Source: Actinomycetes bacterium (GTDB taxonomy: Bacteria > Actinomycetota > Acidimicrobiia > Acidimicrobiales > Ilumatobacteraceae). From it: a stretch of DNA of 49,591 nt. The notes below the pieces were generated by a model, which was not told where the DNA came from, ran no database searches, and saw nothing but the letters and a program-made list of their open reading frames with translations. Location: the NCBI GenBank assembly GCA_027491335.1, contig JAIXWJ010000044.1, positions 1-49,591 of the forward strand. Reading direction: 5' to 3'. Shown piece by piece: positions 1 through 49,591 of this stretch; the first letter of the stretch is position 1; every line of letters starts with the position of its first letter. Position numbers and translations under genes: made by a program.

Positions 1-28
1 ATGCTGAAGGCAGCTTTCTTCGGTGACA

Positions 29-34
29 TAGAGT
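29..34 (+). promoter_or_regulatory. -10 box of a leaderless promoter
   Basis: TAGAGT ends 6 nt before the ATG at 41, so transcription should begin at or next to the start codon. The same TAGAGT, 6-nt gap and ATG arrangement occurs at 695-709. No clear -35 is visible. Confidence 0.6.
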
Positions 35-40
35 CGAGTC

Positions 41-436
41 ATGGCGAACAGTGACGAAACAAGTCGCGTCCTACATGCCTATGCCAAAGCGTGGCTGGCT
101 TCGGACCTCGAGAAGGTGTTGGCGTCGTATCACGACGACATCGAACTGCACTACATGGGGACGAGCGCACTCGCCGGAACGCACCGAGGGCGTGACGCTG
201 CGTTCGCCGTTCTTGGCCAGGCGTCGACGAGAACCAATCGCAAGTTGATCGATGTCGAAGACGTTCTCGTGGGCGAATCCCTGGGTGCATTGATTGCCGT
301 CGAAGATCTTGGCGATCCGCCTCGACGTGTGAAGCGCGTGCTTCTCTATCGAGTGCAGGATGAGAAGCTTCGTGAATGCTGGCTCTTCGACGAAGACCAA
401 CGCTTCATCGACTCCATGTGGTCCAAGGAAGGATGA
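41..436 (+). CDS. SnoaL-like / NTF2-fold protein
   Basis: This 131-residue protein has the look of the SnoaL-like polyketide-cyclase / NTF2 superfamily: an N-terminal helix (about 1-25), then YHDDIELHYMG, then a GTHRGRDAA segment typical of the cone-shaped fold, and alternating beta strands to the end. Members bind small hydrophobic ligands or act as isomerases and hydrolases; the substrate cannot be read from sequence. The start is supported by a leaderless-type -10 box ending 6 nt upstream and there is no Shine-Dalgarno. The stop lies 4 nt before the start of the next small gene, so the two are probably co-transcribed. The family call is by pattern and no catalytic residue was assigned. Confidence 0.7.
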   Translation: MANSDETSRVLHAYAKAWLASDLEKVLASYHDDIELHYMGTSALAGTHRGRDAAFAVLGQASTRTNRKLIDVEDVLVGESLGALIAVEDLGDPPRRVKRVLLYRVQDEKLRECWLFDEDQRFIDSMWSKEG

Positions 437-440
437 CCAA

Positions 441-617
441 ATGCTCGAGATGCGTGGTGTGTGCGAGAAGTGCTCGATTCAACTAGCGGAATCCGGTGAG
501 GCCGTGATTTGCAGTTTCGAGTGCACCTTTTGCGTGGATTGTGGTCGAGGAATGGACAATCGCTGTCCGAACTGCGGTGGTGAACTCGTCATGCGTCCGC
601 GACGCATCGCCAGCTGA
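441..617 (+). CDS. DUF1272-type small cysteine-rich protein
   Basis: The protein has 58 residues with eight cysteines: C8-x2-C11, C24, C28, C31-x2-C34 and C42-x2-C45 (CPNC). This is the pattern of the DUF1272 family, small proteins thought to bind zinc through paired CxxC knuckles. The ATG at 441 follows a strong AAGGAAGG Shine-Dalgarno that overlaps the end of the preceding SnoaL-like gene, which argues for co-transcription and sets this start rather than an in-frame ATG further upstream inside that gene. The molecular role of the family is unknown to me; a role in metal or redox sensing is only a guess. Confidence 0.75.
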   Translation: MLEMRGVCEKCSIQLAESGEAVICSFECTFCVDCGRGMDNRCPNCGGELVMRPRRIAS

Positions 618-694
618 ATTCACGGCAGTTCGTTCGCTTCGATGAATTCATGATGGCGCGCACCCGAGGTCGCGCCCCCGAACGCATGTCAACG

Positions 695-700
695 TAGAGT
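695..700 (+). promoter_or_regulatory. -10 box of a leaderless promoter
   Basis: TAGAGT ends 6 nt before the ATG at 707, copying the arrangement at position 29. Confidence 0.6.
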
Positions 701-706
701 CGTGTC

Positions 707-1024
707 ATGGTTCTCGAGCACGCACTCTTGGATGTCAAGCCCGGATTCGAAGCGGATTTCGAGAATGCGTTCTCGGTTGCCCAAACGATCATTTCGAAGT
801 CCCCCGGATTCATCAGCTTGAGGCTGGTGCGGGGCATGGAGCGCCCGAGCACCTATCTCTTGCTCGTCGAGTGGGAATCTCTGGAGGACCACACCGTCGG
901 CTTCCGAGAATCCGCTCGCTACGGGGAGTGGAAGGAGTTGTTGCATCACTTCTACGACCCGTTTCCCACGGTCGAACACTTCGTGGACGTCCAACGTCCA
1001 ACCGAAGCAGCGTCGAAACACTGA
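707..1024 (+). CDS. Antibiotic biosynthesis monooxygenase (ABM) domain protein
   Basis: This 105-residue single-domain protein has the ABM / dimeric alpha-beta barrel pattern: strand (MVLEHALLDVKPG), helix (FEADFENAFSVAQTII), strand with GFISLRLVRG, then YLLLVEWESLEDH and a helix with FRESARYGEWKELL. Relatives are cofactor-free monooxygenases or haem-degrading enzymes, and many are general quinone or aldehyde detoxification proteins. No haem-ligand motif stands out, so a specific activity is not assigned. It is preceded by its own leaderless-type promoter and followed by a bidirectional hairpin shared with the convergent phzF-like gene. Confidence 0.8.
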   Translation: MVLEHALLDVKPGFEADFENAFSVAQTIISKSPGFISLRLVRGMERPSTYLLLVEWESLEDHTVGFRESARYGEWKELLHHFYDPFPTVEHFVDVQRPTEAASKH

Positions 1025-1032
1025 TCGTCGGG

Positions 1033-1067
1033 CAAACTCGAACGCGGTGACTCGGGTTCGGAGTTTG
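1033..1067. terminator. Bidirectional hairpin between convergent genes
   Basis: CAAACTC-GAAC at 1033-1043 pairs with GTTC-G-GAGTTTG at 1056-1067 (11 bp with one bulge). It lies between the stops of the ABM gene (+) and the phzF-like gene (-) and has no long U-tract. Confidence 0.45.
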
Positions 1068-1068
1068 G

Positions 1069-1899
1069 TCAGAGTTCGACGAAACCCTCGACGCAGGTCA
1101 CCACGTCGCCGCCGATCCACACGCCGCCTGCGGTGTCGGTGGTGATCCGAACCACTCCCTTGCGCCCCACTTGGGATCCCTGCGACACCAAGTACGGCGC
1201 GTTCGCGCGTCCGGTTTCGATCATCCACTGCGCGACGGAGGCGTTGAGGCTCCCGGTCACCGGGTCCTCCAACGTGACTCCGCCCGAGGAGTAAAAGGCT
1301 CGCACCTCGAAAGCGAACCGCGATCCCTCGGGGCACGGGCCCACGAGCCCGACGGTCGGCCCCGGTCGTCGCTGACGCACGGCGCGCACCTCTTCGGCGG
1401 AGCCGAGGAGAAGACCGAGCCAGCCCGGACCGTTGTCGATCCATGCGGCGCCCACGATCGACGAACGAGAGATTCCGAGAGAGTCGGCCGCATCGGCAAT
1501 GACGGGCTCGTCGGCGGGTCCACCCCGAAGAAGCGGTGGGGCCGCGAAGGCGAGGCCAAGATCGTCGTGGCGAACTCGGACGAGTCCGACACCGCACTCT
1601 TGAACGATCGTTGCGGTGTCACGAGGTTTACCGCCATGGGCCAGCCAAGCGTGGGCCGACCCCAAGGTTGGATGACCCGCGAAGGGAAGCTCTTCCGTCG
1701 GCGTGAAGATTCGAACGCGGTAATCACCTTCCGGGTTCGTGGGTGGCAACAGGAAGGTCGTTTCCGACAAATTCGTCCATGCCGCGAATGTCTGCATCTC
1801 CGCCGTGCTCAGACCCTCGGAATCGACCACCACCGCGAGTGGGTTTCCGAAGAACGGACCATCCCCGAAGACATCGACTTGGACGAAATGGCGTCGCAT
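1069..1899 (-). CDS. PhzF family isomerase/epimerase-like protein
   Basis: The product has 276 residues, a usual length for the PhzF/YddE family (two-domain diaminopimelate-epimerase-like fold). Visible family signatures are VDVFGDGPFFGNPLAVV near the N-terminus, the NLSETTF segment containing the catalytic Glu (E46, equivalent to E45 of PhzF), LPFAGHPTLGSAHA around residues 72-85, and GGVTLEDPVTGSLNA near the C-terminus. PhzF itself isomerises a phenazine precursor, but most homologues in genomes without phenazine genes, as here, have unknown small-molecule substrates. A four-helix membrane protein gene lies 76 nt upstream on the same strand and they may be co-transcribed. The ATG at 1899 has no good Shine-Dalgarno. 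Confidence 0.88.
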   Translation of the reverse strand: MRRHFVQVDVFGDGPFFGNPLAVVVDSEGLSTAEMQTFAAWTNLSETTFLLPPTNPEGDYRVRIFTPTEELPFAGHPTLGSAHAWLAHGGKPRDTATIVQECGVGLVRVRHDDLGLAFAAPPLLRGGPADEPVIADAADSLGISRSSIVGAAWIDNGPGWLGLLLGSAEEVRAVRQRRPGPTVGLVGPCPEGSRFAFEVRAFYSSGGVTLEDPVTGSLNASVAQWMIETGRANAPYLVSQGSQVGRKGVVRITTDTAGGVWIGGDVVTCVEGFVEL

Positions 1900-1975
1900 G
1901 TTTCCGATTCTTGCGTCCGTCGATGACGATCACAAACGGAATCCCGCACGAGAGGCGCGACGGTTCAGCGGACGC

Positions 1976-2464
1976 TCAGGCTCCGTCGAGATGACCCTGC
2001 TTGATTCGTCGACGTGCGGCAACATGCACGAGACCGACGAGCACCACGTCGGCCACGAAGGCGATCCACGCGACGGTCGCCGCTCGAGTGGTCATGACGA
2101 CTTCCGCCACGTCGCGCGTGACCGACGCGAGGGCCAGCAACAGTGCGAGCGAAGTGGCGATCAACGCCGCATTGGCGCGCGCCGAACCTCGAGCACCCGC
2201 GCTGGTCGCGAACCAAACACCCAGCAAAGCGACGATGACGAGCAACAGATATGCGGGGGAGTTGCGTAACACTCCCGCCCAACCCTGCACGAGGTCGCTC
2301 TCGTCGCCACCCATCGATGCGGTGCCAACGAACAACGACCATACGCCATTGAGGATGAGGACCACGAAGGTTCCCGCGAAGAACAACCACGCCAATTTCA
2401 CGTCGCGCTCGGTTGCCTCGGAGGTGCGAATATCTCTGGACATTCCCATGGGCCGTTGGTTCAT
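1976..2464 (-). CDS. Small membrane protein with four predicted helices
   Basis: From the ATG at 2464 the protein has 162 residues with four hydrophobic segments at about 23-45, 68-90, 97-117 and 126-148 and a basic C-terminal tail (ARRRIKQGHLDGA). I do not recognise a family. The reading frame stays open a further 78 codons upstream, but that stretch is rich in Arg and Pro and looks non-coding. A TAGAGT hexamer (2486-2481, minus strand) 16 nt upstream of the ATG fits a short leader. ATGs at 2449 and 2443 are alternative starts. It sits between the rhodopsin terminator and the phzF-like gene. Confidence 0.6.
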   Translation of the reverse strand: MNQRPMGMSRDIRTSEATERDVKLAWLFFAGTFVVLILNGVWSLFVGTASMGGDESDLVQGWAGVLRNSPAYLLLVIVALLGVWFATSAGARGSARANAALIATSLALLLALASVTRDVAEVVMTTRAATVAWIAFVADVVLVGLVHVAARRRIKQGHLDGA

Positions 2465-2588
2465 GCGCCCAAGTGTCGCGACTCTAGAAGGGTCGATCAA
2501 CACGTAACGGCACGAAGGGACCAATGTCCCCGAAGTGCATGGGACGAATCTTTCGTGGGATGACAACGAGGTGAGTGCCACAACGAAA

Positions 2589-2613
2589 GAGCGGGGCCAC
2601 TTGGGCCCCGCTC
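2589..2613 (-). terminator. Rho-independent terminator of the rhodopsin gene
   Basis: GAGCGGGGCC (2589-2598) and GGCCCCGCTC (2604-2613) form a perfect 10-bp GC-rich stem with a 5-nt loop. It starts about 50 nt downstream of the rhodopsin stop; reading on the minus strand it is followed by TTTCGTTG, a short U-rich tail. Confidence 0.75.
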
Positions 2614-2663
2614 CTCGAAGTCTGACTGCAATTTGTGACCCCGGATGAGGTCGCGCAACTATT

Positions 2664-3371
2664 TCAGGACGGCTCGTTCGCCGAACGCGCCTTGGCAATG
2701 GCCAGAATCGCCAATCCGTACCCGGCCTTGGCCGTGATGTCGGCGATCGTGTAGCCCAACTGACGTGCGGTTTCCGCGCCGTCGTGTGGGTACTCGAAGA
2801 AGACCGGGAACAGATAGGTGATCGGATACACGAGCCAGGTCACGAGAAGGATTCGCGTCGCATTCGTGATGAGTCCGGCGATCACCGCGTTCTCACGAGA
2901 CTTGACTTCCTTCAGTTCCTTCACGAGAGCCCACAAGATGTAGGCGAACGGGATCATTGCGAGGACCCAGAACAACCACTTCGTGCCATCGTCGGTGGAC
3001 ACCTCGCCGGGGTAGCCGAGTCCGACCATCAACACCGTCGCGGGGACCAGCGTGAGCATCAACGACTTGCGACGCTCGGCGGAAGTGCCGAGAACGATCA
3101 ACAACTCGACGATGAGGAGCGGCACGGTGATCAACCAGTCCGCGTAGCGGTATCCCTCGTTGAGTTCGCCATTCGACCAGCCACTCCAGATCCTGAAGTA
3201 GTGGTAACCGGCGACTCCGACCACAACGGCCGAGGCCGCCACCGAAGAGCGGTATTTCTTGGCGACCGAGGAGATCTGAGTCAAGAAGTAAACGAACGCT
3301 CCGAGCATGACCGCGGTGCCGAAGGACAGCGCGTTGTATACGAGGAGGTCCAAATCTGCGTTTTCGAGCAT
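2664..3371 (-). CDS. Light-driven proton-pumping rhodopsin (actinorhodopsin-like)
   Basis: This seven-helix microbial rhodopsin has 235 residues. Helix C reads RYADWLITVPLLIVE and carries D78 (proton acceptor), T82 and E89 (proton donor), the DTE pattern of outward proton pumps of the proteorhodopsin/xanthorhodopsin group. H57 (GYHYFRIW, helix B) matches the histidine partner of the acceptor. K215 in helix G is the retinal Schiff-base lysine and D211 its counter-ion partner. L86, at the spectral tuning site of proteorhodopsin (L105), predicts green absorption. By hand alignment of helix E (KWLFWVL) to bacteriorhodopsin, W135 occupies the site that is glycine in carotenoid-antenna rhodopsins. 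The start has an AAAGGA Shine-Dalgarno. A carotenoid-hydroxylase-like desaturase gene is divergent from it; no retinal-forming oxygenase is in the window. Confidence 0.95.
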   Translation of the reverse strand: MLENADLDLLVYNALSFGTAVMLGAFVYFLTQISSVAKKYRSSVAASAVVVGVAGYHYFRIWSGWSNGELNEGYRYADWLITVPLLIVELLIVLGTSAERRKSLMLTLVPATVLMVGLGYPGEVSTDDGTKWLFWVLAMIPFAYILWALVKELKEVKSRENAVIAGLITNATRILLVTWLVYPITYLFPVFFEYPHDGAETARQLGYTIADITAKAGYGLAILAIAKARSANEPS

Positions 3372-3421
3372 TGCTGGTCCTTTCGGGGGTTGGGGCGGGC
3401 GGGGGATCTGTGCCCACGGTC

Positions 3422-3427
3422 ACAGTA
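3422..3427 (-). promoter_or_regulatory. Candidate -10 box of the rhodopsin gene
   Basis: TACTGT on the minus strand would place the transcription start roughly 45 nt before the rhodopsin ATG, leaving a leader that contains the AAAGGA ribosome-binding site. No convincing -35 is seen. Confidence 0.3.
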
Positions 3428-3553
3428 CCGAGGACCTGGCCACCAGAGAGGGTTTTGCCAGCAAAAGACTCTGAGCAGGTTCTTCTCGGTTGCGAGCGAG
3501 AAGGCAGCAATGGCCAATGCGTAGGTCTCGTTGACAACTGACGGTTCGAATGT

Positions 3554-3559
3554 CAGTAT
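3554..3559 (+). promoter_or_regulatory. -10-like box of a leaderless promoter (desaturase)
   Basis: CAGTAT ends 6 nt before the ATG at 3566, matching the window-wide leaderless spacing but with C in the first position. Confidence 0.4.
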
Positions 3560-3565
3560 CCGCTG

Positions 3566-4564
3566 ATGTCCGTGGAACATCCAAAACCGGAGCAACTCGA
3601 CGACTATCTGTTGGAAAACATGGTCGTCACTCAGGCCGGCGACACTCTGGCAGTCGACCGGCGGGCCTCCGTGAAGGCGGAGAACGCCATCGCCTCGAAG
3701 TATTGGGGTGGCGTTCAGTGGCGCATGATCCTGACGTTTCTGATCTTCTCGTGCGCGTGGGTGGCCGTGCTCACACTCGGTTTGAACGGCTCAATCCCGT
3801 TGTGGCTGGGACTGGTGTCGAACACGGTGATCGCGACGACTTTCTACATGCCGATGCACGAGGCGACTCACAAGAACATCTGGGGTCGATCCATGCGGGC
3901 TCGAAAGATCGAGGACCTCATCGGCATGTTGTGCTCGGCGCCGCTTGGTTTTTCGTTCACCGCTCATCGTGCGTCGCACATGAAGCATCACGCGTTCACC
4001 AACGACCCGGACCGAGACCCCGATCACTTCACGCACGGCACCCTGGGTGAATTGCCATTGAAGTGCCTCTCGGCGATCTTCGTGAACGCGTTTCTGCCGG
4101 TCATCGCGTTGGTTCCGGCATCGCGCAAGTTGGTGCATCCCGCGATAAGACGATCCTTGGGTGCGGGCGGTAGTCGCAGCGAAGGTTTGGCACAGTTGCG
4201 TTTCTGGTTGATCAGTCACGGAATCTTGTTGGTGGCGTTCCTCACCGGACTTGGATGGCCGGCTCTGCTGTGCTGGTACCTGCCCTCTCGTTTGCAGGCG
4301 GCTTGGCTGTTGTTCATTTTCGCTTGGTTCCCCCATCATCCGGCCGATCAGGTCGGCCGTTACGTGGACACCCGTGTGGCGGTTTTCTCCGGATCGACGT
4401 TCATCATTCGCGGACACGATCATCATGCGCTGCATCATCTCTACCCCCGCGTTCCGCACTACCGCTTGAAGGCGATGTGGCAGGAGATGGCCGACGATCT
4501 GGTGACGAAAGGTGTGCGAGTGGAGGGCCGGGCTCGGGCCGCGACCGCTCCCGTTGCGTGGTGA
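3566..4564 (+). CDS. Membrane fatty acid desaturase / beta-carotene hydroxylase-like di-iron enzyme
   Basis: The protein has 332 residues, hydrophobic helices and the three histidine boxes of the membrane desaturase/hydroxylase superfamily: HEATH at 98-102, HRASHMKHH at 134-142 and HDHHALHHLYP from H284. The eight-plus histidines bind a di-iron centre that activates oxygen. The last box (HxHHALHHLYP) and the overall length resemble CrtR-type carotene hydroxylases as much as acyl-lipid desaturases, so the substrate is open. It is divergent from the rhodopsin gene across 194 nt, which makes a carotenoid role attractive: hydroxylated carotenoids can serve as rhodopsin antennae. That link is inferred from context only. 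The start is supported by a -10-like box 6 nt upstream. Confidence 0.85.
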   Translation: MSVEHPKPEQLDDYLLENMVVTQAGDTLAVDRRASVKAENAIASKYWGGVQWRMILTFLIFSCAWVAVLTLGLNGSIPLWLGLVSNTVIATTFYMPMHEATHKNIWGRSMRARKIEDLIGMLCSAPLGFSFTAHRASHMKHHAFTNDPDRDPDHFTHGTLGELPLKCLSAIFVNAFLPVIALVPASRKLVHPAIRRSLGAGGSRSEGLAQLRFWLISHGILLVAFLTGLGWPALLCWYLPSRLQAAWLLFIFAWFPHHPADQVGRYVDTRVAVFSGSTFIIRGHDHHALHHLYPRVPHYRLKAMWQEMADDLVTKGVRVEGRARAATAPVAW

Positions 4565-4574
4565 CGGATTCGGA

Positions 4575-4898
4575 ATGACCGAATCTCGCACGTATCGAGT
4601 CACCGTCCGTGGTCGCTTCGGTGATTTGTCCGACGCTGCGCGCACCTATCTCCATCGACATGTCGACGATCACGAGATCTTCAAGTCTGCGTACACGCCC
4701 GAAGGAAGCCTCACTTACGACGCCCGTATCGACTTCTTCAATCTTCGATACGAGGTCAGAGTCGAGGGTGACGATGTGGTTGCGGGTCAACGTGGACTCC
4801 GTGAAGCCGAGACGTTTCTCGCAACCATGGGTTTCGCCTACCGTGGTCTGAAGTTCGAGGTGGTGGAGATGTCGAGGGTTTGGAATGATGAACGATGA
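4575..4898 (+). CDS. Small DUF6204-like protein
   Basis: This 107-residue protein begins TYRVTVRGRFGDLSDAARTYL and contains FKSAYTPEGSLTYDARIDFFNLRYEV and a C-terminal FAYRGLKFEVVEMSRVW. The order and spacing resemble the actinobacterial DUF6204 family as I remember it; no function is known. The ATG at 4575 is 10 nt after the desaturase stop, while an upstream in-frame ATG at 4512 lies inside the desaturase and is unlikely. The stop overlaps the alpha-glucosidase start by 4 nt (ATGA at 4895), so translational coupling is expected. The family name is a recollection and needs a profile search. Confidence 0.65.
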   Translation: MTESRTYRVTVRGRFGDLSDAARTYLHRHVDDHEIFKSAYTPEGSLTYDARIDFFNLRYEVRVEGDDVVAGQRGLREAETFLATMGFAYRGLKFEVVEMSRVWNDER

Positions 4899-6550
4899 GC
4901 GTTGATGGTTGGTGGAAGTCCGCGGTCGTGTACCAGATCTACCCACGTTCGTTCGCCGACTCGAACGGCGACGGCGTCGGTGACCTGCGGGGGATCATCT
5001 CGAAGCTGGACTATCTGCAGACACTCGGAGTGGACGTTCTCTGGCTGTCGCCGGTCTACAAGTCGCCCCAGGACGACAACGGCTACGACATCAGCGACTA
5101 CGAGGACATCGATCCCGTATTCGGAACGATGTCGGACATCGAGCAATTGATCGCCGAGGTTCATGCCCGCGGAATGAAGCTGGTGATGGATCTGGTGGTG
5201 AATCACACCAGTGACGAGCACCCGTGGTTCCTGGAGAGTCGCAGCAGTCGGACCAATCCCAAGCGCGATTGGTATTGGTGGCGCTCGGCGCGCGACGGGT
5301 ACGAACCGGGTTCGTCGGGAGCGGAACCGACCAACTGGAGGGCCTACTTCTCGGGCTCGGCCTGGGAGTTCGATGCGACGACGGGGGAGTATTTCCTTCA
5401 CCAATTCACGCGTCGTCAACCGGACTTGAATTGGGAGAACCCCGACGTTCGGCGCGCGGTGTACGACATGATGAACCGTTGGATCGAGCGGGGCGTCGAC
5501 GGCTTTCGCATGGACGTCATCAACCTCATCTCCAAGACCGAACCTTTCGTCGATGGCCACATGTACTTCGCAATGGCGAACGGACCGCGTATTCACGAAT
5601 TCCTCCGCGAGATGAACCGGGAGGTCTTGGCCGGCAAGGGTCTCATCACGGTCGGGGAAATGCCCGGAGTGAACGTCGAACAAGCGGAGCTCTACACCGA
5701 TCCGGCCCGGGAAGAACTGAACATGGTGTTCACCTTCGAGCACATGCACCTCGACGCGGTGCCCGGTGAGCCCAAGTGGAGCCCCCGTCCGCTTCTGCTG
5801 GTGGAGTTGAAGGCGAATCTCGCCAAGTGGCAGACCGGCTTCGTGAACGGGTGGAACTCTCTGTATTGGAACAACCATGACCAACCACGATCGGTCTCGC
5901 GCTGGGGCGACGATGGCGCATTCCGCGTGGACAGCGCCAAAGCGTGGGCCACGGTTCTGCATCTCATGCGCGGGACTCCGTACATCTACCAGGGCGAGGA
6001 AATCGGGATGACCGACTTCCCCTTCACGTCGTTCGAACAGTTCCGAGACGTGGAGTCGTTGAACTGGATCGCCGAGGCTCGGGGTAAGGGAATCGATGAC
6101 TCGACGATCATGAACTCGTTGCGAGCGCGTGGCCGGGACAACTCGCGCACGCCGATGCAATGGGACGGATCACGTCACGCCGGATTCACCACCGGAGAAC
6201 CGTGGATCGCGGTCAACCCGAATCACGTGACGGTGAATGCGACCGATGCGGTGGCCGATTCGAACTCGGTGTTCCATCACTATCGACGCCTCATCGCCCT
6301 GCGACACGAAATGGAGGTCGTGGTGCACGGAGATTTCACCTTGCTCGTACCCGATCACCCACAACTGTTCGCCTACGTGCGTTCGTTGGGAAGCGTGTCG
6401 TTGTTGGTGGTGGCGAACTTGTCGGGTTCCGAATGCCGATTCGATGCCCCGCCCGACTTCGCCGATGCCGAGGTTCTGCTTGGCAACCGTTCGGAGTCAC
6501 TCGCTCCGTGGCAGTCCTACGTTGTTCTCCTCGGAGACGCCGCCGCCTAG
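4895..6550 (+). CDS. GH13 alpha-glucosidase (oligo-1,6-glucosidase type)
   Basis: This 551-residue cytoplasmic glycoside hydrolase of family 13 has the usual length for oligo-1,6-/alpha-glucosidases. All conserved regions are present: DLVVNHTSDEH (region I), GFRMDV with nucleophile D207 (II), TVGEM with acid/base E255 (III), NNHDQPR with D329 (IV), and QPDLNWENP, the region V form of the oligo-1,6-glucosidase subfamily. The TIM barrel starts at [25 protein letters not shown] and a small beta domain ends the chain. It hydrolyses short alpha-glucosides such as isomaltose, maltose or sucrose; the sequence alone does not settle linkage preference. It starts inside the stop of the preceding small gene (ATGA), and its stop overlaps that of the convergent sbtB by 4 nt. 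Confidence 0.95.
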   Translation: MSVDGWWKSAVVYQIYPRSFADSNGDGVGDLRGIISKLDYLQTLGVDVLWLSPVYKSPQDDNGYDISDYEDIDPVFGTMSDIEQLIAEVHARGMKLVMDLVVNHTSDEHPWFLESRSSRTNPKRDWYWWRSARDGYEPGSSGAEPTNWRAYFSGSAWEFDATTGEYFLHQFTRRQPDLNWENPDVRRAVYDMMNRWIERGVDGFRMDVINLISKTEPFVDGHMYFAMANGPRIHEFLREMNREVLAGKGLITVGEMPGVNVEQAELYTDPAREELNMVFTFEHMHLDAVPGEPKWSPRPLLLVELKANLAKWQTGFVNGWNSLYWNNHDQPRSVSRWGDDGAFRVDSAKAWATVLHLMRGTPYIYQGEEIGMTDFPFTSFEQFRDVESLNWIAEARGKGIDDSTIMNSLRARGRDNSRTPMQWDGSRHAGFTTGEPWIAVNPNHVTVNATDAVADSNSVFHHYRRLIALRHEMEVVVHGDFTLLVPDHPQLFAYVRSLGSVSLLVVANLSGSECRFDAPPDFADAEVLLGNRSESLAPWQSYVVLLGDAAA

Positions 6551-6846
6551 AAGCGATTGGGTCGCGCCACCACGACCGGTGTCACCCAGGCCACCACCGC
6601 GTAGCGATCGAAGTACTTCTCCCCGAGGGTTGCCAGAATCCGATCGGCAACGGCTTCGGTCACCACGGTCTCCAGGCGAATGCTCGATCCCGTGATGTCG
6701 AGTGCCCTACCTCCGGTTTGGCCCTCTCCACGAACGTGGCCGACGGAGTAACCCTTCGCGCCACACTCCTTCACGTCGTCGATGAGCTTCTGCTCGATCA
6801 CCGATTCGGCGATGATCGTCACGAGTTGGCGATTCACGGTGTTCAT
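6547..6846 (-). CDS. sbtB: PII-like signalling protein SbtB
   Basis: The 99-residue protein has the PII/SbtB fold pattern: QLVTIIAESVIEQKLIDDVKECGAKGYSV, a flexible GEGQTGGRALD loop, then SIRLETVVTEAVADRILATLGEKYFDRYAVVAWV. In cyanobacteria SbtB binds adenine nucleotides, including cAMP and AMP, and gates the bicarbonate transporter SbtA. The gene lies 11 nt downstream of an sbtA-like gene, which makes the assignment firm. The C-terminus stops at PNRF and lacks the cysteine-bearing CGPEGC extension of some cyanobacterial SbtB proteins, so redox control of that type is not expected. Its stop overlaps the stop of the convergent GH13 gene. Confidence 0.88.
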   Translation of the reverse strand: MNTVNRQLVTIIAESVIEQKLIDDVKECGAKGYSVGHVRGEGQTGGRALDITGSSIRLETVVTEAVADRILATLGEKYFDRYAVVAWVTPVVVARPNRF

Positions 6847-6857
6847 GCGTGGTCCAT

Positions 6858-7814
6858 TCAGCTGATTGCCTGAGCCATGGCGATGTAGAGCGGAATACCG
6901 ATGGTCAGGTTGAAGGGGAACGTAACACCCAACGATGCCGTGATGTAGAGGCTGGGGTTGGCCTTCGGTAGGGCAATGCGCACCGCCGCCGGAGCCGCGA
7001 TGTACGACGCGCTGGCCGCCAACGTGGCCAGCACCGCGATTCCACCGGTGGAAAGACCGGCGGCTTTTCCGGCGAGCGCACCCAACGCGCCGTTCACCAA
7101 GGGGATGGCGATGCCCAACAGAACGAGTCGCACACCGGTGCTACGAATGTCGCGCAGGCGCTCCGCCGCGGTGACGCCCATCTCGATGAGGAAGAGAGCC
7201 AGCACGCCCGGGAAGAGTCCGCTGAAGAGCGGGTCGGTGGGTTCCAGTCGTTCGGCGCCGACGATCGCGCCGATCAACAGACCGGCCACCAACAACGCGA
7301 TGCTTCGACCCCGCACCACTTCGCCCAACGCCGACTTCCAGCCACTTCCATCGCTGGACTTGCGGGCCAGAAACAGAGCCACCACGATGCCGATGATTTC
7401 CAGCACCGCCAGCAATCCGGCCATGTAGCCCTCGAACTGGATCTCGCGGGCATCGAGCGTGGTCAACACCACGGTGAAGGTCACGGCCGAAACCGATCCG
7501 TAGTGGGCGGCCAGTGCGGCCGCATCGACCACTTGGAATCGTCCCAATGTCCTCATCGCGGCGAACGCGATCAACGGGGTGATGATTCCGAGCGCGAGCG
7601 CGGCGAGGAGTGGCCCCCATAGATCGCGGAGCGAGGCGTCGGCGAGGGCCTTGCCTCCCTTGATTCCGATGGCCAACAGAAGGAAGGTCGACAGAATCGG
7701 ATAGAGCGCCTCGGGCAATCGAACCTCGAACTTCAACAGTGTGGCGATGAGGGCAACGACGAACGCGACCAAGGGTGCGGTCAACAAGGTGTCGGCCACC
7801 GATACGGCGATCAT
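6858..7814 (-). CDS. sbtA: SbtA-type sodium-dependent bicarbonate transporter
   Basis: The protein has 318 residues and about ten hydrophobic helices in two halves, with the family segments [34 protein letters not shown] and [49 protein letters not shown]. SbtA proteins import bicarbonate with sodium. Here no Rubisco or carboxysome genes are seen, so the likely use is anaplerotic carboxylation or pH/CO2 balance. The ATG at 7814 overlaps the stop of the upstream winged-helix gene (ATGA), and sbtB follows after 11 nt, forming a regulator-transporter-gate operon. A much longer open frame upstream of 7814 is the antisense of the regulator gene and was not used. Confidence 0.9.
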
Positions 7815-8137
7815 TTGGTCACCTTCGACTTTCTCACCAAGGGGGTGATGACGGCGCGAACGTGATGGTCGGCCTCCAGGGGATGGCGCAGCGGCTGGTC
7901 GAGATCGATGCGATACACGTTTCGCCGACCTTCTTTGATGACCTGCAGGTAACCGGCGGATTCGAGGTCGTGCACGATGCGATGCACCGAACGTTCGCCG
8001 ATTCCCACCAGGCTCGCGACTTCGCTCAATCGGATGTCGGGCTGCTTGGCGATGCAGATCAGGACGTGCGAATGGTTGGTCAGGAAGGTCCAACCGGCTC
8101 CGTCGGCTTCGGAATGTTTGTGTGCCATAGAAACCAT
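7811..8137 (-). CDS. Winged-helix transcriptional regulator of the sbtAB operon
   Basis: The 108-residue protein contains a MarR/ArsR-like winged helix-turn-helix: [45 protein letters not shown] followed by a [11 protein letters not shown] wing. No extra ligand domain is present, so it may sense its signal through the short C-terminal part (residues 80-108). It is the first gene of a three-gene operon with sbtA and sbtB, and its stop overlaps the sbtA start, so it probably controls that operon. An imperfect palindrome ATAC-AG-GTAT lies just upstream. An ATG at 8128 is an alternative start. The effector is unknown; inorganic carbon status would fit the context. Confidence 0.82.
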
Positions 8138-8145
8138 GTAATCAG

Positions 8146-8155
8146 ATACAGGTAT
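8146..8155. promoter_or_regulatory. Candidate operator for the winged-helix regulator
   Basis: ATAC-AG-GTAT, an inverted repeat of 4+4 bp, lies 9 nt upstream of the regulator start, between it and the divergent GDPD gene. This is a positional guess. Confidence 0.25.
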
Positions 8156-8208
8156 TGGATGACAACTTTCCTGATCCTTCCATCACCCAGCGGGACCCGC
8201 GGTGCTGG

Positions 8209-8214
8209 CAGGAT
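8209..8214 (+). promoter_or_regulatory. -10-like box of a leaderless promoter (GDPD gene)
   Basis: CAGGAT ends 6 nt before the GTG at 8221, the same spacing as the TAnnnT boxes elsewhere. Confidence 0.35.
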
Positions 8215-8220
8215 GGCTCC

Positions 8221-9318
8221 GTGAAGCGCAACCGAATTCGTTCCCTGACCAGCATTCTCGTGATCGGCGTGGCCATGTCCGCGACCGTGGCCTGCGGCGG
8301 AGGTGACTCCGCCGAGCCATCGTCCGATTCTTCGGCCACCGAAACCGAGACCACCGACCCCGAGACCACCGATGTGGTGTCCACGGAGGTGCCGGCGACG
8401 GAGGCACCCGGTTTGGCGATCGATCGAGTGGTGGCACCGGAAGCGAGCACGGTGACGGACCTGTTGGCGCTCGACCGACCGGTCGTGATCGTTCACGCCG
8501 GCGGCGACTTCGATTATCCCCATTCCACGATGTACGCGTACACCGAATCGGCCCTTGGTGGTGCGGACGTGCTCGAGATGGACGTCATGCTCAGCGCCGA
8601 TGGTGTGTTGATGGTGCAGCACGACAACACGGTCGATCGATTGACGAACGACACCGGCCTCGTGAGTTCGTACACCGCCGCCGAGTTGCAGGCGATGGAC
8701 AACGCCTACTGGTTCTCCGGTGGCGTGTGGAGCGACAAGTCCCTCCCGGAGGATGCGTACACGTTCCGCGGAGTTCGTACCGGCGATCGACCGGCCCCCG
8801 AGGGCTACACCGCCGATGACTTCGCCATGCCCACCTTCGAACAGGTGGCTCGCGCATTTCCCGATCACGTTCTCGACGTCGAGATCAAGATTCCCGAAAC
8901 GGAAACCGGTGAACCCCAGTTGGATCGGGCCTACGCCGCGGCGGCCGAACTTGTCCGCCTGATCGAGGTTTTGGATCGCGCCGACTCCGTGATCGTGGTG
9001 TCTTTCGATGACAGCGTGCTCACCGAGTTCCGTTCGTTGATCGCCGACGTGGCCACCAGCCCCGGTCAAACCAGCCTCGTGAATTGGTATCTCGCCGGCG
9101 CTCCGTTGGATCCGCGTGACGTGGTGCTGCAAGCTCCGCCGATCTACGAAGGCATCGAAGTGATGACCGCCGAAACGTTCGCACGTGCTCACGCCGAGGG
9201 TTACGAGGTGTGGGTCTGGATGAACGAGACATCGCAGGAGACCACCGAGTTCTATTCCGAGCTCGTGGCGCGAGGTGCCGATGGGCTTCTCATCGCGCGA
9301 CCCACGGCCGTCCCCTGA
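8221..9318 (+). CDS. Glycerophosphodiester phosphodiesterase lipoprotein
   Basis: The 365-residue product starts at GTG 8221 with a lipoprotein signal: basic KRNRIR, a hydrophobic core and a lipobox ending TVAC at C25, followed by a Ser/Thr/Glu-rich linker to about residue 70. The rest is a GDPD TIM barrel: VIVHAGGDFDYPHSTMYAY (metal/His site), VLEMDVMLSADGVLMVQHDNTVDR (E-x-D metal ligands and catalytic HD) and VLDVEIKIPE (E-x-K). GDPDs release glycerol-3-phosphate from glycerophosphodiesters, here probably at the outer face of the membrane for phosphate or carbon scavenging. The usual HRG is replaced by HAG. An in-frame ATG at 8155 would put 22 unlikely residues before the signal peptide. 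Confidence 0.88.
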   Translation: MKRNRIRSLTSILVIGVAMSATVACGGGDSAEPSSDSSATETETTDPETTDVVSTEVPATEAPGLAIDRVVAPEASTVTDLLALDRPVVIVHAGGDFDYPHSTMYAYTESALGGADVLEMDVMLSADGVLMVQHDNTVDRLTNDTGLVSSYTAAELQAMDNAYWFSGGVWSDKSLPEDAYTFRGVRTGDRPAPEGYTADDFAMPTFEQVARAFPDHVLDVEIKIPETETGEPQLDRAYAAAAELVRLIEVLDRADSVIVVSFDDSVLTEFRSLIADVATSPGQTSLVNWYLAGAPLDPRDVVLQAPPIYEGIEVMTAETFARAHAEGYEVWVWMNETSQETTEFYSELVARGADGLLIARPTAVP

Positions 9319-9327
9319 GGCGTTCAC

Positions 9328-9333
9328 TAGGCT
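9328..9333 (+). promoter_or_regulatory. -10 box of a leaderless promoter (nitroreductase)
   Basis: TAGGCT ends 7 nt before the ATG at 9341. It sits immediately after the upstream GDPD stop. Confidence 0.5.
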
Positions 9334-9340
9334 CGCCGAT

Positions 9341-9994
9341 ATGAACGTTTCCGAAGCCGTCGACAAGCGCAAGTCGGTCCGCAAGTTCCGTCCCGATCCG
9401 GTGAGTGACGAAACCATGAGGTCGCTCCTCGAGGATGCCTCTCGCGCACCGAGTGGCGGAAACGTGCAACCGTGGCGGATCTACGTGGTCAACGGAGAGT
9501 CGATTCCGCGGATGAAGGACTTCCTCGCCACGCAACCCCCCTTGGACGCGCCGGAATACGAGATCTATCCACAAGGTCTCACCGAGCCGTATCGCACCAA
9601 CCGATTCACCATCGGCGAGCAGATGTACGCCACCATGGGCATCGAGCGCGAGGACAAGGAAGGTCGGCGTCGTCAATTCGCCGCCAACAACGACTTCTTC
9701 GACGCTCCGGCCGCGCTCTTCTGCTTCGTGGACCGTCAGATGGGTCCGCCCCAATGGTCGGATCTGGGCATGTTCCTGCAGACCTTCATGTTGTTGGCGG
9801 TGGAACGCGGCCTCTCCACGTGCGCGCAGGAGTATTGGTCCGTGCGACACAAGGCGGTCTCCGCTTTCGTCGGTGCCCCCGACAACGAGATGCTGTTCTG
9901 CGGAATGGCCATCGGATACGCCGATGAGTCGGCTCCGATCAACTCATTGCGCTCGGAGCGGATGCCGCTCCAGCAATGGGCCACCTTCGTCTGA
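9341..9994 (+). CDS. Nitroreductase family FMN oxidoreductase
   Basis: The 217-residue protein starts with EAVDKRKSVRKFRPDPVSDETM and APSGGNVQPWRIYVV, the FMN-binding Arg cluster and PSGGNxQPW segment of the nitroreductase superfamily. A central segment (APAALFCFVDRQMGPPQWSDLGMFLQTFMLLAVERGLSTC) forms the dimer interface and second FMN contacts, and the C-terminus has the usual MAIGYAD. These enzymes reduce nitro groups, quinones or enones with NAD(P)H; the natural substrate is not predictable. ATG 9341 is preferred over an in-frame ATG at 9275, because the latter lies within the GDPD gene and a -10 box fits 9341. The stop is 2 nt from the stop of the convergent TRIC gene. Confidence 0.92.
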   Translation: MNVSEAVDKRKSVRKFRPDPVSDETMRSLLEDASRAPSGGNVQPWRIYVVNGESIPRMKDFLATQPPLDAPEYEIYPQGLTEPYRTNRFTIGEQMYATMGIEREDKEGRRRQFAANNDFFDAPAALFCFVDRQMGPPQWSDLGMFLQTFMLLAVERGLSTCAQEYWSVRHKAVSAFVGAPDNEMLFCGMAIGYADESAPINSLRSERMPLQQWATFV

Positions 9995-9996
9995 GG

Positions 9997-10656
9997 TCAA
10001 CTGGACCCGGAGCGACCACCCGCTGGTCTGGTCTTGACGTCGAAATGATCGACCACGTACTGGGCGATCACCACCACGGCCACGCCGGCGAATGAAGCGA
10101 TGTCGGACCGCCATTCGGCGACCGAGGCATAAACCAGCGAACCCAGAACCGCGAGCAGAGCGAACGGCGTGCTGGACACCAACACTTGGGAGGTCTGGCC
10201 TTGAAGCACCGACACCAGCATTCCGCCGCCGACGGCCGAGAGCGTGCCGATGAGAACGGTGTTGATGAAGGGCAGTCCGGACTCCTGGGCGTACGCGACA
10301 CCGATGGTGGCGAACAGCCCGAGCGCGAGGGCTTCCATGAAGTCGATGACCGGGGTGATTCGGGTGACGGCCTTGCGCACCAGTACCACCGTGACGATGC
10401 CTCCGATCACGGTGGTGACGTACCACGGCTCGCGCAACGACTCGGCCGGCAGGTTGCCGATGAGCAGATCGCGGATGAATCCACCACCCAAACCCATCAG
10501 CAGCGCGAAAACGCTGACGCCGACGATGTCCCAGTGTCGACTGCGATCGGTGTAGCCGCGCAACGCACCGACCACGGCGTTCACGTAAACAGCCAGCAGA
10601 CCCAACCACAGCGGGGTGTTGGTGGCCAGGTCCGGGACGACGATCTCGGCGAGCAT
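9997..10656 (-). CDS. TRIC/YicG family membrane channel protein
   Basis: The 219-residue protein has about seven hydrophobic helices and the duplicated three-helix pattern of the bacterial UPF0126/TRIC family. The hallmark GLGGGFIRDLLIGNLP is at about residues 55-70 and a second glycine-rich copy, TLSAVGGGMLVSVLQGQ, follows further on. Homologues form trimeric cation channels. The start is fixed by a TAAGGT box ending 6 nt upstream. No operon partner is evident; the gene is convergent with the nitroreductase gene and tandem with the downstream-facing acyl-CoA ligase gene. Confidence 0.9.
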   Translation of the reverse strand: MLAEIVVPDLATNTPLWLGLLAVYVNAVVGALRGYTDRSRHWDIVGVSVFALLMGLGGGFIRDLLIGNLPAESLREPWYVTTVIGGIVTVVLVRKAVTRITPVIDFMEALALGLFATIGVAYAQESGLPFINTVLIGTLSAVGGGMLVSVLQGQTSQVLVSSTPFALLAVLGSLVYASVAEWRSDIASFAGVAVVVIAQYVVDHFDVKTRPAGGRSGSS

Positions 10657-10662
10657 CCTCGA

Positions 10663-10668
10663 ACCTTA
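10663..10668 (-). promoter_or_regulatory. -10 box of a leaderless promoter (TRIC gene)
   Basis: TAAGGT (minus strand) ends 6 nt before the ATG at 10656. Confidence 0.55.
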
Positions 10669-10693
10669 CGATCCCGAGCGATGCCGTCGGTGG

Positions 10694-12253
10694 TTAGTTG
10701 ACCTGTCGCGTGTGACCGGCCCAATACGGCTCGCGCAGTTTGAACTTCTGCAGCTTTCCGGTGGCGGTGCGGGCCAACGCGTCGCGGAACTCCACCTTCT
10801 TCGGGCACTTGTACCCGGCCAACTTGGTTTTCGAATACGCGATGAGTTCCTCTTCGGTGAGCGTGGAGTCGGCCGATTTCACGACCAAGGCCATCACCAA
10901 CTCGCCCCACTTCTCGTCTGGCACGCCGATGACCGCGACCTCGTTGACGTCGGGATGACTGAAGATGGCGTCCTCCACCTCGATGGAGGAGACGTTCTCT
11001 CCGCCCGAGATGATCACGTCCTTCTTGCGGTCGCTGATGGTGATGTAGTGGTCGTCGTCGAGAATGCCGCCGTCACCGGTGTGGAACCATTCGACACCGT
11101 TGGGGTCGTCGCTGGCGGCGTGAATGGCATCGGCGGTGGCTTCGGGCTGTTCCCAATAACCCTGCATGATCACGTTGCCGCGAGCGAGCACTTCTCCCTG
11201 CGGCGAGATGCGCAACTCGACTCCGAGCGCGGGAGATCCGGCGCGCGACAATTTCTGGGCGCGCTCGGCGGGTGTGAGCGCGTCGAACTCCTGTCGAGTG
11301 CGGTTCATGGTGAGGAACGGAGAAGTTTCGGTGAGCCCGTACAACTGCACGAATTCCCAACCGAGTTCGGTTTCCATGCGTTCGATGGTTCGCGTGGGTG
11401 GGGGAGCACCGGCCACCACCATGCGAACGCGATCTCGGCCCGGGATGGGGCCGTCCCACGTGGCGGCGGCGTCGAGGATGGCGTTCACCACGGCCGGCGC
11501 ACCACACAGCATGGTGACCCCGTGTCGATCGATGCGACGAAGGATCTCGGCCCCGTCCACTTTGCGCAACACGACGTGCGTGCCGCCCATTCCGGTGACG
11601 GCGTAGACCATGCCCCAACCGTTGCAGTGGAACTGGGGGAGCGTGTGCAGGTACACGTCACGATCGTTCACACCCATCTGCCAGCCGAACGTGGCCGAGT
11701 TCAGCCACAGGTTCCGATGCGTCAACTGCACGCCCTTGGGTCGCGCCGTGGTGCCGCTGGTGTAGTTGATGGTGGCGGTGGCGTCCTCGTCGGGAGTCCA
11801 GGCTCTCGGCTCCACTCCGAATCGCATCAGTGCGTCGTCGGCCGTGTTTCCGATGACGAACTTGTGCTCGCATTCCACGGAACTCATCGCCTCTTCGAGC
11901 TCGGGATCCACCAACAGCACGCGAGCCCCGCTGTGCTGCACGATGTACTTCACCTCTTCGGCCACCAATCGGAAGTTCACGGGGACGAGGATGCGGCCCG
12001 ATCCCGACACGCCGAAGAAGCTGGTGAGCAGACGGGCCGAGTTGTGCGACACCATGGCCACGCGTTCGCCCACACCGATGCCCAGTTCGTCGAGCCCGGC
12101 GGCCTGGGCTCGGGCGCGCTCGGCCATCTGTCGATACGTGAGGGTTCCCCAGGATTGAGCGGGCTGATCGGGTTCGTCGACCACCGCGGTGCGATCGGGG
12201 TAGAGAAGTTCGGCTCGGCGGATGTGATCGATGATCGTCAAGGGCACGCGCAT
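10694..12253 (-). CDS. AMP-forming acyl-CoA synthetase
   Basis: The 519-residue ANL-superfamily ligase has YTSGTTARPKGV (phosphate loop), VQLYGLTETSP (motif A5), WFHTGDGG (A7), ISGGENVSSIEVEDAI (A8 hinge) and the C-terminal RTATGKLQK with the catalytic lysine. It activates a carboxylic acid with ATP and couples it to CoA; the family resembles medium- or long-chain fatty acyl-CoA ligases, but chain length is not predictable. ATG 12253 is chosen because a TACTGT box ends 7 nt upstream; the frame stays open 60 codons further back without coding character. It is divergent from the DEAD-box helicase gene, with 83 nt between the two starts. Confidence 0.92.
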   Translation of the reverse strand: MRVPLTIIDHIRRAELLYPDRTAVVDEPDQPAQSWGTLTYRQMAERARAQAAGLDELGIGVGERVAMVSHNSARLLTSFFGVSGSGRILVPVNFRLVAEEVKYIVQHSGARVLLVDPELEEAMSSVECEHKFVIGNTADDALMRFGVEPRAWTPDEDATATINYTSGTTARPKGVQLTHRNLWLNSATFGWQMGVNDRDVYLHTLPQFHCNGWGMVYAVTGMGGTHVVLRKVDGAEILRRIDRHGVTMLCGAPAVVNAILDAAATWDGPIPGRDRVRMVVAGAPPPTRTIERMETELGWEFVQLYGLTETSPFLTMNRTRQEFDALTPAERAQKLSRAGSPALGVELRISPQGEVLARGNVIMQGYWEQPEATADAIHAASDDPNGVEWFHTGDGGILDDDHYITISDRKKDVIISGGENVSSIEVEDAIFSHPDVNEVAVIGVPDEKWGELVMALVVKSADSTLTEEELIAYSKTKLAGYKCPKKVEFRDALARTATGKLQKFKLREPYWAGHTRQVN

Positions 12254-12260
12254 GGACGAA

Positions 12261-12266
12261 ACAGTA
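12261..12266 (-). promoter_or_regulatory. -10 box of a leaderless promoter (acyl-CoA ligase)
   Basis: TACTGT (minus strand) ends 7 nt before the ATG at 12253. Confidence 0.5.
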
Positions 12267-12320
12267 GGACGTGGGGACACATCGGTCGCCAACGGACGCA
12301 CCGATGCCGATCGCACGGGG

Positions 12321-12326
12321 TACCCT
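12321..12326 (+). promoter_or_regulatory. Candidate -10 box (DEAD-box helicase)
   Basis: TACCCT ends 10 nt before the ATG at 12337, giving a leaderless or nearly leaderless transcript. Confidence 0.4.
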
Positions 12327-12336
12327 GACTCTCGAC

Positions 12337-13623
12337 ATGACTGAACCCACCCCCAGAAAGGGTGCGCCTCGGGGTCGACGCCGTCCTCCTCGCCCAGCCG
12401 GACAAGAAGAAGTTTCCGGCCCCGCGCAACCACTCACCTCCATCAACGCCCTTCCGCCCGTCGAGACTCCCACCGGATTCGCTCGCCTCGGTGTGCCACC
12501 CGAAGTGGACGCCGGCTTGGCCGCGTGCGGCTTCGCCAATCCGTTCGCCATTCAGATCGAGGCCATTCCGGTGGCGCTGCAAGGTCACGACGTGTGCGGC
12601 CGTGCCAAGACCGGATCCGGTAAGACGCTGGCCTTCGGTGTTCCGATGCTGTCGCGCATCTCGGCCAAGGCCGAACCCATGCGTCCGCTCGGTTTGGTGC
12701 TCGTTCCCACCCGTGAACTCGCCGTTCAGGTGGCCGAGGTTCTCGAACCGCTGGCTCGTCACTCCGATCGCCGGGTGCTCGCCGTTTATGGCGGATCCAG
12801 TCGACACCAACAGGTCGAGACCATGGCCAAGGGCATCGAGATCGTGGTGGCCACGCCATTGCGTTTGATCGATCTCTTGAAGTCAGACGAGATCGACCTG
12901 TCGGCCGTGGAAGTGGTGGTGCTCGACGAGGCCGACCGCATGGCCGACGACGGTTTCACCCCGCAGGTGGAATGGGTGTTGCGCCGTTGCACCGGCCGCA
13001 ACCAGACGATGCTGTTCTCGGCCACTCTCGACGGTGATGTCGGCCATCTCATTCGTCAGTTCATGAAGAACCCGGTGGAAGTGGCAATCGACGCCGCCAC
13101 CGACACGGTGGGCACCATGCATCACCTGTGGTTGGCCGTTCACCACATGGACAAGGACAAGGTGGTCGCCGCCATCACCCGTGGTGCCGGCAAGACCGTG
13201 GTGTTCTGTCAGACCAAGCGCGTGTGCGATCGCGTCACCGACAATCTCATCGCGTTGGGAATCAACGCGTCGGCCATCCATGGCGACTTGCCTCAGCCCT
13301 CTCGCGAGAAAGCTCTGCGACGTTTCGCCGAGGGTTCACTGAGCGTGTTGGTGGCCACCGACGTGGCGGCCCGCGGAATCGACATCGACGACATCGCCGC
13401 CGTGATTCATTACGAGCCGGCCAAGGACAACAAGGACTATCTGCATCGTTCGGGACGCACCGCGCGCGCCGGTCGCGACGGGTGGGCGGTCACGTTGGTG
13501 GAGTACAACCAGCACACGCAGGTCACCATCCTGCAGCGCACCATGCGCATGCCCATCACGAAGGCCATCGAGGTCTTCAGCAACAACCCCAAGTTGTCGC
13601 ACCTCGCCGATTTTCTCGACTGA
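12337..13623 (+). CDS. DEAD-box RNA helicase
   Basis: The 428-residue ATP-dependent RNA helicase has a Q motif (GFANPFAIQIEAIP), Walker A AKTGSGKT, PTRELA, DEAD box VLDEADRM, SAT (LFSATL) and the C-terminal RecA domain with VATDVAARGIDIDDI and HRSGRTARAGRDG. The N-terminus (1-40) is basic and disordered. There is no long C-terminal RNA-binding extension, so it is a short form of the RhlE/SrmB-like class; its target RNA is unknown. It probably helps ribosome assembly or mRNA turnover. The ATG at 12337 is preferred to an in-frame ATG at 12271 because of the nearby -10 box. The gene ends before a 56-nt perfect palindrome. Confidence 0.95.
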   Translation: MTEPTPRKGAPRGRRRPPRPAGQEEVSGPAQPLTSINALPPVETPTGFARLGVPPEVDAGLAACGFANPFAIQIEAIPVALQGHDVCGRAKTGSGKTLAFGVPMLSRISAKAEPMRPLGLVLVPTRELAVQVAEVLEPLARHSDRRVLAVYGGSSRHQQVETMAKGIEIVVATPLRLIDLLKSDEIDLSAVEVVVLDEADRMADDGFTPQVEWVLRRCTGRNQTMLFSATLDGDVGHLIRQFMKNPVEVAIDAATDTVGTMHHLWLAVHHMDKDKVVAAITRGAGKTVVFCQTKRVCDRVTDNLIALGINASAIHGDLPQPSREKALRRFAEGSLSVLVATDVAARGIDIDDIAAVIHYEPAKDNKDYLHRSGRTARAGRDGWAVTLVEYNQHTQVTILQRTMRMPITKAIEVFSNNPKLSHLADFLD

Positions 13624-13655
13624 GGCCCGGTCCCTTTTCCCTGCCCCTTTTCTTG

Positions 13656-13711
13656 GTGCTTCTGGTGGCATGAAACGACCTGTACAGGTCGTTTCATGCC
13701 ACCAGAAGCAC
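13656..13711. repeat. 56-nt perfect palindrome, intergenic hairpin family copy 1
   Basis: The two 28-nt halves are exact reverse complements. The core arm is TCTGGTGGCATGAAACGACC. It lies between the convergent helicase (+) and leuD (-) genes and has no U-tract on either strand. Near-identical arms occur at 46842 and 49308. Likely a bidirectional terminator of the U-tract-free type. Confidence 0.85.
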
Positions 13712-13738
13712 TACGTCAGTAGGGCTGGAGTCGGGGTG

Positions 13739-14332
13739 TTACTTGCGGGCCGAGAGCCAGGCGGGGCGACGTGATTCGAAAGCGCTGATGGCGTCGGCGT
13801 GCGTCAGCGTGATACCGATGTCGTCGAGTCCGTTCAGGAAGCGATGCTGATTCTGCGGCTCCATGGGGAATGACTCCTCGATGCCGGCCGAGGGAACCTC
13901 CACCCGCAGGCGTTCCATGTCGACCACGATCTGCGTCGATGGGTCGGCCTCGATGGCGGCCCAAATCTTCTCGACCGTCTCGAGCGATGCCACCACCGGC
14001 ACCAGTCCGTTCTTGGTGCAGTTGTTGCGGAAGATGTCGCTGAAGCTGGGGGCGATCACGGCATCGAAGCCGTACTGCTGGATGGCCCACACCGCGTGTT
14101 CGCGACTGGAACCCACGCCGAACGACGGACCGGCCACCAGAATGCTGGCGCCCGCGTAACGCTGATCGTTCAGCACGAAATCGCGATCGTCGCGCCACGC
14201 GCTGAACAAGCCGACCTCGAAGCCGGTGCGCTCCACGCGCTTCAGCCAGTCGGCGGGAATGATCTGGTCGGTGTCGACGTCGCTGCGACGCAACGGGATT
14301 CCGGTTCCGGAGAGGACTCGTACGCTCTTCAT
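13739..14332 (-). CDS. leuD: 3-isopropylmalate dehydratase small subunit
   Basis: The 197-residue protein has the LeuD swivelling-domain signatures GIPLRRSDVDTDQIIPADWLKRV at the N-terminus and AGPSFGVGSSREHAVWAIQQYGFDAVIAPSFSDIFRNNCTKNGL in the middle. With LeuC it isomerises 2-isopropylmalate to 3-isopropylmalate in leucine synthesis. In organisms with citramalate synthase, as here, the same enzyme also handles citramalate on the way to 2-oxobutyrate and isoleucine. leuC ends 18 nt upstream on the same strand and the two form an operon. The 3' end faces the helicase gene across a long palindrome. Confidence 0.96.
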   Translation of the reverse strand: MKSVRVLSGTGIPLRRSDVDTDQIIPADWLKRVERTGFEVGLFSAWRDDRDFVLNDQRYAGASILVAGPSFGVGSSREHAVWAIQQYGFDAVIAPSFSDIFRNNCTKNGLVPVVASLETVEKIWAAIEADPSTQIVVDMERLRVEVPSAGIEESFPMEPQNQHRFLNGLDDIGITLTHADAISAFESRRPAWLSARK

Positions 14333-14350
14333 CTTCGTTCTCTTCTCGTG

Positions 14351-15754
14351 TCAGTTCAGATCGGACGGCGTGGCGAATCGGCCCACCACGGCGGTGGCGG
14401 CGGCGACTTCGGGTGACACCAAGTGGGTGCGGCCTCCGCGTCCCTGGCGTCCTTCGAAGTTGCGGTTGCTGGTGCTGGCCGCTCGTTCACCGGGGGCCAG
14501 CTTGTCGGGGTTCATGGCCAGGCACATGGAACATCCGGGCTCGCGCCAGTCGGCGCCGGCCGCGCGGAAGATCTCGTGCAGTCCTTCGGACTCGGCTTGC
14601 TTCTTCACGGCGTGGCTTCCGGGCACCACCATCACGCGCGGAACGGTGACGGTGCGACCGCGCAACACCGACGCGGCGGCGCGCAAATCTTCGATGCGGC
14701 TGTTGGTACACGAACCGATGAACACGGTGTCCACCGCGACGTCGCGCATCTTGGTGCCGGGCGTGAGGCCCATGTATTCCAACGCGCGCGCGACGGTCTC
14801 GCGCGTGGTGGCGTCGGCGAAATCATCGGGCGACGGCACGGGTGTGTCGATTCCGGCCACCTGACCCGGGTTGGTTCCCCACGTCACCTGTGGCACCAAT
14901 GTGGAGGCGTCGATGACGACCTCCTTGTCCCACACGGCGCCGTCGTCGGTGCGCAGTTCCTTCCACGCCGCGACGGCCTCGTCCCATGCCGCGCCTTGGG
15001 GTGCGTTGGGTCGGCCCTTGAGGTACTCGAAGGTGGTCTCGTCGGGAGCGATGAGTCCGGCTTTGGCGCCGGCTTCGATGCTCATGTTGCACACGGTCAT
15101 GCGCCCCTCCATGGAGAGCGCGCGAATGGCCGAGCCGCGGTACTCGATGACGTGTCCGATTCCGCCACCGGTGCCGATGCGACCGATGATGGCCAGCACG
15201 ATGTCCTTGGCGGTGACGCCGGCGGGCAGAGTGCCGTTCACTTCGACGCTCATCCACTTCGGGCGACTCTGCGGCAACGTCTGGGTGGCCATCACGTGCT
15301 CCACCTCGCTGGTGCCGATTCCGAAGGCCAGTGCTCCGAACGCGCCATGGGTGGCGGTGTGGCTGTCGCCGCACACGATGGTCATACCGGGAAGGGTGCG
15401 TCCCTGCTCCGGTCCGATGACGTGAACGATTCCCTGCAACGGATCGCCCATGGAGAACAGCTTCACGCCGAACTCCTTGGCGTTGTCGCGCATCACTTCG
15501 ACTTGGCGCGCCGAGATCGGGTCGGCGATCGGCAGATGAATGTCGGCCGTGGGGACGTTGTGGTCCTCGGTGGCCACGGTCAGGTCCGGACGTCGGATCT
15601 GACGACCGCTCATGCGCAAGCCGTCGAAGGCCTGCGGGCTGGTGACTTCGTGGACGAGATGCAGATCGATGTACAGCAGGTCGGGCTCGCCGGGGGCGGA
15701 GTGGACGACGTGCATGTCCCAGACCTTCTGGGGGAGTGTGGTGGGGTTGGCCAT
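14351..15754 (-). CDS. leuC: 3-isopropylmalate dehydratase large subunit
   Basis: The 467-residue aconitase-superfamily subunit has the LeuC features [58 protein letters not shown], and the [4Fe-4S] cysteines in [13 protein letters not shown] and [15 protein letters not shown]. It is the catalytic partner of LeuD encoded directly downstream. Expression probably starts from the 83-nt gap shared with the divergent hypothetical gene; GAGAG before the ATG can act as the ribosome-binding site. No leader peptide with Leu codons was found upstream, so attenuation is not indicated here. Confidence 0.97.
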
Positions 15755-15837
15755 AGCGGCTCTCAGTCTCTCCCCGAAGACCGCCGACTACAACGTGCCG
15801 GTGCGCCACGGGCCACTTTGCGGCACACCCGCCGGCC

Positions 15838-16326
15838 ATGACCGATCCCATCTACGTTTCCGACGCCCACATTCCACCCATGTCCGACCCCACCCATGGC
15901 GCCGTTGCCATGGCCCGCTGGGTGGACGACTTGGTCCATGAGGAACTGAGCGAACCCTTCGCCTTGTCCGAGGCTCGGTTGTACGTGAAGTCGGTCGGCC
16001 AGAGCCAGGCGGCATTCCTCCTCGACAGCGACGAGAACCCCTATCGCCTCCTCGAGCGTACGAACCAACACATTCCGGTGAAGGCGGCCGCTCTGGTGGT
16101 CACCGGATGGTGTGCACCCACCGATCCGTCGGACTCCATCGGACGGCGCCCCAGCGAGCATCCGATGCGTCAGCGAGTGCGCATCACCGTGGCCATCGAC
16201 GCACACGGAATCGCCACGGTCATGCGCCGCGACGGTGCTCCGAACGATCCCGAGGTCATGGATGATCGAGGCGAGGGGGAGTTGCCCGACGCGCTCGAAC
16301 GTTGGTGGTGCGGCGAACTCGTGTGA
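15838..16326 (+). CDS. Hypothetical protein
   Basis: The 162-residue soluble protein belongs to no family I recognise. It has a helical N-terminal half (ARWVDDLVHEELSEPFALSEARLYVKSVGQSQ), a central strand-rich part ending ALVVTGWCAPTD, and RVRITVAIDAHGIATVMRRDG. Composition and third-position G/C match the neighbouring genes, so it is likely real. ATG 15880 (MSDPTHG) is an alternative start; neither has a clear Shine-Dalgarno or -10 box. It is divergent from leuC, but nothing in the sequence ties it to leucine synthesis. Confidence 0.6.
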   Translation: MTDPIYVSDAHIPPMSDPTHGAVAMARWVDDLVHEELSEPFALSEARLYVKSVGQSQAAFLLDSDENPYRLLERTNQHIPVKAAALVVTGWCAPTDPSDSIGRRPSEHPMRQRVRITVAIDAHGIATVMRRDGAPNDPEVMDDRGEGELPDALERWWCGELV

Positions 16327-16390
16327 CGGCTCTGCCGAATCGTCATGCAGTTCTCACCGGACAGTCACCACTTTCCAGGCTCGCGCACGG

Positions 16391-16396
16391 CACGAT
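16391..16396 (+). promoter_or_regulatory. -10-like box of a leaderless promoter (YHYH lipoprotein)
   Basis: CACGAT ends 6 nt before the ATG at 16403. Confidence 0.35.
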
Positions 16397-16402
16397 GGTC
16401 GA

Positions 16403-17383
16403 ATGCGAATTCCCTTGAGAACGATCGCCACGTTGTCGGCACTGTCCTTCATCGCCGCCTGTGGTGGTGAGAACGAGGTCGCCACGGTCGATTCGACGGT
16501 GGAGTCATCCACGACCACAGGGGACACGACCACCGAAGCCACGACAACGGAGGCGCCGGTCACCGTTCCGATGAACACCAACGTTCCCGCGCTCGGTGAG
16601 TGCCCCACGGCGGTGTTCCCCGACCTGAGCGCGGTGGCTGGCCCGGGCGGCGACTACGCCATGCCCATTGTGACCGTGGAGTGCACGGACGACGAAGTGG
16701 TGGTCACGTCGAATGGAATGCCCGGCTACGAGTTCGTCGAGATGACGCCGAACGGACTGCGCGAACAGAACTGGGAATGGCGCGTGGCTCTGCGACCCGA
16801 AGTCGCCGATGAACCCACGAGCATCGTCGACGTGCTCGGAGCACTCGGCTTCACCACCACGGGACTGCCCATTTACGGGCCCACCGAAGGGCCGATGCCC
16901 GAGCGGGAGGCCTTCGGGGATCCGGTGTACAACGGCTTGCTCGATGACTGCGGGGGTCACACCGGTTTCGACGCCGACTACCACAATCACGCGCTGAACG
17001 CCGTCGCCGCGTGCAATCTGGATTCGTCGTTCATCATCGGATACGCCCTCGACGGATTCCCGATCTACAACTCGGTCGGATGTCTGGACGAGGAGTGCAC
17101 CGAGACCGCGGTGTTCGTGTCGGGCTACGACATGACCGGCGATCCGACGTCGTATTCATGGAAGGCGTACACGTACGTTCCCAACGGCAAGAGCAACGTT
17201 CTCGACGAATGCAACGGACGCATCGGACCCGACGGCACGTATCGGTATCACGCCACCACGGCGTTCCCCTACATCATCGGATGTCTGCGAGGAACCGCCA
17301 CCGCACAAACCGGCAACGCCGCCGCACCGATGCCTCCAATGGGTGGACCGCCGCCGAACGGTGGACCGCCGCCGAACGGGTGA
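16403..17383 (+). CDS. YHYH-domain lipoprotein
   Basis: The 326-residue product starts with a lipoprotein signal (MRIPLRTIATLSALSFIAAC, lipobox cysteine C20), then a Thr/Glu-rich linker to about residue 55. The rest matches the YHYH protein family: TGLPIYGP, a metal-like site GGHTGFDADYHNHAL, IGYALDGFPIYN, and near the end GTYRYHATTAFPYIIGCLRG, the motif (here YRYH) that names the family. The tail ends in a short GGPPPNG repeat. YHYH proteins are extracellular and of unknown function. ATG 16403 is chosen because it opens the signal peptide. The stop is 6 nt from that of the convergent FKBP lipoprotein gene. Confidence 0.85.
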   Translation: MRIPLRTIATLSALSFIAACGGENEVATVDSTVESSTTTGDTTTEATTTEAPVTVPMNTNVPALGECPTAVFPDLSAVAGPGGDYAMPIVTVECTDDEVVVTSNGMPGYEFVEMTPNGLREQNWEWRVALRPEVADEPTSIVDVLGALGFTTTGLPIYGPTEGPMPEREAFGDPVYNGLLDDCGGHTGFDADYHNHALNAVAACNLDSSFIIGYALDGFPIYNSVGCLDEECTETAVFVSGYDMTGDPTSYSWKAYTYVPNGKSNVLDECNGRIGPDGTYRYHATTAFPYIIGCLRGTATAQTGNAAAPMPPMGGPPPNGGPPPNG

Positions 17384-17389
17384 TGCGGG

Positions 17390-18277
17390 TCAGAACGCCG
17401 CGAAGAGATCGACCACCAGTACGAGGTCGGTCTTTTCGGGCAAACCGAGTTCCGAGTTGCCGGCGTCTCCGAAGGCATCCTTGAACGGAATCGTCAACAG
17501 GCGACGACCGCCGACCTTCATGCCTTGTACGCCCTCCAGAATTCCGGGCAACGTTCCATCGCTGACCAGCGTGAGGGTGACCGGGCTGGGGTCGCCCCAG
17601 GTGCTGATCAACTTCTCGCCGGTGTCGCCGCGGTAGCCGATGAGCTGCAGCACCACGGTGGACCCGGCCACGGCCTCGTCGCCCGCACCCACCTGCAGGT
17701 CCTCGATGCCGAGTTGGGTGACCGCATCGGCGCCTTCGACGGTGATGGTGGGCTCGTCGTCGGGATCGATGGCCGGGACGATGGCCAGCATGTCGACCAC
17801 GAACGAAATCGCCGAGTTGGGCGGAATGGCGTCGCCCGAACCGGCTTCGCCGTAGGCGAGTTCGGAGGGAATATCCAGTTGGCGACGACCGCCGACCTTC
17901 ATGCCCACCAAGCCGTCGTCCCAACCCTTGATGACGGCACCCTGCCCGAGGGTGACGGCGAAAGGTTCGCCGTCGAAGTTGCCGTCGAAGCGCGAACCAT
18001 CGGCCGACAAGACGCCGACGTAATGCACGAACACGGTGTCGCCTTCGACCGCCCCGTCACCCTCACCGTCGGTGATGTCGGTGATGACCAGTTCGGTGGG
18101 AATCTCGGTGGGAAGAACAACATCGGGTTCGGTGCTCTCATCGGCGGGATCGGTGGGCACGACCGAAATGTCGACCGTCGAATCGTCGACGGACGAAGCA
18201 TCACCGCCACACGCGGTGAGAGCGAGGCCGGCGACGGCGATCAGTGCGGAGATACGACGGGCGGAGCGTTGCGACAT
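17390..18277 (-). CDS. Lipoprotein with two FKBP-type peptidyl-prolyl isomerase domains
   Basis: The 295-residue protein has a lipobox (ALTAC, C23), an acidic/Thr linker to about 65, and two FKBP domains. Domain 1 (about 65-165) is canonical: GDTVFVHYVGVLSADGSRFDGNFDGEPFAVTLGQGAVIKGWDDGLVGMKVGGRRQLDIPSELAYG. Domain 2 (about 185-295) keeps the fold signature GSTVVLQLIGYRGDTGEKLISTW and GILEGVQGMKVGGRRLLTIP but lacks several active-site aromatics, so it may be a binding domain. It is expected to help fold exported proteins at the outer face of the membrane. A TAGCGT box ends 7 nt before the ATG, separating it from the upstream ABC1 gene. Confidence 0.93.
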   Translation of the reverse strand: MSQRSARRISALIAVAGLALTACGGDASSVDDSTVDISVVPTDPADESTEPDVVLPTEIPTELVITDITDGEGDGAVEGDTVFVHYVGVLSADGSRFDGNFDGEPFAVTLGQGAVIKGWDDGLVGMKVGGRRQLDIPSELAYGEAGSGDAIPPNSAISFVVDMLAIVPAIDPDDEPTITVEGADAVTQLGIEDLQVGAGDEAVAGSTVVLQLIGYRGDTGEKLISTWGDPSPVTLTLVSDGTLPGILEGVQGMKVGGRRLLTIPFKDAFGDAGNSELGLPEKTDLVLVVDLFAAF

Positions 18278-18284
18278 TCCGCGA

Positions 18285-18290
18285 ACGCTA
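18285..18290 (-). promoter_or_regulatory. -10 box of a leaderless promoter (FKBP gene)
   Basis: TAGCGT (minus strand) ends 7 nt before the ATG at 18277. Confidence 0.5.
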
Positions 18291-18295
18291 GCGGT

Positions 18296-19783
18296 TCAGT
18301 GCGAGCCGGCACGGGTGGCCAGCCATTCGCGCTCGGACTCGCCCATTGCCGTGCTGGGCGGATCGTTGACGAAGGGCCACAATTCGCGGGCGATGCGTCG
18401 ATAGTTGCCCGACGCGCCCAACTCGCCGAGGATGGCGTACAAACCCAGATTGATGCGTTGAATGAACACGAACGTCTTGGGAACCGTGGCGTATTGCGCG
18501 ATGGGGCTCGATCGATCGAAGGTGTGGCGCACGATGCCACTGGCGTATTGCGCCGTCCAGGTGATGCGTTCGTCGGCACGCACCGGTTCGTAGAAGCGAC
18601 CGAAGTAGTTGCCCACATCTGAGGTGTCGACCGGTGCGTCGCGTTGCAGCATTCCGGAGTTCTCCAACACCTGTCGAAAGGCGGGAACGTCGCTCTCGTA
18701 CGCGGCCGACTTCACCATGGCGATGAACGTCGCCATTTCATCGTCGGTGAAGTGCTTCACCAGTCCGAAGTCGAGGAACGTGATGCGGCCGTTCTCATGG
18801 AAGATGTAGTTGCCCGGATGCGGATCACCGTTGAACTTGTGCATCCCGTACAGACTTCGGAACACGAAGCGGAAGAGAGTCTCCCCGGCCATGTCTTTTT
18901 GTTCCTGGCTCTGCTGGAGCAATTGACTCCACGACATGCCGTTCACCAGTTCGGTGGTGAGAACCCGACCGGTGCTGAACGTGGGGAAGACCCGCGGGAT
19001 GTGAATGAAAGGGTGACCGCGGTAGTAGTCGGCGAACATCTGTTGGTTGGTCGCCTCGCGCGAGTAATCGAGTTCCTCGCGAATGCGCTCCTTCACCTCG
19101 TTCACCATGTCGCTGGGGTCGAGACCGCTGAAGCCCTGTTGCAGCAGGAATCCCAACAGGTCGGCGTTGCGCAAGTCCGAGTCGATCGCCTCGTCCACTC
19201 CGGGATACTGCACTTTCACCGCGACGGCGCGCTCTTCGCCCGATTCCGGATCGAGGATGACCGCCCGATGCACCTGTCCGATGGACGCCGCCGCGATGGG
19301 GGTGGGGTCCCATTCGACGAAGAGTTCGTTCGGCGCTTTTCCGAGTTCGCGCTGGATGACTTCGGCGGCGAGTTCGGCCGACATTGGTGGAGCGCTCGAC
19401 TGCAGTTGCGACAGCGCGGCGCGCAACGGAGCGGGCAATCCCTCGTCCAGGTAGCTGGCCATCTGGCCGAGCTTCATGAGGGCGCCTTTCATTTGGCCGA
19501 GCCGTTCGGATACCTGGGCCGCGGTCTTCAGTTCGGTCTCGTGGTCGATCTCGATGCGCCGCTCGGCATTGGCGAAGGCCTTGCGTGCCGTGGCGCTGGC
19601 GTAGGTGAGGCCCACGCGACCGCCGAGGCGCACCAACTCGGTGTTGCGGGCCGCCATGGTTCCGCGTTCGATCGCCGAGATGATGCGACCAGAGTCGCCG
19701 GACTTTCGCGAGCGGACGAATCGAACGACCGACGCGGTTCCGAGTCCGAGGACGACGAAGGGCAGCAGGCGTCGGATTCTCAT
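18296..19783 (-). CDS. ABC1/UbiB-family atypical kinase
   Basis: The 495-residue protein has an N-terminal hydrophobic anchor (LLPFVVLGLGTASVVRF). Family motifs follow: the KxGQ helix MKGALMKLGQMASYLDE, AAASIGQVH replacing the glycine-rich loop, VAVKVQYPGV with the ATP lysine, GDPHPGNYIF and LDFG for catalysis and metal. UbiB/ADCK kinases support quinone biosynthesis or lipid homeostasis by an ATPase-linked mechanism; actinobacteria use menaquinone, so the role here is unclear. It is the last gene of a greA, hydrolase, ABC1 run with gaps of 17 and 12 nt. An 11-nt direct repeat (CTCATGTCAGG) covers the hydrolase stop and this start. Confidence 0.93.
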   Translation of the reverse strand: MRIRRLLPFVVLGLGTASVVRFVRSRKSGDSGRIISAIERGTMAARNTELVRLGGRVGLTYASATARKAFANAERRIEIDHETELKTAAQVSERLGQMKGALMKLGQMASYLDEGLPAPLRAALSQLQSSAPPMSAELAAEVIQRELGKAPNELFVEWDPTPIAAASIGQVHRAVILDPESGEERAVAVKVQYPGVDEAIDSDLRNADLLGFLLQQGFSGLDPSDMVNEVKERIREELDYSREATNQQMFADYYRGHPFIHIPRVFPTFSTGRVLTTELVNGMSWSQLLQQSQEQKDMAGETLFRFVFRSLYGMHKFNGDPHPGNYIFHENGRITFLDFGLVKHFTDDEMATFIAMVKSAAYESDVPAFRQVLENSGMLQRDAPVDTSDVGNYFGRFYEPVRADERITWTAQYASGIVRHTFDRSSPIAQYATVPKTFVFIQRINLGLYAILGELGASGNYRRIARELWPFVNDPPSTAMGESEREWLATRAGSH

Positions 19784-19795
19784 GTCAGGCTCATG

Positions 19796-20665
19796 TCAGG
19801 AGCGTCGCTCGGTCACCGAACGAACGCCGTCGATGATGAGGTCGGCCATGCGCGGAGCGTGCGCCACGATGGCGTCGTGTTCTCCGTCGATGCGAGAGGC
19901 CCGCGCGTCGGGGATGGCGGCGAACAGGTCGAGTTGTCGATGAACCGGAATCACCGGGTCCCGCAACGTGACCACGTGCGAGGTCGGAACATCGATCTGT
20001 CCGACCCAATCGAGGGCCGAGAACGAACCGATGGCGTGACCGGCCTCCAGAACCATTCGCCAGTCGTGCAGTTCGATCTGACTGATGGCCCACGGCCCCC
20101 ACTTGGCGGCCTTGCGACGCAGATACACCTTCTCGGTGATGTTGGCGCGCGTGGCCTCGGGGGTGAGACGCGCGAGTGCGCTCATCCCGGTGAGACCGAG
20201 GAACGCCATGCGCTCGGCGCGACTGTGCGCGAAGCTGGCCGCGGTCGCGCACAACACGAGTCCGTCCACCAATTCGCGGTGGCGTTTCCACATCAACAAC
20301 GCCACCGGGCCACCCATCGAGTAGCCAACGGGGATGACGCTCTCGATTCCGAGTTCGTTCATCAACGCGGCGGCGTCATCGGCGCAATCGGCCAGACGGA
20401 ACGGCTTGCGGGTGCGGATGCCACGGCCGTGACCGCGATGATCGAGCGCGATCACGCGATGGTGGCGTCCGAGGGTTTCGTAGACCGCGAACCAGTTCAG
20501 GTCGGCGGTGGCGGTCCATCCGTGCAACAACAACACGGTGGAGGCACCGGGGTGCGGCGCGGGGATCTCGCGCACGAACGTGGTGCCTCGGCCGGGCAGT
20601 TCGATCTCTCGGCCCGGGGGCAGTGGCGGAATGCCGGGTGTGTCGAGACCGGCATCGCTCGACAA
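19796..20665 (-). CDS. Alpha/beta-fold hydrolase
   Basis: The 289-residue serine hydrolase has VLLLHGWTATADLNWF (oxyanion hole), LDHRGHGRG, nucleophile elbow GYSMGG (Ser), acidic residue in VVTLRDPVIP and catalytic His in DGEHDAIV. The lid region (about 150-200) is short and basic. Substrate is unknown; esterase or lipase-like activity on small esters is typical. It sits between greA (17 nt upstream) and the ABC1 kinase (12 nt downstream), so transcription from the greA promoter is likely, which suggests housekeeping expression. Confidence 0.9.
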   Translation of the reverse strand: MSSDAGLDTPGIPPLPPGREIELPGRGTTFVREIPAPHPGASTVLLLHGWTATADLNWFAVYETLGRHHRVIALDHRGHGRGIRTRKPFRLADCADDAAALMNELGIESVIPVGYSMGGPVALLMWKRHRELVDGLVLCATAASFAHSRAERMAFLGLTGMSALARLTPEATRANITEKVYLRRKAAKWGPWAISQIELHDWRMVLEAGHAIGSFSALDWVGQIDVPTSHVVTLRDPVIPVHRQLDLFAAIPDARASRIDGEHDAIVAHAPRMADLIIDGVRSVTERRS

Positions 20666-20682
20666 GGGGGAGACGGTCGTGC

Positions 20683-21153
20683 TCAGGGAAGCTCCACGCT
20701 GATGATCACGACCGAAAGTTGATGCCCGTTCGGTGTGGTGTAGGAAACCGTCTCGTCGATGCGCCGACCATTGAGAGCCTGACCGAGCGCGGATTCCGGG
20801 GTCATGGTGGCGGCACCCTCGTACTTCTCCTCGTGCGAACCGAGGTAATAGGTCTCGGGCTCGTCGCCATCGATGGAGACGGTCACCAACTTGCCGGGGC
20901 CAACCACGTCACCGTCGTCGGTCTCGACCAGTTCGTAGTTCTCGAGGATGGATTCCAGGTGGCGGATGCGCCCCTCCATGTGACCCTGCTCGTCCTTGGC
21001 CGCGTGATAGTCGCCGTTCTCGGACAGGTCGCCCAGTTCGCGAGCGCGCTCGATCTTGTCGGCCACCTCGATGCGACCCCGCGTGGTGAGGTCGTGGTGT
21101 TCCTGCTTCAGTCGTTCGAGTGCGGTTGCGGTGAGGTGATGGACCTTGGCCAT
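20683..21153 (-). CDS. greA: Transcription elongation factor GreA
   Basis: The 156-residue protein has the N-terminal coiled-coil hairpin (about 1-77) with the tip sequence ARELGDLSENGDYHAAKDEQ, whose acidic residues support transcript cleavage in backtracked RNA polymerase. The C-terminal FKBP-like domain follows (YYLGSHEEKYEGAATMTPESALGQALNGRRIDETVSY). It rescues arrested polymerase and lowers misincorporation. A TACCCT box ends 7 nt before the ATG. It starts a run with the alpha/beta hydrolase and ABC1 kinase and is divergent from leuB. Confidence 0.96.
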   Translation of the reverse strand: MAKVHHLTATALERLKQEHHDLTTRGRIEVADKIERARELGDLSENGDYHAAKDEQGHMEGRIRHLESILENYELVETDDGDVVGPGKLVTVSIDGDEPETYYLGSHEEKYEGAATMTPESALGQALNGRRIDETVSYTTPNGHQLSVVIISVELP

Positions 21154-21160
21154 GGGGCAC

Positions 21161-21166
21161 AGGGTA
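21161..21166 (-). promoter_or_regulatory. -10 box of a leaderless promoter (greA)
   Basis: TACCCT (minus strand) ends 7 nt before the ATG at 21153. Confidence 0.5.
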
Positions 21167-21278
21167 ACGGCGCATCGACGACCTTGAGATGGCGGAAAGT
21201 GCCCAAATGAACGGGAAATCCGGCGGTGGAGTCAGGCTCGTCGGAACGTCGGAAATGGGACTCCGTGGCCCGTCCCCG

Positions 21279-21284
21279 TACGAT
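21279..21284 (+). promoter_or_regulatory. -10 box of a leaderless promoter (leuB)
   Basis: TACGAT ends 8 nt before the ATG at 21293; the intervening bases are C-rich and carry no Shine-Dalgarno. Confidence 0.5.
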
Positions 21285-21292
21285 GTGCCCCC

Positions 21293-22300
21293 ATGTCAGG
21301 CAACTCTTCCTCCACGCATCGCATCGCCGTCATCGGTGGCGACGGCATCGGCCCCGAAGTCACCGTCGAGGCGCTCAAGGTCGTTCGCGCAGCTGGTGTT
21401 CGTCTGGACACCACCGACTTCGATCTTGGTGGCGCGCGCTACCTGCGCGACGGCGAGATTCTCAGCGACGAGGTGCTGAACCAACTTCGTGGATTCGACG
21501 CCATTTTGCTGGGCGCGGTCGGCACCCCCGATGTTCCTCCCGGAGTCATCGAACGCGGTCTGTTGTTGAAGATGCGATTCGAGTTGGACCTGTACGTCAA
21601 TCAGCGTCCGTTCGTGGGCACCGCGCCCGGTCACACCAAGCCGCACGACTTCATCGTCATTCGCGAGAACACCGAGGGCCCGTACGTGGGCGAGGGTGGA
21701 GTGTTGCGTCGTGGCACCAAGCACGAGGTCGCGACCCAAGGAAGCGTCAACACGCGCATGGGTGTCGAGCGTTGCGTTCGCTACGCCTTCGAATTGGCCA
21801 TGAAGCGCGAGCGCAAGCACGTCACCTTGGTGCACAAGACCAACGTGCTCACGTTCGCCGGCAATCTGTGGGAGCGCGCCTTCAACGAAGTGGCCGCCGA
21901 GTTCCCGCAGGTGTCCACCGCCTACAACCACGTGGATGCGGCGTGCATCTACTTCGTGCAGGACCCGCATCGTTACGACGTCATCGTCACCGACAACCTG
22001 TTCGGCGACATCCTCACCGATCTCGGTGGCGCGGTGTCGGGAGGCATCGGGTTGGCATCGTCGGCGAACCTCAACCCGGCTCGCACGGGCCCCAGCATGT
22101 TCGAGCCCGTGCACGGATCGGCCCCCGACATCGTGGGAACGGGCAAGGCGAATCCCACCGCAGCCATCTTGTCGGCCGCGTTGATGTTGGATTTCCTCGG
22201 AGAGTCCGCCGCCGCCGATCGTGTTCGCGCGGCCTGCGCCGAGCCCGTGTCGGGATCCACCACGCAGATCGCCGACGCCATCGCGGCGCGACTGGCCTGA
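21293..22300 (+). CDS. leuB: 3-isopropylmalate dehydrogenase
   Basis: The 335-residue decarboxylating dehydrogenase has [14 protein letters not shown], substrate arginines in [32 protein letters not shown], the catalytic Tyr/Lys region with [14 protein letters not shown], and [34 protein letters not shown] for metal and NAD binding. It converts 3-isopropylmalate to 4-methyl-2-oxovalerate and, with citramalate synthase present, should also make 2-oxobutyrate from erythro-3-methylmalate. The length and the [12 protein letters not shown] segment fit an actinobacterial LeuB better than isocitrate dehydrogenase; tartrate dehydrogenase-like activity cannot be excluded. ilvE follows 64 nt later. Confidence 0.93.
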
Positions 22301-22364
22301 AAACGTCGGGTCCGCCCGGCGAGTCCACCAACTAATCTGACGACACGAATTCGAACGGAGAGCC

Positions 22365-23285
22365 ATGCCCACCTTGATCCCCACCCCGAAAATCTGGATG
22401 AACGGCCAGCTGGTCGACTGGGATCAGGCCCAGGTGCACGTGCTCACGCACACGCTTCATTACGGCACCGGCGTGTTCGAGGGCATTCGCGCCTACGAGA
22501 CGTCGAAGGGGACGGCGGTGTTCCGCCTCACCGAGCACATCGAGCGCCTGTTCCGCAGTGCCCACATCTTGGGCATGGAGATCCCGTACACGGTGGACGA
22601 GCTCGTTCAGGCCACCAAGGACACCGTGGCCTCCACGGGCTTGGCGTCGTGCTACGTGCGTCCGCTGGCGTACTACGGATACGGCGAGATGGGTCTGAAC
22701 ACCCTGCCCTGCAAGGTCGACGTGGCCATCGCGTGCTGGCCGTGGGGTGCGTATCTGGGTGACGACGCACTCACCAAGGGCGTGCGCATGAAGATTTCGT
22801 CCTGGACTCGCCACGATCACAACACCATGCCGCCGGCGGCCAAGACCGTGGGCAACTACGTGAACTCCTCGCTGGCCAAGGTGGAGGCCCTGAAGGCCGG
22901 TTACGACGAGGCCATCATGTTGGCCCCCAACGGACTGGTCGCCGAATGCACCGGAGAGAACATCTTCTGCTCGCGCAACGGTGTGGTGCTCACGCCGCCG
23001 CTGTCGGCCGGTGCGCTCGAGGGCATCACCCAGAACTCGGTGATGGAGATCGGTCGCGATCTGGGAATCGACATTCGCGTGGACAACATCGCGCGCAGTG
23101 ACCTGTACATCGCCGACGAGATCTTCGTGTGCGGAACCGCGGCCGAAGTGAGCGCCGTGAATTCGGTGGACGATCGCTCGGTGCCGGCACCCGGTCCGGC
23201 CACCACCGCGATCGGTCAGATGTACGGCCGCGTGGTGCGAGGCCAAGAGGCCAAGTACTCGCACTGGTGCGAACTGGTCAAGTAA
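22365..23285 (+). CDS. ilvE: Branched-chain amino acid aminotransferase
   Basis: The 306-residue class IV PLP aminotransferase has IWMNGQLVDWDQAQVHVLTHTLHYGTGVFEGIRAY, the catalytic lysine in PPAAKTVGNYVNSSLAK, AECTGENIFCSRNG and GITQNSVMEI. It performs the last step of leucine, isoleucine and valine synthesis and the first of their breakdown. An ACGGAGAGCC ribosome-binding site precedes the ATG, so unlike leuB it is translated from a leadered or polycistronic mRNA, consistent with co-transcription with leuB. It ends before a strong hairpin shared with the convergent agmatinase-like gene. Confidence 0.95.
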   Translation: MPTLIPTPKIWMNGQLVDWDQAQVHVLTHTLHYGTGVFEGIRAYETSKGTAVFRLTEHIERLFRSAHILGMEIPYTVDELVQATKDTVASTGLASCYVRPLAYYGYGEMGLNTLPCKVDVAIACWPWGAYLGDDALTKGVRMKISSWTRHDHNTMPPAAKTVGNYVNSSLAKVEALKAGYDEAIMLAPNGLVAECTGENIFCSRNGVVLTPPLSAGALEGITQNSVMEIGRDLGIDIRVDNIARSDLYIADEIFVCGTAAEVSAVNSVDDRSVPAPGPATTAIGQMYGRVVRGQEAKYSHWCELVK

Positions 23286-23303
23286 CCCCCGACCCCACCC
23301 CGA

Positions 23304-23349
23304 TCTGGGTATCCGAAGTGCCCGAAAACGGGCACTTCGGATACCCAGA
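23304..23349. terminator. 21-bp hairpin, bidirectional terminator
   Basis: TCTGGGTATCCGAAGTGCCC-G at 23304-23324 pairs perfectly with 23329-23349 around an AAAA loop. It sits between the stops of ilvE (+) and the agmatinase-like gene (-). It shares the TCTGG/CCAGA stem base with the hairpins at 13656, 42565, 46842 and 49308. No U-tract. Confidence 0.8.
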
Positions 23350-23356
23350 ACGCGGG

Positions 23357-24361
23357 TCAACTCCGGGCGTTGCGGCGACGAGCCGCCATGCCGGCCAGGC
23401 ACTCGAAGGCCAGCCGGTGCGCCACGTTCACGGTGAGCTCACTCACGTCGTAGGCCGGAGCCACTTCGACGATGTCGACGCCCACCACGTCGTGTTCCAC
23501 GCACAGCGTGCGCACCATGCGCAAGAGATCGGACGACAAGATTCCGCCCGGTTCGGGGGTGCCGGTGCCCGGAGCGAAGGCCGGGTCCAGGCTGTCGACG
23601 TCGATCGAGATGTACAAGTGATCGGCCGAGGCCAACGCCTCGTTCACCGCGTCGTCCATGACCGCCTTGAAGCCGCGGTTCCAGATCTCGTCCATGGTGT
23701 GCCAGCGCATGCCCTGCTCGCCCATCCAGTCGAAGACTTCCTTGGGCGGCCAGTATCCGCGCAGACCCACCTGCACGAAGTTGGGTCCGGGAATCGCGCC
23801 GGATTCGATCAATCGCCGCATCGGCGTTCCGTGGCTGGCCAAGTTGCCGTCGATGATGTTGGCGGTGTCGGCGTGCGCATCGAAATGCACCATGCCCACC
23901 TTGCCGAATCCCTTCACCTCGGCCACGGCGGTGGCGGCGGGCCACGTGATGCTGTGGTCGCCACCGAGGATGATGGGCACGATTCCGCGCGAGGCGATTT
24001 CCTTCACTCGCGTCTTGATGTTGGCGTGACTCGTTTCGGTGTCGGCGTGTGGGCAGTACGCGTCTCCGAAGTCGACCACTTCGAGCCAATCGAAGATTTC
24101 GATGCCCAAGTCCATGTGATACGAGCCGGGTTCGTAGGCCTGGGAACGAATGGCTCGCGGACCGAAGCGCGCGCCCGGTCGGTTCGTGGTGGCGATGTCG
24201 AAGGGGGCACCGACGATGGCCACGTGCGGCCTCCATTCGTCGAGCATCTCGGGGTCCGGAAGGAACGGGCGTTGACCGAACGTGGACAAACCGCCGAACA
24301 CGTAACCGAGTTCCAATTGTTCGCGCATGCCGGGGGAGAGGTCGCGCTTGGGATCGCTCAT
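23357..24361 (-). CDS. Agmatinase/ureohydrolase family protein
   Basis: The 334-residue protein has all Mn-binding motifs of the arginase/agmatinase family: LGGDHS, HFDAHAD and SIDVDSLDPAFAPGTGTPEPGG. Other visible segments are TTNRPGARFGPRAIR and DIVEVAPAYD. The family removes urea from a guanidino compound. Length and the extended N-terminus (about 45 residues before the barrel) fit SpeB-type agmatinases, but guanidinobutyrase, guanidinopropionase and guanidine hydrolase share these motifs, so the substrate is open. A TAGGGT box ends 6 nt before the ATG, indicating a leaderless transcript with no room for a riboswitch. No other polyamine gene is nearby. Confidence 0.9.
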   Translation of the reverse strand: MSDPKRDLSPGMREQLELGYVFGGLSTFGQRPFLPDPEMLDEWRPHVAIVGAPFDIATTNRPGARFGPRAIRSQAYEPGSYHMDLGIEIFDWLEVVDFGDAYCPHADTETSHANIKTRVKEIASRGIVPIILGGDHSITWPAATAVAEVKGFGKVGMVHFDAHADTANIIDGNLASHGTPMRRLIESGAIPGPNFVQVGLRGYWPPKEVFDWMGEQGMRWHTMDEIWNRGFKAVMDDAVNEALASADHLYISIDVDSLDPAFAPGTGTPEPGGILSSDLLRMVRTLCVEHDVVGVDIVEVAPAYDVSELTVNVAHRLAFECLAGMAARRRNARS

Positions 24362-24367
24362 GGGCGC

Positions 24368-24373
24368 ACCCTA
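24368..24373 (-). promoter_or_regulatory. -10 box of a leaderless promoter (agmatinase-like gene)
   Basis: TAGGGT (minus strand) ends 6 nt before the ATG at 24361. Confidence 0.55.
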
Positions 24374-24927
24374 CCGACGCCCACGCGATCGATGATCGGG
24401 GACCAAACGCAAGAGAGCCCCGAGGGTGCTGCCGGTTTCCCAGCGCTCCGCTCGGGGCGTCTCCCGTTCGAGAATCCACCAGCGTGCGATCGTCGGTTGT
24501 TACCCTTTGCTCGCTCACTTGATTCGCCCGTCGGAGTTGCCCCCGGCGGGCGAATTGCCATTTCCGGCCCCGACGCATGGTTGCCCTGTCGGCGGTTCCG
24601 GACCTCCCCGTCGGTTTCCCGTCGGATCGGAGTGGACCCTCTCCCGCGGCACCGACTCATCGAATCGCGGTGTCGCTTCGGGGTTTCCCCAGTCGCGCCA
24701 CCGGTGAGACTCGCGTGGTCGTCGCCGTGGTGATTGAACTATGCCGTGCGCGTTTCCGCAGGTCAATGGGTATCTTTCTACCCACATGGTTATCCACGAA
24801 CTTTCGCACTTGTGCACAAGAATCGTCCCGTTGTGCACCGGTCGTCCACATGGATGTCCACAGAAAACGGGTCCTCGTGGACGCTCCACGTTGACTCGTG
24901 GGTCGTGAGCCGGTTGACTGACAACCG
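24374..24927. other. Long non-coding stretch between the agmatinase-like gene and the cimA leader
   Basis: This is by far the longest stretch of the window without a convincing gene; open frames here are Arg/Pro/Ser-rich and lack start signals. Structures seen: a GCCCCGAG/CTCGGGGC stem closing an imperfect rod at about 24412-24463; TTCGCCCG/CGGGCGAA (24523-24530 with 24547-24554); GGTTTCCC three times (24434, 24613, 24682); CGTCGG-type repeats at 24491, 24529, 24587, 24609 and 24620; and DnaA-box-like sequences at 24790-24862. No match to RNase P RNA, tmRNA or SRP RNA core motifs was found by eye. Confidence 0.6.
24790..24862. promoter_or_regulatory. Cluster of DnaA-box-like sequences
   Basis: Within 73 bp: TTATCCACG (24790), TTGTGCACA (24810, palindromic so present on both strands), TTGTGCACC (24831), TCGTCCACA (24842) and ATGTCCACA (24854). 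The three non-TTGTGCAC sites and TTGTGCACA are each one base from TTATCCACA or TTGTCCACA; TTGTGCACC is two. The two TTGTGCAC copies are 21 bp apart, about two helical turns, which would also fit a dimeric regulator of cimA. Confidence 0.45.
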
Positions 24928-24990
24928 ATGAACGCCGTGACCGCACCCCGCATCGCAACCGCCGTTGCGTCGATCATCATTATTCGATAG
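24928..24990 (+). CDS. Isoleucine-rich leader peptide of cimA
   Basis: The 20-residue open reading frame from ATG 24928 to TAG 24988-24990 reads MNAVTAPRIATAVASIIIIR. Four consecutive Ile codons (ATC ATC ATT ATT, 24973-24984) sit just before the stop, with a fifth Ile and several Ala/Val upstream. It is followed at once by a pause-type hairpin and a Rho-independent terminator, and then by cimA, whose pathway ends in isoleucine. This is the layout of a classical amino-acid attenuator: slow translation at the Ile codons when charged tRNA-Ile is scarce would change RNA folding and let transcription continue. The peptide itself is likely unstable and not functional. Experimental proof is lacking. 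Confidence 0.8.
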   Translation: MNAVTAPRIATAVASIIIIR

Positions 24991-25013
24991 CGCACGGGCT
25001 CGTTCTCGTGCGC
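24990..25013 (+). promoter_or_regulatory. Attenuator pause hairpin
   Basis: GCGCACGGG (24990-24998) pairs with TCTCGTGCGC (25004-25013, 9 pairs, one G-U) around a 6-nt loop. It begins at the last base of the leader stop codon, so a ribosome halted at the Ile codons or at the stop would disrupt it. Confidence 0.65.
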
Positions 25014-25017
25014 AGTC

Positions 25018-25044
25018 AGCCGCCTCAGGGCGGCTTTTCTGTTT
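25018..25044 (+). terminator. Attenuator Rho-independent terminator upstream of cimA
   Basis: AGCCGCC (25018-25024), loop TCAG, GGCGGCT (25029-25035), then TTTCTGTTT. It lies 28 nt after the leader stop and 71 nt before cimA, with no gene between. A candidate antiterminator is GGTTGACTG (24912-24920), which can pair with CAGTCAGCC (25013-25021) over 9 positions with one G-U, masking the left arm. Confidence 0.8.
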
Positions 25045-25115
25045 CTCGGGAATGACTCACGGCACGACTCACAGCACGACGATTCACCACACGACGAAGA
25101 AGTGACGGAACCAAC

Positions 25116-26699
25116 ATGAGCAACATGATCGAAGTCTTCGACACCACATTGCGCGACGGCCTCCAGGTGGAGGGTGTCTCGGCATCGGTGGAGGACAAGC
25201 TGCGCATCGCCGAGCAGTTGGACTTTCTCGGCGTGCACTTCATCGAGGGCGGATGGCCGGGGGCCAATCCGAAGGACATCGAGTTCTTCGCGCGCGCCGC
25301 GAAGGAACTGAAGCTCACCACCAGCACGCTCGTGGCTTTCGGTTCCACGCGTCGTCCCAAGGGCAAGGTGGATGACGACGCCACGTTGCGCCATCTCGTC
25401 GATGCCGGCACCAGTGCCGTGTGCATCGTGGCCAAGAGTTGGGATTATCACGTGTTGAACGCGTTGCAGACCACGCTGGATGAGGGCGTGGCGATGATCG
25501 CCGACTCGGTGGAGTATCTGCATGGTCATGGCCGACGCGTGTTGGTGGACATGGAGCATTTCTTCGATGGCTTCAAGCGCAACGAGGAGTTCGCTCTGCG
25601 CGCGTTGGAGGCGGCCGTGGTGAAGGGCGCCAGTCATCTGGTGTTGTGCGACACCAACGGGGGAAGCCTGCCCCACGAAGTGCAAGAGATCGTCGCCACG
25701 GTGAAGCGCCACGTGGGTGACGACGTCACCATCGGCATCCATTGCCATGACGACACCGGTTGTGCCGTGGCCAACAGCATGGCCGCCGTGCTCAGCGGTG
25801 CCCGTCATGTGCAGGGAACGTTGAACGGACTCGGTGAGCGCACGGGCAACACCAACCTCACCACCGTCATCCCGAACCTGCAGTTGAAGTTGGGTTACGA
25901 GTGCCTGCCCGAGGGTCGCCTCGAACGCATCACGGCTGTCAGTAACCACGTCGCCGAGGTGTTGAACCGTCCTCTGAACCCACAGGCGCCGTACGTCGGT
26001 TCGGGTGCGTTCGCGCACAAGGCCGGTTTGCACGTGAGTGCCATCGCGCGCGCCAAGGACGCCTACGAACACGTCGATCCCGAACTGGTGGGCAACGGCA
26101 CGCGATTCGTCGTGAGCGAAATGGCCGGCAAGGCGACCATCGCTATCAAGGCCGAGGAGCTCGGACTCGACATGGATGGTCCGGCGGTCAACCAGGTCAT
26201 CGACGATCTGAAGCGCCTGGAGCACGAGGGTTACCACTTCGAGGCCGCCGACGCGTCGTTGGAGTTGCTCATGCGTCGCGCCACCGGCTGGGAGCAGCCG
26301 TACTTCCGCGTCGAGAGCATGCGGGTGATCACCGACGAGTCCGCCACGGGTTCGTTCACCACCGAGGCCACGGTGAAGGTGTGGGTCGGGCCCGAAGGCG
26401 CGGCCAACCGGCACGTGCACACATCCGAGGGCAACGGTCCCGTGAACGCCATCGACACGGCTCTGCGGGCCGCGGTGTCGCAGGCTCATCCGGGCGTCGA
26501 TCGCATTCACTTGACCGACTACAAGGTGCGCATCCTCGACGGCGGTTCGGCCACCGGCGCCGTCACCCGCGTGTTGATCGATGCCACCGACGGCGAGAAG
26601 TCCTGGACCACCATCGGGGTCAGCCCCAACATCATCGAGGCATCGTGGCGGGCCCTCGAGGAGTCGCTGATCTACGGACTCCTGCACGCCGACGCCTGA
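25116..26699 (+). CDS. cimA: (R)-citramalate synthase
   Basis: The 527-residue protein belongs to the LeuA/homocitrate synthase family. It has an N-terminal TIM barrel with the signature DTTLRDGLQVEGV, VLCDTNGGSLPHEV, metal-binding HCHDDTGCAVANS and GTLNGLGERTGNTNL, and a C-terminal regulatory domain (about 390-520) with GPEGAANRHVHTSEGNGPVNAIDTALR and DYKVRILDGG. Length and sequence match the long CimA type, which condenses pyruvate and acetyl-CoA to citramalate, the first step of threonine-independent isoleucine synthesis. The upstream Ile-rich leader and terminator support this over 2-isopropylmalate synthase, for which a Leu-rich leader would be expected. The C-terminal domain should give isoleucine feedback inhibition. 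Confidence 0.94.
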   Translation: MSNMIEVFDTTLRDGLQVEGVSASVEDKLRIAEQLDFLGVHFIEGGWPGANPKDIEFFARAAKELKLTTSTLVAFGSTRRPKGKVDDDATLRHLVDAGTSAVCIVAKSWDYHVLNALQTTLDEGVAMIADSVEYLHGHGRRVLVDMEHFFDGFKRNEEFALRALEAAVVKGASHLVLCDTNGGSLPHEVQEIVATVKRHVGDDVTIGIHCHDDTGCAVANSMAAVLSGARHVQGTLNGLGERTGNTNLTTVIPNLQLKLGYECLPEGRLERITAVSNHVAEVLNRPLNPQAPYVGSGAFAHKAGLHVSAIARAKDAYEHVDPELVGNGTRFVVSEMAGKATIAIKAEELGLDMDGPAVNQVIDDLKRLEHEGYHFEAADASLELLMRRATGWEQPYFRVESMRVITDESATGSFTTEATVKVWVGPEGAANRHVHTSEGNGPVNAIDTALRAAVSQAHPGVDRIHLTDYKVRILDGGSATGAVTRVLIDATDGEKSWTTIGVSPNIIEASWRALEESLIYGLLHADA

Positions 26700-26704
26700 G
26701 CGAA

Positions 26705-26710
26705 TACGGT
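26705..26710 (+). promoter_or_regulatory. -10 box of a leaderless promoter
   Basis: TACGGT ends 7 nt before the ATG at 26718, just after the cimA stop. Confidence 0.5.
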
Positions 26711-26717
26711 AGAGACG

Positions 26718-27239
26718 ATGTCCGCACCCAAGTTCGCCCCCACCCCGGTCCTCGACGAGGTCCGTACCTATTCGTCACCCGAGGTGGCCCCGGCCGCATG
26801 GGTGAACGATCGCCCCACCGACATCGAAGGCTTTCAGCCCGTCGGAGAGCGACTCGGGTTTCAGGGTCCGGATCAGGGATACGGGTTGATGTTGGCCAAT
26901 CGCATGCGTGGTCGCCTGAATCTGCTCGGCGGAGTGTCGGCCGATGACGCCGTGCGTGGTTGTCTGAACATCGCTCTGCGACGCGCCTCGCTGTTCGGTC
27001 GAGCCCCGGTGGTTCACGATCTCACCATCGCGTTCACCATGTGGGGATTCTTCGACGCGAACCCTCCGCACGATCTCGTGAAGCGTCGGGCCGAACTGTT
27101 CGGTGGTGTGGGCAACGTGCATCATTACAAGGAAGGTCGCGCCATCGCCGATCTGGTGCCCGAAGCCACCTTGCGTATGACGCCGGTCGCGGTGGCCGCC
27201 GCGAGTCCGGTGGCATGGCGCACGCTCACGGGCGCCTGA
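26718..27239 (+). CDS. Hypothetical protein
   Basis: The 173-residue soluble protein is not a family I recognise. Notable segments are RPTDIEGFQPVGERLGFQGPDQGYGLMLANRMRGRL and a helical middle DDAVRGCLNIALRRASLFGRAPVVHDLTIAFTMWGFF, then HDLVKRRAELFGGVGNVHHYKEGRAIADLVPEATL. Histidines and acidic residues are scattered and give no metal motif. A leaderless-type promoter precedes it, so it may be independent of cimA, although the gap is only 18 nt. Its last codons (RTLTGA-stop) form the first unit of a 29-bp tandem repeat that continues beyond the stop. Confidence 0.65.
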   Translation: MSAPKFAPTPVLDEVRTYSSPEVAPAAWVNDRPTDIEGFQPVGERLGFQGPDQGYGLMLANRMRGRLNLLGGVSADDAVRGCLNIALRRASLFGRAPVVHDLTIAFTMWGFFDANPPHDLVKRRAELFGGVGNVHHYKEGRAIADLVPEATLRMTPVAVAAASPVAWRTLTGA

Positions 27240-27298
27240 GGTTTCGTCGCACGCTCACGGGCGCCTGAGGTTTCGACGCACGCTCACGGGCGCCGGAG
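27219..27298. repeat. 29-bp tandem repeat, about 2.8 copies
   Basis: Units start at 27219, 27248 and 27277 with the core CGCACGCTCACGGGCGCC. Copies 1 and 2 differ at one base; copy 3 is truncated and diverged at its end. Copy 1 encodes the last residues and stop of the upstream gene; the others are non-coding. Confidence 0.9.
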
Positions 27299-27322
27299 AT
27301 CTCATCGTCTCGTCGGGGGTCG

Positions 27323-27328
27323 TAACCT
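27323..27328 (+). promoter_or_regulatory. -10 box of a leaderless promoter (acyl-CoA dehydrogenase)
   Basis: TAACCT ends 6 nt before the GTG at 27335. Confidence 0.5.
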
Positions 27329-27334
27329 GACGGC

Positions 27335-29101
27335 GTGACCGACTACCGCGCCCCTCTCGCCGACATCGATTTCGTTCTCAACCGCGTCTGCGGCCTGGAT
27401 CGAATCCTCGAACTTCCCGGTTACCTCGACGTCGATTCGTCCGTCGTGCGCGACCTTCTGGAGGAAGCGGCTCGCTTCATGGAGGAGAAGATCGCTCCCT
27501 TGAACAAGGTGGGCGACAAGTTCGGAGTGCGGTTGAACCCGGATCACTCGGTGACCACGGCGCCCGGTTTCGCCGACGCGTACCAGCATTACGTGCTGGC
27601 GGGTTGGGGAGCGGTTCCTTTCGAGACCGGCTTCGGAGGCGGCGGTTTCCCGTGGGTGGTGGGCATCGCCCTGCAAGAGATTCTCACCGCGTCGAACATG
27701 GCGTTCTCCATGTGTCCGTTGCTCACTCAAGGTGCGATCGACGCGATCCTCCATCACGGCAGCGAAGCGCAGAAGATGATGTATCTGCCCAAGATGATCA
27801 CCGGCGAGTGGTCGGGCACCATGAACCTCACCGAACCCGACGCGGGTAGCGACGTGGGTGCGGTGCGCACCAAGGCCGTGAAGAACGCCGACGGTTCGTA
27901 CCGCATCTCGGGCACCAAGATCTACATCTCGTTCGGTGAGCACGACATGGCGGACAACATCGTTCACCTCGTTCTGGCCCGCACGCCCGATGCGCCTCCC
28001 GGCACCAAGGGCATCTCGTGTTTCATCGTGCCCAAGTACATCGTGAACAACGATGGTTCGTTGGGCCGCAAGAACGACATCACGTGCGTGTCGGTCGAGC
28101 ACAAGTTGGGCATTCACGCCAGTCCCACCTGCGTCTTGTCCTTCGGCGACAACGGCGGAGCCACCGGTTACCTCATCGGCGAGGAGAACCGAGGAATGCA
28201 GTACATGTTCACCATGATGAATCAGGCCCGTTTGTCCGTGGGTCTGCAGGGTTTGTCGTTGGGTGACCGCGCGTACCAGCAAGCGTTGCAGTACGCCAAG
28301 GATCGCCGTCAGGGCCGTGCGCCGGGGGCACCGGCCGGCGAGTCGTCGCCGATCATCGACCATCCCGACGTGAAGCGCATGCTCATGACCATCAAGACCA
28401 CTTGCGAAGCGTTGCGTCGACTGACGTATTGGAACGCCGCGTGTCTCGACGTGGCCAAGCATCATCCCGATGCCAACGAACGAGAATTCGCCGCCGACCT
28501 CGCGGCGCTTCTCACCCCGATGTCGAAGGGTTGGGGAACCGACATGGCGGTCGAACTCACCGGAATCGCGGTGCAGATTCACGGTGGCATGGGCTTCGTG
28601 GAGGAGACCGGCGTGGCTCAGCACTACCGCGATGCCCGCATCACCACCATCTACGAGGGCACGAACGGCATTCAGGCCATCGACCTGGTGGGTCGCAAGT
28701 TGGGAATGCAAGGTGGCGCGGTGGTCAAGCGACATCTCGACTCGATCGACTCTCTGATCAATCGGTTGGCGGCCTTCCCGCAATTGACGGCGACGCGCGC
28801 GGCCTTGGTGAAGACTCTCGCCGCCACGCGCGAGGCCACCGATTGGCTGGCCGCGCACGGCGGAAATCAGCTCGATCTGTTGTCGGGCGCCACGCCGTAC
28901 CTGCGCCTCATCAGCGTGCTCACCGGTGGCTACTTGTTGGCCGAGTCGGCGGTGATCGCCAGTGAGAGCGGGTTGGATGACGCAGTCGTCGCCGAACGAG
29001 TCACCTCGGCGCGCTTCTTCTGCGAACAGTTGATGCCGGTCGCCGACGGATTGGTCCCGTCGATCACCGGGGACTCCGAACTGTTGATGTCGTCGATCTG
29101 A
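27335..29101 (+). CDS. DmdC-like acyl-CoA dehydrogenase
   Basis: The 588-residue protein is an acyl-CoA dehydrogenase of the longer class with extra N- and C-terminal segments, as in DmdC (3-methylmercaptopropionyl-CoA dehydrogenase) and related enzymes. Visible are the N-terminal YRAPLADIDFVLNRV motif of this class, MNLTEPDAGSDVGAVRTKA (FAD/substrate), RLSVGLQGLSLGDRAYQQAL, IHGGMGFVEETGVAQHYRDARI and the catalytic Glu in IYEGTNGIQAIDLVGRK. The class desaturates acyl-CoAs in beta-oxidation; DMSP degradation is one known use, but no other dmd gene is here, so the substrate is open. It starts with GTG. It is convergent with a tandem TetR regulator. Confidence 0.9.
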   Translation: MTDYRAPLADIDFVLNRVCGLDRILELPGYLDVDSSVVRDLLEEAARFMEEKIAPLNKVGDKFGVRLNPDHSVTTAPGFADAYQHYVLAGWGAVPFETGFGGGGFPWVVGIALQEILTASNMAFSMCPLLTQGAIDAILHHGSEAQKMMYLPKMITGEWSGTMNLTEPDAGSDVGAVRTKAVKNADGSYRISGTKIYISFGEHDMADNIVHLVLARTPDAPPGTKGISCFIVPKYIVNNDGSLGRKNDITCVSVEHKLGIHASPTCVLSFGDNGGATGYLIGEENRGMQYMFTMMNQARLSVGLQGLSLGDRAYQQALQYAKDRRQGRAPGAPAGESSPIIDHPDVKRMLMTIKTTCEALRRLTYWNAACLDVAKHHPDANEREFAADLAALLTPMSKGWGTDMAVELTGIAVQIHGGMGFVEETGVAQHYRDARITTIYEGTNGIQAIDLVGRKLGMQGGAVVKRHLDSIDSLINRLAAFPQLTATRAALVKTLAATREATDWLAAHGGNQLDLLSGATPYLRLISVLTGGYLLAESAVIASESGLDDAVVAERVTSARFFCEQLMPVADGLVPSITGDSELLMSSI

Positions 29102-29104
29102 TCG

Positions 29105-30379
29105 TCAGGCGTGGCGCCTGATCGTCTCGCTCACGGCGTAATCGCACAGCGACTCGAACACCACGCGAGTGTCGATACCGTCGACGAGGCCCGTGCATTC
29201 CTCGAGCAACATCATGCCTTGGGCGAGTATGCGCAGAATCTCCACTCCCGGACGGACGACGTTCATGTCGAGGCCGAACACGCTCTCGAAAAGTCTCGAG
29301 GCGTGCTCGTTGGCGTCGGTGTCGGCGATGTGCAACGCGCGACGCATATCGGCGTCGTGAATGGCGGCGAGATGGAACTCGAGGCGAAGTCGTCGTTGCT
29401 CACGACCGACCGGCGCGAGAAGGGTCCGATTGGCGATCATGGCCTGAGCCTTCAGTGACTCTTCGTAGGCGGACACTCGCGCGTCGTCGCGCGATCGGAT
29501 GTGTCCACCTTCGCCTCGGGGGACGTTGGGGCCGATCAGTTTGTCGCTGCGTGACCCTTTGTAGAGATTGTTGAGCAACTTGGTGGCCACGTCGCTGAAC
29601 AAGGCTTGTCTGGTGCGGTACTCGGCGAACAACGCCGAGGTGGGAAGTCCGGCCGCACGGGCGATGCGTTGGGTCGTCGCGCGCTCGACGCCACCGCGGG
29701 AAATCACTCGTGCCGCGGCGTTCACCAACGCGTCACGGATGGCGTCCCCGGTGTCGATGGTTGCGTCGAGATGAAGCTCGCCTTCGGGTCGGGACCACGT
29801 GGGTTCGGCGCGTCGGTCGAGCACCATGTGGGCCGCTGGCTTCATGACCTCCCACTTCTCGGGTTCGAACAAGTCGACAGCGGCGAAGTAGAGACAGCCC
29901 AGAACGAAACCGATGGTGAGAAGCCGACGATCGGATTCGGGTGACGCGGGCTGTTGTTCCACACCCAATTCCGCCAACCAAGAGTTGACGTCGGGGATGA
30001 CGACTTCGGCCAATTCGGGAATACGAGGGGCGGCGATCATCAAGCTGATTCCGGGCGTCAACGGACCGGCGGGATTCGCCAAGGCGCGAGCGATGATCAT
30101 CTGGGCTTCGTTGCGTTGGGGTCCCGGGTCGAGGGTCTTCAACGACGTTTCGATGTAGGCCCGCATGGGTCCGGACAACCGGTGTTGCCACAGCCCCACG
30201 AGGATCTCTTCGGTGTTCTCGTAACGGGAGTAGACGGCTCCGGTGGTCAACTCGGCCGAGCGGGCCAACTCCAGGGCTCCCAGACGGTCGGGCCCCTTCT
30301 CGCGCAACAATTCGACGCCCACGTCGAGGAGCAACTCATCGTTGCGTGCGGCGTCCGAACGCCTGCGCCCTTGGTTCAC
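29105..30379 (-). CDS. TetR-type regulator with two DNA-binding domains
   Basis: The 424-residue protein is about twice the usual TetR length and contains two TetR helix-turn-helix domains. The first is at about 10-58 (LLDVGVELLREKGPDRLGALELARSAELTTGAVYSRYENTEEILVGLW). The second is at about 215-262 (IRDALVNAAARVISRGGVERATTQRIARAAGLPTSALFAEYRTRQALF). Each is followed by a helical ligand/dimer region, so this is a fused tandem TetR. The second recognition helix is less canonical. It starts with GTG, with a TAGCAT box ending 6 nt upstream. Its neighbour is a convergent acyl-CoA dehydrogenase, and control of fatty acid or related catabolism is plausible but not shown. Confidence 0.88.
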   Translation of the reverse strand: MNQGRRRSDAARNDELLLDVGVELLREKGPDRLGALELARSAELTTGAVYSRYENTEEILVGLWQHRLSGPMRAYIETSLKTLDPGPQRNEAQMIIARALANPAGPLTPGISLMIAAPRIPELAEVVIPDVNSWLAELGVEQQPASPESDRRLLTIGFVLGCLYFAAVDLFEPEKWEVMKPAAHMVLDRRAEPTWSRPEGELHLDATIDTGDAIRDALVNAAARVISRGGVERATTQRIARAAGLPTSALFAEYRTRQALFSDVATKLLNNLYKGSRSDKLIGPNVPRGEGGHIRSRDDARVSAYEESLKAQAMIANRTLLAPVGREQRRLRLEFHLAAIHDADMRRALHIADTDANEHASRLFESVFGLDMNVVRPGVEILRILAQGMMLLEECTGLVDGIDTRVVFESLCDYAVSETIRRHA

Positions 30380-30385
30380 ATTCCG

Positions 30386-30391
30386 ATGCTA
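30386..30391 (-). promoter_or_regulatory. -10 box of a leaderless promoter (tandem TetR)
   Basis: TAGCAT (minus strand) ends 6 nt before the GTG at 30379. Confidence 0.5.
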
Positions 30392-30427
30392 ACTATCTAT
30401 AACCCTTACGGAAAGATTTTTCGCCGG

Positions 30428-30787
30428 TCAATCGAGGGCGTGGGAGCGCAGAGCATCCAGGTCGCAGAACTCGAGGGCCATCACATGGGTGGCGGCCAAC
30501 ACGACGCGAGGCGCCGCACCGGCCTCGAAGGCTTCCTGCCAGCGCGAGGCGCACAAGCACCATTGGTCCCCGGCCTTCAGCCCGGGGAAGCCGTACTGGG
30601 GCATCGGCGTGCTGAGGTCGTTGCCGGCTCGCTTGCTGAAGGCGAGGAACTCGTCGGTCATCACCGCACAGACCACATGAACGCCGGGGTCGTCTCCGCG
30701 CGACTCGCAACATCCGGTGCGGTAGTACCCGGTCATCGGATCGAAGGAGCAAGGAATCAGGTCGGTGCCGAGAACGTTGCGTTGCAT
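30428..30787 (-). CDS. DUF2237 family protein
   Basis: The 119-residue protein follows the DUF2237 pattern nearly end to end: NVLGTDLIPCSFDPMTGYYRTGCCESRGDDPGVHVVCAVMTDEFLAFSKRAGNDLST, PQYGFPGLKAGDQWCLCASRWQEAFEAGAAPRVVLAATH. The conserved cysteines (C13, the CC pair, and CLC) suggest metal or redox chemistry; the function of the family is unknown. The ATG at 30787 lies 13 nt after the stop of the VIT1-type transporter gene, so the pair is probably one operon. An in-frame ATG at 30856 lies inside the transporter gene and is rejected. Confidence 0.9.
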   Translation of the reverse strand: MQRNVLGTDLIPCSFDPMTGYYRTGCCESRGDDPGVHVVCAVMTDEFLAFSKRAGNDLSTPMPQYGFPGLKAGDQWCLCASRWQEAFEAGAAPRVVLAATHVMALEFCDLDALRSHALD

Positions 30788-30800
30788 GGTTGTGCTCCGA

Positions 30801-31526
30801 TCAGGCCACGGCCACGTTGAACAAGGAACCAATGAGGTAGGTGACACCGCACGCAACGATCAGGATGAGCACCTGACGAAGACTGCTCCACCACACTTTC
30901 TTCTCGGCCGATCGGCCGATGACCGCACCAACCAAAGCGGCCGCGACAACGCCGATGATGACGGAAGCGGCTTTGGCCCCGTTTCCGGATCCGACGTACC
31001 ACGGGATCACGGGCAACAGCGCTCCGAAGATGAAACAAACGAGCGACAAGACCGCGGCTTTCCACGCCGACGGCAGCACGCCGGGATCGACGCCCAGTTC
31101 CTCGCGCGCATGCACGGCCAACGCGGCATCGGGGCGACGCATCACGTCGGCGGCGGCCGCGGCGGCACGTTCGGGCTCGATGCCATGACTCTCGTAGATC
31201 TTGGCGAGTTCGAGGGTTTCGGCCGCGGTGTTCACGTGAAGCTCGCGTCGCTCGATGTCGATCTCGCGCGTGATGAGTTCGTTCTGTGCCGACACCGACA
31301 CCCACTCACCGGCGGCCATGCTGGCGGCGCCGGCGATCGCGCCCGCGATACCGGCGAGACGCACGACGTTGGAGTCCACACCGCTTCCCGCGAAACCGAT
31401 GACCAGCGACACGTTGGAAACCAATCCGTCGCTGATGCCGAAGACGGCCGCTCGGGCCAACCCACCGGAAACGGAGCGATGGCCGGGATGTTGTTCGCGG
31501 GGAACTCCGAATGCGTACCGTGCCAT
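30801..31526 (-). CDS. VIT1/CCC1-family membrane metal transporter
   Basis: The 241-residue protein has about five hydrophobic helices and the VIT1 family signatures SGGLARAAVFGISDGLVSNVSLVIGFAGSG and GAIAGAASMAAGEWVSVSAQNELITREIDIERRELH. A cytosolic acidic/helical part (about 95-160) with EPERAAAAAADVMRRPDAALAVHAREELGVDP binds metal in plant VIT1. C-terminal helices end at LIGSLFNVAVA. The family moves Fe2+ or Mn2+ out of the cytosol. ATG 31526 is supported by a TAGCGT box 7 nt upstream; the frame remains open far beyond, antisense to gltX. DUF2237 follows directly. Confidence 0.92.
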   Translation of the reverse strand: MARYAFGVPREQHPGHRSVSGGLARAAVFGISDGLVSNVSLVIGFAGSGVDSNVVRLAGIAGAIAGAASMAAGEWVSVSAQNELITREIDIERRELHVNTAAETLELAKIYESHGIEPERAAAAAADVMRRPDAALAVHAREELGVDPGVLPSAWKAAVLSLVCFIFGALLPVIPWYVGSGNGAKAASVIIGVVAAALVGAVIGRSAEKKVWWSSLRQVLILIVACGVTYLIGSLFNVAVA

Positions 31527-31533
31527 GACGATG

Positions 31534-31539
31534 ACGCTA
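31534..31539 (-). promoter_or_regulatory. -10 box of a leaderless promoter (VIT1 gene)
   Basis: TAGCGT (minus strand) ends 7 nt before the ATG at 31526. It faces an identical TAGCGT at 31560 for the divergent gltX. Confidence 0.5.
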
Positions 31540-31559
31540 GTGCCATGGGAAGCGAGCGT

Positions 31560-31565
31560 TAGCGT
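31560..31565 (+). promoter_or_regulatory. Candidate -10 box (gltX)
   Basis: TAGCGT ends 9 nt before the ATG at 31575; mirror image of the divergent box at 31534. Confidence 0.45.
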
Positions 31566-31574
31566 ACGAAGAGC

Positions 31575-32990
31575 ATGACTGATGTCGCCTCCCCCCGTTT
31601 TCGCTTCGCTCCATCGCCCACCGGCTTCTTTCATGTCGGGGGAGCGCGCACCGCTTTGTACAACTGGGCTCTCGCCAAGCGATTGGGCGGTACGTTCGTC
31701 CTTCGAATCGAGGACACCGACGAGGCGCGCAACAAGCCCGAGTGGACCCAAGGAATCATCGACGCTCTCGCCTGGATCGGGGTGAAGCGAGACGACCCCA
31801 CGTTCGAGGGGCCGTACTTCCAAAGTGAGTACGCGGACGCGCACGTGGCGGCGGCGCATCGACTGTTCGCCGAAGGACGCGCCTACTACTGCGATCTCAC
31901 CTCCGAGCAGATTCAGGAGCGTTCCAAGCAGAACAGCAAGCCCGGCTACGACGGCTACTCGCGCGATCGGGGGCTGGAACCCGGACCGGGTCGAGTGTTG
32001 CGCTTCCGCGTGCCGGAAGGCACGACCGTGGTCGAGGATCTGGTTCGTGGACGCGTGGAGTTCGCCAACGACACCATCGAGGACTTCGTGTTGTTGCGCG
32101 GCAACGGCTCGCCGATGTTTCTTCTGGCGAACGTCGTCGACGACGTGTCGATGCGCGTCAGTCACGTGGTGCGCGCCGAGGAACACTTGCCCAACACTCC
32201 CAAGCAGCAGATGCTCTGGGAAGCCCTCGGGCATCGTCCGCCGGTGTGGGCACACGTGCCCGTGTTGGTGAACGAGCAACGCAAGAAGCTGTCGAAGCGA
32301 CGCGACAAGGTGGCGCTCGAGCAGTTTCGTGACGAGGGCTATTTGTCCGAAGCCATGGTGAACTACCTGATGACGCTCGGCTGGGCTCCGCAGGGCGACG
32401 AAGAGATCGTGCCGTGGTCGCGCATCGAGGCCGAGTTCCGTTTGGAGGACGTGAACCATTCGCCGGCCTTCTTCGATCTGAAGAAGTTGGCCGCTTTCAA
32501 CGGCGAGTACATCCGCGCCATGTCGCTGGATCGATTCATTTCGGCCTGCGAACCGTTCCTCACCGAAGACGTTCCGTGGACCTCCGACCAGTTCGACGCC
32601 GAGATCTTCCGGGCGATCGCTCCCTTGGCGCAGACGCGGATGGTCACGATGAACGAGATCGTGGCGCTGGTGGATTTCCTGTTTCTCGCCGAACCGATCA
32701 TCGACGAGGCGGCATGGTCGAAGACGTTCGGTGGTGAAGAAGCGGTGGCGATGCTGGACGATGCGATCATCGCGTTCGGCGAAACCGCCGACTGGAACGC
32801 CGATGCTCTGAAGACGGCGTTGGAGGCGGCCGGAACCGCGCGCGGATTGAAGCTGGGCAAGGCGCAGGCGCCGGTTCGCGTGGCGGTGACGGGGCGCACC
32901 GTGGGCCCGCCGCTGTTCGAGGCGCTCGAGTTGCTCGGTCGCGACAAGACCATGGCCCGCATGCGGGCGGCGGCGGAGCGGGCCCGCTGA
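31575..32990 (+). CDS. gltX: Glutamyl-tRNA synthetase
   Basis: The 471-residue class I synthetase has [22 protein letters not shown] (HIGH variant HVGG), [15 protein letters not shown], the tRNA/ATP region [22 protein letters not shown] and the KMSKS variant [15 protein letters not shown]. The C-terminal anticodon-binding part is helical and ends [21 protein letters not shown]. It charges tRNA-Glu; in most actinobacteria the enzyme is non-discriminating and also forms Glu-tRNA-Gln for GatCAB, which fits the tRNA-Gln gene 780 nt downstream, but discrimination cannot be read from the sequence. A YdcF-type gene follows after 50 nt. Confidence 0.96.
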
Positions 32991-33040
32991 ACTCCCAACC
33001 GACACCTGGTGAGGTCGCGCGGTCGACCGACGAGACGCCG

Positions 33041-33718
33041 GTGCGCATCTCGCGTCTGGCCGGTCTGCGTCGGCGTTTCCTTCGATCACCGAGATGGTGG
33101 CGAGCCGGTGGCGCGCGTCGTGTGATCGGCGTGATCGCGTGCGTGGTGATGCTGGCCATCGTCTACCTGGTGGTCTCCTTGGCGCAGGTGTGGTGGGTCG
33201 GACGTCAGCACTTCGCCGGTCCGGCCGACGCCATCGTGGTGATGGGCGCGGCGCAGTACGACGGCCGTCCCTCGCCGCAGCTTCAGGCCCGCTTGGATCA
33301 CGTTGTTCTTCTCTGGAACGAGGGAGCGGCCCCCGTGGTGATCGTCACCGGCGGCAACCAACCGGGCGACCGCTTCACGGAGGCATCCACGTCGTCGGCG
33401 TATCTGCAAGAGCGTGGGGTGCCGGCGAGTGCGATTCTGTTCGAGGACACCGGGCGATCGTCATGGGAGTCGTTGCAGAACGTTGCCGATGTGGCCGACC
33501 GACACGGGATCGGATCGGTCATTCTGGTCAGCGACCCGTTCCACAGTTTGCGGATCCGGCTGATGGCCGAGGAGTTGGGGCTGCGGGCGCACACTTCATC
33601 CACGCGCACCAGCCCGGTCGGGGGTTTGGCGGCGTTCAAGAAGCATGTCGAAGAAGCCGGCGGGGTGGCGCTGGGTCGGGTGTTGGGCTTCGAGCGAACG
33701 GAATCCCTGTTGGGCTAG
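33041..33718 (+). CDS. YdcF/SanA-like DUF218 membrane protein
   Basis: The 225-residue protein, starting at GTG, has a basic N-terminus, one transmembrane helix (about 27-50, VIGVIACVVMLAIVYLVVSLAQVWWV) and an external DUF218 domain. Domain motifs are ADAIVVMGAAQYDGRPSPQLQARLDHVVLLW, VIVTGGNQPGDRFTEASTSSAYLQERGVP, ILFEDTGRSSWESLQNV and VILVSDPFHSLRI. The family is linked to envelope permeability in enterobacteria; enzymatic function is not established. It follows gltX closely and precedes tRNA-Gln. No good Shine-Dalgarno precedes the GTG, so the exact start is uncertain. Confidence 0.88.
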   Translation: MRISRLAGLRRRFLRSPRWWRAGGARRVIGVIACVVMLAIVYLVVSLAQVWWVGRQHFAGPADAIVVMGAAQYDGRPSPQLQARLDHVVLLWNEGAAPVVIVTGGNQPGDRFTEASTSSAYLQERGVPASAILFEDTGRSSWESLQNVADVADRHGIGSVILVSDPFHSLRIRLMAEELGLRAHTSSTRTSPVGGLAAFKKHVEEAGGVALGRVLGFERTESLLG

Positions 33719-33741
33719 GTGGTGGTCGGACGCTTCGCCAC

Positions 33742-33747
33742 TACAAT
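33742..33747 (+). promoter_or_regulatory. Candidate -10 box for tRNA-Gln
   Basis: TACAAT lies 25 nt before the mature tRNA 5' end. Confidence 0.35.
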
Positions 33748-33772
33748 CTGGTCGCTCCAGTGCGGTGCTCTG

Positions 33773-33847
33773 TGGGGAGTGGTGTAACTGGCAACACAGC
33801 AGATTCTGGTTCTGTTATTCAGGGTTCGATTCCTTGCTCCCCAGCCA
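33773..33847 (+). tRNA. tRNA-Gln (CUG anticodon)
   Basis: Acceptor TGGGGAG pairs with CTCCCCA; anticodon stem GCAGA/TCTGT encloses loop TTCTGGT with anticodon CTG; T-arm is CAGGG-TTCGATT-CCTTG. The CCA end is encoded (33845-33847). It lies alone between the YdcF-type and PhoX-like genes. The mature body is 72 nt plus CCA. Confidence 0.93.
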
Positions 33848-33934
33848 ATTCTTTCGTGATCACCTTCTTTCGTGACCGCCTTGCGGTAATGGCTGATCTA
33901 AAATTGCCCCGTCGCCATCTGCGAGGGGGAAATC

Positions 33935-35422
33935 ATGGATCGTCGTCATTTTTTGCGTGCGGGCATTCTGGCCACGGGTGCCAGCGCCGCCATTCCGAGT
34001 GCGGTTTTCGCCTCGGGTGCGCGCCGTCCCGGCACCGCCGTGGCGGGTGAGAGTCCGTACGGCCCGTTGTCGGACACGCCCGACGAGAACGGCCTGTTGT
34101 TGCCGGCCGGATTCACCTCGCGCATCGTCGCCGTCGGCGGCGATCCCGTCGGTGACACCGACTACAACTGGCATCCGTTCCCCGATGGCGCCGCCACGTT
34201 CGACGATGGCGAGGGCGGCTACTACTACGTGTGCAACAGCGAGGTGTTCGAGTTCATGGCGCCGGCTTCCGGTGGCGTGTCGGCCATTCACTTCGGACCC
34301 AACGGTGAGATCCTCGACGCGTATCGAATTCTCGAGGGGAGCAACTCCAACTGCGCCGGTGGTCCCACGCCGTGGGGCACGTGGCTGAGCGGTGAGGAGA
34401 ACTTCGCCGGTACGGGTCGAATCTGGGAATGCGATCCCACGGGCGCCAAGGAGGCCGTGGCGCACACGGCCATGGGACTGTGGGCGCACGAGGCCGCCGC
34501 GGTGGACCCCGAGAACAAGACCGTGTACATGACCGAGGACAATGGCGAGGGCCGTTTCTATCGCTACACGCCCACCGCGTATCCCGATCTGTCGGCCGGT
34601 GTTCTGGAGGCGTGCATCGTCGATGCCAATGGTGGCGTGACGTGGGGAGTGGTGTCCGACCCGTCGGGAGCCACGATGCCCACGCGCGATCAGGTTCCCG
34701 GCGCGACGATCTTCCCCGGCAACGAGGGGTGTTGGTATCACGAGGGCAAGGTGTACTTCACCAGCAAGGGTGATCACTCGGTGCACGAGATCGACATCGT
34801 CGCGCAGAAGTACACGCTCGTGTGGAAGGGTGACCCGGACGGCCTGGGCACCGAAGGTGCGGTGCTGTCCCACGTGGACAACATCACCGTGGATGCGGGC
34901 TCGGGAGATCTCATCGTCGCCGAAGACGGCGGCAACATGGAACTGTGCATCGTCACGCCCGAGGGTGCGGTGGCGCCGTTCGTGCGCGTGGTGGCCGAGG
35001 GTCACGGGTTGTCGGAGATGACCGGTCCGGTGTTCAGCCCGAATCGCGATCGCTTGTACTTCTCGTCGCAGCGCGGTCCGAGCACGCGTGAACTCTCCGA
35101 CATCATTCCCGGCTTCGCGGCTCTCGATGCGATCGGTGCGAATGGCCGACAGGCGGGAGTCACGTTCGAGATCTCGGGTCCGTTCCGCGGTGTGGTGGTG
35201 CCCGAGGTGGTCACCACCGAAGCGCCCACCGTCGTGGCGGCACCGACCACCACGTTGGCCAAGGTGGCTCCCACCGATGCACCGGACGAGGAGTCCGATG
35301 GCGGAGGTTCCGGGACGGGTCTGGTCATCGGCGCCGGTGTGGTTGCGGCCGCGGCCATTGGTGGGGCCATCGCCTTCCGCAAGCGTCGTATGCAGGGTCC
35401 CGGAGAGTCCGCCAACGGCTGA
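33935..35422 (+). CDS. PhoX-like (DUF839) secreted phosphatase-type protein
   Basis: The 495-residue protein starts with a Tat signal (MDRRHFLRAGILATGASAAIPSAVFA). The body is a PhoX/DUF839 beta-propeller: WHPFPDGAATFDDGEGGYYYVCNSEV, GGPTPWGTWLSGEENF, GLWAHEAAAVDPENKTVYMTEDNGEGRFYRYTP, NITVDAGSGDLIVAEDGG and GPVFSPNRDRLYFSSQRG. PhoX enzymes are Ca/Fe-dependent phosphatases exported by Tat. A Thr/Pro-rich spacer (about 425-455) leads to a C-terminal helix and KRRM tail, so it is probably anchored to the membrane. A GAGGGGG ribosome-binding site precedes the ATG. Phosphatase activity is likely but metal ligands were not verified. Confidence 0.88.
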   Translation: MDRRHFLRAGILATGASAAIPSAVFASGARRPGTAVAGESPYGPLSDTPDENGLLLPAGFTSRIVAVGGDPVGDTDYNWHPFPDGAATFDDGEGGYYYVCNSEVFEFMAPASGGVSAIHFGPNGEILDAYRILEGSNSNCAGGPTPWGTWLSGEENFAGTGRIWECDPTGAKEAVAHTAMGLWAHEAAAVDPENKTVYMTEDNGEGRFYRYTPTAYPDLSAGVLEACIVDANGGVTWGVVSDPSGATMPTRDQVPGATIFPGNEGCWYHEGKVYFTSKGDHSVHEIDIVAQKYTLVWKGDPDGLGTEGAVLSHVDNITVDAGSGDLIVAEDGGNMELCIVTPEGAVAPFVRVVAEGHGLSEMTGPVFSPNRDRLYFSSQRGPSTRELSDIIPGFAALDAIGANGRQAGVTFEISGPFRGVVVPEVVTTEAPTVVAAPTTTLAKVAPTDAPDEESDGGGSGTGLVIGAGVVAAAAIGGAIAFRKRRMQGPGESANG

Positions 35423-35472
35423 TGGCCGGTTGGTCGCTCGCGAATACGCAGGTAGTGTCGGGGGCGCTACAG

Positions 35473-35548
35473 GCTCCCATCGTCTAGTGGCCTAGGACAC
35501 CACCCTCTCAAGGTGGCGGCACGGGTTCGAATCCCGTTGGGAGTGCCA
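35473..35548 (+). tRNA. tRNA-Glu (CUC anticodon)
   Basis: Acceptor GCTCCCA/TGGGAGT (one G-U), anticodon stem CCACC/GGTGG with loop CTCTCAA and anticodon CTC, T-arm ACGGG-TTCGAAT-CCCGT and encoded CCA at 35546-35548. Confidence 0.95.
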
Positions 35549-35576
35549 GAGGGTTCCTTGTTCGGGTCGATTGCCG

Positions 35577-35582
35577 TACTGT
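35577..35582 (+). promoter_or_regulatory. -10 box of a leaderless promoter (small protein)
   Basis: TACTGT ends 6 nt before the ATG at 35589, 29 nt after tRNA-Glu. Confidence 0.45.
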
Positions 35583-35588
35583 TCAGGC

Positions 35589-35819
35589 ATGTGCACCGTC
35601 TGCTTTTCCGGTCTCCAAGCGGTGCCGGTCGCGGCGATCGCCGGTCGCTATTGGTACGTGAATCGTCGTCGACGGACAGAACGCGCTTGGGGAGATGAGC
35701 ACCCAGAAATGGTCCCTGCGCGATCCCAAGCGGATCAGGGCGAGGGTGACGGAGTCAGTGGGCGCGATCCCACAGTCGACGACCGACCAGTCGCCATATC
35801 AGCCACATCGACACGCTGA
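35589..35819 (+). CDS. Small protein with CxxC and one hydrophobic segment
   Basis: The 76-residue open reading frame starts MCTVCFSGLQAVPVAAIAGRYWYVNRRRRTERAW. It has an N-terminal CxxC, a short hydrophobic helix (about 5-24) and a strongly basic patch, the layout of a small inner-membrane protein. Residues beyond about 40 become charged and low in structure. Its support comes from a TAnnnT box with the exact 6-nt leaderless spacing. Against it, the last 65 nt overlap the 3' end of the YdjM-type gene on the other strand. No family is recognised. Confidence 0.45.
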   Translation: MCTVCFSGLQAVPVAAIAGRYWYVNRRRRTERAWGDEHPEMVPARSQADQGEGDGVSGRDPTVDDRPVAISATSTR

Positions 35820-36633
35820 CGCCGGCGATTCCAATCGCCGTTTGTCCGATGAAACCGGCCCACGTGTCGGCCGTCTGGAAGTCCGGCGCCTTGTCCACCC
35901 AGTCGGGCCCGCCCCACGACCAATCCAACGTCTGCGTTCCGCGCTCGGGGTTGATCAGTCGCGCCCAAATGAACCATCCGAAGATGCGACAACCGCCGTA
36001 CACGAAGTAGGCGCGATAGAGCGCCAACATGGTGGTCTCGCTCATACGGAAGCGATTCTGCAACCACGCCCATGCCGAGTCGTTGGGCACGATCTCTTCG
36101 CGGAAGAACTTGCGGGTGAACACCTTGGGTCCGCCCAAAGCCAGGCACAACCACAAGAAGTCCCACACGCCACCGAAACTGCTGAAGTACGCCGAAGCGT
36201 CGCCGTATCGACCAGCCTGCGCGGCGTAGGCCCACATGCCGGTGGAGTAGTGCTGCGTGGTGAACGGGAAGAACAACATGGTGCCCACCGAGTCGAAGCA
36301 GTCGGTCAGCACGTGGGCCCATCCGCCCAACAGCAGGCCGAAGGCCCACGCGCGGTTCTTCTTCCACGCCAGGATCACCAGCGCGAACAACACGATGAAG
36401 AGCAACGAGTGCGTGGCTCCCACGCCGGGCCATCCGCGGTGGTACTTCCACGGCTCGGCCGCCTTGATCAGTGTCATGTCGCCGATTTGCAATCCGTAAA
36501 CGGGCAACTTGGTGAACAGGTCGGGCAAGAGACAGCCAAGGAGAATGGCGAGATAACTGACCTTCGTCTTCAGGCGATGCTTCAGATGCTCCTGGAGGAA
36601 GTAGCTCTCCAGTTCGTGCGCGGCCCAACTCAT
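35755..36633 (-). CDS. YdjM-type membrane-bound metal-dependent hydrolase-like protein
   Basis: The 292-residue multi-pass protein has the YdjM/DUF457 layout: MSWAAHELESYF with an early His, AILLGCLLPDLFTKLP, HRGWPGVGATHSLLFIVLFALVILAW and LLLGGWAHVLTDCFDSVGT. These His/Asp residues form a putative metal site of the membrane-bound hydrolase family. Two further hydrophobic segments occur in the C-terminal third (ALYRAYFVYGGCRIFGWFIW and FIGQTAIGIAGVSVSMWLIW). Function is unproven across the family. Its ATG overlaps the stop of the small membrane gene upstream by 4 nt. Confidence 0.85.
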   Translation of the reverse strand: MSWAAHELESYFLQEHLKHRLKTKVSYLAILLGCLLPDLFTKLPVYGLQIGDMTLIKAAEPWKYHRGWPGVGATHSLLFIVLFALVILAWKKNRAWAFGLLLGGWAHVLTDCFDSVGTMLFFPFTTQHYSTGMWAYAAQAGRYGDASAYFSSFGGVWDFLWLCLALGGPKVFTRKFFREEIVPNDSAWAWLQNRFRMSETTMLALYRAYFVYGGCRIFGWFIWARLINPERGTQTLDWSWGGPDWVDKAPDFQTADTWAGFIGQTAIGIAGVSVSMWLIWRLVGRRLWDRAH

Positions 36634-36821
36634 GCGTCGGACCCCTCACTGGCGGCGGGTTCACGGTCGTATCGACCGAAGAGACGGGTGCTCGCCACGA
36701 CGCTGGCCACCACGATCGCCGGACCCGAGATCCAGTTCAGGATGGCGGTCTTCACGAAGGCCCCGCCGACCACCAGAATCACGACGGCTATGGCGTAACC
36801 GATCTTCTCCGAGCGAGGCAC
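36630..36821 (-). CDS. Small two-helix membrane protein
   Basis: Starting at GTG 36821 the protein has 63 residues (VPRSEKIGYAIAVVILVVGGAFVKTAILNW...) with two hydrophobic helices at about 7-26 and 29-43 and a charged tail YDREPAASEGSDA. A TACGGT box ends 6 nt before this GTG, which fits the window's leaderless pattern and argues against an in-frame ATG at 36860 that has no such signal. It is translationally coupled to the YdjM-type gene downstream (4-nt overlap). No family is recognised. Confidence 0.6.
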   Translation of the reverse strand: MPRSEKIGYAIAVVILVVGGAFVKTAILNWISGPAIVVASVVASTRLFGRYDREPAASEGSDA

Positions 36822-36827
36822 AGCAGC

Positions 36828-36833
36828 ACCGTA
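36828..36833 (-). promoter_or_regulatory. -10 box of a leaderless promoter
   Basis: TACGGT (minus strand) ends 6 nt before the GTG at 36821 and decides that start. Confidence 0.5.
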
Positions 36834-36905
36834 GTGGAAAGTGGCAGTCGGTCGGTCCATTCCCGCCCACGCATTCCGGACAGGTGTGCGTCGATCATCG
36901 CCATC

Positions 36906-36911
36906 TAATGT
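36906..36911 (+). promoter_or_regulatory. -10 box of a leaderless promoter (LLM oxidoreductase operon)
   Basis: TAATGT ends 6 nt before the ATG at 36918, favouring it over the ATG at 36930. Confidence 0.55.
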
Positions 36912-36917
36912 GGGTTC

Positions 36918-37844
36918 ATGTCACGGGGGATGATCACGGTTCCGGCGGGTAAACGCGTCTACGGCATGCAGTTGCCCATTCAGGCGCAGAGCGCCTACTT
37001 CGTTGCCGACTGGGAGAAGACGGCCGGCCCGAACGAGTTGGCTCGTTTGGCGCGGGCCTGCGACGAGAGTGGTTACGCCTACGTGGGCGTGTGCGACCAC
37101 GTCAGCCTTCCCGAGTCCGCCGTTGGGGGAATGGGTACGCACTGGGCCGACCCCATCGCGACGCTCGGCTGGATCGCCGGCTTCACCTCGAACGTGGGTC
37201 TACTCACGCACGTCTACGTGTTGCCGTATCGCCATCCGCGGGTGGCCGCCAAGCAGTTCGCCACGCTCGACCATCTCAGCGAAGGACGCGCGCTCATCGG
37301 CATCGGTGCCGGCCATGTGCAGGCCGAGTTCGAACTGTTGGGCGTCGACTTCCACGCTCGCGGCAAGGCGCTCGATACGGGAATCCCGCAGTTGGCGGCC
37401 GCACTCGAGAGCGAGTTCGTCGAGGGCTTCGGTGCTCGCCCGTTGCCCGCTCAGTCGCCGCGCCCGCCCATCTGGGTGGCCGGTTCCAGCCCCGCGGCCA
37501 TCAAGCGCGCCGCTCGTCTGGCCGACGGCTGGTTGCCGCAGGGCCCGTCGAACGCCGAGATGGTGGGTCTGTTGCGCGACGAGATGTCGCGCATCGGTCG
37601 CTCGGTGCCGAACATGATGATCGGACACATCACACCGTTCCTCTACGTGGGCACACCGTCGTTCGACGTCGGAGAGGCCACACTCAGCGGAAGCGCGCAG
37701 TCGATCGCCGAGCGCATCCTGGCCGGCACCGCCGACGGCGTGAATCAACTGCAGGTGCGTTTCAAGGCCCGCAGTTGCGACGAGTTGTGCGATCAGATTC
37801 GTGCGTTCGCGTCCGACGTCGCACCGCTCGTGACCACCATCTGA
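36918..37844 (+). CDS. Luciferase-like (LLM class) F420-dependent-type oxidoreductase
   Basis: The 308-residue bacterial-luciferase-fold protein has MQLPIQAQSAYF, ELARLARACDESGYAYVGVCDHVSLPES, VGLLTHVYVLPYRHPRVAAKQFATLDHLSEGRALIGIGAGHVQAEFELLGVDFHARG, PPIWVAGSSPAAIKRAARLADGWLP and a C-terminal FKARSCDELCDQIRAF. This is the pattern of actinobacterial LLM enzymes that use F420 or FMN for dehydrogenation, reduction or oxygenation of organic substrates. It starts a likely three-gene operon with a 373-residue protein of unknown function (66-nt gap) and an acyl-CoA synthetase (3-nt gap), which points to catabolism of a lipid-like or terpenoid compound. Confidence 0.9.
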   Translation: MSRGMITVPAGKRVYGMQLPIQAQSAYFVADWEKTAGPNELARLARACDESGYAYVGVCDHVSLPESAVGGMGTHWADPIATLGWIAGFTSNVGLLTHVYVLPYRHPRVAAKQFATLDHLSEGRALIGIGAGHVQAEFELLGVDFHARGKALDTGIPQLAAALESEFVEGFGARPLPAQSPRPPIWVAGSSPAAIKRAARLADGWLPQGPSNAEMVGLLRDEMSRIGRSVPNMMIGHITPFLYVGTPSFDVGEATLSGSAQSIAERILAGTADGVNQLQVRFKARSCDELCDQIRAFASDVAPLVTTI

Positions 37845-37910
37845 TCCTCATCCCGATCGATCCGATTTCCTTCCTTCGACCCGCTTCGGCACGAACCAAC
37901 GGAGAAACAC

Positions 37911-39032
37911 ATGCTCACCAACCTCGATGACTTCCCGATCCACCAAACCAGCGAGCCCATGCGGCACGCGGCCACCAGTGATCGCAACTTCTACGACCGC
38001 TATTACTTCAACGGTTTCAATCACGACGGCACCGTGATGTTCGTGTGCGGACTGGGCGTGTATCCCAACCTCGGTGTGATAGACGCCTATTTGTTGGTGT
38101 TCCACGAGGGCCAGCATCGCGTGGTGCGCGCGTCGGGTGCGCTCGACGCGGCCGACCGCATGAACCCGGGGGTCGGGCCCATCAGCATCGAGGTCATCGA
38201 ACCGTTGAAGAAGTTGCGCGTTCGCTGCGTCGACAACGAATGGGGCATCACCATCGACGCCACCTGGACCGGCGCCATGCCGGCCTTCGAGGAACCGCGT
38301 CACTACATCCGCGAGAACGGTCGCGTCATCTTCGACACGTGTCGTTTGGCCCAGACGGGCGGATGGGATGGCACCCTCACCGCGGGTGGCAAGTCGTTCG
38401 CCCTCGACTCGTCGACGTGGTGGGGCACGCGTGACCGTTCGTGGGGTGTTCGCCCCGTGGGCGAGAGCGAACCCGCGGGCATTCGCGCCAGCAACCCGTT
38501 CAGTTGGTTCTGGATCTACACGCCCATCCGATTCGAGGATCACTCGATGATGATCATCATGCAAGAGAACCCCGACGGCAGTCGCGTGATGGAAGAGGCC
38601 GTGCGCATCTGGCCCGACGGTCGCATCGATCATCTGGGTCGACCCGAACACGAACTGCAGTATCGAAAGGGCTCGCGCTTCTCCACCGGTGGTGAGATTC
38701 GTGTGGTGGCCGACGACGGCCACGTGACCACGTTCGACATCGAACCGTTGCTGCCCGTGCACATCGGCGTGGGAACCGGCTACGGCTACGACGCCGACTG
38801 GCGCCACGGCATGTGGCAGGGCCCGTTGGTGGTTCAGAACTTCGAGCTGGACACCACCACGCCGGAGGGTGCGATGCGGCTGTTCGGAATCGTCGACAAC
38901 TCCGCGCGTTTCTCCTACACGGATCGCGACGGCAAGCGACACAGCGGTTACGGCCTCTACGAGAACATGGCCATCGGGCCGCATCACAAGTACGGGTTCA
39001 AGGACATGCTCGACGGCTACGAAGGGAACTGA
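37911..39032 (+). CDS. Hypothetical protein, possibly lipocalin-like (AttH/CrtC-type fold)
   Basis: The 373-residue protein is rich in beta strands and aromatic residues. It has DRYYFNGFNHDGTVMFVCGLGVYPNLGVIDAYLLV near the start, a WGTRDRSWGVRPVGESEP segment in the middle and NFELDTTTPEGAMRLFGIVDNSARFSYTDRDGKRHSGYGLYENM near the end. The SWGxRP segment and double beta-barrel feel resemble AttH/hydroxyneurosporene-hydratase-like proteins found beside lipid and steroid catabolic genes; this is a weak resemblance. A GGAGA ribosome-binding site precedes the ATG. Only 3 nt separate it from the downstream acyl-CoA synthetase gene, so the two must be co-expressed. Confidence 0.6.
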   Translation: MLTNLDDFPIHQTSEPMRHAATSDRNFYDRYYFNGFNHDGTVMFVCGLGVYPNLGVIDAYLLVFHEGQHRVVRASGALDAADRMNPGVGPISIEVIEPLKKLRVRCVDNEWGITIDATWTGAMPAFEEPRHYIRENGRVIFDTCRLAQTGGWDGTLTAGGKSFALDSSTWWGTRDRSWGVRPVGESEPAGIRASNPFSWFWIYTPIRFEDHSMMIIMQENPDGSRVMEEAVRIWPDGRIDHLGRPEHELQYRKGSRFSTGGEIRVVADDGHVTTFDIEPLLPVHIGVGTGYGYDADWRHGMWQGPLVVQNFELDTTTPEGAMRLFGIVDNSARFSYTDRDGKRHSGYGLYENMAIGPHHKYGFKDMLDGYEGN

Positions 39033-39035
39033 ATC

Positions 39036-40610
39036 ATGTCGAAGCGCCACATTCAGCTGGGTGACGTTCTGGAAGTGATCGCCGACGCGATCCCGAACGA
39101 GCCGGCCCTCATCACAAACGAAGTCAACTTCACCTACGCGCAGTTGGACGAGCGCGTCACCCGGTTGGCCAACCATCTTCGCTCCATCGGGATTCGCCGT
39201 GGTGAACACGTGGGCATCCATGCGCAGAACTGTCACGAATGGGTGGAGGCCTTCTACGCCTGCGCCAAGATCAGCGCCGTTCCGGTGAACGTGAACTATC
39301 GCTACGTCGAAGCCGAACTTCGCTACCTGTACGACAACGCCGACTGCGTGGCCGTCATCGCGGCACCCGAGTACGTGGGCGCCGTGAACGACGTGCGCGA
39401 CGCACTTCCCAATCTGCGCAATCTGCTGGTGATGGGCGACGAGTACGAAGCGGCGATCGCCGCGGCGTCATCGGAGCGCGACTTCGATGGTCGTTCGCCC
39501 GACGACACTTACATCTTGTACACCGGCGGAACCACGGGCATGCCCAAGGGCGTCATGTGGCGTCACGAGGACGTGATCCTGGGCGCCATGAACTCGGCGC
39601 GTGGCAATCGACCCATCGAGCGCGTCGAGCAACTGGGAGAGGAAGCGGCCGCGTCCGGCTTCCGCGCGCGCTTGATGTCGATCGGACCGATGATGCACGG
39701 CGGAGGCCAGTGGATCATGGGTAACTCGTTCACGTCCGGCGGTTGTTTCGTGCTGTACACCAAGAAGCGTTTCGACGCGATGGACGTGTGGCGTCTGGTG
39801 TCCGAGGCCGTGGTCACTTCGGTGTCCACCATCGGTGACGCCATGGCGCGTCCGTTGGCCGAGGCGTTGTTGGTGACTCCGCGACCCGATGTGGATCTGT
39901 CGATGTTGTTCGCCATCGGAAACGGTGGCGCGCCGTTGTCGGCCGGCGTGCGCGAGCAGATTCGTGCCGCGTTGCCCAACGTGGCGATCCTCGACAGCTT
40001 CGGCGCGTCGGAAACCGGTGCCGCGGGAGCGCGCGCCGACGATGGCACCGCCATCTCGTCGCCTCGGTTCACGGTTGGTGCCGACACCACCGTTCTCAGC
40101 GACGACGGTCGCGTGTGCGCGGTTGGCGAAGTGGGCAAGTTGGCCCGCAGTGGCAACATTCCGCTCGGCTACTACAAGGACCCCGAGAAGACGGCGGCCA
40201 CCTTCCGCACGTTCGACGGACAGCGTTGGGTGATTCCGGGAGACTTCGCGCAGATCGAAGAGGATGGCCAGATCACGTTGCTCGGTCGCGGTTCGGTGTG
40301 CATCAACAGTGGTGGTGAGAAGATCTACCCGGAGGAAGTGGAAGCGGCGCTGAAGCAGCATCCGGCGGTGTTCGACGCCACGGTGGTGGGCACGCCGAAC
40401 GCGCGTTGGGGCGAGCAGGTGACCGCACTCGTGCAGTTGCGCGACGGATCGTCGGCCACGGTCGACGAGATCGTCGCGTTCAGTCGCACCTTGGTGGCGG
40501 ATTACAAGAGCCCCAAGGCGGTGCTGTTCGTGGATCAGGTGGTGCGCACGCCGGTGGGCAAGGCCGACTACCAATGGGCCAAGGCCGAAGCACTGCGCTT
40601 GTTGGCCTGA
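39036..40610 (+). CDS. AMP-forming acyl-CoA synthetase (FadD type)
   Basis: The 524-residue ANL ligase has YILYTGGTTGMPKGVMWRHED (phosphate loop), SFGASETGAAG, GDFAQIEEDGQITLLGRG, NSGGEKIYPEEVEAAL and the catalytic lysine in RTPVGKADYQWAK. The TGGTTGMPKGVMWRHED form is typical of actinobacterial FadD proteins that activate sterol side chains or branched acids, for example the FadD19-like group, but this is only a subfamily impression. It is the third gene of an operon with an LLM oxidoreductase and a lipocalin-like protein, with a GAAGGGA ribosome-binding site that overlaps the preceding gene. Confidence 0.9.
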   Translation: MSKRHIQLGDVLEVIADAIPNEPALITNEVNFTYAQLDERVTRLANHLRSIGIRRGEHVGIHAQNCHEWVEAFYACAKISAVPVNVNYRYVEAELRYLYDNADCVAVIAAPEYVGAVNDVRDALPNLRNLLVMGDEYEAAIAAASSERDFDGRSPDDTYILYTGGTTGMPKGVMWRHEDVILGAMNSARGNRPIERVEQLGEEAAASGFRARLMSIGPMMHGGGQWIMGNSFTSGGCFVLYTKKRFDAMDVWRLVSEAVVTSVSTIGDAMARPLAEALLVTPRPDVDLSMLFAIGNGGAPLSAGVREQIRAALPNVAILDSFGASETGAAGARADDGTAISSPRFTVGADTTVLSDDGRVCAVGEVGKLARSGNIPLGYYKDPEKTAATFRTFDGQRWVIPGDFAQIEEDGQITLLGRGSVCINSGGEKIYPEEVEAALKQHPAVFDATVVGTPNARWGEQVTALVQLRDGSSATVDEIVAFSRTLVADYKSPKAVLFVDQVVRTPVGKADYQWAKAEALRLLA

Positions 40611-40679
40611 CGTTCCAACTGCGGACGTTCCAACTGGAGACGTGTCAGCTGGAAACGATGTCAACTGGAAACGATGTCG
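40611..40679. repeat. Degenerate 15-bp tandem repeats
   Basis: Successive units read CGTTCCAACTGCGGA, CGTTCCAACTGGAGA, CGTGTCAGCTGGAAA, CGATGTCAACTGGAAA and a partial CGATGTCG. They begin right after the acyl-CoA synthetase stop and run into the last codons of the convergent vapC. Confidence 0.75.
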
Positions 40680-41065
40680 AATCCCATCGACAACGCCACG
40701 GGTATTTGTGACGCGTCGAAGGTGACGAACGACAGCGGACGCGGCAGACGGTCGGCCGCTGCCAAGTGGATGGCGTCGCACATGTGCACGGGTTGTTCGC
40801 GTGCGATGGTGGCCGCACGATCGAGGCATTGCTGATCCACGGGCACGATGGCCACGCGATCCCACAGAAGTCGCAACGCGTCTTCGATGTCGTCCTGCAG
40901 CACGGGCTCGTCGCTGAGTCGCGGAACCAGTGCGAGTGCCTCGGCCAACGCCAGCGAACTGGCGCACCAGTCGGTGTCGCGCTCGAGTGCATCGTGCACG
41001 ACGGCGCGACCGGGTCCGTCGACGACCGCGCTCACCAACGCCGATGCATCCAGATAGATCGTCAT
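40661..41065 (-). CDS. vapC: PIN-domain toxin (VapC family)
   Basis: The 134-residue PIN-domain protein begins MTIYLDASALVSAV and keeps the four acidic residues of the active site: D6, E42 (SLALAEAL), D97 (MCDAIHLAAADRL) and D117 (FVTFDAS). VapC toxins are Mg-dependent RNases, often cutting tRNA or rRNA. The start overlaps the stop of the upstream antitoxin gene by 4 nt, the normal toxin-antitoxin arrangement. The last codons are built from 15-bp tandem repeat units, so the C-terminus may be recently altered. The target RNA is unknown. Confidence 0.92.
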   Translation of the reverse strand: MTIYLDASALVSAVVDGPGRAVVHDALERDTDWCASSLALAEALALVPRLSDEPVLQDDIEDALRLLWDRVAIVPVDQQCLDRAATIAREQPVHMCDAIHLAAADRLPRPLSFVTFDASQIPVALSMGFDIVSS

Positions 41066-41334
41066 CGGATCTCGCGCAGTAACCGGTCGATGCGATTGGC
41101 GGCTCGCACCGGAACCGGATCGCTCGGTCGCAACGTGCCCGCGCGCCGTGGCGCCACCACCAATCCGCGGGCGATCAGGTCGCTGAGTCGGGCTTGACCC
41201 TCGGGCGCTCCGAGTGGCCCCAATTGGGCCACCGGCCTTCCGGCGATGGTCACCACCAGGTGCTCGCCGGCTCCGGCTCGGCGCACGTTGGCGGCCACGT
41301 CGACGCGCAGTTGTCGGATCCCGATCTCGGACAT
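41062..41334 (-). CDS. vapB: Phd/YefM-type antitoxin (VapB)
   Basis: The 90-residue protein has the Phd/YefM antitoxin start MSEIGIRQLRVDVAANVRRAGAGEHLVVTIAGRPVAQLGPL (DNA-binding and dimer part) and an Arg-rich C-terminal half (about 45-90) that would wrap the toxin. It neutralises the PIN-domain toxin encoded directly downstream and should repress its own promoter with it. A TATGGT box ends 6 nt before the ATG, and an 11-bp inverted repeat lies across the expected -35 position, which supports autoregulation and the start at 41334 rather than an in-frame upstream ATG. Confidence 0.88.
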   Translation of the reverse strand: MSEIGIRQLRVDVAANVRRAGAGEHLVVTIAGRPVAQLGPLGAPEGQARLSDLIARGLVVAPRRAGTLRPSDPVPVRAANRIDRLLREIR

Positions 41335-41340
41335 GCCGTC

Positions 41341-41346
41341 ACCATA
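41341..41346 (-). promoter_or_regulatory. -10 box of the vapBC promoter
   Basis: TATGGT (minus strand) ends 6 nt before the vapB ATG at 41334. A 17-nt spacer places the -35 at 41364-41369, inside the inverted repeat. Confidence 0.55.
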
Positions 41347-41360
41347 GTTCGCGAGCCTCG

Positions 41361-41388
41361 AATGTGTGTACACAACGGTACACACATT
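41361..41388. promoter_or_regulatory. vapBC operator, 11-bp perfect inverted repeat
   Basis: AATGTGTGTAC (41361-41371), spacer ACAACG, GTACACACATT (41378-41388). It overlaps the predicted -35 region of vapBC and lies 28 nt upstream of the divergent acyl-CoA dehydrogenase -10, so VapBC binding could affect both. Confidence 0.7.
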
Positions 41389-41415
41389 GATTTGCCCGTG
41401 TGTTGCCCCGGGCGC

Positions 41416-41421
41416 CAGAAT
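41416..41421 (+). promoter_or_regulatory. -10-like box of a leaderless promoter (acyl-CoA dehydrogenase)
   Basis: CAGAAT ends 7 nt before the ATG at 41429. Confidence 0.35.
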
Positions 41422-41428
41422 GCTCGGC

Positions 41429-42544
41429 ATGAACTTTGCATTCTCCGAAGAACAGGAAGAACTCCGTAAGACAGTGCGTGCGTTCCTCGAGGCCAAGAGC
41501 CCCGAGACCGCCGTGCGCGAGCAGATGGAGACCGAGGCCGGTTTCGACACCGCCGTGTGGTCCCAGATGGGTGAGCAGATGGGCCTGCAGGGCCTGCACA
41601 TCCCCGAGGAGTACGGCGGATCGGGCTACGGCTACGTCGAACTGGGCGTGGTGTTGGAAGAGATGGGTCGCGCCCTGCTGTGCGCCCCGTACTTCGCCAC
41701 CGTCGTTTTGGCCGCCAACACCCTCATCCACTCGGGTGACGAGGCCGCCAAGAAGAAGTACCTCCCCGGCATCGCGTCCGGCGAGACCGTCGCCACGCTG
41801 GCCTACACCGAGCCCTCGGGCAAGTGGGACGAGAGCGGCATCACCATGCAGGCCTCGGGAAGCGGCTCGTCGTTCACCCTGTCGGGCACCAAGATGTTCG
41901 TGTTGGACGGCCACACCGCCAACCTGATCATCGTGGCCGCCAAGACCGGCAAGGGCACCAGCTTGTTCGCCGTCGACGGCAACGCCGCCGGCCTCACCCG
42001 TACGGCTCTGAGCACCATGGATCAGACCCGTAAGCAGGCCAAGTTGGAGTTCAACAACACTCCGGCCGAGCTCATCGGCGCCGAAGGCAATGGCTGGAAC
42101 GTTCTGAACACCGTGCTCGACCTGGCCGCCGTCGGCTTGGCCGCCGAGCAGGTGGGCGGAGCCCAGAAGGTGCTGGAAATGGCCGTGGAATACGCCAAGG
42201 TGCGCGTGCAGTTCGGCCGTCCCATCGGTTCGTTCCAGGCCATCAAGCACAAGTGCGCCGACATGTTGCTGGAAGTGGAGTCGGCCAAGTCGGCCGCCTA
42301 CTACGGCATGTGGTGCGCCAGCGAGATGAACGAGGAATTGGCTTCGGTCGCCTCGCTCGCCAAGGCCTACTGCTCGGAGGCGTACTTCCACGCCACCGCC
42401 GAGAACATCCAGATCCACGGCGGAATCGGCTTCACCTGGGAGCACCCGGCGCACCTGTACTTCAAGCGCGCCAAGTCGAGCGAGTTGCTGTTCGGCGACC
42501 CCACCTACCACCGCGAGTTGCTGGCTCAGCGCATCGGCATCTGA
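41429..42544 (+). CDS. Acyl-CoA dehydrogenase
   Basis: The 371-residue protein has the classical acyl-CoA dehydrogenase plan: helical N-terminus MNFAFSEEQEELRKTVRAFLEAKSPE, GLQGLHIPEEYGGSGYGYVELGVVLEEMGRAL, beta domain with ATLAYTEPSGKWDESGIT and LSGTKMFVLDGHTANLII, then the C-terminal helices with VQFGRPIGSFQAIKHKCADMLLEVESAKSAAYYGMW and IHGGIGFTWEHPAHLYFKRAKSSELLFGDP. The end lacks the YEG catalytic-Glu motif, as in FadE-type enzymes of actinobacterial steroid and branched-acid breakdown, some of which pair with a second subunit. ATG 41429 is preferred to 41366, which lies inside the vapBC operator. Confidence 0.9.
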   Translation: MNFAFSEEQEELRKTVRAFLEAKSPETAVREQMETEAGFDTAVWSQMGEQMGLQGLHIPEEYGGSGYGYVELGVVLEEMGRALLCAPYFATVVLAANTLIHSGDEAAKKKYLPGIASGETVATLAYTEPSGKWDESGITMQASGSGSSFTLSGTKMFVLDGHTANLIIVAAKTGKGTSLFAVDGNAAGLTRTALSTMDQTRKQAKLEFNNTPAELIGAEGNGWNVLNTVLDLAAVGLAAEQVGGAQKVLEMAVEYAKVRVQFGRPIGSFQAIKHKCADMLLEVESAKSAAYYGMWCASEMNEELASVASLAKAYCSEAYFHATAENIQIHGGIGFTWEHPAHLYFKRAKSSELLFGDPTYHRELLAQRIGI

Positions 42545-42564
42545 CCCAACTCACGCCCGTCCTT

Positions 42565-42607
42565 CTGGGTCGGCAAACGGACACATGGCGTCCGTTTGCC
42601 GACCCAG
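42565..42607. terminator. 18-bp hairpin downstream of the acyl-CoA dehydrogenase
   Basis: CTGGGTCGGCAAACGGAC (42565-42582) pairs perfectly with 42590-42607 around a 7-nt loop. Preceded by TT, its left arm TTCTGG...GGCAAACG resembles the hairpins at 13656, 46842 and 49308. No long U-tract; TTTGCATTT follows the right arm. Confidence 0.75.
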
Positions 42608-42726
42608 TTTGCATTTCTGGGCCTGTGACGGACGCCTAACGAAACCCTCTAGAACATTGTGCTACGGTCGGTACATCTGTCCGTGGCGGACGGAGTCAAA
42701 TTCGACCCAAAGCGAGTTGTTGCGTG

Positions 42727-45700
42727 ATGTTCAAGAATCTTCGTCGTTCATTGTTGGCCCTGGCGGTGGTGGCCGGATCAACGGTTGCTTTGCCCGTTGG
42801 AGCCAGTTCGGCCGGAGCCGTGTCCTCGGCGCCGGCTGCGAGTGGTCAGCCCAGCATTGGCGCATTGACCGCACCCACGTGGTCGAACACCAACATCATC
42901 GATATCAGCGCCGGAAGCGATCACACCTGCGCGATCCAAGGTTCGTCCCCGAGTGCCACGACCGGCACGGTTTTCTGTTGGGGCAAGGCTCGCTCCATCG
43001 GCAACGGAACAGACAACGATTCGTGGGTTCCGGTGCTCGTTTCGAGCAATGACGGCTTCACCAACACTGCCGTGTCCAAGGTGGCGGCGGGAGGCAACAC
43101 CACGTGCGCCATCGAGGGCGGTTCAGTGTGGTGTTGGGGTGGCGCCGGAGGTTTTGCCGGAAGCCTCGGAAACGGAACGGTGAACAGTTCTTCTCTGCCA
43201 ATCAAGGTTCTGCCCAACGGGTCGGGTGCAGACGCGTTTTCCAACAATGGAAACGTCACTGATGTCGATGCCTCTTTTGCGCGCACGTGTGCGATCGAGA
43301 GTGGGAAGGTCTTCTGCTGGGGTTACGAGAACGACGCGCTCGGTCTTGGTGGTCAATCAGCCACGCCCTCAGCGTCTTATGCCAACAGGGTTGCTGACAG
43401 CGCGACGCCAGGCTTTCGTGCCGCAACGGCCACGAAGCTTCACATGGGCTTCAACTTTCACTGCGCCGTGGCTGGCGGTCAACTGTGGTGTTGGGGCTAC
43501 GGAAGTTCGGGCGAGTTGGGAGAAGGTGGCAACGGCTCCTCCAATCGGCCCGTCTTGGTGGGGAACTCGAGCCCTGGTACGGAATTCACCAACGCATCAC
43601 TTTCATCGGTGTTCATGGGAGACTCTCACGGTTGCGCGATCGTTTCGGGCACATTGAGTTGCTGGGGACGAGGAGCGGATGGACGACTGGGCAATGGAGG
43701 GACGTCTAACCAATCGTTGCCGGCGGCGGTGCAGGCCGGCGACGGGTTCGTCAACAACACATCAGCTGTGACGTCGGGTGCAGCATCCGATAGGCACACG
43801 TGTGCCATTGAAGGCGGTCGTTTGTATTGCTGGGGAGCCAACACGGATGGCCGATTGGGCAACTCCTCGAACACTTCCTCGAATCTCCCCGTCCGCGTCA
43901 GCACATCCGAGGTCACTGGCTTCACGAACTCTGGAACTGGCACTGGCGTCGTCACCGCGGTGGCGGCAGGAACGAGTGGCGGAAGCAACGGCCACACGTG
44001 TGCTCTCGAGAACAAAGTTGCGTACTGCTGGGGAGCGTATGGTTCGGGACAGTTGGGAATTGGGGCGCCGACCGGACCAGGTCCTAACCGGCCGGTGAAG
44101 GTGTTCGTCGTTTCGGCTCCTGACGCACCGACGATCTCGGTGTCTGCAGCTCAACCCGGGACGCTAAATGTTGGAGTGTCCAAGCCCAGCGACGGTGGTT
44201 CCACCATCACCGCTTACGAATACCAGGTCGATAGTGGATCGCCCTATTCGGTGGCGTTCGGCGGTTCGAACTATCAGTCGATCACGATCACGGGCCTTAC
44301 CAATGGCACGTCCTACAGCGTGAAAGTGCGCGCCGTTAACGCGGTCGGCGCAGGCCCGTGGAGCGCAGCGTCCAGCGCAACCCCGTCGGCCGGTGGCGGT
44401 GGTGGCGGTGGAATCGGTGGCGGTGGTGGCGGCTGCTCCGGTGGTGCGAGCATCATGCCCTCTTCGCGAACGGAGATGGGGACCGTGGGCCAACCCATGA
44501 GCATCGTGGCGCCCACCCCCTCGGGCTACTCGTCCGCGCCGACGTTCACCCTGTCGAACAACTCGTATTTCCCGTCGGGCCTCAACCTCAACCCGTCGAG
44601 CGGTCTGATCACCGGCACTCCGACGCAACCCGGTAGTGGCTTGACGAGCAGCATCAACGTCAGCAACGGACCGCAGAGTTGCACCTACCTCATCACCTTC
44701 AACATCACGGGAAGCTCGGCGCCGTGCGTGGCCGGTGCGCCGTCGTCGACGAACTCCGCGGTCACGTTCGACTCGTCCTTCTCCTCCGACGGCGTGTACC
44801 AGTTCACGAGCCCGAGTGGTTCGCCCGCGGTGGTCGATGTGAAGGCGGGACCCAACGGCACGCTCGTCGTGGCGGCGACGGAAGGTGTGAATTTTGGAGG
44901 AGGTTCCCCCACGAATTCTTCGACCATCATTTATCGCGTGCTCCCGGACGGCAGCCTCGACACCACGTGGGGTAACGCTGGTGCGGCCAGCATCGATGTG
45001 AATGCAGGAACGAATTACGGCGAAAACGTGGAAAACATCATTGTGTTGTCCGATGGCAGCGTTCTTGCGGCGATTCAGTTGTATATCGCTGGCATGTCGT
45101 CGACTCAAGAAATCCGGGTGGCGAAACTCACCTCGGCTGGTGCGCTCGATACCAGCTTCGCGACCAACGGATTCGCGACCATCCACTCGGGAACCAACTC
45201 GAACTCCGTCTACCCGCGTGACATGGTGGCTGGTCCGTCGGGATCGGTGTTCCTGGTGGGTTACGTGTCCGGCGGCATGCCAAGTATGAACGTGTACAAG
45301 GTGCAGGCCAATGGTTCGCTCGACTCGTCCTTTGCCACGAACGGCATCCTCAACATCGCGTCGAGTGGTGCTTCGATCACCGCGGATGGATCGGGAAATC
45401 TCTACGTGGGTGGCCGCACCAGCTCCAATCCCGCGAACGCGTCGCTCGTCAAGTACACGACGACGGGCGTTGTGGACACGACATTTGGCACCAATGGCCA
45501 AGTGGTCTTCGACATCTCACAGTCGAACAGCGAGACGTTGAACGCTGTCACCTTTGACAATGGCAAGATCACTGGAATCGTCAGATCCTCGGGTGCGATG
45601 GGCATGATGCCGACCTACAGCGAGTCTGCGGTCCGTGTCGATACTGACGGCGACATCGATGCGAGTTTTGGCACCGCTGGAATCGCCACACTTGGCACCG

Positions 45701-46785
45701 GTTCCGTGTCGACTCAAGAAATCCTGGTTCTCGCCGATGGTTCGGCACTTCTCTCGGGAATGTCGTTCGGTATGACCCCGGATTTGGCCGTGTCGGCGAT
45801 CGGCTCCGATGGGTCGTCCGTTGGCACGCTCGTAACTAGTCCTGCAAAGATCTCGTCAGGTACATGTTCGATCTCGGATGGAAGCATTGCGGTCCTTCCG
45901 TCGGGCGTTTACGTGGCTGGATCCAACTATCCCACTGGCGGTGGTTCTGGATCAGCCACGGGGTTCATGTTCAAGATCGCATTGAACGGCGTGTCATCGG
46001 GCGGTGGTTCCGGCGGTGGTTCGGGCCCAGCTCCCACCTTGGTGACCTCGGCCAACCAGTCGTTGCTCGAGCGTGACCCCGGTTCCGAGGGCATGATCAT
46101 CAACGGCCAGTCGGTCACGATCGAGACCACAACTGTGGAAATCTCGGCCGCACGCACCCCGGCCGCTCAGCGCACCCCAGCACAGGTGGCCGCCATTCAG
46201 GCCGCCGGTCAGGCGTTGCTGCAGGACTTCCTGGCTTCGTTGCCCGCGGGAGCGGTCACCAACGTGGCGGTGGTGAACACCTCCACGGGCGCCGTGATGC
46301 AGAACCTGGTGTTCGACGGTGATGGCAACTCGGTCGACGTGCCGGTGGAAGACATCGTCATCCTCGACGGTCCCGCGATCTCGCTGATGATCGGTTCGAA
46401 CAACGCCAACATCACCTCCGACGGCAAGTACCAAGTTGGTGCGGGCGGAATCGTGGGTGTCGTGGGCGCCGGACTCGGTGCCAACGCGCCCGGTGAAATC
46501 GTGGCCATGTCGACGCCGACGTTGCTGGCGAACTTCACCACGTCGGCCAACGGTGACCTCAGCCAGTCGGCTCAGTTGCCGAACTCGATCGGCGTGGGTG
46601 ATCACACCTTGGTGGTGGCCACCGGTTCCACGTACGCGGTGATGGGAATGCGCGTGGTTCCCTCGGCGCTTCCCACCACGGGACTCAGCGATGAGAGCGG
46701 CCGCACGATGGTGATCGCATTGTTCACCATGGTGTTCGCCGCGGTGTTGGTGCGCTCGCGCCGCCTCACCTTGCTTGCCCGCTGA
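42727..46785 (+). CDS. Multidomain surface protein: RCC1, FN3, Ig-like and delta-60 repeats with LPTTG sorting signal
   Basis: The 1352-residue exported protein (GTG 42724 is an alternative start one codon upstream) has a signal peptide (about 1-33). Seven RCC1-type repeats (about 55-460) each carry a CAIxxGxxxCWG core, the two cysteines probably forming a disulphide. Then come a fibronectin type III domain (about 465-560), a glycine run, a putative Ig domain (about 590-660), five delta-60 repeats of DTSFGTNG type (about 690-1060) and a 213-residue module (about 1102-1314). The protein ends in LPTTG, a hydrophobic helix and RSRRLTLLAR, a sortase substrate tail. It shares the last module and tail with the next gene. 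A role in adhesion or binding is likely but unproven. Confidence 0.9.
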   Translation: MFKNLRRSLLALAVVAGSTVALPVGASSAGAVSSAPAASGQPSIGALTAPTWSNTNIIDISAGSDHTCAIQGSSPSATTGTVFCWGKARSIGNGTDNDSWVPVLVSSNDGFTNTAVSKVAAGGNTTCAIEGGSVWCWGGAGGFAGSLGNGTVNSSSLPIKVLPNGSGADAFSNNGNVTDVDASFARTCAIESGKVFCWGYENDALGLGGQSATPSASYANRVADSATPGFRAATATKLHMGFNFHCAVAGGQLWCWGYGSSGELGEGGNGSSNRPVLVGNSSPGTEFTNASLSSVFMGDSHGCAIVSGTLSCWGRGADGRLGNGGTSNQSLPAAVQAGDGFVNNTSAVTSGAASDRHTCAIEGGRLYCWGANTDGRLGNSSNTSSNLPVRVSTSEVTGFTNSGTGTGVVTAVAAGTSGGSNGHTCALENKVAYCWGAYGSGQLGIGAPTGPGPNRPVKVFVVSAPDAPTISVSAAQPGTLNVGVSKPSDGGSTITAYEYQVDSGSPYSVAFGGSNYQSITITGLTNGTSYSVKVRAVNAVGAGPWSAASSATPSAGGGGGGGIGGGGGGCSGGASIMPSSRTEMGTVGQPMSIVAPTPSGYSSAPTFTLSNNSYFPSGLNLNPSSGLITGTPTQPGSGLTSSINVSNGPQSCTYLITFNITGSSAPCVAGAPSSTNSAVTFDSSFSSDGVYQFTSPSGSPAVVDVKAGPNGTLVVAATEGVNFGGGSPTNSSTIIYRVLPDGSLDTTWGNAGAASIDVNAGTNYGENVENIIVLSDGSVLAAIQLYIAGMSSTQEIRVAKLTSAGALDTSFATNGFATIHSGTNSNSVYPRDMVAGPSGSVFLVGYVSGGMPSMNVYKVQANGSLDSSFATNGILNIASSGASITADGSGNLYVGGRTSSNPANASLVKYTTTGVVDTTFGTNGQVVFDISQSNSETLNAVTFDNGKITGIVRSSGAMGMMPTYSESAVRVDTDGDIDASFGTAGIATLGTGSVSTQEILVLADGSALLSGMSFGMTPDLAVSAIGSDGSSVGTLVTSPAKISSGTCSISDGSIAVLPSGVYVAGSNYPTGGGSGSATGFMFKIALNGVSSGGGSGGGSGPAPTLVTSANQSLLERDPGSEGMIINGQSVTIETTTVEISAARTPAAQRTPAQVAAIQAAGQALLQDFLASLPAGAVTNVAVVNTSTGAVMQNLVFDGDGNSVDVPVEDIVILDGPAISLMIGSNNANITSDGKYQVGAGGIVGVVGAGLGANAPGEIVAMSTPTLLANFTTSANGDLSQSAQLPNSIGVGDHTLVVATGSTYAVMGMRVVPSALPTTGLSDESGRTMVIALFTMVFAAVLVRSRRLTLLAR

Positions 46786-46841
46786 TCCGCGGGCAAGCAA
46801 CCAACTCACCAATCACCAATCACCAAGTCACCCTTGGTGGT

Positions 46842-46887
46842 TCTGGTGGCAGAAAACGACCGCTCCGGGTCGTTTTCTGCCACCAGA
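46842..46887. repeat. 20-bp hairpin, intergenic hairpin family copy 2
   Basis: TCTGGTGGCAGAAAACGACC (46842-46861) pairs perfectly with 46868-46887 around a 6-nt loop. The arm differs from the copy at 13656 only in the TG/GA centre. It lies between two same-strand surface protein genes, so it probably terminates the first. Confidence 0.85.
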
Positions 46888-46933
46888 TTTCCAAACACGA
46901 CCCCTTACTCACGACCTTTCACGAAGGACAACG

Positions 46934-49297
46934 ATGTCTCTCAAGCGTTTCGTTTCGACCTTTGCCGTGCTCGCGGCATCCATCGGATTCGCCGTGCTGC
47001 CCGGTTCTCAACCGGTGGCCGCCACGGCCCCCACGGTGATCGACATCGTGGGTGTACCGGGAGCTTTCGGATTCAATGCCGCCGGCTTTTGTGCCATCAC
47101 ACAAACCGGTTCGAACAAGGAGCTCTACTGCTGGGGGGTCAACTTCAGCGGTCGTTTGGGCGTGGGCGACACGAACGCTCGTAACTTCCCCACGAAGGCA
47201 TTGCCGAACCCGGCTTCGGGCTTCACCAACACCAACGTGACCGCGGTTGCCATGGGAGCGATGAGCGTGTGCGCGATCGAGGGTGGCTCGGTGTACTGCG
47301 CGGGCACGAACTCCTCCGGGCAGTTGGGCGATGGAACGACCACGAACAGCGCGCTCTTCGTGAAGGTGGCCGACAACAACACGGTGACCCCTCCGGTGAT
47401 GAACTCGGGCTTTTCCAAGATCGCCGTGGGCAACAACACGGCCTGTGGTCTGAAGATGTCGATGCTGTATTGCTGGGGCGCCGACACGTACGGCCTGATC
47501 GGTGACGGTGCGGGCTCCACCTCGGGTTCGACACGGCCGATCATGCTCTCCGACGCATCGCCCTTCATCAACGGTGCGATCTCCGATTTCGGCCTCAGCG
47601 GAAAGCACGCGTGCCTCCTCCGTGACATGGGTCAGGCCAACGACAAGAAGATCTACTGCTGGGGCATGACGGGAGCATCGGCAGTCGGTGGAACACCCAC
47701 GTACGACCTTGCCTTCCGCAACGTGGCCACAATCGTCCCGAACGCAGCACCGTTCACGAACGGCAACGTCGACTCCATCTCGGTCGGCGAAGAGGGCACC
47801 TGCGTCGTTGACGCAGGAGTTGTCCGATGCTTCGGCGCCGACAATGGCGGGAACATTACCGCGGCTTCGTCCCCCGGGCCGAAGTGGCCCGCGGTGACCA
47901 TCCCCGACGCATCGCCGTGGTCGAACTCCAACGTGAGCAAGGTGTTTGCCGGCGCCACCTCGGCCTGCGCCCTGAAGTCCGGGGCGGTGTATTGCTGGGG
48001 CAACGACTTCTCGGGCTCGCTCGGCGATGGCGTGGGTGCCAATGCGGGTCGGGGCGCCGTGAAGGTTGCGTCGTCCAACGGATTCTCCAACACCAACGTC
48101 ACCAAGGTCGCTATCGCCGCGCAGACGGTGTGCGCGCTCGAGGGTGGTTCGTTGTGGTGCTGGGGCAACTGGGGATCCCAACTGGCAAGCCTGGTTCCCA
48201 ATGGTGCGACCGCCGACGTGTTCGAGCCCGTTGCCGCGGTGTGGCCGGTGCCTCCCACGGTGACGTCGAGCCCGGCCACGGTCAGCCCGAACGGCGGCAC
48301 GATCACGATCGCCGGTTCAGGCTTCTCCGGAACGACCTCGGTGAGCATCGACTCGACCGTCGCGCAGTTCAGCGTGACGAACGCGGGGTCCATCGACATC
48401 ATCGTTCCGGCCCTCGCGGCGGGAACGTACACGATCTCCATCACCACGCCCGGTGGCGTCATCACCCAGTCGCTGACCATCGGTTCCGCTCCCACGACCA
48501 CCACGCCGTCCGGCGTTGGCGCCGCCCCGCAGTTGGTGACGTCGGCCAATCAGGGTCAACTCACTCAAACCGCGGGTGGTTTCACGGTCATCCAGAACGG
48601 TTCTGCGGTTTCGGCCACGCTCACGCGCGTGAATGCCTCTGCCGCGTCGGCAGCGGCCACTCCGCCGGCCCAGCGCTCGGCTGATCAGGTGGCCGAACTT
48701 CAAGTTGCCGGTGCGTCGTTGTTGGCGGCCTTCCAAGCCAGCCTTCCCCAGGGTGCCACGTCGAACGTGACCGTCTCGAACACGACGACGGGCGCGGTGC
48801 TGCGCGGTTTGGCGCAGGACGCCAGTGGCAACGCGGTCGACGTGCCGGTGGAGGACGTGTTGTTGATCACCACGCCGTCGTCGGCTCTGTTGTTGGCTGG
48901 AGTCAACGCGACGAACGCGGCGGCGAATCTGTCGGCCAGTGGGGTGCTCGAAATCGGACCCGGAGGCGTGATCAACGTGGCCGGATCCGGTCTGCCCAAC
49001 TCCGGCGCCGCCGAGTTGGTCGTGATGTCGACGCCGCGACTGCTCAAGTCGTTCACCGCCGGAGCCGACGGAACCTTCGCCGATCGCGCCAGCCTGCCGT
49101 CGGACTTGCCGGCGGGTAATCACACCGTGGTGCTGGCCGGTTCGGGCATCTACATGGCCGTGGGCATCACCGTTGGTGCCACGACCCTGCCCACCACTGG
49201 CGGAGATTCGTCGGCCGTGGTCGTGGTGGCGTTGTTGATCTTCGCTCTGGCCGCAGTATTGGTGCGCTCGCGCCGACTCGCGACCATCACCCGCTGA
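46934..49297 (+). CDS. RCC1-repeat surface protein with IPT/TIG domain and LPTTG sorting signal
   Basis: The 787-residue exported protein starts MSLKRFVSTFAVLAASIGFAVLPGSQPVAA (signal peptide). About seven RCC1-type repeats with paired cysteines and CWG cores follow (about 45-430), then an IPT/TIG-like domain (about 437-515, PPTVTSSPATVSPNGGTITIAGSGFSG), a Thr linker and a 221-residue module (531-751) homologous to the end of the preceding gene's product. LPTTG at 752, a hydrophobic helix and RSRRLATITR form a sortase tail. An AAGGA ribosome-binding site precedes ATG 46934; the open frame before it is antisense-like and covers a hairpin. It is a paralogue of its neighbour, and no sortase gene is in the window. 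Confidence 0.9.
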   Translation: MSLKRFVSTFAVLAASIGFAVLPGSQPVAATAPTVIDIVGVPGAFGFNAAGFCAITQTGSNKELYCWGVNFSGRLGVGDTNARNFPTKALPNPASGFTNTNVTAVAMGAMSVCAIEGGSVYCAGTNSSGQLGDGTTTNSALFVKVADNNTVTPPVMNSGFSKIAVGNNTACGLKMSMLYCWGADTYGLIGDGAGSTSGSTRPIMLSDASPFINGAISDFGLSGKHACLLRDMGQANDKKIYCWGMTGASAVGGTPTYDLAFRNVATIVPNAAPFTNGNVDSISVGEEGTCVVDAGVVRCFGADNGGNITAASSPGPKWPAVTIPDASPWSNSNVSKVFAGATSACALKSGAVYCWGNDFSGSLGDGVGANAGRGAVKVASSNGFSNTNVTKVAIAAQTVCALEGGSLWCWGNWGSQLASLVPNGATADVFEPVAAVWPVPPTVTSSPATVSPNGGTITIAGSGFSGTTSVSIDSTVAQFSVTNAGSIDIIVPALAAGTYTISITTPGGVITQSLTIGSAPTTTTPSGVGAAPQLVTSANQGQLTQTAGGFTVIQNGSAVSATLTRVNASAASAAATPPAQRSADQVAELQVAGASLLAAFQASLPQGATSNVTVSNTTTGAVLRGLAQDASGNAVDVPVEDVLLITTPSSALLLAGVNATNAAANLSASGVLEIGPGGVINVAGSGLPNSGAAELVVMSTPRLLKSFTAGADGTFADRASLPSDLPAGNHTVVLAGSGIYMAVGITVGATTLPTTGGDSSAVVVVALLIFALAAVLVRSRRLATITR

Positions 49298-49307
49298 CTC
49301 GCTTGGT

Positions 49308-49365
49308 GGTGCTTCTGGTGGCATGAAACGACCCCTACGGGTCGTTTCATGCCACCAGAAGCGCC
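49308..49365. repeat. 27-bp hairpin, intergenic hairpin family copy 3
   Basis: Arms at 49308-49334 and 49339-49365 pair with one G-U around loop CTAC. The core arm TCTGGTGGCATGAAACGACC is identical to that at 13656. It lies between the stop of the surface protein gene (+) and that of the LuxR-type gene (-). Confidence 0.85.
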
Positions 49366-49378
49366 ACTTGCACGTGGG

Positions 49379-49591
49379 CTAGATCAGGAAACGTTCTTTG
49401 GCGACCGAGATCGCCGCGTCCCGGCCGTCAACTTCGAGGAGTCGGTAGATCGCCATTGACTCCTGTCGCACCGTCGAATGGCTGAAGCGAAGTTTTCGTC
49501 CGATCTCGGCGATGGTCAGCCCTTGGGACATCTCTTGCAGGATCGTGACCTGCCGATCGCTCAGCGTCAAGTTCTCTTTCAGTAAGCGACC
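49379..49591 (-). CDS. LuxR-family regulator, C-terminal part (cut by the window edge)
   Basis: The frame is open to the end of the window and ends at 49379. The visible 70 residues form a LuxR/GerE helix-turn-helix: LTLSDRQVTILQEMSQGLTIAEIGRKLRFSHSTVRQESMAIYRLLEVDGRDAAISVAKERFLI. The LxxRxxxIL start, GxxxxEIGRKLxxSxxTVRxE turn and the C-terminal helix are standard, so this is probably the output domain of a response regulator or similar protein whose receiver lies beyond the edge. It is convergent with the surface protein gene; whether it controls it is unknown. Confidence 0.85.
   Translation of the reverse strand, partial: GRLLKENLTLSDRQVTILQEMSQGLTIAEIGRKLRFSHSTVRQESMAIYRLLEVDGRDAAISVAKERFLI

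What the first reader, a model, noticed from the sequence alone, without database searches (positions are those of the whole stretch)
24928..25044. Isoleucine attenuator (leader peptide, pause hairpin, terminator) in front of citramalate synthase
Seen directly: a 20-codon frame with four Ile codons in a row two codons before its stop, a 9-pair hairpin starting at the stop codon, and an intrinsic terminator with a T-rich tail, all within 120 nt and followed by cimA. A possible antiterminator (24912-24920 with 25013-25021) exists. Classical attenuators with Ile-rich leaders are known for ilv operons of enterobacteria; I know of no described one for cimA in this kind of actinobacterium. It also supports the CimA assignment independently of the protein sequence.
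Basis: partly seen in the sequence, partly recalled or inferred. Interest (0 to 1): 0.85.

Follow-up and report, generated by a model that had tools for sequence, protein, structure and literature searches.

The report
Isoleucine-sensing attenuator of citramalate synthase gene
Just before a gene for making isoleucine, this bacterium carries a tiny decoy gene of four isoleucine codons, a hairpin and a transcription stop signal, conserved across many relatives and found again, with matching codons, before its leucine and valine genes, which suggests a shared supply-sensing switch whose last step does not follow the textbook.

Summary
Of 80 relatives' cimA loci, 62 carry the leader; in the 18 without it cimA sits directly behind ilvE. 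In 62 distinct leaders the stop is TAG, Ile codon 4 is ATT in 61, and hairpin 1 opens at the G of the stop and covaries. A promoter-like pair just before the leader start suggests a leaderless transcript, so the proposed antiterminator strand overlaps the -10 and is probably not transcribed. The same anatomy recurs in the order before leuB (Ile/Val codons) and ilvB (Leu/Val/Ile), and elsewhere in the phylum. The window's own genome has three: cimA (IIII), ilvB (LVVI), leuA (LLL). In 144 elements (127 distinct) no upstream RNA pairs with the terminator arm clearly above shuffled controls; folding predicts that ribosome position switches hairpin 1, not the terminator. The closest tested relative is the 2026 M. 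tuberculosis ilvB1 LVVI attenuator. How hairpin 1 or a stalled ribosome defeats the terminator is open. New variant of a known kind; no expression data were available.

The parts
24891..24896 (+). -35-like element TTGACT
   Evidence: promoter score at least 9 in 61 of 62 leaders, 9.5% of shuffles
24928..24990 (+). leader-peptide ORF MNAVTAPRIATAVASIIIIR*, probably leaderless
24973..24984 (+). control codons ATC ATC ATT ATT (four Ile)
   Evidence: conserved in position and largely in synonymous choice
24988..24990 (+). stop codon TAG; its G is the first base of hairpin 1
   Evidence: (62 of 62 TAG)
24990..25013 (+). hairpin 1 (GCGCACGGG/CTCGTGCGC), masked by a ribosome at the stop codon in the model
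   Evidence: (covariation)
25018..25035 (+). intrinsic terminator stem-loop AGCCGCC-TCAG-GGCGGCT
25036..25045 (+). T-rich tail TTTCTGTTTC
25116..26699 (+). cimA, citramalate synthase (regulated gene)
   Evidence: TIGR00977, 696.3 bits, cut-off 450

Best explanation
A ribosome-mediated, isoleucine-responsive transcription attenuator of cimA. Transcription starts at or next to the leader's ATG (24928); a ribosome translates the leaderless ORF. With enough Ile-tRNA the ribosome runs through ATC ATC ATT ATT to TAG, its front covers and melts hairpin 1 (24990-25013), and RNA polymerase stops at 25018-25045, giving an RNA of about 115 nt. When Ile-tRNA is short the ribosome stalls on the first Ile codons, its front stops just short of the TAG-anchored hairpin, hairpin 1 stays folded 4 nt before the terminator, and polymerase reads into cimA. 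Shown by sequence and comparison: the parts, their conservation, the codon-to-pathway match. Computed: ribosome position switches hairpin 1, while the terminator can fold in every state. Inferred: the transcription start, that termination is what is regulated, and that a folded hairpin 1 (or the ribosome held behind it) hinders the terminator by contact or timing rather than by competing for its bases.
For: 62 of 80 relatives' cimA loci carry the leader; in the 18 without it cimA is directly behind ilvE. TAG 62/62, codon 4 ATT 61/62, against ATT 25% of Ile codons in the same species' cimA genes and 1 of 23 in the window's cimA. Hairpin 1 covaries: 7 of 9 pairs have changes on both sides; covariation score of the whole structure 0.218 against 0.099 shuffled. 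Codons match the gene: cimA Ile; leuB Ile/Val (51 of 51 usable with Ile at codon 4); ilvB Leu/Val/Ile (18 usable, 72 of 72 codons); leuA Leu (own genome, L257, L261). Of 90 order-wide hits examined, 90 precede cimA, leuB or ilvB. The own genome has three elements, cimA/ilvB/leuA; next-best match E 1.9. Promoter-like pair at leaderless distance in 61 of 62. Nearest tested case: M. tuberculosis ilvB1, whose four codons LVVI, changed to AAAA, abolish induction (PMC13236596, passages read).
Against: No expression data for this organism. The terminator folds in all modelled ribosome states (group means 0.92-0.99), so equilibrium folding alone gives no switch. If hairpin 1 alone were the ON signal, an untranslated leader would be ON; in C. 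glutamicum ilvBNC a start-codon mutation lowers expression by 80% (PMC11857589, introduction read), the opposite sign, though its anatomy differs. A stall at codon 4 also melts most of hairpin 1 in the model (0.35 kept in the cimA group), although codon 4 is among the most conserved codons; the model does not explain that. S. coelicolor ilvB codon changes were reported to have no effect (cited in PMC1262725). The window's -10 (TTGACT) is poor by the general consensus and the generic scan finds no promoter there. 18 relatives do without the element.
Confidence: 0.83

Rival explanations
1. Classical three-segment attenuator: hairpin 1 is the anti-antiterminator, its 3' arm pairs with the terminator's 5' arm (in many sequences GUG-c-GC with GCCGC) when a ribosome stalled at Ile codon 4 masks the 5' arm.
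For: Partial-transcript folds show such a pairing in many of the 21 sequences shown, the window included; the 5' arm's mean pairing rises from about 0.1 (codons 1-2) to about 0.5 (codon 4, stop) in 62 leaders.
Against: Pairing is no higher than with shuffled terminator arms at codon 4 in any gene group (cimA 0.42 against 0.44, leuB 0.39 against 0.45, ilvB 0.21 against 0.32). Stop-masked partial folds reach 0 to -5.9 kcal/mol in the 21 shown, against about -17 for the terminator. L026, of the GGCGTNCG type, folds nothing in the stop state. A ribosome waiting at TAG would free the same strand, the wrong sign.
Confidence: 0.1
2. A stalled ribosome held behind hairpin 1 stays coupled to RNA polymerase and suppresses intrinsic termination; hairpin 1 only shortens the RNA tether. 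A ribosome released at TAG uncouples and the terminator works.
For: Hairpin-1 length varies (21-31 nt) while the linker to the terminator stays short (-1 to 6 nt); no antiterminator found; hairpin sequence covaries, so shape matters.
Against: No direct evidence; about 60-75 nt separate the ribosome's P site from polymerase at the terminator (my estimate from the sequence).
Confidence: 0.25
3. Not a regulator of termination: an ordinary upstream terminator plus a short translated ORF whose Ile run is incidental, or a signal acting on RNA decay or cimA translation.
For: No expression data; one terminator-like site alone is near chance.
Against: Codon content tracks the downstream pathway across four gene types and many families; stop-hairpin register and synonymous codon choice are conserved.
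Confidence: 0.06

Closest known systems
Mycobacterium tuberculosis ilvB1 attenuator (PMC13236596, 2026; passages read)
   Same: BCAA-rich uORF with four control codons (LVVI), a stop codon (UGA), then a structure said to form on stalling and to be masked when the ribosome reaches the stop, and a Rho-independent terminator; this genome's own ilvB leader ends LVVIL*, also with UGA.
   Different: Gene is cimA, codons IIII, UAG; their model has mutually exclusive antiterminator and terminator, whereas here hairpin 1 and terminator do not share bases in the window. I did not have their sequence to compare.
Corynebacterium ilvBNC attenuator / ilvB-II motif (PMC11857589, abstract and introduction; PMC10272879, passages)
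   Same: BCAA-rich leader, terminator, reporter evidence; in C. glutamicum the leader start codon lies one nucleotide from the transcription start.
   Different: ilvB-II uORF spans most of the first hairpin (P1), and the antiterminator overlaps the terminator; here the ORF ends where hairpin 1 begins.
Streptomyces ilvBHC and leuS leaders; leader peptides before actinobacterial ilvB, and leuA (LEU element) (PMC8079986, passages; PMC1262725, parts 1-2 of 3)
   Same: Short ORFs rich in I/V/L, leaderless in S. lividans; PMC1262725 notes that attenuator components are often missing.
   Different: ilvB ORFs with the codon runs overlap the terminator hairpin; S. coelicolor codon changes had no effect (as cited there); LEU element is a pseudoknot with a stem to the Shine-Dalgarno; I saw no mention of cimA or leuB in the parts read.
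Enterobacterial trp/ilv attenuators (recalled)
   Same: Control-codon run, pause-type hairpin, terminator.
   Different: Antiterminator 2:3 and a Shine-Dalgarno-led leader; neither found here.

Membership tests
Ribosome-mediated transcription attenuator (broad) | Short leader ORF with a run of codons for the pathway's end product | tested here: met
Ribosome-mediated transcription attenuator (broad) | Intrinsic terminator between leader ORF and gene | tested here: met
   (by sequence)
Ribosome-mediated transcription attenuator (broad) | Expression responds to the amino acid through the control codons | not testable with these tools
   no expression data; reported for M. tuberculosis ilvB1 (PMC13236596)
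Classical attenuator (trp type) | Antiterminator that shares bases with, and excludes, the terminator | tested here: not met
   144 elements (127 distinct), pairing not clearly above shuffled arms in any group or state; terminator folds in all states on group means
Leaderless actinobacterial BCAA attenuator | Transcription starts at the leader start codon, no Shine-Dalgarno | tested here: inconclusive
   sequence evidence in favour, no 5'-end data.
Leaderless actinobacterial BCAA attenuator | Structure after the stop that a ribosome at the stop would mask | tested here: met
ilvB-II motif (Corynebacterium) | uORF spans P1; P2 strand pairs with P1 loop | tested here: not met
   for the definition; ORF ends at the base of hairpin 1
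T-box or any other Rfam 15 family | Match at the curated gathering score | tested here: not met
   (whole window: two tRNAs only); sub-threshold only, e.g. RF02502 28.8 against 50 bits over this very region

The most novel reading that the evidence does not exclude
A widespread actinobacterial class of attenuators without an antiterminator: the ribosome's position on four branched-chain codons is read by a hairpin whose first base is the last base of the stop codon, and that hairpin, or the ribosome parked behind it, overrides an adjacent intrinsic terminator without competing for its bases. One genome tunes cimA, ilvB and leuA separately by codon choice alone (IIII, LVVI, LLL), with a preference for less used synonyms (ATT, GTA).
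Probability: 0.4. Interest if true: 0.82.

Novelty: new variant of a known kind. Interest (0 to 1): 0.6.

Why it matters
It adds the isoleucine-committing enzyme cimA (and the leuB-ilvE operon) to the genes that appear to be under leader-peptide attenuation, in bacteria known mostly from metagenomes. It shows one genome using the same module three times with control codons matched to each pathway, and gives a simple anatomical signature for finding such switches. The missing antiterminator, checked over 144 elements, makes a mechanistic question testable: can a ribosome control an intrinsic terminator without an RNA that competes for its bases?

Tried and rejected

2:3 pairing (hairpin-1 3' arm with terminator 5' arm): looked promising (arm pairing about 0.1 rising to 0.5) and in single folds, and by eye for leuB, where hairpin-1 3' arm GGTGTGCGC resembles terminator arm GGTGGGCGG; failed against shuffled arms.

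Leader moved in front of leuB in the 18 operon-type loci: for 10 the stretch before leuB is in hand (9 printed, L067) and I saw no Ile run or terminator there; the other 8 do not reach it. Rfam: nothing but two tRNAs at gathering score, only sub-threshold matches. Literature: 'citramalate synthase' + 'leader peptide', 'cimA' + 'attenuator' + 'isoleucine', 'Acidimicrobi' + 'leader peptide' gave one paper each, none on this by the title and abstract start in the listing (not opened); 'citramalate' + 'transcription attenuation' none; some searches gave the attenuator papers cited. The library lacks most subscription journals. Of PMC1262725 I read parts 1-2 of 3, of PMC11857589 part 1 of 6, of PMC10272879, PMC13236596 and PMC8079986 passages only.

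Rows dropped or chosen. One search examined 86 sequences; before the distinct set I left out L093 (123 nt upstream only), L097 (not oriented; same contig as L013), L101 and L103 (repeats); 64 leaders became 62 distinct. L043 and L082 have only 235 and 136 nt upstream but both show ilvE there. L018, L024, L056, L086 carry substitutions in the run and were kept by typing their run. The search pattern required one codon between run and stop; no locus with a leader needed another spacing. In the promoter test the spacers were limited to 16-19 and 5-9 nt and the start codon was chosen by the score, in shuffles too. From 90 order-wide elements, one search found no stop-hairpin in L185 and L203, and I left out L168, L176, L189, L195, L199, L201, where the finder's pick looked off (L168, L199, L201 end in TGA and may be genuine); the finder itself demands a hairpin next to a stop. 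Eighty-two remained; 82 + 62 = 144 entries, 127 distinct over their first 58 nt. The hits were a cut list of roughly 150 rows (not counted exactly); I examined the top 50 in rank order and 40 picks favouring genomes with two hits. For A2, 84 of 105 prepared sequences were aligned. One search failed (one wrong coordinate) and was repeated without that protein and one other (L131).

Full report
WHAT IS THERE. The window (contig C66 of a 2.52-Mb draft genome; closest named relatives are Ilumatobacteraceae and other Acidimicrobiia or Actinomycetota metagenome assemblies) has, upstream of cimA (25116-26699; TIGR00977 citramalate synthase), a 20-codon frame MNAVTAPRIATAVASIIIIR* at 24928-24990, a 9-pair hairpin at 24990-25013 whose first base is the G of TAG, and a terminator-like hairpin at 25018-25035 with a T-rich tail.

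CONSERVATION. The cimA protein fetched 80 relatives' loci (the best 80 of 578, so close relatives). Of these, 59 have a run of at least three Ile codons one codon before a stop, and three more have the same leader with substitutions (L018 IIMI, L024 IMLI, L056 ITII). The 18 others have no leader, and in all 18 the cimA match begins within about 55 nt of the end of the ilvE match, i.e. in one operon. No locus in which cimA is not directly behind ilvE lacks the leader (62 of 62). In 62 distinct leaders (window included, drawn) the stop is TAG in 62, codon 4 is ATT in 61, and codon 1 is ATC in the 58 scored. In the cimA genes of the same species ATT is 25% of Ile codons, and in the window's cimA 1 of 23, so even the synonymous choice is conserved. 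The rest of the leader peptide drifts.

STRUCTURE. On the alignment of 62 leaders (57 distinct rows) the two hairpins pair in 95.5% of cells; 8 of 17 pairs have changes on both sides (7 of 9 in hairpin 1, 1 of 8 in the terminator), and the covariation score is 0.218 against 0.099 in shuffles, with 0 of 500 shuffles as high and slid versions at 0.076 or below. Two hairpin-1 types, GCGCACG/CGTGCGC and GGCGTNCG/CGTNCGCC-like, occupy the same place. The terminator stem is nearly invariant, so it says little by covariation.

PROMOTER. Upstream of the leader start, 61 of 62 leaders reach a promoter score of 9 (9.5% of shuffled upstream sequences do); the best spacer is 17 nt in 50 and 18 in 12 (16-19 allowed); the best -10 ends 6-9 nt before the start codon (5-9 allowed); SD-like four-base words occur in 4 of 62. 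The start codon was chosen as the in-frame one with the best promoter, in the shuffles too. In the window: TTGACT 24891-24896, 17 nt, TTGACT 24914-24919, 8 nt, ATG. The generic sigma-70 scan finds no promoter here because it requires A at position 2 of the -10; relatives with CAGACT, GATACT or CACAAT fit the consensus better.

THE SAME ANATOMY ELSEWHERE. A covariance model of the cimA leaders hits 157 of 298 genomes of the order at E up to 0.001. I examined 90 of the listed hits: 13 precede cimA, 55 leuB, 22 ilvB, none another gene (by protein match; samples confirmed by NCBIfam: L129 leuB, L140 ilvB). In some of these genomes leuB is followed directly by cimA, in others by ilvE. Control codons follow the gene: in 51 usable leuB elements codon 4 is Ile in 51, with mostly Val and Ile before it; in 18 usable ilvB elements all 72 control codons are Leu, Val or Ile, and 27 of 40 Val codons are GTA, which is 6.6% of Val codons in the 62 relatives' cimA genes, a set of other genomes. 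Terminator arms mostly differ by gene (GCCGCCC, CCGTCCACC, CCTCCC), while hairpin 1 mostly keeps a GCGCAC/GTGCGC-like base, with exceptions such as GAACAC, GAGCAC and GGCGTG.

OWN GENOME. Reading upstream of ilvB (TIGR00118 over cut-off) and leuA (TIGR00970 over cut-off) gave two more: MNANRISEASVMSFTLVVIL* with TGA whose G opens a 10-pair hairpin, then a terminator; and a GTG-started MTFLTGLLLM* with TAG, hairpin and terminator. Each has a -10-like element 7 nt before its start codon (my reading). A model of all groups finds in the own genome these three (E 2e-13, 7e-10, 5e-6) and then E 1.9; all three were in that model's training set. The genus-mate G002, none of whose elements is in it, also has three hits; I did not check the genes behind two of them. 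The window's leuB-ilvE pair has no such leader (my reading; no hit there).

PHYLUM. The combined model hits 75 of 396 genomes drawn from the phylum. Of 26 loci examined from beyond the order, 24 have a protein match to a BCAA gene downstream: 16 ilvB, 4 cimA, 2 leuB, 2 leuA (L261; L257, TIGR00973 over cut-off). L245 ends before the gene. L234 has a small unknown ORF and then a prephenate-dehydratase-like protein (below curated cut-offs), not a BCAA gene. The cimA leaders there read TVIID, TVIIT, RIIGS and IIIIA; the leuA leaders LLLLM and NLLLT.

NO ANTITERMINATOR. With a ribosome mask at codon 1, codon 4 or the stop, I asked whether the terminator's 5' arm pairs with upstream RNA before its 3' arm exists. 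In 144 elements (75 cimA, 51 leuB, 18 ilvB; 127 distinct) native pairing is close to or below that of shuffled arms in every group and state (cimA at codon 4: 0.42 against 0.44; the only excess is 0.14 against 0.13, ilvB at codon 1). The RNA in this test lies 3' of the ribosome mask, so pairing with the earlier part of the leader was not tested against shuffles; unmasked single leaders do show some such pairing (mean 0.48 without a ribosome). In complete exposed RNA the terminator forms in all states (group means 0.92-0.99), while hairpin 1 goes from 0.97-0.99 (codons 1-2) through 0.82-0.86 (codon 3) and 0.35-0.48 (codon 4) to 0.04-0.20 (stop). Single-sequence terminator minima as low as 0.00 (cimA) and 0.07 (leuB) occur at codon 4. 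Masks assume that the ribosome covers about 13 nt from the first base of the A-site codon (recalled). So ribosome position is read as hairpin 1 on or off.

HOW IT MOST LIKELY WORKS. Fed cells: ribosome at TAG, hairpin 1 masked, termination. Starved cells: ribosome on the first Ile codons, hairpin 1 folded against its front and 4 nt from the terminator, readthrough. This matches the direction proposed for M. tuberculosis ilvB1, where LVVI to AAAA abolished induction and a short terminated RNA was mapped (PMC13236596); there the authors draw a mutually exclusive antiterminator. Here the link from hairpin 1 to the terminator is not base competition as far as folding shows. I consider direct obstruction by the folded hairpin, or a stalled ribosome kept coupled to polymerase, both unproven; destroying the leader start codon separates them. 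Why codon 4 is so strongly conserved is not explained by this model.

KNOWN AND NEW. Leader peptides rich in branched-chain residues before ilvB and leuA, some leaderless, are known in Actinobacteria (PMC1262725, PMC8079986, PMC11857589, PMC10272879), and PMC1262725 already notes that attenuator parts are often missing. The searches showed nothing on cimA or Acidimicrobiia attenuators in the held library. New here, to that extent: cimA and leuB(-ilvE) as targets, the stop-codon-anchored register over many families, three codon-tuned copies in one genome, and the tested absence of an antiterminator. Hence: new variant of a known kind.

Noticed in passing
L244, L237, L245, downstream of the hit: In three loci a small ORF of about 100 aa (MKFEIYNGEHVGTAEW...-like) follows the attenuator, in L244 and L237 just before ilvB; a similar one lies behind a VLLIT leader before a prephenate-dehydratase-like gene in L234. 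Function unknown.
   Followed up: partly
L040, L050, L057, L059, L061, L067-L070, L075 and the 8 other operon-type loci: 18 relatives have cimA directly behind ilvE and lack the leader; in the 10 with the stretch before leuB in hand I saw no Ile run or terminator, so control seems lost rather than moved.
   Followed up: partly
leuB and ilvB elements of L129-L205: Val control codons are mostly GTA (27 of 40 in ilvB, 28 of 45 in leuB elements), against 6.6% in the relatives' cimA genes; codon 4 of leuB elements is ATT in 42 of 51. Less used synonyms may sharpen sensing.
   Followed up: partly
L206 1501-2484: The own genome also encodes a likely threonine ammonia-lyase (best match TIGR01127, 335 bits for the fragment given, below its cut-off of 379), so citramalate synthase may not be its only route to 2-oxobutyrate.
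   Followed up: partly
window 23357-24361 (-): An agmatinase-like gene (TIGR01230, 210 against 174 bits) lies on the other strand between ilvE and cimA in the window and several relatives, splitting the leuB-ilvE-cimA order seen elsewhere.
   Followed up: partly
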